Virus record (IMG/VR): IMGVR_UViG_3300044712_001940
Coordinates: 1-31,085 of that record
DNA length: 31,085 nucleotides
Source of the DNA: a virus
Direction: 5' to 3' (one strand)
Under the pieces are notes generated by a model that was given only the letters and a program-made list of their open reading frames with translations, made no database searches and was not told the origin of the DNA. Every line of letters begins with the position of its first letter. Positions within the stretch are counted from its first letter, which is position 1. The position numbers and the translations under genes are program-made. Shown piece after piece: positions 1 to 31,085 of the stretch.

Positions 1-12
1 GTTGAGCGGGTG
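1..12. repeat. 12-bp terminal direct repeat (left copy)
   Basis: GTTGAGCGGGTG is identical to the last 12 bases of the window (31074-31085). It lies just upstream of the small terminase gene, where cos lies in lambda-like phages. It could be a cos-type cohesive end, an assembly overlap of a circular genome, or a repeat used to define the window. The sequence alone does not decide between these. Confidence 0.75.
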
Positions 13-55
13 CGACAGGGATTCTCGACACGACCACCCCTTTTATTCCTGTCAT

Positions 56-63
56 TTTGACAC
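56..63 (+). promoter_or_regulatory. TTTGACAC box upstream of small terminase
   Basis: One of four exact TTTGACAC octamers, plus one TTTGACAT, that sit 12-42 bases before gene starts in the structural half. It contains TTGACA, the sigma70 -35 consensus, but no recognisable -10 hexamer follows at 16-18 bp. Its role is therefore open: a phage-specific promoter element or a leader motif. Confidence 0.4.
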
Positions 64-75
64 GGCATCAGAGGT

Positions 76-774
76 ATGGTCGAAAATCTACAGTTGAGCG
101 GCCAGCCCCTCCGCCGTGGCATCCCTGCTGAGAAGCTGAAGGAGTGGTCGACCAAGTATGGCGCCACGACCAGGACGGTACGCCGGTGGCTATCCGATGG
201 GGAGGAAGTGGGAGATCCGTGCCCGCTGGATGATCCTCTGGCCTTCAAGGAATGGTGGGCCAAGCACAAAACGTGGAGGGTTCCCGATTCCGTCCTCGAG
301 GCCTGCAAGGATCTCGAGCCAAAAGCTTCGCTGCCGATGATCCCGGTAGAGTCGATCGATCTCTCAGAGTACAATCTGAACGAGGGTGCTGCCGTCGTGC
401 AGGCCAAGGCGCTGGTGGCGGTGGTCTACTCCCAGCTCGAGCGTGCCTACCGTCTTGGTGGGGAAGTCGATGGACTCATCAAGAAACATGAGAAGGCACT
501 CGACGCGCTGCGTAAGGCTGAGTCGTCTGAGCGTGAGGCGGCGAAGCAACGTGGATTACTGATCCGTAAGGATGTCGTCGAGAAAGATGCCTCCTCCGCC
601 GTCCGAATGCTCAAGAGCATGCGCGAGAACATGGTTCGCATGGTGCTCGAGCAGATCCCCGATGTTGCTGAGGAGTTGAAAGCCAAAGTCGTCACCGCGA
701 TCGAGAAGGTTCGCTCTCAGGAAGAACACATTTTCCGCAATCTCACCAATGTTTCAGAGCGCCATCCTGCCTGA
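76..774 (+). CDS. Terminase small subunit-like DNA-binding protein
   Basis: This 232-aa protein is probably the DNA-recognition subunit of the packaging terminase. Residues ~25-40 (ATTRTVRRWL region) form a helix-turn-helix-like segment as in Nu1-type small terminases. Residues ~105-215 are long, charged helices (E/K/R-rich), probably a coiled coil for oligomerisation or for contact with the large subunit. An in-frame stop at 58-60 makes ATG 76 the first possible ATG; GAGG directly in front of it is too close to be a normal Shine-Dalgarno site. The gene overlaps the large terminase by 26 bp, which fits a co-expressed pair. The assignment rests on the HTH, the size and its place directly before a GpA-type large subunit, so the family is inferred rather than recognised residue by residue. 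Confidence 0.7.
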   Translation: MVENLQLSGQPLRRGIPAEKLKEWSTKYGATTRTVRRWLSDGEEVGDPCPLDDPLAFKEWWAKHKTWRVPDSVLEACKDLEPKASLPMIPVESIDLSEYNLNEGAAVVQAKALVAVVYSQLERAYRLGGEVDGLIKKHEKALDALRKAESSEREAAKQRGLLIRKDVVEKDASSAVRMLKSMRENMVRMVLEQIPDVAEELKAKVVTAIEKVRSQEEHIFRNLTNVSERHPA

Positions 775-2680
775 GGCATTTGCCCGAGCCTTCCAGGAAC
801 TTCCTCCTGAGAGCATCTGGGAATGGGCGGACGCCAACGTCTGGCTTGTTTCAAAAGATGCGGCAGAAGCCGGGCCCTACCGATCGGTAAAAACCCCCTG
901 GACCCGACGCCTGCAAGAGATCGCTCGGGAGCCAATGATGCCCTGCTGGTCATGGGTCCGCGGGGAGTGGATCTGGGTTCCGGTCAGTGAGTACACAGCT
1001 ATGAAGGCGTCCCAGGCGGGACTCTCTGAGGCAGCGCTCAACATCATCCGATGGCATTGTAAATTCGATCCCTGTAACGTCCTCTATGGAATCGACACCC
1101 GCGAGGAGGCAAAAAACATCGTCGACCGCCTCATCCCTTCGCTGGCCTCAATCGATCCATCGATTTTCTCTGGGGACGACGATGACGTCGGAACCTACGT
1201 AGCCCGGCTTCGTGACGTGGTGATCTGGTTCATCGGTTCCTTCTCGACTGGGAAGTACGCCAACAAACAAACGCCGCTTCGCGTGCTGGATGAAATCGAA
1301 GAGCACGGTGCCAAAAACACCGTCCGCGAGATGGCCTCCCGTGGAAAGACCAGCGAGGACGGCCTTCAGATAAACCTCTCCAAGCCCAAGCTCGCCAACG
1401 GTCCGATCCATAAAGCCTACCAGCGCGGCAACCAGGAGCACTACTTCTTCCGGTGCCCGGGATGCGGTCACGTCCAGTGGCCCTCCTTCTTCGAGCAGAC
1501 GATCGAGACCGTGATGGATTTCCAGAACCTGCTCGAAGTGCGCCACCCATCAGGCCGCACCGTCCTGCTGCCGACTCCCTACCCGGAGGGACAGCGCCGT
1601 ACCATTACCACCTCCCAGATCGTCTTCGAGCATTGCCGCACACCGCTCGGGGAATGGGACAAGCTCCGGATCCTCGATGAGGCCTATCTATCCTGCGCCT
1701 CCTGCAAGCAGCGGATCGACGAGCCGACCAAGCGCTCCCTCATGCAGACGGCTTGGTGGATGCCGACAGCCCATGGATCCCCAGGGAGTATCAGCCAGCA
1801 GATCAGCGATCTCTTCTCCAGCGACCGCGCCTCATCGATTGGCCACCTTGTGCTCGACTACCTCGACGCCAAGAAGGAAGGCGGCGACGGCATTGCCAAA
1901 TTCTACAACCACCGTCTCGGCCTTCCGTTTGCTAATGAGGTAAACAGCACCAAGGAAGCCGACATCCTGGCCAACATCGCTGGTGCCACAGAGGGAGACA
2001 CCTGCCAACCATACCGCCGGGGCACAGTACCTTTTGTGCCGAGGGCGCTCATCCTCGGTGCGGACGTCGGCGGCAACTACGCCAAGTGGGCGGTCGGAGC
2101 CGTCGGGGAGAACCTCGAGGACGTGGCCCTCGTCGACTGGGGAGAGGAGATCGATCCCTCTTCCATCGCCGATATCATCAACTCCAAGACATGGGCCGGT
2201 CCCGACGGGAAGCCCTTCCGGATCAGCTGCGGATTCATCGATGCCAAGTTCCGAAAAAGCGACGTCTACAAGGCCTGCCTTGCCGTTCCGGGCCGCCGCC
2301 TCATCCCTACGGCCGGACTAGGTGGAGCGGCCGCGCGCTCCGGGAAGGCTTGGAGCTACCACCAGGTTCCGACCTATCAGCGCAACCTCAAGGAGCTCAC
2401 CTACAATGACCGGGACGCAAAAGACACCCTCTATATTGCCGGGATCAAGAAACGCCGCTTCCGTATCTGGTTTCCCACAGACGTCGGGCAGGATGCTGAG
2501 TTCGTAGCCGAGCTCTGTGCCGAGGAGCTCCTGCGCGACGAGGATGGCCGTACCCGGTGGAACGACCGCCCAGGAGCCAACCACTATGGCGACTGCGTCA
2601 AGGATATCATCACCGGCCTCCGATTCCTGACACGCAAGCAGCAGCTTGGAAGCGTTCCCCATACAGTTTCAGAGGGATAG
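749..2680 (+). CDS. Terminase large subunit, GpA family (packaging ATPase/nuclease)
   Basis: This 643-aa protein should be the motor that pumps DNA into the prohead and cuts concatemers at cos. The ATPase half shows the deviant GpA Walker A-like segment KASQAGLSE (~86-94) and a Walker B-like LDEIEEHG (~180-187). Two cysteine pairs, CPGC (~236) and CASC (~316), form a probable zinc-binding insert typical of GpA proteins. The nuclease domain starts with GADVGGNY (~437-444), the first acidic motif, and ends with HYGD (~612-615), likely the last metal-ligand aspartate. The length matches lambda gpA (about 640 aa). The start overlaps the small subunit gene in another frame. Lambda gpA relatives generate cos ends, which agrees with the end repeat of this window. 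The family assignment is confident. Confidence 0.93.
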   Translation: MFQSAILPEAFARAFQELPPESIWEWADANVWLVSKDAAEAGPYRSVKTPWTRRLQEIAREPMMPCWSWVRGEWIWVPVSEYTAMKASQAGLSEAALNIIRWHCKFDPCNVLYGIDTREEAKNIVDRLIPSLASIDPSIFSGDDDDVGTYVARLRDVVIWFIGSFSTGKYANKQTPLRVLDEIEEHGAKNTVREMASRGKTSEDGLQINLSKPKLANGPIHKAYQRGNQEHYFFRCPGCGHVQWPSFFEQTIETVMDFQNLLEVRHPSGRTVLLPTPYPEGQRRTITTSQIVFEHCRTPLGEWDKLRILDEAYLSCASCKQRIDEPTKRSLMQTAWWMPTAHGSPGSISQQISDLFSSDRASSIGHLVLDYLDAKKEGGDGIAKFYNHRLGLPFANEVNSTKEADILANIAGATEGDTCQPYRRGTVPFVPRALILGADVGGNYAKWAVGAVGENLEDVALVDWGEEIDPSSIADIINSKTWAGPDGKPFRISCGFIDAKFRKSDVYKACLAVPGRRLIPTAGLGGAAARSGKAWSYHQVPTYQRNLKELTYNDRDAKDTLYIAGIKKRRFRIWFPTDVGQDAEFVAELCAEELLRDEDGRTRWNDRPGANHYGDCVKDIITGLRFLTRKQQLGSVPHTVSEG

Positions 2681-2688
2681 TGGCTTCC

Positions 2689-2696
2689 TTTGACAC
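2689..2696 (+). promoter_or_regulatory. TTTGACAC box before connector gene
   Basis: Exact TTTGACAC, nine bases after the large terminase stop and 14 bases before the ATG at 2711. No -10-like hexamer follows at the usual spacing. Confidence 0.35.
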
Positions 2697-2710
2697 GATG
2701 GCTTGCTTGC

Positions 2711-3037
2711 ATGCCCTCCGCCGACGATTTCCAACTTGCCATCGCGCACTACCGCCTTCAGTTCCCCACCTTGGGCAGCCTAGGTGATGGGGGCACCGCG
2801 GCAGACTGGAAAGCCGAATATGACCGCGTCTCCAGCGAAGGCCTGAGCGCCACCCTGATTACCAATCTCAATTACGAAGGAGGAGGCCACAGCGGAATCC
2901 AGAACTTCGATCAAAAGATCCTCATACGCGCCTTGCTTGCCCGTCGCGCCGAGTTGGATTCCTCCTTCGATGCCATCGCATTCGGAGCTCCGGCAATAGC
3001 TCCCCGTCGGCAGATAGGGATTCGTGTCTGGCTCTAA
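2711..3037 (+). CDS. Small head protein between terminase and portal (gpW-position)
   Basis: A 108-aa protein starting MPSADDFQLAI. An upstream in-frame ATG at 2690 exists, but it lies inside the TTTGACAC box and would add an unusual MTRWLAC leader, so 2711 is preferred. It sits between the large terminase and the portal, where lambda and many relatives encode gpW, the head-tail joining protein. The sequence is helical in the middle (residues ~70-90, ILIRALLARRAEL) with a Gly-rich turn before it, roughly compatible with a gpW-like alpha+beta fold, although it is longer than the usual ~70 aa. The functional name is by position only. Confidence 0.6.
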   Translation: MPSADDFQLAIAHYRLQFPTLGSLGDGGTAADWKAEYDRVSSEGLSATLITNLNYEGGGHSGIQNFDQKILIRALLARRAELDSSFDAIAFGAPAIAPRRQIGIRVWL

Positions 3038-3049
3038 TCATTCTCCGCC

Positions 3050-4618
3050 ATGTCCAAGCCATCATCCCCGCGTTCCAAAAGTCCCGCTTCCCCGCGTCGA
3101 GCCCGTGGCAAGCAGCCTGCCGCCGTTCAGCCCCGCGCCGTGACGGGTGATTTTTCCGCGGCATTTTCCGCGGCCAAGCGGAGCGGCTATCGCGGCTTCT
3201 TCTATTTCCCAACCCTCGATTCCGCTAAACAGATGCCACGGGCCACCCGCGACATCATCAATAAAAAGGCCAACTGGCTCTATAACAACGTCGCGCCCGT
3301 TCGGGCCGTCGTCGATGGTCTCTCGCTCGACGAAGCCGATACCGGCCTCTGGCCCAAGTGGACCACCAGCAACCCTGCATTTAACAAAGCCGCCACCGAC
3401 GCCTTCGACAACGAGTGTGGAGATCCCCGCTTCTTCCACGCTGCAGGCCGCGAGAGTTTCTACAGTGCCCAGCTTCTGATACGCCGCAGCATCCGCCTCT
3501 ATGGAGAGCTCTTCGCCCAGTTCCTTAGACCGCTGGCCTCCATGCTCCCTCCTCTATGTCATTTCGTGAATACCTGGCAGTGCGCCAATGGCAAGACCCC
3601 GCTGCCTCAGGACAAATGGGATGACGGCGTCATGAGCGACAAATTTGGGAGGGCCATCCAGTACAGGTTCCTCAAGAACGATGAGGGTACCGCCTGGGAT
3701 GATGTGAATGCCGAGGACGTGCTTCATCTCCATGATCAGTTCTGGAACGGCCAGCAGCGCGGCATGAGCGGACTGGCCTGCGTTGCCTCCAAGCTCTTCT
3801 CCATGGATGACATCGAGCGTGCCGAGATCAGCGGAACCCTCATGCGTACCCGGCTCGCCTACGCGATCACCAAGAAAGAGGATTCCGATGGAATGGCACC
3901 GCTGCTTCCAGGTGCCGCCGCCGTCGAGATCGATTCCCCGCAGGGTGGCAAAATGATCGTTCAGAAGATCACCGCCATGGATGACAGTGAAGTGGATGTG
4001 GCTGACCTTCCTGCAGGGCAGGACATGAAAGTGATCGAGAGCAACCGGGCTAGTTCCACCACCGAGTTCCTCAAGCATATGCTCCGCGGATTTGCCCAGA
4101 CCACACTCTACCCCGAGGAGTATGTCTTCGGTCTCGCCGGACTAGGGCAGGGGACGCTTGTCCGTCTGGTCCAGAAGAGAGTCCAGCGCATCAAGAACAG
4201 CGTCCGCCAGTTCCAGCTCCGGGATCAGTTTTGCCGCCGCTGGGTCATCTATTGGACTTGGCAGCGGATCGCCAGCGGCCGCTTCGACGGAGTCGAGGGT
4301 GGCATCCCCTCCGACTGGTGGAAGCACAAGATCATCATGCCTGCCGATGACACCGTCGATGTCGCACGCGAGGGCAAGCTCTACGATCAGCGCCTTGCCG
4401 ACGGCAACATGTCCCGCAGCGACTACCACGGCATGCAGGGGAGGGATGCCGAGGATGTCGAGGATGAGGTCATTGCCGAGAAGGTCCGCTTCGCCCGCAA
4501 GCTCAAGAAAGCCATGGATGCCAATCCCGATGTCTCCGATCTCATCAAGGCGCAATTCTCCGGAAAGACCGCCGCCATCACAGAACCCGCCGCTCCTCAA
4601 GATCCCGTCCAGCCATGA
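3050..4618 (+). CDS. Portal protein, lambda family
   Basis: This 522-aa protein should form the dodecameric ring at one capsid vertex through which DNA enters and leaves. Its size (lambda gpB is 533 aa), its place after the terminase and its content fit the lambda-type portal family: a basic, Ser/Pro-rich disordered N-terminus (~1-30), an alpha/beta body with WLYNNVAPVRAVVDGL (~76-91) and the segment LHLHDQFWNGQQRGMSGL (~226-243), then the long helical part MLRGFAQTTLYPEEYVFGL (~345-363) that resembles the tunnel helix and clip of these portals. The C-terminus (~485-522) is Lys-rich then Pro/Ala-rich and probably disordered. The stop overlaps the protease start by 4 bp (ATGA), so the two are probably translationally coupled. 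Gene 12 bp after the preceding stop. Confidence 0.9.
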   Translation: MSKPSSPRSKSPASPRRARGKQPAAVQPRAVTGDFSAAFSAAKRSGYRGFFYFPTLDSAKQMPRATRDIINKKANWLYNNVAPVRAVVDGLSLDEADTGLWPKWTTSNPAFNKAATDAFDNECGDPRFFHAAGRESFYSAQLLIRRSIRLYGELFAQFLRPLASMLPPLCHFVNTWQCANGKTPLPQDKWDDGVMSDKFGRAIQYRFLKNDEGTAWDDVNAEDVLHLHDQFWNGQQRGMSGLACVASKLFSMDDIERAEISGTLMRTRLAYAITKKEDSDGMAPLLPGAAAVEIDSPQGGKMIVQKITAMDDSEVDVADLPAGQDMKVIESNRASSTTEFLKHMLRGFAQTTLYPEEYVFGLAGLGQGTLVRLVQKRVQRIKNSVRQFQLRDQFCRRWVIYWTWQRIASGRFDGVEGGIPSDWWKHKIIMPADDTVDVAREGKLYDQRLADGNMSRSDYHGMQGRDAEDVEDEVIAEKVRFARKLKKAMDANPDVSDLIKAQFSGKTAAITEPAAPQDPVQP

Positions 4619-5493
4619 AAACCTCCAGCCCATCTCTCCACCTTCTCACCCGCCTCATGGCCCAGCCCTGGGCGATCCGGAGGGATGCCCTGCGGATGTT
4701 TACCCGCCTGACGCTCTCAGGCGAGCAAATCAAGGCCCGGGCCGAGCAGCCTCCCTATGCCATCAAATCGCGCGCTGGTTACGCCCCTGTCAATGACGAG
4801 GGGTGCTGCGCCTGCGACGAGCTGCCCGACATCCCGGCCCTGCCCGAGGGGTGCAAGGTCATCCTACCATGGGGGATTCTAGGCCGTGCCTGGAGCGAGT
4901 GCGAGAAATGGTGCATGGATCCCGTCGACGTTGACGAGATCATCAGCGAGATCGAGGAGAGCCCCGAGGGCTCGACCGTCATCCTCTGGTTCCGCTCCCC
5001 GGGTGGCATCATCACCGGCATCCCCGAGGCTGCCGGACAGCTCCGCCAGCTGGGAAAGACCCGCCGCCTCCTCGCCTTCACCGACGACAGCTGCTGCAGC
5101 GCCGCCTACTGGCTCGCCGCCCAGTGCTCCGAGATCCATGCCACCCCGACGGCCGACGTCGGCAGCATCGGAGTCTACGTCGCTCTCTACGACTACACCG
5201 AGTACATGAGCAAGATGGGGGTGAGCCTCGAGCTCTTCAAGGCCGGGACCATGAAAGCCATGGGGCTCGAGGGGAATCCCCTCAGCCCCGAGGAGTCCGC
5301 CTGGATCCAGAGCCGCGTCGACGAGGACTACCGCAGCTTCACTGCCGACGTCACCCGCAATCGCGCCATCGAGACCGCCACCATGCAGGGTCAGAGCTTC
5401 CGTGGGAAGGGGGCGCTGGCTTCCAACTTGATCGATGTCACATGGCCTTCCGCCTCGGCATTCTTCCAGGCGCTGGGCAGAGGAAAAATCTGA
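4615..5493 (+). CDS. Capsid maturation protease, S49 (SppA-like) family
   Basis: This 292-aa protein probably cleaves scaffold and capsid proteins inside the prohead, as lambda gpC does. The ClpP/crotonase-like fold is seen in RSPGGIITGI (~127-136, oxyanion region), the nucleophile segment DSCCSAAYWLA (~158-168, Ser162 probable) and the catalytic Lys region LFKAGTMKAMG (~207-217, Lys214 probable). PTADVGSIGVY (~178-188) is a typical S49 strand. It overlaps the portal by ATGA. In lambda the scaffold is an in-frame internal product of the protease gene; here a separate scaffold-like gene follows at 5812. The family call is strong and the exact catalytic residues are inferred. Confidence 0.9.
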   Translation: MKTSSPSLHLLTRLMAQPWAIRRDALRMFTRLTLSGEQIKARAEQPPYAIKSRAGYAPVNDEGCCACDELPDIPALPEGCKVILPWGILGRAWSECEKWCMDPVDVDEIISEIEESPEGSTVILWFRSPGGIITGIPEAAGQLRQLGKTRRLLAFTDDSCCSAAYWLAAQCSEIHATPTADVGSIGVYVALYDYTEYMSKMGVSLELFKAGTMKAMGLEGNPLSPEESAWIQSRVDEDYRSFTADVTRNRAIETATMQGQSFRGKGALASNLIDVTWPSASAFFQALGRGKI

Positions 5494-5503
5494 GCATTTT
5501 CAT

Positions 5504-5581
5504 CCGGGAGTGACCGTCGACTGGTAAGACCGCTGGCCCATAACCAGCAGCATGCGGGTTCAAATCCCGCCTCCCGCACCA
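5504..5581 (+). tRNA. tRNA-like gene, anticodon CAT (Met or lysidine-type Ile)
   Basis: A near-complete cloverleaf with CCA encoded at 5579-5581. The T arm is perfect (GCGGG 5554-5558, loop TTCAAAT, CCCGC 5566-5570). The anticodon arm is perfect (GCTGG 5532-5536, CCAGC 5544-5548) with loop CCCATAA and anticodon CAT at 5539-5541. The acceptor strands CCGGGAG (5504-5510) and CTCCCGC (5571-5577) pair in six of seven positions, leaving a C-C mismatch at 1-72. Oddities are C instead of U at position 33, a D stem of only three pairs (GTC/GAC), and five bases instead of two between acceptor and D stem. It may be a functional phage tRNA-Met or a degenerating one. Confidence 0.65.
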
Positions 5582-5585
5582 CCTC

Positions 5586-5623
5586 AAGCCCTTCTTCTAC
5601 ACGTGTAGAAGAAGGGCTTTTTT
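5586..5623 (+). terminator. Terminator-like 34-bp perfect palindrome plus T-run
   Basis: Bases 5586-5619 form a perfect palindrome (17-bp arms, AAGCCCTTCTTCTACAC and its complement), continued by a run of six T (5618-5623). As RNA it gives a very stable hairpin closed over the central ACGT. It follows the tRNA-like gene and would end the packaging/protease transcript. The core TTCTACACGTGTAGAA (5595-5610) recurs at 19177 and, degenerate, at 30658. Confidence 0.8.
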
Positions 5624-5641
5624 CTGGGCCTGAAAAAGCTG

Positions 5642-5667
5642 ACGGAAAAAACGGGCATTTTTTCCGT
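5642..5667. repeat. Inverted repeat, A/T stem hairpin
   Basis: ACGGAAAAAA (5642-5651) and TTTTTTCCGT (5658-5667) are exact complements around the loop CGGGCA. The T-rich right arm and A-rich left arm could terminate transcription in either direction. It lies in the 318-bp space between protease and scaffold genes, just after the larger palindrome. Confidence 0.55.
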
Positions 5668-5684
5668 TACGGATTTGCCCGCCA

Positions 5685-5719
5685 TTTGACGGCAGTCGCC
5701 GCCCGTCGACCGGTGCCGC
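5685..5719 (+). repeat. Intergenic repeat element, copy A (before scaffold/capsid)
   Basis: 35 bases that match 9130-9164 at 32 positions, starting with the shared TTTGACGGCAGTCGCC and ending in ACCGGTGCCGC. Weaker similarity continues towards the TTTGACAC box at 5777. Both copies lie in the only two long gaps of the head-tail region and precede genes for abundant proteins. Confidence 0.7.
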
Positions 5720-5776
5720 CCTGCGCTTTGCTTGGGCTGCCTGCGGCAGTCTTACGCGGCCGTTCCCACGGCCTTG

Positions 5777-5784
5777 TTTGACAC
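5777..5784 (+). promoter_or_regulatory. TTTGACAC box before scaffold gene
   Basis: Exact octamer 27 bases before ATG 5812, downstream of repeat copy A. GGAGGAAAG follows it but is too far from the ATG to be a Shine-Dalgarno site. Confidence 0.4.
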
Positions 5785-5811
5785 CGGAGGAAAGACGCAC
5801 ACCAAAACCTC

Positions 5812-6414
5812 ATGAACAAACGTCTCCTCCTCTCCCTGCTCCTTCTCTCCAAAGACGACCACTCCGGCGGCACCGCCGCTCCCGAAGAGGGCACTCCCGC
5901 AGGTGAGCCGATCGTCCCCCCTGCTGGCGAGCCAGCCGGTGAGCCCGCTAAGCAGGAAGAAGCCCCGCGAACCCTCCGTGCGGCCACGGCCAAGCTCGAC
6001 GAGATCCGTACCTCCCATGCCGAGCTGACCGGCAAACTGGCTCAGATCACCGGAGAGCGCGACCAGCTCAAGGGCCAGTTCGACACGGCTGTCGCCGAGG
6101 CCACCGCTTTCAAGAGCGAGATCACCGCCCTACGCGGCGAGCTCGAAACCGAAAAGGTTGCCCGCACCGAGGCCTCCGAAAAGGCCACCCGCGCCGAGGA
6201 GAACGTCGCCCGCCTCGAGCAGCTTTGCGCGATCCGCGGAGTCGACTCCAAGGCCGCCGTCTCCGCAGGTGCCGGAGAGCCCTCGGCCGCAGCCGGGCTC
6301 GATCCCTACGCCGCCTACCTCGCCGCCGTCGATGCTGGTGACAAGAAAGAAGCCCAGCGCCTCTATGCCGAGCACAAGTCAGCCATTTTTGCGGCCCGTT
6401 CGGGTCGCAAATAA
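5812..6414 (+). CDS. Scaffolding-like coiled-coil protein
   Basis: A 200-aa protein with a short hydrophobic N-terminus (RLLLSLLLLS), a Pro/Gly/Glu/Ala-rich linker (~20-50), a long predicted coiled coil (~55-140, heptad-like E/K/L/A pattern) and a helical C-terminus (~160-200, DPYAAYLAAV) ending in RSGRK. It lies between the capsid protease and the major capsid protein, the usual place for a scaffold, and its composition is that of phage scaffolds with a capsid-binding basic C-terminus. The N-terminal hydrophobic stretch is too short for a confident membrane helix. The start ATG has no Shine-Dalgarno site; the leader ACACCAAAACCTC is G-free. No catalytic motif is seen. A minor head protein is the main alternative. 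Confidence 0.7.
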   Translation: MNKRLLLSLLLLSKDDHSGGTAAPEEGTPAGEPIVPPAGEPAGEPAKQEEAPRTLRAATAKLDEIRTSHAELTGKLAQITGERDQLKGQFDTAVAEATAFKSEITALRGELETEKVARTEASEKATRAEENVARLEQLCAIRGVDSKAAVSAGAGEPSAAAGLDPYAAYLAAVDAGDKKEAQRLYAEHKSAIFAARSGRK

Positions 6415-6468
6415 TTTCCGGAGCCACCTCAGGAAAGCCAAGTAAACCCAACCCCAACACCCACACAC

Positions 6469-7326
6469 ATGTCCAACAGCATCGATGCAGGACTGGTGGC
6501 CAATGCCATCAGCGATCGCGCCCAGAAGACCTTGGCTAACCGCCTGGCCTCCCTGAGCCTCTTCAGCTCCGACTTCTCTGACGCCGTCAAGAAGTCCAAG
6601 GAGACCGTCAACGTCCGCCTCGTCACGGCGGGATCCACCACCCAGGTCAACCCGACCACCTTCAACTCCATCGGTGGCAGCACCGAGGGGACAGCGTCCG
6701 TCGCTCTCGACCACATCTACCAGCCCTTCGGCGTGGAGCTGGCCGACATCCAGAACGGCCACAAGCTCGAGCACCTCATCGATATCAACCTCGATGCGCT
6801 TGCCGACAAGATCTGGGCACTCGTCACGGCCAACATCACCGTCGCCAACTTCGGCGCCGCGACCGTTGCACCCGCCACGACCACGACCAAGCTCGCCGAT
6901 GGCGATCTTCCCAAACTGTGGGCAGCTGTCTCGAAGAGCACCCGCAAGGGTCTGGTGGTCTCACCGACCATCTACTCCAACCTCATCCCGACGTCCACCA
7001 CCTCGCTCAAGCTCGAGGCCGGTTCCTTCGGGTTCGACAATGGCATCTTCTATGCCAACCAGTTCTCGGGCCAGACCCGTCTGGTCGGTTTCAGCTGCTC
7101 GCCTGAGGCAATCGCCGTCGCCAGCGCATCGCCATCCCTGGATCATGTCCGCGGCCAGATGCTCGTGAGCGATGCCGTCATGCTCGAGCAGCTCGGGCTG
7201 GGCGTTTATTACAACGTCTGGGCCGACCCCAACACCCGCGCCCTCATCGCGAGCGCCGAGCTCATGTTCGGCTCCGCCAAGGGCATCACCTCCGGCACGA
7301 TGGGTCTCATCGTCGCCGCTGCCTAA
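6469..7326 (+). CDS. Major capsid protein (HK97-fold candidate)
   Basis: A 285-aa protein that should build the icosahedral shell. It has no hydrophobic or catalytic motifs but shows the features of HK97-fold capsid proteins: an amphipathic N-terminal helix (~5-35), an extended E-loop-like stretch rich in T/G/S/V (~45-75), a long helix DINLDALADKIWALVTANI (~105-123, spine helix candidate), and a C-terminal domain with LVSDAVMLEQLGLGVYYNVWADPNT (~227-251, A-domain or P-domain strand). Position directly after protease and scaffold supports the call. The leader (6430-6468) is A/C-rich and nearly G-free with no Shine-Dalgarno site, although this should be one of the most highly expressed genes. 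Two stacked hairpins follow the stop. Confidence 0.85.
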   Translation: MSNSIDAGLVANAISDRAQKTLANRLASLSLFSSDFSDAVKKSKETVNVRLVTAGSTTQVNPTTFNSIGGSTEGTASVALDHIYQPFGVELADIQNGHKLEHLIDINLDALADKIWALVTANITVANFGAATVAPATTTTKLADGDLPKLWAAVSKSTRKGLVVSPTIYSNLIPTSTTSLKLEAGSFGFDNGIFYANQFSGQTRLVGFSCSPEAIAVASASPSLDHVRGQMLVSDAVMLEQLGLGVYYNVWADPNTRALIASAELMFGSAKGITSGTMGLIVAAA

Positions 7327-7331
7327 GCAAC

Positions 7332-7373
7332 CCCCTGACACCGGATCCCGCGCAAGCGGGGTCCGGACAGGGG
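7332..7373 (+). terminator. Stable hairpin after capsid gene
   Basis: CCGGATCCCGC (7341-7351) pairs with GCGGGGTCCGG (7356-7366) over a GCAA (GNRA) tetraloop, extended by an outer CCCCTG/CAGGGG helix (7332-7337 with 7368-7373). No T-run follows directly, so it may protect the capsid mRNA 3' end or slow transcription ahead of the second hairpin. Confidence 0.6.
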
Positions 7374-7400
7374 AGGGCAAAAACTTTGCTCATGCACCCG

Positions 7401-7447
7401 AAGGCCCCGCTGAGGTACTGGTTCCTCGCGGGGCCTTCCCATTTTTT
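7401..7447 (+). terminator. Rho-independent terminator after capsid gene
   Basis: AAGGCCCCGC-T-GAGG (7401-7415) pairs with CCTCGCGGGGCCTT (7424-7437) with one bulged T and an eight-base loop, followed by CCCA and six T (7442-7447). It would end or attenuate the scaffold/capsid transcript just before the head-closure gene at 7454. Confidence 0.8.
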
Positions 7448-7453
7448 CAAACG

Positions 7454-7777
7454 ATGAGCCGACTGCGAGATAATCTCCGCTCTTTCGCCCGCCGCGGTGC
7501 CGATCTTCGCCTCGAGGCTTACGGTCATCCCTGCACCTACCAAGGGCACAGTTTCCTTGCTACCAAGCCTCCCACTCGTGATGCCCGCACGCTGCGTGAT
7601 GGAGGGTTCACCTTGGAAGCTGATACTAGCGTCAGGTTCAGTAAGAGTGCCCTCGGGATCGATCCACGTGCCGAGACGATAATCAGCGTCGATGGACGTG
7701 ATTACCGTATCGTCGAGGTCAAGGACGTCACCGACCCGCATCCCGAGTGGGTCCTGGCACTGCATACCCTCGGATGA
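7454..7777 (+). CDS. Head closure / head-tail connector protein
   Basis: A 107-aa protein beginning MSRLRDNLRSFARRG. A longer reading frame opens inside the capsid gene, but that part is out-of-frame capsid coding and would run through both hairpins, so ATG 7454 is chosen. Size, beta-rich sequence and place after the capsid gene fit head-closure or gpFII-like proteins that cap the portal/adaptor. The C-terminal part (IISVDGRDYRIVEV..HPEWVLALHTLG) reads as an extended beta sheet. It overlaps the next gene by ATGA (7774-7777). The functional name is by position and size. Confidence 0.65.
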   Translation: MSRLRDNLRSFARRGADLRLEAYGHPCTYQGHSFLATKPPTRDARTLRDGGFTLEADTSVRFSKSALGIDPRAETIISVDGRDYRIVEVKDVTDPHPEWVLALHTLG

Positions 7778-8556
7778 TCACGACTACCGTCGATACAAGC
7801 GGAATGGAGAATGTCCTGAGGCGCATCGCTGTGCTGACCATGAAGCCAATGGAGGAAGTGACCACTTCCGAGGCCATCTCCATCCTGCAAACCTGCCTCG
7901 ATCGGACTGAGCTCACCCCGGCCAGCAAGATCAAGGAGAGCGTCAAGACGAAGTTCAATCAATACTCACAGAGCGGTCGCTTCGGCACGCGGAGCGAAGG
8001 GAGCTTTCCGAAAGTTAGCATTTGCAGCCGTAATGGGAATATCTGGCTTGGCGTCCCGCGACCATCAAGCGGGGCCTTCTCCCGCACTCGTGGCCGCGCC
8101 GGAGGAGGCGTTTGGCACCTCGTCAACAAACACTACGAGCGCGATGACGACTGGGGGCTTTTCCAGCAAATGATGCGCGATCTGATCAAGCATCGAGTCG
8201 AGCTTACCAAGGAATGGCTCGCGCGCCGTGGCATGCCGCGGGCCAGCTGGAATTGGATTGCGGAAGATCTTGGAGCCACGCTGCGGGCAGCGGCCGTAGT
8301 GCTCAATGCCACCGTCCGGGGCCGCGCGCTCAAAGAAGTCGGCAAGGCATCCAGGAAAAAAGACTCCAACGGCTTCTCCATCACCATGACCAACTCCTCC
8401 ATCGCTTCGATGCGAAAGGATGCGGCGGGGATCCTCGAGCGCACCCTGGCTGGAAGGGTTAAATACTTCGAGAAGAACCTCGAGAAAGGTGTCTTTGACT
8501 CCATGAAAAACGTCGAGAGGGCGTATCCGAATCTCGTCAAGGTCCGTGCCGCCTGA
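7774..8556 (+). CDS. Tail completion / neck protein candidate
   Basis: A 260-aa basic, mainly helical protein. ATG 7774 overlaps the previous stop (ATGA); a further upstream ATG at 7747 would lie inside the connector gene. Contains Ser/Arg-rich central loops (~95-115) and two helical blocks (~120-165, ~170-215). Between head-closure and tail-terminator genes, siphophages usually encode a gp10/gpZ-like tail completion protein, which is the working call. No family motif was recognised with certainty; another minor tail protein is possible. Confidence 0.55.
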   Translation: MITTTVDTSGMENVLRRIAVLTMKPMEEVTTSEAISILQTCLDRTELTPASKIKESVKTKFNQYSQSGRFGTRSEGSFPKVSICSRNGNIWLGVPRPSSGAFSRTRGRAGGGVWHLVNKHYERDDDWGLFQQMMRDLIKHRVELTKEWLARRGMPRASWNWIAEDLGATLRAAAVVLNATVRGRALKEVGKASRKKDSNGFSITMTNSSIASMRKDAAGILERTLAGRVKYFEKNLEKGVFDSMKNVERAYPNLVKVRAA

Positions 8557-8600
8557 TCCCTCATGACCTCTTAGCTCCTAACTCCTAGCTTCCATTTGCC

Positions 8601-9065
8601 ATGTCCACCCTTGCCATTCGTTTTGAGAGAGCTCTTGTCTCCTACCTGGGAACTTACACCCCGTCGCTCTCGATTTATCCAGGCCATAACAATGGCGACC
8701 AGACAGTGCTTCCACGAGCTATCGTCACCGTGGCCAGCGGAGGAGGCGACCTAGTGCGTGGCGCAGGAGTGGACCAGCTTGAAATCGAGATCCAGATTCT
8801 GATTGGCACGGGTGAGGCGGGGACCGTGCAGGCTGGCTTTGATAACGATCCGTTGGTGACGCTTGCGGGACTCGCCGACACATTCCGCGGGGCACTGCGG
8901 GAGTCGAGAACCCAAGAAATGATCACCTCCTTTTCCTCCGACCCCTATATCGCCTTCACCGGGATCGAGTACGAAGGGTACAAGGAAGGTCGCGATCCTG
9001 AGCGTTCCCTTCACGGCATCGTCATGAACTTCCGCGCCTGGGCTGCCTTGGTCTCCGGAAACTGA
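8601..9065 (+). CDS. Tail terminator-like protein (gpU position)
   Basis: A 154-aa alpha/beta protein. The N-terminus is a short helix (RFERALVSYLGTY), followed by strands with conserved-looking small-residue turns and a C-terminal strand (HGIVMNFRAWAAL). Such proteins cap the distal end of the growing tail tube and join it to the head. Identity is inferred from size and place before the tail-tube candidate. The leader (8565-8600) is pyrimidine-rich, TTAGCTCCTAACTCCTAGC, without a Shine-Dalgarno site. Confidence 0.6.
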   Translation: MSTLAIRFERALVSYLGTYTPSLSIYPGHNNGDQTVLPRAIVTVASGGGDLVRGAGVDQLEIEIQILIGTGEAGTVQAGFDNDPLVTLAGLADTFRGALRESRTQEMITSFSSDPYIAFTGIEYEGYKEGRDPERSLHGIVMNFRAWAALVSGN

Positions 9066-9129
9066 GCACGATGTCTGAGGGCTGATGGCTCACTGATCGG
9101 GAGCTTCCGACTTTAAGGGGTCGGCTTGT

Positions 9130-9164
9130 TTTGACGGCAGTCGCCTCCCGGTGACCGGTGCCGC
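9130..9164 (+). repeat. Intergenic repeat element, copy B (before tail-tube candidate)
   Basis: 32 of 35 positions match copy A at 5685-5719. It lies in the 293-bp gap 9066-9358, which holds no credible gene. The gap also has a small GCCTCG/CGAGGC hairpin (9251-9268) and ends with a TTTGACAC box. Confidence 0.7.
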
Positions 9165-9308
9165 ATCGCTTGTTTTGTCTGCCGATGGCTAGCCCGGCCG
9201 TTGCTACGCATCCGTTACGGCTCCCGGATCAGGCATCCCTCCGTCTGCTGGCCTCGGGACTGCGAGGCTCATCGCCCCGCATGACTAAGCCGCGCCCCCA
9301 GCGCGCCT

Positions 9309-9316
9309 TTTGACAC
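9309..9316 (+). promoter_or_regulatory. TTTGACAC box before tail-tube candidate
   Basis: Exact octamer 42 bases before ATG 9359, downstream of repeat copy B and followed by GGGAGAAGGAG, the same arrangement as at 5777. Confidence 0.4.
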
Positions 9317-9358
9317 GGGAGAAGGAGAGAACCCCGCAACTCTCAACTCTCCACTCTC

Positions 9359-9715
9359 ATGTCACAGCTCGGCACCGCTCTCATTCGCAAATCCGCCCCC
9401 ACCTTCACGAACTTCATCGTCGTGGACGGTACTTGGAAGGAAAAGGATACCACCCAGCACGAGCGCACTGATGGCGGAGATGGACTCCCAGTGAACTACG
9501 CCTTCTGGCGTCCCGGTGTCGATGCCAGCTGCGACCTTGTCATCAAGGCCGGAGCGAGCGCCCTCAATAAAGGTGATGTCCTGACAGAAAGCGACGGTGA
9601 AGAGCGCACCTTTGTCGTGCTCGAGGCCGATCTGCAGAACTTCGGTGGCAAGCCTCTCAAGCAGGCCGTCCAGCTGGCCTACCATGTCGGATTCACTCCC
9701 GACATCGTCTCCTAA
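9359..9715 (+). CDS. Major tail (tube) protein candidate
   Basis: A 118-aa beta-rich protein with an acidic surface pattern. It lies between the tail terminator and the chaperone/tape measure genes, where the tail tube protein belongs. It is shorter than most tube proteins (150-250 aa), so the call is tentative. Supporting it, the gene has its own long leader with the same repeat and TTTGACAC box as the capsid unit, as expected for a product needed in hundreds of copies. The immediate leader is C/T/A-only (CAACTCTCCACTCTC) with no Shine-Dalgarno site. Confidence 0.55.
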   Translation: MSQLGTALIRKSAPTFTNFIVVDGTWKEKDTTQHERTDGGDGLPVNYAFWRPGVDASCDLVIKAGASALNKGDVLTESDGEERTFVVLEADLQNFGGKPLKQAVQLAYHVGFTPDIVS

Positions 9716-9730
9716 CGGGAAGCCATCCTG

Positions 9731-10273
9731 ATGTCCGAGGCGCTCGAGGAATGCGTCTTCAACGGGCGGCATGTCATTTGCGGGGTCGAGATGCGGCCCT
9801 TCAGCATCTGGCATTTCTGGCTCTTGGAGTTCGTCGGCAGCCCCTATGTGGGGGCTGACGGCGGCACTGCGGCCGATCTGGCGCTGGCGCTCAAGATCTG
9901 CTCCACTCCGGCCTCTTCTCCCATCGGTGCATCCCTACCTGATTTCAGCGCGGATCCCATTTTGGTCGAGGCGATCAACGGGATGGGCATCCTGCAGGCC
10001 TCGCTTGCCTTCCAGAACTATCTCCGCGACTTCGTTGCCCTTCCCCGCTGCTGGCAGACTGGCGAAGGGCGGTCGGTGAAGAGCCCTGTTTGTCTCTATA
10101 TGGTGGCCGTGCTCATGCGGTGCGGCCGCATGGGTCATGAGGAGGCATGGTCCGTACCTTTCGGATATGCCCGCCACCTCGTCCTGGCGTTGGCTGAGGC
10201 CGGTGGAAACGAGATACCGCTGCTGACACCCGCCGAGGAATCCGCGCTTAAGGAGGCCGGATACACGTTATGA
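9731..10273 (+). CDS. Tail assembly chaperone candidate
   Basis: A 180-aa helical protein just before the tape measure gene, which it overlaps by ATGA. Lambda-like phages encode gpG/gpGT tail chaperones here. No slippery heptamer or second frame-shifted ORF was found, so a two-product frameshift system is not apparent. Contains hydrophobic helices around ~25-60 and ~110-165 and ends with a charged helix (TPAEESALKEAG). Name is by position. Confidence 0.5.
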   Translation: MSEALEECVFNGRHVICGVEMRPFSIWHFWLLEFVGSPYVGADGGTAADLALALKICSTPASSPIGASLPDFSADPILVEAINGMGILQASLAFQNYLRDFVALPRCWQTGEGRSVKSPVCLYMVAVLMRCGRMGHEEAWSVPFGYARHLVLALAEAGGNEIPLLTPAEESALKEAGYTL

Positions 10274-11721
10274 GCGCTAACGCCATCGAGTTTTCCCTGG
10301 GCACGAATAATTCCGCGCTCAAGACCGGTCTCGATCAGGCCAAGAGCCAGGTCGAGGGATTTAAGGATCAGACGCGGCAGATGCTCATGGGTCTTTTTGC
10401 TGGCATCGGGATCGAGCAGCTGATCGAGAAGTTCTCCCACATCCAAGACATGGCGGATACTTTCGGTACGACGGCGGAAGCCGTCCAGCGGGTAGACCAG
10501 TATGCACAGCAGTTCGGGACCAATATCGATGCCGTGGCCAGATCCATGGCCAAGATCCGCTCCGGAAAGGGAGATGTCCTTGGACAGCTTGGGATCGATG
10601 CCCAGCAGTTTGCCAATGCGGGGCTTGATGGCCAGCTGGTCATGGTGGCCGAGGCCCTTGAGAAAGTGGCAGATCCCCAGCAGCGGGTGAACATGGCTTT
10701 CGAGGCGCTGGGGCCCCGCGCCGCCGCCATCATGCCGATCCTCAATGCCGGGAGCGAAGAGATGAGGAAATTCTTTGATAGCGCCTCTGTGGCAAGCAAC
10801 GAGACTGTTGCCCAGCTCGACGCGGCGGGAGACAAGCTCACCGCAATGAAGAACACCGTCACCGTTTTTGTGGCTGAAGTTTTCGGCGTCATCAATAAAG
10901 TGATGCTATCGATTGGAAACGGGGTTGGGGGAGCCTTGAGTCTTGTTCAGAATGGAGTGGGCCGTGTCGGTCAGGCCCTGCAAGCCCTGATGAGTGGCGA
11001 TTTCAAGGGCGCTGGTGAGGCGATGAAGGCCAATCTTTCCGATATCAAGGGTGGCCTGTCATCCACCATGCAGGGTCTTCAGGATATCTGGTCCGGCAAA
11101 TTTGAACCGGGAAAAGTCGCCAAAAAGGGTGAATGGGATCCCACTCTCGGAGACAAGGGTAAGAAGGAGGAAGTCTCCCTTGCCGAGCGTCTACGTCAGA
11201 TTCAGGAGGAGCATGATCGCAAGCAACTCGATGCAGCCGAACAGCTCAAGGTACTGGCCGAAGAGCGCGTTGCCTTGGAGAAGCAGCTTGCCGAAACTGG
11301 CGCTGGATCCGCTGACAAGAAGAAATCCCTTGAGGACAAGATCGTCTCCAATGCCAAGGAGCAGCTGCGCATCGAGGATGAGATCAAAAAGCAGAAGGAG
11401 AAGGAGGCAGCTGATTATGCTGCCCAGCTGAGCAAGGAGGGTGCTGCCCTCGACAAGAAGCTCGCCGAGGGAAAGAAGAACCGTGAAAAGCGCGAGGAGG
11501 AGCAGATGAAAGCCTCCTTTGCCGATCGTGAGAAGAATCTCGGCTTTGTCTCCGGGGTCAAGATCGCCGGTTCCGATCAGGGGCAGCAGCTGGCTGGAGT
11601 CAACTACCAGGTGATCAATTCCGAGGCCGAAAAAGGGATCAAGCTTCAGGAGGAGATGAGGAACTACCTCAAGTCCCTTGATGAGAAGAAATGGAGCGTG
11701 GAGCTTCCCGACGCCTCCTAA
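10270..11721 (+). CDS. Tape measure protein (short)
   Basis: A 483-aa helical protein that sets tail length and is probably ejected with the DNA. The N-terminal domain (~1-190) has the pattern of tape measure proteins: SLGTNNSALKTGLDQAKSQVEGF, then repeated AEAVQRV, MAKIRSGKGD and ALGPRAAAIMPILNAG. Residues ~195-260 are hydrophobic and glycine-rich (VFGVINKVMLSIGNGVGGAL), a likely membrane-active segment. Residues ~290-430 form a strongly charged coiled coil (QIQEEHDRKQL, EDEIKKQKEKEA). At ~1.5 angstrom per residue it would specify a tail of only about 70 nm. Gene follows the chaperone candidate with an ATGA overlap. Confidence 0.88.
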   Translation: MSANAIEFSLGTNNSALKTGLDQAKSQVEGFKDQTRQMLMGLFAGIGIEQLIEKFSHIQDMADTFGTTAEAVQRVDQYAQQFGTNIDAVARSMAKIRSGKGDVLGQLGIDAQQFANAGLDGQLVMVAEALEKVADPQQRVNMAFEALGPRAAAIMPILNAGSEEMRKFFDSASVASNETVAQLDAAGDKLTAMKNTVTVFVAEVFGVINKVMLSIGNGVGGALSLVQNGVGRVGQALQALMSGDFKGAGEAMKANLSDIKGGLSSTMQGLQDIWSGKFEPGKVAKKGEWDPTLGDKGKKEEVSLAERLRQIQEEHDRKQLDAAEQLKVLAEERVALEKQLAETGAGSADKKKSLEDKIVSNAKEQLRIEDEIKKQKEKEAADYAAQLSKEGAALDKKLAEGKKNREKREEEQMKASFADREKNLGFVSGVKIAGSDQGQQLAGVNYQVINSEAEKGIKLQEEMRNYLKSLDEKKWSVELPDAS

Positions 11722-11733
11722 CCCACCATTACC

Positions 11734-12381
11734 ATGACCACAGCACTCATCCGCGGCCAGGCATTCGGAAACGGGATCCTTCAAGCCAAGAACAAATGGG
11801 TCGAGAACCGTGACGGCTCCTACACGATCGAGCGGACTTTCCGCGCCCTTGCCGTTGACTGGATGACCCGTTGCCCTGCCCGGGGAAGTATCCATCCTAG
11901 CGTCAGCAATGCCGTACTGATGGCCCGCAATGCCCAGCAGAGCAGCATCCCATTCCTGGTCGATGTCACACTGACCTATGAGACCCCGAAGGTAGAGAAT
12001 TTCACCGGGAGTATTCTCCCTCCCACGGAGTATTCCGAAACGGCCAATGCCGTCGAGGTTCCGATCGAGGCGCATCCTGATTTCGCCACCTTTGCCACCG
12101 AGGCCAACGGGGCAATCTTCGATGCCGATGGTAAATTCAAAGGGTGGACCAAAGAGTCAGAGTTCTCCGGATACATGACCTATCAGGTGGGCTCGATCAC
12201 CGAGAGTGTCACCACCTATTTCTGGTCCAAGCCGTCCAGTGTCTCGACACTGATCGGAAGCATTCAGGGAGGTTGGCGTGTGGCCAGCGGAGGAATCCAG
12301 CGGCGGTATCCCTATTGGGCACGGACCATCAACCGCGTCTGGAGTGAGAGGCCGTGGAATACCACCATCTACAAGAACTAG
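11734..12381 (+). CDS. Tail-tip protein, unassigned
   Basis: A 215-aa protein, first gene after the tape measure, where distal tail (Dit-like) proteins usually lie. It is beta-rich with several aromatic residues at the C-terminus (RRYPYWARTINRVWSERPWN). No lambda gpM/gpL signature or cysteine cluster was seen. Leader CCCACCATTACC has no Shine-Dalgarno site. Function is inferred from position only. Confidence 0.55.
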   Translation: MTTALIRGQAFGNGILQAKNKWVENRDGSYTIERTFRALAVDWMTRCPARGSIHPSVSNAVLMARNAQQSSIPFLVDVTLTYETPKVENFTGSILPPTEYSETANAVEVPIEAHPDFATFATEANGAIFDADGKFKGWTKESEFSGYMTYQVGSITESVTTYFWSKPSSVSTLIGSIQGGWRVASGGIQRRYPYWARTINRVWSERPWNTTIYKN

Positions 12382-12384
12382 GCG

Positions 12385-13092
12385 ATGAGCGGATCAGATA
12401 TCGACAGGCTCAAGCTGAGTAGTCCAGGTCTCATTCCCATCCGTCTATGGAATGAACTGATCGACTATGTTCACTCCGCGCTGATCACAAGCTTTACCGG
12501 AGGGACATTCAACAGGACGCCAGCTGGCACCGCACTTTATTCTGCGATGGGGGAGGCCGGTGGAACCGCTGCAAAGAAGCCATTTGAATGCACGTTGCTT
12601 CCCCAGACCAATCCCGATGGCACCCCAGCTGGTAATAAAGTCGCGGTCGAATACAACTCCACCCTTTTTACTTCACTCATCCCATTGACGTCATTTTCTG
12701 GGATCACGGGCCTGTATGATCCCAATGATCAGAATCCCTTCGCGCTCCCCCTGGACGGCCCTGACGATACGTCCGGGTATACTTCTCTCAATGGGCCTGA
12801 CGATTACGTATTCCTGGAAATCAAATTCAAAGAAAACGGATATGAGGTGGATACCGTTGCCATAACTACAAACGGGAATGGAAGTACGATTGATGTTTCA
12901 TATGACCCATGGGACGATTCTGGAGATGCTTTGGTGGCCGAGGATACTTCCCAACCACCCAAGCAGACTTTTGCACGCATAGTCCTTGCCACTTATGAGG
13001 ATGGTTTGCTTCAGCAAAACGTGATGGGGAATCTGGTCTTGAGCGACAGGATTTTCGACGGGAAGCCTGCCATCTATCCGGAGCCCTACTGA
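12385..13092 (+). CDS. Tail-associated protein, unassigned
   Basis: A 235-aa acidic, Asp/Pro/Gly/Thr-rich protein. The N-terminus is helical (IPIRLWNELIDYVHSAL), which resembles the attachment helix seen at the start of many phage appendage proteins; the rest reads as beta structure with Asp-rich loops (PNDQNPFALPLDGPDD). The stop overlaps the next ATG by one base (TGATG). It was not recognised as a known family. Confidence 0.5.
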   Translation: MSGSDIDRLKLSSPGLIPIRLWNELIDYVHSALITSFTGGTFNRTPAGTALYSAMGEAGGTAAKKPFECTLLPQTNPDGTPAGNKVAVEYNSTLFTSLIPLTSFSGITGLYDPNDQNPFALPLDGPDDTSGYTSLNGPDDYVFLEIKFKENGYEVDTVAITTNGNGSTIDVSYDPWDDSGDALVAEDTSQPPKQTFARIVLATYEDGLLQQNVMGNLVLSDRIFDGKPAIYPEPY

Positions 13093-14396
13093 TGCCCCGT
13101 GTTAATTACAGGGGATTCCTCCCCTTTGAAATTCCGACCAGGGATGAGGATGGCAACCTCTTCGCGCAATGGGATGGAACAACTCTGGACAGATCGTTAA
13201 GCCCGTCCACGAGAGAGGATAAATCTGTCAGGGTCTACGGAGCAGGGTCTCTGTACTGTATCAAGTTGACCAAGCGTCAGGTCGCAGAGATTTATTGGCG
13301 GGCTAAAGCATGGTCCGCGGAAATCACCATGCCGCCAGGGTCCATTCCGACTTCTGGAAGTCTTTCGGCTACTGGCCAATACCAGACCCCAAATTATAAT
13401 GCGCAAGGATATCCAGACGGTACATATACCACGCATACGGAAACCGTTTCCGCAAGTGTGGGAGTGGATAGCCTGTCTGAATTTAGAAACGCTGAATTTA
13501 CCTGCCAAGTTTATCAATCAGTAGACCCTTCGGACCCGAGTCAAGGGGTACGATGTGAAAGTGGCATCACCGACAAGGGGTCAACACCGTTATCGGATAC
13601 CTACCGTAAAAGGAAATTGGTTACCATTTCTCCTGACTACTCAACGGAGGCCAACGAGAAGTTTCTGATTGCAAATCCAAGCACCGGCCCGTTTGGTTGG
13701 GAATCCAAGCAGTTCAAAAAAAACAATGATGATTTTTTTGATAGCAGCTGGGCGGCATTCCTGAATCGAGATGCCATCCGCAAGCAGGAGGTTTCTCAAA
13801 ATAATGCGGCTTCAGTTTCTGTAGATTTTTACTCGGATCCCGAAAGAACCAGTTTTATTTCGCCTGTGGCGTATGGCTTGAACCAATATGTGAACAATTT
13901 CGGGGTTATTGGAACCCCTGGGTTTTCTCCTGTTTTTGATTTCATCAAGGTTTCCGAGGATGAGTATTGGTGGTCCCCAGGATTCAAGCTTGCCGTTTCC
14001 TTTAATATTTATGCCCAAGCCAGTAGCACTATTTTAGAAGGAGAAGGTGGAGATTCAGGTGTTGGTATTGAAATCAATGACATCCCCCCTGGTGGATCAT
14101 TTATCTCCAACCCCGAGGGAATGGAGGTTAAGAAGTTCCCGATCAGCCTGACGTTTTCCAATGGAGACACCGCCTCGGGAGAGCATTTCTTCATTCTGCA
14201 ATCGAGGGCAGGAAAGCTTGCGGATGGATTAACGGCAGGGTCATCCGCTTCCGATGCCTCGGAAAGTGGCACCACATCTGTTTCTCTTGCTGTGGATACC
14301 TCTCTATTCGTCCCCGAATCAGTATCCCTAACCATAGCCAAATACTGGCCGTATGAGGGTCTCTATGATGAGGCAACGGGGCTACCGTCGGGATAA
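13092..14396 (+). CDS. Large tail-tip/baseplate protein, unassigned
   Basis: A 434-aa protein, rich in S/T/G/P/Y and predicted to be mostly beta. Residues ~20-60 contain charged loops, ~90-130 a run of T/S/Y-rich strands, and ~310-430 a repeated strand-turn pattern with acidic glycine loops (EGEGGDSGVGIEIND), possibly metal-binding. Base composition turns visibly more A/T-rich from here to 17.4 kb compared with the head genes. A structural role in host contact is likely from its place between the tape measure and the fibre genes; no enzymatic motif is seen. Confidence 0.5.
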   Translation: MPRVNYRGFLPFEIPTRDEDGNLFAQWDGTTLDRSLSPSTREDKSVRVYGAGSLYCIKLTKRQVAEIYWRAKAWSAEITMPPGSIPTSGSLSATGQYQTPNYNAQGYPDGTYTTHTETVSASVGVDSLSEFRNAEFTCQVYQSVDPSDPSQGVRCESGITDKGSTPLSDTYRKRKLVTISPDYSTEANEKFLIANPSTGPFGWESKQFKKNNDDFFDSSWAAFLNRDAIRKQEVSQNNAASVSVDFYSDPERTSFISPVAYGLNQYVNNFGVIGTPGFSPVFDFIKVSEDEYWWSPGFKLAVSFNIYAQASSTILEGEGGDSGVGIEINDIPPGGSFISNPEGMEVKKFPISLTFSNGDTASGEHFFILQSRAGKLADGLTAGSSASDASESGTTSVSLAVDTSLFVPESVSLTIAKYWPYEGLYDEATGLPSG

Positions 14397-14412
14397 TTCA
14401 TCCCTTGGGTTT

Positions 14413-14420
14413 TTTGACAT
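14413..14420 (+). promoter_or_regulatory. TTTGACAT box before fibre gene
   Basis: A one-mismatch version of the TTTGACAC box, 20 bases before ATG 14441, in the 44-bp gap after the baseplate gene. Confidence 0.3.
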
Positions 14421-14440
14421 GGCTGGGCTTGTGAATACCC

Positions 14441-15643
14441 ATGCAACTCACACCCCGCAGCTTTTGGTTTTCTCTCAATCAGACCGGATGGGTACGCCTG
14501 CTTGATGCTCTCACCGGTGCCTCACTGAATCTCCCTCGGGGTAACACAACTCGTTTTCTCTTTGGTTTTTTCAATGGCGACATCCGTCGTGCAGATCGGT
14601 TCGCCACGGATCTTTCCAATGTCGCCTCCTGCACACTTGTGCTTCGGCGGACCAATGAGAGCGGAGAGCTTCTCTATGTGCGTGTACAGCCAGCTTCGGA
14701 ATTTAATAATACCGGCTGCACCTATGAGCAATGGATTTCCCAAAGTAATTACCAAGTAGAGTTTGAGTTGTCTTCATTGGAAACCAACTGGCCTCCTTTG
14801 CCCGACTGGAATGAGAAGATCTGGATGGCTGTTGAGATCGAGCTTACTGACGGCAGTGTGGTGACGGTCGGGTATGGCACCTTGCAGCTTGTGGATCCAG
14901 GTATGGAATTAGGTGATGCCATTAGTCCACCTTACGACGCTATGGCTTCCCAATCTGAAGCGGAGCAAGGTGTCAGCAACATCAAGTGGATGAGTCCCCT
15001 TCGAGTGTTTCAAGCAATCTCGGCATGGGTAACTTCCAACATGACTTGGACAAAGGTATCGGGGAAGCCTGCTCAATTCCCCCCTACTGCACATACCCAT
15101 CCGATTTCAGATATAGACAACCTACAGACCGCGCTTGACGGAAAGCAACCGGCGGGGTCTTACGCGCCAATGGTCAATGGGTTAGTACCATCATCCGTTC
15201 TTCCAGGGTATGTTGATGATGTATTGGAGTTTGCAAATATCTCCTCCTTTCCGCAGGTGGGGGAAACTGGAAAGATATATGTAGACCTCGAAAAGGGATG
15301 GATCTATCGGTGGAGCGGTTCGACATATATCGAGATTGTCCATTCTCCTGGGTCAACCGACGTTATTCCAGAGGGGGCGACCAATAAATACTTCACCGCG
15401 CAAAGGGCTATAAATGCTCTTTCGTCTACAATATCTGCACTAGTCACCGGCGTACGAAGTGTTTGTGGAAAACAAGGTGATGTAACCCTTGGGATCTCTG
15501 ACATATCGGGACTGCAAACATCCCTAGATAATAAGTTATCTTCCGCTTCTGGGGTTACCAATATTGTAGTGCTTACAAAAGCATCATACGACGCTCTTCC
15601 CTCCAAGAGCGTAACGACACTTTACATCGTTACCTCCTTATGA
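14441..15643 (+). CDS. Tail fibre protein
   Basis: A 400-aa fibre. The N-terminus (~1-165) is a beta domain resembling baseplate/fibre attachment domains. The linker SEAEQGVSNIKWMSPLRVFQAI (~167-190) is a common phage fibre motif. Then comes HTHPISDIDNLQTALDGKQPAG (~217-238), a typical triple-stranded fibre repeat, and a second such unit near the end (ISDISGLQTSLDNKL). The segment YVDLEKGWIYRWSGSTYIEI (~276-295) and the end KASYDALPSKSVTTLYIV are also widespread in fibre proteins. It overlaps the next gene by ATGA, so both probably work together in adsorption. Confidence 0.82.
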   Translation: MQLTPRSFWFSLNQTGWVRLLDALTGASLNLPRGNTTRFLFGFFNGDIRRADRFATDLSNVASCTLVLRRTNESGELLYVRVQPASEFNNTGCTYEQWISQSNYQVEFELSSLETNWPPLPDWNEKIWMAVEIELTDGSVVTVGYGTLQLVDPGMELGDAISPPYDAMASQSEAEQGVSNIKWMSPLRVFQAISAWVTSNMTWTKVSGKPAQFPPTAHTHPISDIDNLQTALDGKQPAGSYAPMVNGLVPSSVLPGYVDDVLEFANISSFPQVGETGKIYVDLEKGWIYRWSGSTYIEIVHSPGSTDVIPEGATNKYFTAQRAINALSSTISALVTGVRSVCGKQGDVTLGISDISGLQTSLDNKLSSASGVTNIVVLTKASYDALPSKSVTTLYIVTSL

Positions 15644-17451
15644 CGCAGCCTGCGGCTCCCACGGCAATAGCAGTTAGCATCGGGACTGCTCCGGGCTACT
15701 CTACTGCTTTTACAGGTTTACTCCCCGCACTTCCCTCTCCTGACCAAAATATCCGCAGGGTCAGTTGCCAAGCGGGAAAGGTTGTAAGCATAGATATTAC
15801 CTTTCCAGGGGATTCTTACTACTACGACGGGGATCTTGTCTATGACGTGAATTCCACCAGCATTTTCAATTTATCTCCTCCATATTCTGGGGCCTTTAAA
15901 TATGGAGAATTGCTTTTTGAAAACGGATCACGAACTAGTAAACGTATCCAAATTGTTGGGAAAGTATCCGATATCGTTCCCGTTGGGAGTATTTTTTCTC
16001 TAACACTCCCTCTGACAGTTGTTTCGTATGCTCAACGATCACAATCATATGAAGCGACCCAAAATAGATTTGGGTTTAGTAAAGCTGATAGGCTTGACCC
16101 ATTTCCACCAGTCACTCCCAGGCGTTGGCAACCATTTATAGAATTTCAAGTCGTTGCAGGCATCGGCGGACATACTCCCTCTTGGACTACCGGTTTTGAA
16201 TCAATCTCAGCAAAGTCAAACAGTGTGACGGCGGATAAGGAGTTCCTTGTAACTCCACCTCAACTCGATAATCCATACCAACAGGTGACGCTTGCGGTGA
16301 AGAGTGGACCCGCCTCGGTGGCTTATGATGCCGTTAGTGGAAAATGGAAGGTCCGTCTCTTGCCCGGAGGATACGGTAGTGTTGTTCTAGCTGCCCGTGC
16401 AGCACCTATTATTTCACCTGGGGAATTGCCTGTCCGGTCATTCCCATTTGATTATACCATAGGTCCATTTTACACCCCAGGAGACCCATATGTATACCCC
16501 TACCCTTGGACTCCAGCATATGATTTAGCTGCTCCGCTCGAGCTGACCACTACCTTTGAAGTGACCAGCTCTAACGGCATTTTTTCAGGAGCAAGTCTCT
16601 CTTCGGTTTATCTCGGCTGGGACAAACCCCGTCAGCTTTGCATCGGCGATCAGGTTGTCTGGGCAAGCGCTCCGGATGACACTGGGATGACCAATGACGT
16701 TCAACAGTACCTTAATAAAATTGAAGCTGCAGATGGCATTCCACTAGAAACCGCTGTACGCCAAGCCGTGGCAAATTTTGTGGCAGGCTGCAAGGCAGAC
16801 GGGATTTGGACTTCGCTCAATTCATGTTGCCTGCTGGCCGGCCCTCGCACACTCGCTGGTGCGCTGATACCTCTCCAAGGTGATGCCCCGAGTAATTTCA
16901 ATTTCACTCCGGCAGATTATAACCGAAAGACCGGACTTAAGGGTGATGGAGCGAGCAAGTATCTCAATTCAAACCATGCAAACAATCTGGAGGCCAAAAT
17001 GGATCAGCACCTGTCCGTCTATGTGACCCAGGCTGAGACATTTCTCTTTAGATACTACATCGGCCTGATGAGGGCCTTTACGAGCAGCACAATTTACAGA
17101 AATTCTACTGGAAGTATCTGTGCACGCGTTCGTAATTCTCAAGATACGGAGATTTCGACCGGAATCACTAATTCGCCCACTGGCTTCCTTGGAGCCCAAC
17201 GCAACGGAAGCACCGGTATTACGATTCGTGCCGTTGCTACAGAAAACTTCTACACGATCGGCCCCGGCGGAGAGCCTACCGTCGATCCAATCCTTGTTTT
17301 TACACGAGGCACGACAGGAGGAGCGCCAATGGCAAGTTACACAAATTCAAGGATCTCCTTTTATTCGATTGGGTCCAGCCTCTCGTCGCTGGCCCTTTTG
17401 GAAAACCGAATCTCCACCTACATGGCAGCCATCAACTCAGCGATTGTATGA
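15640..17451 (+). CDS. Receptor-binding / tail tip protein with C-terminal lectin-like domain
   Basis: This 603-aa protein has a beta-rich N-terminal half (~1-330). Its C-terminal domain (~385-603) carries motifs common in phage fibre tips, including FNFTPADYNRKTGLKGDG followed by SKYLNSNHANN (~420-450) and closing with SRISFYSIGSSLSSLALLENRISTYMAAIN. These suggest a jelly-roll, LamG- or concanavalin-like carbohydrate-binding domain. The DNA is A/T-richer than the head genes and uses rarer codons, as is usual for exchangeable adsorption modules. It is encoded directly after a tail fibre (ATGA overlap) and before lysis genes. Family recognition is from memory of motif patterns, so the fold is an inference. 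Confidence 0.7.
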   Translation: MTQPAAPTAIAVSIGTAPGYSTAFTGLLPALPSPDQNIRRVSCQAGKVVSIDITFPGDSYYYDGDLVYDVNSTSIFNLSPPYSGAFKYGELLFENGSRTSKRIQIVGKVSDIVPVGSIFSLTLPLTVVSYAQRSQSYEATQNRFGFSKADRLDPFPPVTPRRWQPFIEFQVVAGIGGHTPSWTTGFESISAKSNSVTADKEFLVTPPQLDNPYQQVTLAVKSGPASVAYDAVSGKWKVRLLPGGYGSVVLAARAAPIISPGELPVRSFPFDYTIGPFYTPGDPYVYPYPWTPAYDLAAPLELTTTFEVTSSNGIFSGASLSSVYLGWDKPRQLCIGDQVVWASAPDDTGMTNDVQQYLNKIEAADGIPLETAVRQAVANFVAGCKADGIWTSLNSCCLLAGPRTLAGALIPLQGDAPSNFNFTPADYNRKTGLKGDGASKYLNSNHANNLEAKMDQHLSVYVTQAETFLFRYYIGLMRAFTSSTIYRNSTGSICARVRNSQDTEISTGITNSPTGFLGAQRNGSTGITIRAVATENFYTIGPGGEPTVDPILVFTRGTTGGAPMASYTNSRISFYSIGSSLSSLALLENRISTYMAAINSAIV

Positions 17452-17729
17452 GCATCGACGAAGTCCGGAATCAAATGGGAATCAAGCTAACGGTTGCCGA
17501 GCTGATTGCTGGTGTTGCCTTAATCATCACGGCTTTCTCTGCTCTTAACGGATGGATTGTCCTTCCTGAACAGGTACGTAGCCTGAAGGAGGCTGATGCC
17601 GCGCAGAATGCCAGGATTGCCTCGATGGAGATCGTAGCTCAGCAACGGGCTGAGGTCCTGGCTAGGATCGATGAGCGTACGAAGGAAATAAAAGACGCCC
17701 TGGTCACTCAGAAAAACCAGCTGAAATGA
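17448..17729 (+). CDS. Small membrane protein with coiled coil (lysis-associated)
   Basis: A 93-aa protein with one membrane helix (~16-40, AELIAGVALIITAFSALNGWIVLP) and a charged C-terminal helix (~43-90) with heptad-like spacing (QVRSLKEADAAQNARI, LARIDERTKEIKDAL). This N-in, C-out layout fits an inner-membrane spanin or a small holin-like protein. It overlaps both neighbours by ATGA and opens the lysis cassette. It could instead anchor the following lipoprotein. No family was recognised. Confidence 0.65.
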   Translation: MSIDEVRNQMGIKLTVAELIAGVALIITAFSALNGWIVLPEQVRSLKEADAAQNARIASMEIVAQQRAEVLARIDERTKEIKDALVTQKNQLK

Positions 17730-18250
17730 AAGCTCTGTTTTTTATTCTGGCTGGTATCTCGTTGATTATTTCGGGTTGTTCCTCCCCGTCCCGTCATCGC
17801 GCCGTGGCCGCTCCGGCACTGGCATCGGTCTCCGTACCGCTGGCCCGTGCCAAGGATGCCGTCAAACTGGCCCGTGACCGTCTAGCCGCCGGGGACGTTC
17901 AAGCAGCCCGTGCCGCCATCGCCATCGCTGATGCCAAGGTGGAGGAATCCTCCCGCGCCCTGGAGTCTAAGGATGCCGAGGTCGGCCAGCTCGTCCAAGC
18001 CGTCGCCGATCGGGATCAGATCATCTCGACTCAGAGGAAAGAGCTGCATCAGGTCGCCAAAGAACGTGATATCATCCCTTATCTTGTAGCCCTCCTGGGT
18101 GCCATTTGGCTCATGGGGCTCGCTGATGCCATTCCCGTCGTCTCTCAATACCGCCTCTGGCTCAAGGGGGCTGCTTTCGTGGTCGGCTTTGGATCCGGAT
18201 ACGGAGCCGGACGGCTGCTGGTTCGCTCGATTGCCACATTTCTGCCATGA
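17726..18250 (+). CDS. Lipoprotein with C-terminal membrane helices (putative unimolecular spanin)
   Basis: A 174-aa protein with a lipoprotein signal ending in the lipobox ISGC (Cys18), a periplasmic Ala/Glu/Lys-rich coiled-coil stretch (~37-112) and two hydrophobic C-terminal segments (~116-138 and ~144-165, Gly-rich). An acylated N-terminus in the outer membrane combined with C-terminal inner-membrane helices is the topology known for unimolecular spanins, which fuse the two membranes at the end of lysis. It is coiled-coil rather than beta and has two C-terminal hydrophobic segments, so it differs from the T1-type. It sits between a coiled-coil membrane protein and a holin. Topology is seen; function is inferred. 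Confidence 0.6.
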   Translation: MKALFFILAGISLIISGCSSPSRHRAVAAPALASVSVPLARAKDAVKLARDRLAAGDVQAARAAIAIADAKVEESSRALESKDAEVGQLVQAVADRDQIISTQRKELHQVAKERDIIPYLVALLGAIWLMGLADAIPVVSQYRLWLKGAAFVVGFGSGYGAGRLLVRSIATFLP

Positions 18251-18615
18251 GGACTCCCTTGGACCGCATACGGCGCTTTCTCTCCTGCTGGCAGGGTCTC
18301 CTTGCGGGAATCATTTCACTTGGCGCCTACCTGGCTCTTCCTCCTCTTTTGAGGGCCTATGACCCTACGGCCGGAGTCTTTGACGCTGGCTATCTGCAGT
18401 GGATCGGCCTCTCGACCGTTTTGACCTTCTGGGCCGTCTTCGTCGGATGGCTCTCCTGGCAGATTGCCTTCTCTTCCGTGGATCGCGCGGCTGATCAGCG
18501 TCTTTCGGAGTGGTTCGATGCCCTAAGTGATCGGGAGAAGTGGTATGCCACCCAGATTACCTTCGCGCTCATGCTGGGGCTCTTCCTGATCGCCCTTAAG
18601 TTGGTGCCGTTGTGA
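18247..18615 (+). CDS. Holin-like three-helix membrane protein
   Basis: A 122-aa protein with three hydrophobic segments: ~17-35 (LLAGIISLGAYLALPPLL), ~50-74 (WIGLSTVLTFWAVFVGWLSW) and ~102-121 (ITFALMLGLFLIALKLV), the class I holin layout, with a basic N-terminus (RTPLDRIRR). It lies directly before the endolysin, whose GTG start overlaps its stop (GTGA). Role: timed inner-membrane lesions that trigger lysis. The sequence family was not recognised, and an export-dependent endolysin downstream means a pinholin is also possible. Confidence 0.7.
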   Translation: MRTPLDRIRRFLSCWQGLLAGIISLGAYLALPPLLRAYDPTAGVFDAGYLQWIGLSTVLTFWAVFVGWLSWQIAFSSVDRAADQRLSEWFDALSDREKWYATQITFALMLGLFLIALKLVPL

Positions 18616-19175
18616 CCTACGCGCTTCGCCATGGCCTCTTTCTTGCTGCGCTTTTTCTCCACGCTGACGCTTGCCGTGGAGCTTCGGAGGAGGGCATCCC
18701 GCCGCGCAAAAGAATTCTCTCTGTCGCCTCATCACTCATCGGCACCCGTGAGGCCTCGGGGAGGAACGATGGGCCGGTAGTCGAGATCATCCTGGCCTCC
18801 ACGGGTAATGCCAAGGGGGATCCTTACTGTGCCGCCTTCTGCTACTGGGTTTATTTCCAATCCGGACTTGGTGCCCTAGTTCCGCGCTCGGCATGGTCGC
18901 CTGACTGGGTGGCCCGTCCCACCTGGACAAGGGAGGCTGGGGGTGCGACCCCAAGGCCGGGCGATCCCTTCGGCATCTACTTTACCTCCAAGGGTCGTGT
19001 GGCGCATGTCGGCCTGGTGCGTCAATGGGGTCGCCAATCGATCGTTACCGTCGAAGCCAACACCAGCCCCGAAGCGGTCGCCGGATCCGCTGCAGACCGG
19101 GATGGGGGAGGGATCTGGTCGAAGCGCCGACTCATCCGTCAGATCCATGCCTCGAGGAACTGGCTCGGGGACTAG
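18612..19175 (+). CDS. Endolysin, NlpC/P60- or CHAP-like cysteine peptidase, exported
   Basis: This 187-aa protein should cut peptidoglycan cross-links. It starts at GTG 18612, overlapping the holin stop. Residues ~1-24 form a signal peptide-like leader (hydrophobic core ~8-17, then ADACRGA), so it is probably exported by Sec. The catalytic dyad is visible as GDPYCAAFCYW (Cys73) and RVAHVGLV (His132), with VEANTS (~147-152) supplying the third polar residue. This order is typical of CHAP/NlpC-P60 folds. Repeated ILSVASSLIGTRE (~35-47) is the usual start of such domains. With an exported endolysin, the holin may only need to depolarise the membrane. Confidence 0.85.
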   Translation: MTYALRHGLFLAALFLHADACRGASEEGIPPRKRILSVASSLIGTREASGRNDGPVVEIILASTGNAKGDPYCAAFCYWVYFQSGLGALVPRSAWSPDWVARPTWTREAGGATPRPGDPFGIYFTSKGRVAHVGLVRQWGRQSIVTVEANTSPEAVAGSAADRDGGGIWSKRRLIRQIHASRNWLGD

Positions 19176-19176
19176 C

Positions 19177-19192
19177 TTCTACACGTGTAGAA
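19177..19192. repeat. Palindrome TTCTACACGTGTAGAA, copy 2
   Basis: A perfect 16-bp palindrome identical to the core of the terminator at 5595-5610, beginning one base after the endolysin stop. No T-run follows, so it could be an operator or mRNA 3' end rather than an intrinsic terminator. A GCCTC/GAGGC hairpin lies just downstream. Confidence 0.7.
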
Positions 19193-19245
19193 CCAAGCCT
19201 CCGGAAGAGGCGCGGAAGACTCAGAGCGAAGTGATGAGCCCTGAA

Positions 19246-19280
19246 AGGGTGGCACCGCTTTGCGGGAGCAAAGTGCCATC
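19246..19280 (+). other. T-box antiterminator-like sequence and hairpin
   Basis: AGGGTGGCACCGC (19246-19258) matches the first 13 positions of the T-box consensus AGGGUGGNACCGCG. The TGGCACC bulge is followed at once by a 7-bp helix (GCTTTGC/GCAAAGT, loop GGGA), as in T-box antiterminators. The outer helix is weak (GG/CC only), no Stem I or specifier loop can be recognised in the roughly 70 bases upstream, and no same-strand gene follows. It may be a relic, a coincidence or a structured RNA of unknown use. Confidence 0.3.
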
Positions 19281-19293
19281 AAGTCGGCCTCTG

Positions 19294-19707
19294 CTACTGG
19301 GCCTGATAGAGGGGGATCGTCCTGGTCTCTCCATCAGTAGCCGAGTGAATCTTGCAGGCTCCCTGCCTGATGGCGGTGACGGTTTTCTTATCGCCCTGGG
19401 CTATGCCTGGGAAGTTGCCCTTTACGAAGACCAGGACCCCGGAGGGCCTCCAAACCGGCTCCATGGCTGCTGCGAGCCCTTTGCTGCTGACACCAGCTGG
19501 CACTTGTCCCGAGAGCAATGGTGATCCCATGAGGCGCATATCTTGCACTGTGGAATTTTCGTGAGGTTCCATCCGATCGGCCAAGATCCCCTGATCCTCC
19601 ACCTTGGCCACGAGAAGATGAAGCTGCTGCGGCGTAGGGGCTGCCTCCTGCGCCGTGACGATAGAGCAAAAAGTCAGGAGTGCTAGAAAGACAAGGGGAG
19701 TTTTCAT
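19294..19707 (-). CDS. Small secreted protein, unassigned
   Basis: A 137-aa protein with a classic signal peptide (MKTPLVFLALLTFCSIVTAQ, cleavage probably after ~19-20). The mature part is about 118 aa, with a segment resembling a short beta-sandwich (GVLVFVKGNF..KKTVTAIRQG). No catalytic motif or cysteines that suggest a fold. Its start overlaps the stop of the upstream membrane-protein gene (ATGA), so they form an operon. It lies in the cargo region, convergent with the lysis genes, and may be a lysogenic-conversion factor such as an envelope modifier. Unknown function. Confidence 0.65.
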   Translation of the reverse strand: MKTPLVFLALLTFCSIVTAQEAAPTPQQLHLLVAKVEDQGILADRMEPHENSTVQDMRLMGSPLLSGQVPAGVSSKGLAAAMEPVWRPSGVLVFVKGNFPGIAQGDKKTVTAIRQGACKIHSATDGETRTIPLYQAQ

Positions 19708-20318
19708 TTTTGAGTAGTTTTGGCTTCTTCGATGACTTTTTTATAATCTCCGACAAGTGTTTTTCCGCCCATGCTGACATAAAGGATCTTTCTGGTGGCA
19801 TCATTCCAAACCAAATTCCAATCGGATCGGATCATGGCACCAAAAGCATTTTGAGAGTCCACCCATCCTCCGGCCTCCCAGACATTCCCGGCGACTTTTT
19901 GGTAATAGGCCTTGTCGTCATCTGGTCTTGAAAACTTCGCAGTGGATGGTGCCTTCAGTGACTTCCTAATGGTCGCCGTGGCTGTATAATACCGATCCGC
20001 AGCAGTCGGCGCATTATTTCCATCATTGAAAGCACTTGCCAGCATGACGATGACGATGAAAGCAGAGATCATGATGGCTGCCCATGCCATGCCGCTGATC
20101 CCTTGTTTTTTTGCCTGAAGAGGGAATGCCGGAGGTGGAGGTGGGATCGGAACGCATGATGGCATCACGGCCTGAAGCGGCTGCCATTCAGTCATGCCCT
20201 CCTTCCAGGCATGGTCTTCGGGGCAGGCGTTGCCCGAGGCAATGAGCTCGTGGATCTGGCTTTCGGAATAGGGGCCGTAATTTTTCCCGTCCCGGCTCAG
20301 TGTGATTCCGTTTTCCAT
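19704..20318 (-). CDS. GYF_2-domain membrane protein (cargo)
   Basis: A 204-aa protein. Residues ~10-50 match the GYF_2 pattern: YGPYSESQIHELIASG followed by WKEGMTEWQPL, a domain thought to bind proline-rich ligands or act in protein interaction. Then a Pro-rich linker (IPPPPPAFP, ~58-66), a membrane helix (~77-97, MAWAAIMISAFIVIVMLASAF) and an extracytoplasmic C-terminal domain (~105-204) with KAPSTAKFSRPDDD and repeated Trp residues. Its own poly-proline stretch could be a ligand of the GYF domain. It overlaps the secreted protein gene by 4 bp. Phage cargo with such architecture often modifies the envelope or blocks superinfection, but that is speculation here. Confidence 0.75.
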   Translation of the reverse strand: MENGITLSRDGKNYGPYSESQIHELIASGNACPEDHAWKEGMTEWQPLQAVMPSCVPIPPPPPAFPLQAKKQGISGMAWAAIMISAFIVIVMLASAFNDGNNAPTAADRYYTATATIRKSLKAPSTAKFSRPDDDKAYYQKVAGNVWEAGGWVDSQNAFGAMIRSDWNLVWNDATRKILYVSMGGKTLVGDYKKVIEEAKTTQK

Positions 20319-20365
20319 TGTTGATTATGTGTGATACAAGCGCCTCCCGTCGGGAAAGGATAAAA

Positions 20366-20602
20366 TTACTGGGCTTTCCTCTTTTTCGGTTCCTCGGCCA
20401 CTCCTTTTGCCTCACTGAGATGGCAGGGCGAAGTGGCGATCAGGTTGACTCGCCCGGATTCGAGTTCTGGTAATCCCGCCCGGACGCAAAGCTGAAGAAT
20501 GGCAGCTTTGCTGAGGCCGGATTTTTTTTGCATTCGTTCGACTCTCATTTGCAGATCTTCAGGGATCCGAAGGCTGATGGGGTCTGTTTTTTTGGTGCTC
20601 AT
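20366..20602 (-). CDS. Ribbon-helix-helix regulator (minus strand)
   Basis: A 78-aa protein with the ribbon-helix-helix pattern: a basic start, strand DPISLRIPEDL (~7-17), helix MRVERMQKKSG (~19-29), and helix SKAAILQLCVRAGLPEL (~31-47). It ends in a basic tail (EEPKKRKAQ). Such dimers bind short direct or inverted repeats; it is the first gene of the leftward cargo operon and faces a second RHH gene across a 90-bp gap. Likely a repressor of its own promoter and perhaps of the opposite one. Confidence 0.75.
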   Translation of the reverse strand: MSTKKTDPISLRIPEDLQMRVERMQKKSGLSKAAILQLCVRAGLPELESGRVNLIATSPCHLSEAKGVAEEPKKRKAQ

Positions 20603-20692
20603 GACTTTGACATCATAACCAATTTAAAGGATTTTGCATTTTTTATTTGCAAACGTAACCAAAACACTACAAAAAATACGCGCATTGATTAT
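20603..20692. promoter_or_regulatory. Divergent control region between two RHH genes
   Basis: A 90-bp A/T-rich stretch with two TAACCAA boxes (20616-20622 and 20656-20662, 40 bp apart, about four helical turns), a direct pair of TTTGCA (20633-20638 and 20646-20651) and a TTTGCAAA palindrome at 20646-20653. These are candidate operators for the RHH proteins on either side. TTGACA at 20607-20612 is a -35-like hexamer without a clear -10. It probably holds the divergent promoters, but exact start sites cannot be read. Confidence 0.5.
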
Positions 20693-20890
20693 ATGAGCAC
20701 TGAACCAAAAACCATCTCCGTCAAGCTCCCTGCTGAGCTTGCGGCCCGCTCAGAGGCCCTCAAGGAAAAGACCGGCATCAGCGAGGCATCCATTATTCGC
20801 CAAGCCATCACGGCAGGAATCGGAAAGGTTGAGGAGGCATTTGATCTTCTGCACGAGGAGATCGATCCCGCTGATCAAGCCGTCTCCTAG
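20693..20890 (+). CDS. Ribbon-helix-helix regulator (plus strand)
   Basis: A 65-aa protein. The reading frame is open further upstream, but ATG 20693 (MSTEPKTISVKLPAEL) gives a complete RHH domain: strand ISVKLPAEL (~8-16), helix ARSEALKEKTG (~18-28), and helix SEASIIRQAITAGIGKVEEA (~30-49). It ends in an acidic tail. It resembles the opposite gene product in pattern (xISxxxPxxL...SGxSxAxIxxxxxxAGL), so the two may derive from one ancestor. Together they are the only obvious candidates for lysis/lysogeny control. Confidence 0.75.
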   Translation: MSTEPKTISVKLPAELAARSEALKEKTGISEASIIRQAITAGIGKVEEAFDLLHEEIDPADQAVS

Positions 20891-20913
20891 ATTTTTCTTA
20901 CCCTCCACCAACC

Positions 20914-21192
20914 ATGGAACTGCTCAACAAATCCCAGCTTGCCGCGGAGTTGGGGCGTACCCCGACTTACGTCTCGGGAATGATCCGCTGCGGCTATGTG
21001 ATGAAGTTCGGTTCCAAGACCACGCTCAAGCACGCCTTGGCTTGGCTGGCCGACCAATCTTCTTCTTCCTGCTCCGGCGGCTTTCGCTTGGCTCAGGCCT
21101 ATCCCGCGCTGGCTCTCCCAAAGTCTGCGCGTCGGCAGGGACTGCGCTTAGTGCCTGCACGCAGGCGCCGAGATCATCAACTTTCAGCCTAG
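20914..21192 (+). CDS. Small helix-turn-helix protein (excisionase-like), overlapping integrase antisense
   Basis: A 92-aa reading frame. The first ~47 residues (LNKSQLAAELGRTPTYVSGMIRCGYVMKFG..TLKHALAWLAD) are a compact HTH of the MerR/excisionase-like size. From ~48 on the reading frame is antisense to the integrase 3' end (21026-21192) and rich in S, R and A, so the C-terminal part may have little structure. The leader TTACCCTCCACCAACC has no Shine-Dalgarno site. As the gene beside int it may be the recombination directionality factor; a regulator is the alternative. Confidence 0.6.
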   Translation: MELLNKSQLAAELGRTPTYVSGMIRCGYVMKFGSKTTLKHALAWLADQSSSSCSGGFRLAQAYPALALPKSARRQGLRLVPARRRRDHQLSA

Positions 21193-22159
21193 TATAGACT
21201 GCATGCACCTCCGAGCTGCAATGACCGATGAAGCGAATGGCCTGTTGCTCGTTCACTCCGGCACGGGCCAGCTTGGTGATGACCGTCACGCGGGTACTGT
21301 GGAAGGTGAAGGGCATTCCGAGATCCTCCAGGGTGCGGCTCCAGTCGCGGGAGGCATTGCGGTGAAAGGGGCCCCAGGTGAGATGGCATCCGGTGTCCTT
21401 CAGCTCCTGAAGCAGCGGCTTGAGATCTGGCACCAGCTTGGTCGTGTGACGGCGCTTTCCCTTGATCGTGAAGGTGATCGTATCGTTGGTGAAGTCGACA
21501 TCCGAGAGGGGCAGGGATGTTTCGGCGAGGCGGCATCCCTGATTGATGGCGATGGCCCAGCTGATGCGCTGCCAGTCGGGAAGGGGGCTGGCTTCCACGG
21601 CTGCACGTTGAGCGGCGGTGATCTCGGGCTTTTCGGCCGCTGCGTCGGGTTTGAGCCCCATCTTGGAGGCGGGATTCTTGAGGATGTGCTCCCTGTTGAT
21701 GGCCTCGTTGAGGATCAGGCGAAGGACTCGCAGGTTGTGGATAGCGGTATTGCGGCAGGCGCCCTCGCCGATGCCTCCGTTTTCCTTGAGCTGCCTCCAG
21801 TCGATGTAGTCGAAGCACATCTTGCGGGTGATCTGACTGGCCGAGCGTACCTTGTGCTCCTCCAGGAAGTTCATGAGGCTCTCGAAGGCGCCCAGGTAAC
21901 TTTCCAGCGTGTTCTCTTGGGACTTGTAGGTGCTGGCCAGCCAGCGGGGCACCCAGGCATTAAGTTCCCGTTCGCTCCGCTCTCGGGGAGGGGCTGTGCG
22001 CTCTTCGACCTCCTTGGCGGCACGGAGCTTTTTGGCCTCCCGACTCTGTTGGACAGAGTCCCAGCGCTTTCCGGTGGACTCAGAAAAAAGATGGCCGGTG
22101 TCATCCATGTACCGAATCCACCAGAAAGGGCTGCGAGCCCGCTTGTATAGGAACGCCAT
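21026..22159 (-). CDS. Tyrosine-recombinase integrase
   Basis: This 377-aa protein carries out site-specific recombination at attP. Start MAFLYKRARSPFWWIRY (22159) is chosen because it is the typical N-terminal arm-binding start; an in-frame ATG at 22237 would add a hydrophobic, atypical 26 aa and run through the arm-type repeats. Residues ~65-165 form the SAM-like core-binding domain. Catalytic residues are visible: Arg210 (GCRLAE), Lys233 (TIKGKRR), His287-x-x-Arg290 (HSTR), His313 (IGHCS) and Tyr322 (VHAVYTR). A basic tail (SRRSRKKKIGRPAKPRR) follows. It reads leftwards, away from attP, and its 3' end overlaps the HTH gene by 167 bp. Confidence 0.93.
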   Translation of the reverse strand: MAFLYKRARSPFWWIRYMDDTGHLFSESTGKRWDSVQQSREAKKLRAAKEVEERTAPPRERSERELNAWVPRWLASTYKSQENTLESYLGAFESLMNFLEEHKVRSASQITRKMCFDYIDWRQLKENGGIGEGACRNTAIHNLRVLRLILNEAINREHILKNPASKMGLKPDAAAEKPEITAAQRAAVEASPLPDWQRISWAIAINQGCRLAETSLPLSDVDFTNDTITFTIKGKRRHTTKLVPDLKPLLQELKDTGCHLTWGPFHRNASRDWSRTLEDLGMPFTFHSTRVTVITKLARAGVNEQQAIRFIGHCSSEVHAVYTRLKVDDLGACVQALSAVPADAQTLGEPARDRPEPSESRRSRKKKIGRPAKPRRA

Positions 22160-22327
22160 AGTGTCACCAGTGTCACTTAAAACCAAAAAAAAACCAACAG
22201 AATCAGAGAAAACCAAAGAGAAGCTATGAAAAAACAACAGAGATGCAATAATTCATGGTTCGAATCCATGCGGGGCAGCACCTGTATTTATAAGGGTCTG
22301 CGGGCTAGTGTCACTAAAAGTGTCACT
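22160..22327. other. attP: two pairs of 9-bp arm-type sites around a tRNA 3'-end core
   Basis: Left pair: AGTGTCACC (22160-22168) and AGTGTCACT (22169-22177). Right pair: AGTGTCACT at 22307-22315 and 22319-22327. Between them, 22254-22270 is a perfect tRNA T arm (CATGG, loop TTCGAAT, CCATG), followed by CGGGGCA and G (22271-22278), which reads as an acceptor 3' strand and discriminator base. U1-A72 with G73 would suit a tRNA-Gln-like target, a weak inference. The layout, arm sites on both sides of a tRNA-like core next to int, is that of an attP. Its completeness implies a non-integrated molecule. Confidence 0.75.
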
Positions 22328-22347
22328 TTTTCCTCAGGAGGTGCTCT

Positions 22348-22458
22348 GTGAGCGCCCTCTTTTTTGCCCTGGTGGGTCTAGTCCTTTGGATCGGCCGGCG
22401 TGAGTTGGCGGAGGTTCTGGCCGGGCTGATGGCCCGCTTCGTGGGAGGTGCACGATGA
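22348..22458 (+). CDS. 36-aa membrane peptide
   Basis: Starts at GTG 22348 behind a strong AGGAGGT, six bases spacing. The product has one hydrophobic helix (SALFFALVGLVLWIG), then RRELAEVLAGLMARF and ends in GGAR. Its stop overlaps the next ATG (ATGA). It is the first gene of the rightward early region, directly after attP. No family recognised; the perfect ribosome site, hydrophobic segment and coupling to the next gene support it being real. Confidence 0.7.
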   Translation: MSALFFALVGLVLWIGRRELAEVLAGLMARFVGGAR

Positions 22459-22940
22459 GCACGGATCCTTGTCTGGATGCTGCCTTGGCTTACATCCGAA
22501 AGGATCGGGCCGTTGTGGATGAAGAGATTCTCATCAGTGCCTTGCGGGTGATGCGGTGCCGTTTATGGGATGGCAAAGCAAAGTCGGCCCTTCTCGCGCT
22601 GGGGTTTGCCAATCCAGTGAGTTTTCTTGGGGGTAATCCTGAGGATGTCTTCTTCTTGATTGGTGATCGGCTAAAAAAAGTGGAGAGCAGGGTCGATCGG
22701 GTCAGTCTTGCCATGCAGATTTTTGGCAAGGGTGGACCTCATGTTCTCTATACCCTTTCTACTCCGGCCTCCCGGCCCTCTTTCCTGAAAAGGGTCTGGG
22801 GCTGGTACAAGAGGGTAACCGGCTATGAGAAGGCGATGCTTCAGCGCTCGACAGGCCTGAAGATCCGCTCGACATGCCATGAGGCCACGGCTCCTCGCCG
22901 TCATGATGTGATCGATCAGGTCATGGGAGGTGCCCGATGA
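22455..22940 (+). CDS. Hypothetical early protein
   Basis: A 161-aa protein with an Ala/Leu-rich helical N-terminus (~1-45) and a basic C-terminus with several Arg/Lys clusters (KRVWGWYKRVTGYEKA). No membrane segment or known motif recognised. GGGAGGT precedes the ATG by five bases, inside the end of the preceding gene, and its own end encodes GGAR while supplying the next ribosome site. The ATGA overlaps on both sides show that it belongs to a coupled chain. Confidence 0.65.
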   Translation: MSTDPCLDAALAYIRKDRAVVDEEILISALRVMRCRLWDGKAKSALLALGFANPVSFLGGNPEDVFFLIGDRLKKVESRVDRVSLAMQIFGKGGPHVLYTLSTPASRPSFLKRVWGWYKRVTGYEKAMLQRSTGLKIRSTCHEATAPRRHDVIDQVMGGAR

Positions 22941-23026
22941 ACATGGGGCCTTTTTATACGGTGCTGCTGAGTGCTACGGCTGCGACTCTGCTCTTGAAGC
23001 TCTGGAAGTCAGGAGGTGGACGATGA
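22937..23026 (+). CDS. 29-aa membrane peptide
   Basis: ATG 22937 overlaps the previous stop (ATGA) and follows GGGAGGT by five bases. The product starts MNMGPFYTVLLSA, has one short hydrophobic helix (VLLSATAATLLLKLW) and ends in KSGGGR; the stop overlaps the next ATG. It is too short for routine gene calling, but the ribosome site and exact linkage to both neighbours argue that it is translated. Confidence 0.6.
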   Translation: MNMGPFYTVLLSATAATLLLKLWKSGGGR

Positions 23027-23217
23027 GCCCCTGCGAGATCTGCGAGGTGGAGGCCGGTACGCTCCGATGCAGCCATATTGGGCCTCTCTGCTTCGATTGC
23101 TGGGGCTCCGGGATCCATGAGGCGATGAGGTGGAAGGTTGAGTCTCTCCCGACTATGCTGTCGGCAGAAGAATTTGCTCGGCTGATCTGCCTTAGAACAA
23201 TGGAGGTGGCGTCATGA
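23023..23217 (+). CDS. Cysteine-rich small protein (zinc-binding candidate)
   Basis: A 64-aa protein starting MSPCEICEVE. A longer frame opens upstream at 22930, but ATG 23023 sits behind AGGAGGT and overlaps the previous stop. CxxC (~4-7), CSH (~16-18) and CFDC (~23-26) give four cysteines and one histidine, a likely zinc knuckle. The C-terminal part is helical (AEEFARLICLRTMEVAS). Function unknown; small zinc proteins in early regions often act in nucleic-acid or host-protein binding. Confidence 0.65.
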   Translation: MSPCEICEVEAGTLRCSHIGPLCFDCWGSGIHEAMRWKVESLPTMLSAEEFARLICLRTMEVAS

Positions 23218-23381
23218 GCGCCGGATTCTCCGAAAAGCTGGCCCGCATGATGCGGGAGACAGGCAAGAGCTATCATGAGTGCTGCCGGATCCTTGGTCGC
23301 CGCGGTGGTGCAGCTGCCGCCAGTCGTCGCCGCTCCCGTGCCTGGGAGGTCCATAAGCAGGAGGCGAGGGGACTACGATGA
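23214..23381 (+). CDS. 55-aa basic protein
   Basis: ATG 23214 overlaps the previous stop (ATGA) behind GGAGGT. The sequence starts MSAGFSEKLARMM and contains SYHECCRILGRRGG, followed by SRRRSRAWEVHKQ. The high Arg content (11 of 55) and a short HTH-like stretch suggest nucleic-acid binding. The stop overlaps the next ATG. Not recognised. Confidence 0.6.
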   Translation: MSAGFSEKLARMMRETGKSYHECCRILGRRGGAAAASRRRSRAWEVHKQEARGLR

Positions 23382-23887
23382 GTGAGATCACCGAGGAAGC
23401 GATCGAGGAGGTGCTGCGTACCGTCTGGTCTCGGGAACAGGCGCATGGCCGAGAGCCTGCGTACATGCGGACACCGCTCGATGAGTTGGTCTCCATGGAG
23501 TCGGGTGATGCCGCCGATGAGCATGCCATCCGTCTGGAGGCTTTCCGGAGGCTGCTGGAGTTCTTTTTCAGCGATGGGCCCCATCCAGGCTATGTGATCC
23601 GCCGTGTCTTTGCCGTAACGAAGGCGCTCCGTCCTTCGTTGATCCTGAACATGAGCCTCGAGGAGATCGGGCTGATGCTTGGGGAGACAAAGGCCGCTGG
23701 ATCATGGCGGATCAAGCAACTCGTGAACCGTCCTATCGCCGCAGCCTCGGGGCATGGCTCCCAGCTCCCTTGGCAGAAGTCCGCCTCGGCTTGTGAGAAG
23801 TACGCGGCCCGCGCTGCCGGCAATAGCAATCGCAGTCAGAAGAAGAAGAAAACCCCCAAAAAAATAACCCCAAAACCAACCCAATAA
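23378..23887 (+). CDS. Helix-turn-helix protein of the early operon
   Basis: A 169-aa protein. The N-terminal half is acidic and helical; residues ~70-115 (FAVTKALRPSLILNMSLEEIGLMLGETKAAGSWRIKQLV) look like a sigma-region-4- or Sap1-type HTH. The C-terminus is Lys/Thr/Pro-rich (NRSQKKKKTPKKI). Last gene of the six-gene coupled chain starting at 22348 (ATGA overlap). It could be the middle/late transcription regulator, which would make it a candidate partner for the TTTGACAC boxes, but that is only a suggestion. Confidence 0.65.
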   Translation: MSEITEEAIEEVLRTVWSREQAHGREPAYMRTPLDELVSMESGDAADEHAIRLEAFRRLLEFFFSDGPHPGYVIRRVFAVTKALRPSLILNMSLEEIGLMLGETKAAGSWRIKQLVNRPIAAASGHGSQLPWQKSASACEKYAARAAGNSNRSQKKKKTPKKITPKPTQ

Positions 23888-23894
23888 AAACCAG

Positions 23895-24722
23895 ATGAAA
23901 CCAGTATACAATAACACAAAAGATAAAACAGCGGAGTTTGAGATGATTAACCCAATTAGGGCATCAATTTATCTTTCCAAAAATATAAACAACAGGCCAT
24001 TGCAAGATTCTAATGTTCGTTTTCTAACAAACGAAATGTTACATGGCCGTTGGAAATTTAATGGAGACACCATCGTTTTTGATTGGGATGGATGCCTTAG
24101 ACAAGGTCAGCACAGGTTAAGCGCTATTGTAGAGTCAGGATTAGAAGAAGAATTCCTAGTTGTTAGAGGAGTGGATCCAGAAGCATTTTCAACTATGGAT
24201 TGTGGAAAATCTAGAAATGGTTCGGATGCTCTGGCGATTGCAGGATTTAAGGACTCTGTAAAACTGAAAAGTGGTCTTGTTTTGATAGAAAGATATTATC
24301 AGATGGTTGCCAAAAACAGTCCTTCTTTAGAGACGGGAAAGGGTAAGATCTCGGCAACTTATGTTCTTGACCTTGCAAAAATATATATAGATTTCAAGCC
24401 GTTAATAACTGGCAATAAATGCGTATTAGGGTGTGGAAATATGATTAACGTATGCAATTACATATTTACAAAAATTGACCCAAGAGAATGTAGGTTTTTC
24501 ATGAATAGGCTGATTAATGGAGAGGGAATTTCAAAACTTGATCCTGAGTTATTGCTTAGAAATAGGCTTCTAGCAAACGCATCTTCTAAAGCTAAACTTT
24601 CACAAACATATATTTTTGCTCTCTTTATCAAGGCATGGAATGCGAGGAGATCTGAAACATATTTGAAAAACCTTAGGTATCGAGAAGAGGGCAATGCGGA
24701 ACCTTTTCCTAGGGCGATCTGA
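23895..24722 (+). CDS. ParB/Srx-like phage protein with GQHRL motif, A/T-rich
   Basis: A 275-aa protein of a widespread phage family with a ParB-like N-terminal fold: SKNINNRPLQDSNVRFL (~28-44), GRWKFNGDTIVFD (~51-63) and the signature RQGQHRLSAIVESG (~69-82), then a helical domain ending in LIKAWNARR and NLRYREEGNAEPFP. The GQHRL box corresponds to the GERRL box of ParB, which binds or hydrolyses CTP, and of related enzymes; activity here is unknown. The DNA is strikingly A/T-rich with many TTA, AGA and ATA codons, in contrast to the G/C-rich neighbours on both sides. No ribosome site is visible. This suggests recent acquisition from a low-GC source. Confidence 0.8.
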   Translation: MKPVYNNTKDKTAEFEMINPIRASIYLSKNINNRPLQDSNVRFLTNEMLHGRWKFNGDTIVFDWDGCLRQGQHRLSAIVESGLEEEFLVVRGVDPEAFSTMDCGKSRNGSDALAIAGFKDSVKLKSGLVLIERYYQMVAKNSPSLETGKGKISATYVLDLAKIYIDFKPLITGNKCVLGCGNMINVCNYIFTKIDPRECRFFMNRLINGEGISKLDPELLLRNRLLANASSKAKLSQTYIFALFIKAWNARRSETYLKNLRYREEGNAEPFPRAI

Positions 24723-24758
24723 AAGCATAAATAACTAAAAACCTAACTTCTAATTTCT

Positions 24759-26510
24759 ATGAGCAAGACTCCTGTTTTCACGTTTGTTCCCCTCGAGGAG
24801 ATCGCCCCGAGTCCCACCAATCCGCGGAGCCATTTCCCTGAGGAGTATATCTCCGAGCTGGCCGCCTCGATAGCTACCCGTGGGATTATTCAGCCACTAC
24901 TTGTCCGGTCAACCGATGATCTCCCATCGCCCGTCGGTAAGCAGTATGAGTTGATCGCCGGAGAGTGCCGCCTAAGGGCCTCGAAGGAGGCCGGTCTCTC
25001 GGAGGTTCCGGTCATTGTTCGGGATGATCTCTCGGAGAATGATGTGGTGGAGCTGCAGTTGATCGAGAATCTCCAGCGTCGGGATCTCGATGCACTGGAA
25101 GAGGCCGACAGCTACGCTGCGCTTCTGGATCTGACGGATGGTGATCGGAAGAGGCACACGGTGGAGTCCCTTGCTGAAGCGATCTCAAAGTCGATCCACT
25201 ATATCCACCAGCGGCTGAGCCTTCGCAAGCTGCCCGAGTCGGCACGGGTGGCCATGCGATCCGGAGAGCTCTCCTTCTCGGTAGCGCGGCTGGTGGCCTC
25301 GATACCATCCTCTCCGCTTCGGGAGAAGGCCCTCGAGGAGGTGCTGCACCCTACTTATGAGGATGAGCCTCTTACGGCACGCAAGGCGGCCTCCCATATC
25401 CGGGAACACTACATGATCGATCTAAAGAGTGCCTCTTTCGACCGTGAGGATGCGGAGCTGGTCCCTGTGGAGTTCGACCCAATGGGGAACCGGCTGCATG
25501 GCGGATCCTGCACGGACTGCCCGTGGCTCTCGGGGAACTCCCGCGAGTCGGATGAAACCACCGAGGGATCGAAGAATCTTTGCATGCACCCAGGATGCCA
25601 CTCGATGAAAGAGGATGCTGCTTGGGAGAATCTCCGTGCGGAGGCTCTGGCTGCAGGGAAAAAGGTACTTTCGGAAAATGAAGCCGAGAAGGTGCTCAAT
25701 CCCTGGGGCGGTATCGCCTGGAATTCCCCCTATGTGCCCCTTAAGGATGAGGTGCTGCCGTCTGATCTTGCGGACTCTTCCGGAAAACCTCCTACCTGGA
25801 AGAAGCTGCTGTCTTCAGTCGATGTGAAGCCGGAGATCGTGGTGATCCGCGATCATGGGAAGGCCATCGAGGTGGTCGATCGGCGTCAGGCCGTGGCGGC
25901 AATCAGACTGCAGGCCAAGAAAAGCGGTGGGGTCTGCCCGCTGCGCTCCCGCGGTGAGGAGGAGAGTCCTGCTCAGAAGGATGCTGCCCATGCTGAAAGA
26001 AGCGCGGGGAAGGTGGAGCGCATCATGCGCTATGAAATGGTGCATGGAGCTTTTGATGAGATCGTGTTGAAGTTTCACAAGGAAGGGGTCGATTCCTCAG
26101 TCCTCTGGCCGCGTTTGCTTGATTTAGCTCTGGAAAATGCGGGTTTCTCCGGGATTGAGTTGGTCTCGAAGTGGCTCTGCGTGAATGAGTCGGATGCTTG
26201 CATAAGAGAGGCTCTAATGCAGTACCCAGTTGGTGATGCAGCGTCTCTTGCTCCTTATGTGCTCATCGTGCTCATTGCGGCTCATATCGATGGTGAATGT
26301 GAGTATCCATCAACTGGTGAATCTCCATTCATTGATTCCTTCCGCAAGCTCCTTGATTCGCTATCGATCGATTCTCTCGGGATTGCAGAGCGGGTGAAGG
26401 CTGCCCATGCCGAGGAGCTGAAGTCGCTCCGTAATGCCGCCAAGCCAAAGAGCAAGGTGAAAAAAAAGGCGGGAAAGAATTTCGCCGCAGCCGAGGAGGT
26501 GGAGGCGTGA
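24759..26510 (+). CDS. ParB-family DNA-binding protein, no partner ParA
   Basis: A 583-aa protein. The ParB/Srx N-terminus has NPRSHF (~21-26), AGECRLRASKEAGL (~67-80, box II variant with C for R) and LIENLQRRDLDALEEADSY (~101-119), followed by a HTH domain (~133-182, VESLAEAISKSIHYIHQRL). Residues ~250-285 hold a cysteine cluster (GSCTDCPWL, CMHPGCH) seen in phage/plasmid ParB relatives. The C-terminus is Lys-rich. No ParA ATPase is encoded, so it may not segregate DNA but rather act in replication or transcription; the iterons at 30731 are possible targets. It ends with AGGAGGT-GGAGGC, the ribosome site of the next gene. Confidence 0.85.
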   Translation: MSKTPVFTFVPLEEIAPSPTNPRSHFPEEYISELAASIATRGIIQPLLVRSTDDLPSPVGKQYELIAGECRLRASKEAGLSEVPVIVRDDLSENDVVELQLIENLQRRDLDALEEADSYAALLDLTDGDRKRHTVESLAEAISKSIHYIHQRLSLRKLPESARVAMRSGELSFSVARLVASIPSSPLREKALEEVLHPTYEDEPLTARKAASHIREHYMIDLKSASFDREDAELVPVEFDPMGNRLHGGSCTDCPWLSGNSRESDETTEGSKNLCMHPGCHSMKEDAAWENLRAEALAAGKKVLSENEAEKVLNPWGGIAWNSPYVPLKDEVLPSDLADSSGKPPTWKKLLSSVDVKPEIVVIRDHGKAIEVVDRRQAVAAIRLQAKKSGGVCPLRSRGEEESPAQKDAAHAERSAGKVERIMRYEMVHGAFDEIVLKFHKEGVDSSVLWPRLLDLALENAGFSGIELVSKWLCVNESDACIREALMQYPVGDAASLAPYVLIVLIAAHIDGECEYPSTGESPFIDSFRKLLDSLSIDSLGIAERVKAAHAEELKSLRNAAKPKSKVKKKAGKNFAAAEEVEA

Positions 26511-26950
26511 TCTCACTACACGACGACTTCTTCACCGCTACCATGACTACTCAATACAAGACGGATAACATGGTTCAGCTGGCTTTCGCCGTCCTGCTGC
26601 AGGCTGTGCGCGATTACGTGCGGCTGCGGGAGCTAGGAATTGTCTCGGGAGATGAGGTGAGGGAGTACCGATTCTATCGGAAGTATTCGGGTGGCGCTGC
26701 TGGCAATAAGCCGCTTGGATTTGAATCTGCGGAGAAAGTCAAGGAGCTCATCTATTTCCTAAGCGGTCAGGATCTTGATAATTACTGCAACCTTCTGCGG
26801 ATCCCGGCATGCCGGATCAGGTCATCCATCGGGCTTACCAAGGTCGATATCAAGCGCCCGCTTATCACCATGGAGGATATCAACCGGGTGGAGCAGTCTC
26901 AGATTGGCTCTATGCACCATGAGCTCTGGATCCAAGGAGGTGGCAAGTGA
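26507..26950 (+). CDS. Hypothetical early protein
   Basis: A 147-aa protein. GTG 26507 overlaps the ParB stop (GTGA) and lies six bases behind AGGAGGT, as is usual in this region; ATG 26543 (MTTQYKTDN) is the alternative. It has helical stretches (VQLAFAVLLQAVRDYVRLREL) and a C-terminal part ending in GGGK, which encodes the next ribosome site. Not recognised. Confidence 0.6.
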   Translation: MISLHDDFFTATMTTQYKTDNMVQLAFAVLLQAVRDYVRLRELGIVSGDEVREYRFYRKYSGGAAGNKPLGFESAEKVKELIYFLSGQDLDNYCNLLRIPACRIRSSIGLTKVDIKRPLITMEDINRVEQSQIGSMHHELWIQGGGK

Positions 26951-27258
26951 GTGGCGCTCAAGACCCGCTCTGGAAGCGTATCTGGAAGACGGAGGGGATC
27001 CGGTGGCTCGGACCACGTGGAGATGGATCGATCGATGCGATGGAGAGGTTCCAGCATGGTTTTGAGCTGGGCCGTTCCTCGGTGCTACAGGATTCGGAGT
27101 GGCAGCAGGTGGCAAAGGATCTGGCTGAGGCCGGGACTGCAGTCTGGGGATGTTGCAGAAAAGGAGAGAAGCCTTCCCAGATGGTAGTCGGGCTTTTCCT
27201 AGAAGCTGCCCGCGCCTATGACCGGCTCATCGATCTAAAGTATGAGGAGGTTGAGTGA
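26947..27258 (+). CDS. Hypothetical early protein
   Basis: A 103-aa protein from GTG 26947, overlapping the previous stop and five bases behind AGGAGGT. Contains a helical middle part (QQVAKDLAEAGTAVWGCC) and QMVVGLFLEAARAYDRLIDL at the end. It is acidic and soluble in appearance. No known family. Stop shares one base with the next ATG (TGATG). Confidence 0.6.
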   Translation: MSGAQDPLWKRIWKTEGIRWLGPRGDGSIDAMERFQHGFELGRSSVLQDSEWQQVAKDLAEAGTAVWGCCRKGEKPSQMVVGLFLEAARAYDRLIDLKYEEVE

Positions 27259-27404
27259 TGGGCCCGATTTTCAATTACGTCATCATGGGACTCTACCTGA
27301 TCAATTCGGTCTGGTGGGGTGCCCGTGGCAAGGTGGCGGACATGGTCTACTGGCTCTGTGCCTTCGGTATCACTGCAACCGTCACTTGGGGGTACAAGCG
27401 ATGA
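27258..27404 (+). CDS. 48-aa two-helix membrane protein
   Basis: ATG 27258 shares a base with the previous stop and lies six bases behind AGGAGGT. The product has two hydrophobic segments (IFNYVIMGLYLINSVWW, then MVYWLCAFGITATVTW) joined by a short basic turn (GARGKVAD). It ends overlapping the next ATG (ATGA). Two-helix small proteins in early regions may be membrane effectors. Unrecognised, but the context supports translation. Confidence 0.65.
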   Translation: MGPIFNYVIMGLYLINSVWWGARGKVADMVYWLCAFGITATVTWGYKR

Positions 27405-27529
27405 AGCGTCTGATGTGCTTTTTCCTCGGGCATCAATGGGAGCGGATGGATGTCCGCGGGGGATGGCGTGGAGCTGTGGTCCTCTATATCCAGTGCGAGC
27501 GCTGCAGTAAACAGGATGTCGTGCTGTGA
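27401..27529 (+). CDS. 42-aa zinc-finger-like protein (DUF1660-like)
   Basis: Starts MKRLMCFFLGHQWERM and ends in CERCSKQDVVL. Cys6, His11 and the CxxC pair at ~32-35 give a CxxxxH...CxxC zinc site that matches small prophage proteins of the DUF1660 type. ATG 27401 overlaps the previous stop (ATGA); the stop overlaps the primase GTG. Function unknown. Confidence 0.65.
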   Translation: MKRLMCFFLGHQWERMDVRGGWRGAVVLYIQCERCSKQDVVL

Positions 27530-28779
27530 GTGCCAAGATCTCCGTTTATGAACGGGCCCAGAAGTATGTCTCGAAGATGGATGCGGCGGTCTCCGGTGGT
27601 GGAGGACACGCTGCCACCTTCGCCGTGGCCAAGGCGCTCGTCGATGGCTTCGCTCTCTCCCGTGAGGATGCCATGGCACTGATGCGGGAGTACAATGAGC
27701 GCTGCTCTCCTCCCTGGAAAGAGCACGAGCTTCTGCACAAGGTAAACTCGATCTCTTCCTCGAGTGGGTATCTGTTGAAGGAGTCTGACTCCTACACGCC
27801 GCGCCATGCTCCGGGATCGCTTCCGGAAGTTCGTCCGGCGGAGCCTGCTCCGGCCTTTGATGCCGGCAAGCTGGCCCGCTTTGCCGCTCCCTGGTCGGAC
27901 AAGGTGAATGCCGCCTGGCTTGCCGATCGCTCGGATCTCGATCCGACCTGCTGCTCGACCCATGAGTTCCTCTCGGCGCTCTACTATCCGGAGCGTGGGG
28001 AGAAGGTGCTGGTATTCCTCAATGAGTTTTCCCAAGGGGATGCGCTCTGGCCCGATGCCAAGGAGCTACCCTCGGAGGGGCCGCGCGGGGTCTGGTATCT
28101 CGCGCAGCCGGTCGACGGGGTGGCCCGCGTCAATCCCCGCGGGAAGGATCCCTCGAAGCTCTCCCGGCGGATCGCCGAGTGCGTGGTGGCGTGGCGCTAC
28201 CTGGTGCTCGAATCCGATCAGGCCGATGCCCGCTCCTGGATGGGTGCGGTGGTGCAGCTGCCGCTCCGGATCGCCGCCATCTACACGAGCGGGGGCCGCT
28301 CGATCCATGTGCTGGTCCGCGTGGATGCGGTGAATGCCTCCGACTGGGATCGGGTGAAGGCCGCGATCCTCAAGGGACTGGTCACTCTCGGTGCCGATCG
28401 TGGCGCTCTGTCGGGGGTCCGCTTGACACGGCTCCCTAACTGCCTGCGGCTTGGCAAAGACGTGGTGCATGAACAGCAAAGCTCAGAAAAAAAACCAATG
28501 AAAGAATACAAACGCTTCCCCCGTCCGCAGTTGCAAAAACTGCTCTATGTCTGCCGTGAGCCATCGCCTCGGCCGATCTGCGAGATGATCCCCCGCCGCG
28601 ACATCGTGGCCACCCTCGAGGGGCTGGTGCGCTCCCGTGGCCTCGAGCTGATGGATCTGCCCGCTCATGAGATGCAGGCCGTCCATCGTCGTCTCTCCCA
28701 TGTGGCCGCCCAGTCACTCGTCTGCAAGTCCGCTGCCCGCGAGATCGGGGAGCTGATGGGAGGTCGCCGCAGTGAGTAA
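27526..28779 (+). CDS. Primase-like replication protein (AEP-type candidate)
   Basis: A 417-aa protein from GTG 27526. Residues ~5-80 (YERAQKYVSKMDAAVSGGGGH..) form the helical domain often found in primase/helicase proteins (PriCT-like). The central part has LVLESDQAD (~226-234) and TSGGRSIHVLVRVDA (~254-268), matching the acidic motif and the SxH motif of archaeo-eukaryotic-type primases. The C-terminus (~340-417) is helical and basic. It directly precedes a P-loop helicase, with which it overlaps by 8 bp, so together they should start phage replication. One expected second catalytic acid was not placed with certainty. Confidence 0.72.
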   Translation: MSAKISVYERAQKYVSKMDAAVSGGGGHAATFAVAKALVDGFALSREDAMALMREYNERCSPPWKEHELLHKVNSISSSSGYLLKESDSYTPRHAPGSLPEVRPAEPAPAFDAGKLARFAAPWSDKVNAAWLADRSDLDPTCCSTHEFLSALYYPERGEKVLVFLNEFSQGDALWPDAKELPSEGPRGVWYLAQPVDGVARVNPRGKDPSKLSRRIAECVVAWRYLVLESDQADARSWMGAVVQLPLRIAAIYTSGGRSIHVLVRVDAVNASDWDRVKAAILKGLVTLGADRGALSGVRLTRLPNCLRLGKDVVHEQQSSEKKPMKEYKRFPRPQLQKLLYVCREPSPRPICEMIPRRDIVATLEGLVRSRGLELMDLPAHEMQAVHRRLSHVAAQSLVCKSAAREIGELMGGRRSE

Positions 28780-30442
28780 CCAAGCCGATCTCACCAATGC
28801 TGTCCTGCAGGCGGCCGGTGTCCTCGAGGGGCCTGCTGTCTCCGAGGCTGCTGCCGCCACTGGGCAGGATCCCGTCCTGTCACTTCCTCCGATCCGGCTG
28901 CCGGGCCGCAATGTCTACATCAGCGAATTTGCCCGCCAGCTTGGACAGGTCTGCTCGACAAATGGGGTCTATGTCCGCGGGGATCTGCCCGTGTATCTGG
29001 ACCGGCGGCACAATCGCCTCGAGCGGCTCGATCCCGATACCTTCCTCACCTACGCGGAGAAGCTGGCGTACCTTCACCGGCTGGAGAAGTCAGGGGAGGA
29101 GTTCGTGAAGATCAAGGAGTCGATGAAGAAGGACCACGCCAAGAGTGTTCTGGCATCTCCACACTTCAAGGATCAGCAGCGGGAGATCTGGCGTGTGAAT
29201 ATGGTCCCGTGTCCTGTTCTCCGTGGCAATGGTGTCCTCGATCTGCTGCAGCCGGACTCTTTTGACCATGAGACGGGGATTCTGACCATGGGGAGTGATA
29301 TCACCTACCGAGAGATGCCTGCCGAGGAGGCGGTGACCTTCCTGGCGAATCTGACGGCCGCGTTCCCTATGCCGGGACGGGATGAGCGAGGGGTGTCGCA
29401 GGCACTCTCGGTCTTCATCGCGGCGCTGCTGACTCCCTTCACCCTGGGGATGCTCGAGCGGGAGGATCTGATACCGATGTTCCTGTTCTGTGCCAATCGT
29501 CAGGGGTCGGGCAAATCGCTCCTGGTGAAGATCATCCTCTGGGCTCTCTATGGGAAGGCATCCTCGATTCTCTTCGGAAAGGATGAGGATGAGCTCCGCA
29601 AGCTACTCGACACGGAGGCGCTGGCCAATGAGGCCTATCTCTTCTTCGACAATACCAAGCGGCGCCTGGCATCGCCTGCCATGGACATGTGGGTCACTCA
29701 GCCATCGTGGAAGGGCCGCCGGATGGGTGGTCAGATGGGGTTCGAGGTTCCCAAGCAGTCGGTGATCTACATCTCGGCCAATCACCCGAACGTCGACCGC
29801 GATGCCGATCGCCGTACCCTGTTCTGTGAGCTCTTTACCGAGCAGGTCGACATCTCAAGCAGGACGTTTGACCGAGTCATCAACGATGCTTGGCTGAAGC
29901 GACCCGAGGTGCGTGCTGACATCCTCTCGGCGGTCTGGTCGCTGGTGCGGCACTGGGACAAGTCGGGCAGGCCTGCGGGGCCGCGCTCCCTTGCCTCCTT
30001 TGAGTCCTGGTCACGGCTGGTCGGAGGTATCTGCCATGCGGCCGGTCTGCCCGATCCCCTCGATCGTTCTGAGTCGGTTGTGGCCGGTGATGACGAGACC
30101 AAGGACATGAAGACGCTGGTGAGACTGCTGGCCCTCGAGCTACTCGAGAAGATCCAGGCGGCTGAGTCAGATGATGAGCGCCCCCATGATGAGGAAGCAG
30201 CCAAGGCGGCCGAGTTTGAGTTTGATCGGGTGATTGAGCTCTGTGAGGCCAATGACCTCTTCGTGGACAAGATCGAGCGCCGTGATGAGAAGCTGACCAG
30301 GGCAAGCCGGATCAGCATGGGCAGGATCCTCGGCCACGAGGCCGGGCAAGTCTGGGCCGTCGAAGGGGTGGGGCAGGTACGCTTCGGCCGTCGAGGCTCA
30401 AAGAACTGGCGCTCCTTCATCGTGGAGCTGGTTGAGGAATAG
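28772..30442 (+). CDS. Replicative P-loop helicase/ATPase (phage primase-helicase type)
   Basis: A 556-aa protein starting at GTG 28772, seven bases behind GGGAGGT and overlapping the primase. Walker A is ANRQGSGKS (~241-249), Walker B YLFFDN (~289-294). After this comes a sensor-like SANHPNVDRDADRRT (~335-350), where the RR pair may hold the arginine finger. This resembles D5/VapE-like SF3-AAA helicases of phages and satellite elements. A helical N-terminus (~55-150) and an acidic region (~455-480) flank the core. It should unwind DNA at the origin, perhaps at the iterons 0.3 kb downstream. Confidence 0.85.
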   Translation: MSNQADLTNAVLQAAGVLEGPAVSEAAAATGQDPVLSLPPIRLPGRNVYISEFARQLGQVCSTNGVYVRGDLPVYLDRRHNRLERLDPDTFLTYAEKLAYLHRLEKSGEEFVKIKESMKKDHAKSVLASPHFKDQQREIWRVNMVPCPVLRGNGVLDLLQPDSFDHETGILTMGSDITYREMPAEEAVTFLANLTAAFPMPGRDERGVSQALSVFIAALLTPFTLGMLEREDLIPMFLFCANRQGSGKSLLVKIILWALYGKASSILFGKDEDELRKLLDTEALANEAYLFFDNTKRRLASPAMDMWVTQPSWKGRRMGGQMGFEVPKQSVIYISANHPNVDRDADRRTLFCELFTEQVDISSRTFDRVINDAWLKRPEVRADILSAVWSLVRHWDKSGRPAGPRSLASFESWSRLVGGICHAAGLPDPLDRSESVVAGDDETKDMKTLVRLLALELLEKIQAAESDDERPHDEEAAKAAEFEFDRVIELCEANDLFVDKIERRDEKLTRASRISMGRILGHEAGQVWAVEGVGQVRFGRRGSKNWRSFIVELVEE

Positions 30443-30486
30443 GGTCGCGAGTGGCTAAAGGGCAGGCCCTGTGCAAGGTTGACGCC

Positions 30487-30654
30487 ATGCATAGGGCCTG
30501 CCTATTGATCTCGATCCTGCTTCTGACCGCCTGCACCTCATCCCTGGATAGGCGTGCCCCCCAGATGGCCGCCTATACCCAAGGCCTCACCGACGGGGCG
30601 CTGGCTGCCTTCAAGGGCAGGCCGGTCCCAATCCATCCACCCGTGGGGTCTTAG
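30487..30654 (+). CDS. Small lipoprotein
   Basis: A 55-aa protein starting MHRACLLISILLLTACTSS, with a lipobox LTAC (Cys16) after a short hydrophobic core. The mature peptide has about 40 residues (AYTQGLTDGALAAFKG..). A GTG at 30451 would add 12 aa before the signal and is less likely. It is the last gene before the iterons. Small phage lipoproteins can block adsorption (as T5 Llp does) or serve as outer-membrane spanin subunits; neither can be decided here. Confidence 0.65.
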   Translation: MHRACLLISILLLTACTSSLDRRAPQMAAYTQGLTDGALAAFKGRPVPIHPPVGS

Positions 30655-30657
30655 GCC

Positions 30658-30673
30658 TTCTCCACGTGTAGAG
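30658..30673. repeat. Degenerate copy of the CTACACGTGTAG palindrome
   Basis: TTCTCCACGTGTAGAG matches 14 of 16 bases of the palindrome at 5595 and 19177. It begins four bases after the lipoprotein stop. The pairing is broken at one position, so as a hairpin it is weaker. Confidence 0.5.
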
Positions 30674-30730
30674 CACCGCTGGCAATCCCGTCGACCCATC
30701 GCGGCCGTCCGGGCCTCCTCGAAGTCCGTG

Positions 30731-30931
30731 CGACTATCCCACTCGACTATCCCACTGAGGCACGGGATAGGCCGCCTCGACTATCCCATTCCGCCACCAA
30801 TCGCCTCATCGGGCCACGACCTGAGCCGCTGCGGCCGTCTCGACTTTCCCAGTATTAACGACATTCCCACAAGACATTCCCACTGTTAAAGTATTGTACT
30901 CCAAAGTCTTGGAGAATCACTGGGATAGTGG
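30731..30931. repeat. 13-bp iteron cluster, consensus CGACTATCCCACT (putative origin or packaging site)
   Basis: Six direct copies: 30731-30743 and 30744-30756 (identical, directly adjacent), 30778-30790 (one change), 30841-30853 (two changes), and 30859-30871 with 30872-30884 (CGACATTCCCACA and AGACATTCCCACT, again directly adjacent). One inverted copy lies at 30919-30931 (11 of 13). An incomplete inverted copy (GGGATAG) is at 30764. Such iterons are bound by initiators, ParB proteins or terminases; the primase/helicase upstream favours an origin, and the terminase gene just beyond the window end would fit a cosB-like site. Confidence 0.75.
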
Positions 30932-31073
30932 AGGAAGAAGATAGGGTAGTAACTTTGTTTCTAAATCAACCGACGCTGACGGATTCCCCGAAAAAGCCCG
31001 TCACATTCCCCGTCCCGTCCCGCTTTCCGTCAAAATCAAAGGAATCTTTTCGATTCGGTCCCCCCTTGTGTCA
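30932..31073. other. Non-coding end region, probable packaging end
   Basis: No credible gene. It holds a pyrimidine-rich stretch with repeated CCCGTCCCGTCCCG-like triplets (31010-31023), a GAATC-TTTTC-GATTC inverted repeat (31042-31056), and then CCCCCC before the 12-base terminal repeat. Joined to the window start, it would put a structured, pyrimidine-rich site about 100 bp before the small terminase, as expected for cos. Confidence 0.4.
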
Positions 31074-31085
31074 GTTGAGCGGGTG
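31074..31085. repeat. 12-bp terminal direct repeat (right copy)
   Basis: GTTGAGCGGGTG, identical to bases 1-12. See the left copy for the alternatives. Confidence 0.75.

Follow-up and report, generated by a model that had tools for sequence, protein, structure and literature searches.

In this work, we provide evidence that a 168-base stretch at positions 22160–22327 of a viral DNA (the window, 31,085 nucleotides analysed over its full length) is a genuine attP of a tyrosine integrase. Very probably, it serves a temperate phage with a lambda-type Int, whose N-terminal domain would hold pairs of AGTGTCACY repeats, while its other domains would act on a core equal to the 3′ end of tRNA-Gln. The site belongs to a known kind, i.e., a tyrosine-integrase attP at a tRNA. 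The first-pass annotation, which had read it as an attP with a tRNA-end core, was right in its observation and essentially right in its interpretation. The more surprising part is not the attP itself, but the apparent joint switching of the arm sites and the arm-binding domain among relatives of this integrase.

The left arm pair consists of AGTGTCACC (22160–22168) and, 9 bp further on, AGTGTCACT (22169–22177), the former directly abutting the int start codon (22159–22157), and the latter lying 89 bp from the T-loop of the core. An A-rich spacer of 76 bp (22178–22253), with CAGAGA repeats near the core, separates this pair from the core (22251–22279), which is identical to the 3′ end of tRNA-Gln, comprising the T-arm and the acceptor strand. 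The two right arm sites, both AGTGTCACT, occupy 22307–22315, which is 49 bp from the T-loop, and 22319–22327, 12 bp further; all these elements are given on the plus strand. Thus, the earlier description of AGTGTCACY as occurring twice on each side of the core, spaced 9 bp on the left and 12 bp on the right, proved exact (22160, 22169, 22307 and 22319), and the attP was indeed compact and adjacent to int, with the left pair touching the start codon. The sequence AGTGTCAC is present in five copies in the 31-kb window, four within the attP and the fifth alone at 12205, and none of 60 dinucleotide shuffles of the whole window yielded either arm pair; a separate shuffle of the 168-bp attP was uninformative, poly-A words recurring in it. 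The right pair is located just before the start of a small ORF at 22349. A sigma-70 promoter scan of the attP found no promoter.

The int gene (21026–22159, minus strand) encodes a tyrosine recombinase of 377 aa (Pfam PF13102 and PF00589; PHROG integrase, 3.7e-34), with an arm-binding domain (residues 1–55), a core-binding domain and a catalytic domain. The best PDB match of its AlphaFold model (pLDDT 85.7) is lambda Int. The N-terminal domain is well-scored in the model and comprises strands 3–6, 12–18 and 24–32 followed by a helix, 36–55; an arm-binding fold of three strands and a helix has been described (PMC8138268). The catalytic residues R210, H287, R290, H313 and Y322 are invariant in 18 relatives, and K233 in the four closest ones. 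Sequence and model together indicate that the window Int is a complete tyrosine recombinase with a predicted arm-binding domain. DNA-level and protein-level searches of annotated phages gave no DNA match, weak integrase matches and no close relative, and a viral scan gave no matches when queried with the Int sequence alone or with the 27-base core; the relatives in IMG/VR were recovered with an alignment and a shorter core, and others came from whole genomes.

We compared the core with bacterial tRNA genes. The core sequence CATGGTTCGAATCCATGCGGGGCA (22254–22277) includes the T-stem CATGG/CCATG, the T-loop TTCGAAT (22259–22265) and the acceptor strand CGGGGCA (22271–22277). Its 24 bases have an exact match in 32 contigs of GTDB species genomes, nearly all from Spartobacteria/Chthoniobacterales, other Verrucomicrobia or Omnitrophota. 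ARAGORN predicted a tRNA-Gln, mostly with the anticodon TTG, on 29 of these contigs, where the match falls on the T-arm and the acceptor strand; two of the remaining three are cut at the contig end, and one (L023) carries a phage attP. The core, proposed earlier to resemble a tRNA T-arm and acceptor end, is therefore the 3′ end of tRNA-Gln. Its span had been put at 22254–22282; the identity with host tRNA was borne out, but the block runs from 22251 to about 22279, short of 22282. The T-loop (7 bp) may serve as the strand crossover site; none of the attL/attR pairs found differed informatively within the identity block. The second attP with a matching core, that of L023, resides on a contig of 35.7 kb that was assigned to the bin of a Spartobacteria MAG. 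Because the core matches both tRNA-Gln and the L023 attP in such genomes, the phage host is probably a bacterium of the Spartobacteria/Verrucomicrobia type. For the little-studied phages of such bacteria, the window provides a compact and complete attP with a clear tRNA address, which is useful for integration vectors.

The plan of the attP is shared by related phages. Nine phages with a related Int have a homologous attP beside int, and eight of them keep the 9/12 spacing; homologues of the paired left sites are found in the same place in L034, L066, L086–L090, L092 and L089/L148. Within the tRNA-Gln set (the window, L034, L066, L086, L087, L088, L089, L090 and L092), the inner left arm site lies 89 bp from the T-loop except in L092 (101 bp), and the spacer is 76 bp in seven of the eight phages compared and 88 bp in L092. 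The right pair is 49 bp from the T-loop in the window and L086–L089, and 58–59 bp in L034, L066, L090 and L092, roughly one helical turn thus separating the two distance classes. In L093, whose core corresponds to a different tRNA, the arm spacing is 10/10. The arm sequences vary as AGTGT followed by CAC, AGC, AGG or GCC: AGTGTCACY is shared by the window and L092, AGTGTAGCN is found in L034, L086–L088 and L090, AGTGTAGGG in L066 and L037, and AGTGTGCCY in L089 and L093. Hence, the repeats near related integrases are conserved in place and spacing. Since the core also matches a tRNA 3′ end, both conditions under which the first-pass annotation would have been refuted turned out false. The CAGAGA repeats are conserved as well, with 12 occurrences in the spacers of eight phages against 1.06 expected, mostly at fixed positions (−16 and −38 or −50 relative to the core), which makes them candidate sites for an excisionase, such as the HTH protein described below, or for a host bending protein. 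The 57.8-kb IMG/VR contig L148/L089 has ends that overlap across the attP (about 115–125 bp) and was assembled as a circle.

Furthermore, the attL and attR junctions that the first-pass annotation suggested seeking in related lysogens were found in four genomes. As the window had led us to predict, integrated relatives have at one end the regenerated tRNA, the core and the right pair, and at the other, the displaced core, the left pair and int. The 25.6-kb element of G031 is bounded on one side by a complete tRNA-Gly(CCC) with the right pair (GTGCAGTA twice) after it, and on the other by the displaced core with the left pair and int; G129 bears a 4.1-kb element in tRNA-Phe(GAA), G084 an 80-kb element at the same core as G031, the tRNA being cut by the contig end, and G466 a 4-kb element in tRNA-Gly with junctions as predicted. 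In G147, the attP is present on one contig and an intact, empty tRNA-Phe attB on another. A search for a lysogen of the window phage itself found none, the junction integrases being about 33–36% identical to the window Int.

Some observations concern the elements themselves. The 4.1-kb element of G129 (L084, about 3126–7288 of G129:C53) contains int, an HTH gene and a few others, one of which resembles, by eye, a replication protein, and represents a minimal mobile element. A sister integrase group (L049 in G102:C20, L043 in G127:C3, L046, L048 and L050) targets the 5′ rather than the 3′ end of tRNA-Gln. The far end is occupied in G102 and G127 by a complete tRNA-Gln(CTG), which in G102 comes immediately after the right arm pair, and the first ~21 bases of the tRNA are repeated beside int, 30 to 44 kb away; therefore, the upstream region of the tRNA is separated from the regenerated gene. 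The 24-kb IMG/VR contig L064/L080 encodes a protein 79% identical to that of the window ORF at 22455 and ends at a complete tRNA-Gln, reached from the 5′ side of the tRNA with a GTTTCACA pair in between; it seems that this close relative integrates at the opposite end of the tRNA.

The window had been read as a non-integrated molecule, and this is supported by both arms flanking one core, by a search for tRNA genes that found none in the window, and by a 12-bp terminal direct repeat, GTTGAGCGGGTG, at 1–12 and 31074–31085, each copy being a candidate cohesive end. GpA-type terminase genes adjoin the 12-base repeats. A 12-bp direct repeat is likewise found at the ends of the L065/L092 contig, with a distant terminase relative just inside; set in the same orientation as that of the window, it reads GTTGGGCGCACT. 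Such repeats, placed beside terminase genes of the GpA type, are compatible with cohesive ends that were filled in during library preparation, and we therefore regard the window as probably the full linear genome packaged in the virion; the terminal repeat may possibly be an assembly artefact. This phage also encodes, in addition to the integrase, a ParB-like protein of 583 aa (24759–26510).

The comparison of arm sequences with integrase sequences provided the lead to the joint switching. In a tree of Int residues from 60 to the end, elements with GTGCAAGT and GTGCAGTA arms are intermixed. The integrases of L116 and L121 are 93% identical from residue 60 to the end and 52% identical in residues 1–33, and their arms differ. 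T at arm base 5 is accompanied by W in alignment column 14, and C by F or Y, with one exception each way; this column ranks second of all Int columns for base 5, and column 16 ranks first for base 8. When the N-terminal columns as a whole were compared with the rest of Int for their information about the arms, the difference was not significant for bases 5, 6 and 7 and gave p 0.047 for base 8. Arm motifs were assigned manually, and the covariation is confounded by descent; in a test of independent pairs, about 3/3 and 3/4 informative pairs pointed in the expected direction and none against it, too few for significance. The right arm of L089 agrees with its known left arm, which is a weak test of the arm code; the L085 contig starts at the int ATG. 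The switching of the arm sequence together with the Int N-terminal domain is thus a lead, not a proof.

As a tentative proposal, to which we give somewhat less than an even chance, the arm sites and the Int arm-binding domain may form a swappable module (with the arm code AGTG[T/C]NNN, recognized mainly through residues 14, 16, 24 and 26 in strands 2 and 3), which would keep elements at one tRNA from recombining each other's ends. Because the left arm pair and the N-terminal domain are adjacent in the DNA, they could be exchanged as one short cassette. In G466 (L151, 8005–13868 of G466:C84), a tandem array at one tRNA-Gly comprises two elements with different arms: GTGCAGT arms stand at both ends of the first element, and after it comes a remnant that has GTGCAAGT right arms but lacks int. 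This array fits the idea that arms help to keep neighbouring elements apart. The natural arm/domain swaps in this family make the rules of arm choice by integrases, as well as the separation of elements at one tRNA, testable.

A small winged-helix protein of 92 aa is encoded at 20914–21192 (plus strand), convergently with int and overlapping its 3′ end. Its gene is a conserved partner, standing beside int and convergent with it in 18 relatives, and the 4.1-kb element of G129 retains a similar gene together with int. The fold is winged-helix and weakly MerR/Xis-like; known excisionases give weak structure matches (Pukovnik Xis, Z 4.3; RdfS, Z 4.1; TorI, Z 3.0) and phage DNA-packaging proteins somewhat better ones (Z 6.5–6.8), and a PDB profile search with the protein found no significant relative. 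Probably, it is a recombination directionality (excision) factor. The AGTGTCACY repeats might be its sites, with the arm sites of Int located elsewhere, e.g., in the CAGAGA repeats, since the excisionases of other phages use direct repeats separated by roughly one helical turn (PMC7498355) and CAGAGA is conserved too. However, an excisionase would not be expected to have matching pairs of sites on the two arms, spaced 9 and 12 bp, and the arm sequence follows the N-terminal domain of Int when compared with Int sequences, so we regard this explanation as improbable.

An even slimmer chance is left to the idea that the pairs are operators of a phage repressor which flank the attachment site, with Int using the core only. 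Operators could indeed be expected at these places, since the left pair adjoins the start of int and the right pair shortly precedes the ORF at 22349. However, in many phages a pair is found at a fixed distance from the core on either side, integrated elements retain the pairs at their two ends, and the sequence of the pairs changes with the Int N-terminal domain while the C-terminal part remains 93% identical. Chance repeats beside a decayed tRNA fragment, favoured by nothing other than the shortness of the repeats, were rejected as having a negligible probability in view of the shuffles, and are refuted by the geometry conserved in nine phages.

We therefore return to the lambda-type reading, in which Int itself would bind the repeats. 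The N-terminal domain is predicted to hold the paired arm sites, and the core-binding and catalytic domains would act on the core, the 3′ end of the host tRNA-Gln; the reaction may also depend on a host bending protein, such as IHF, between arm and core, where the sequence is A-rich. Recombination would regenerate the tRNA by linking its 5′ part with the core and right arm pair of the phage, and at the opposite end the displaced tRNA fragment would adjoin the left arm pair and int. The contact of the left pair with the start codon suggests that bound Int may repress its own gene. The HTH protein would probably bind between the left arm and the core, turning the reaction to excision.

The window resembles phage lambda in having a tyrosine integrase that is predicted to be hetero-bivalent and arm-type sites on both arms; in lambda Int, the N-terminal domain serves the arm sites, and the core-binding and catalytic domains serve the core (PMC4880445). 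Unlike lambda with its five arm sites, the window attP has two plus two, and its core matches part of a tRNA gene; int begins at the left pair and runs in the direction leading away from the core, and the HTH gene is convergent with int and overlaps its 3′ end. In the attP sites of P2 and HP1, the core is flanked on either side by two arm sites in direct repeat. The attP of 186 combines Int arm and core sites with excisionase repeats (PMC7498355). The paired direct repeats flanking the window core resemble the P2/186/HP1 type. In mycobacteriophage Ms6, which uses the T-loop of tRNA-Ala, a 26-bp core spans the T-loop and the 3′ end of the tRNA gene, with strand exchange probably in the 7-bp T-loop (PMC1762012). 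The window core likewise runs from the T-arm to the tRNA 3′ end, whereas the host and the integrase are different, and a crossover in the T-loop is a prediction for the window. Finally, in KplE1 (IntS/TorI), sites of the attachment region overlap the start of int, and the gene is autoregulated by Int and the directionality factor (PMC2951348). The window also has attachment-region sites at the start of the integrase gene, but the KplE1 int promoter overlaps attL beside the tRNA, whereas integration would place the window int beside the displaced tRNA fragment, at the end opposite the regenerated tRNA.
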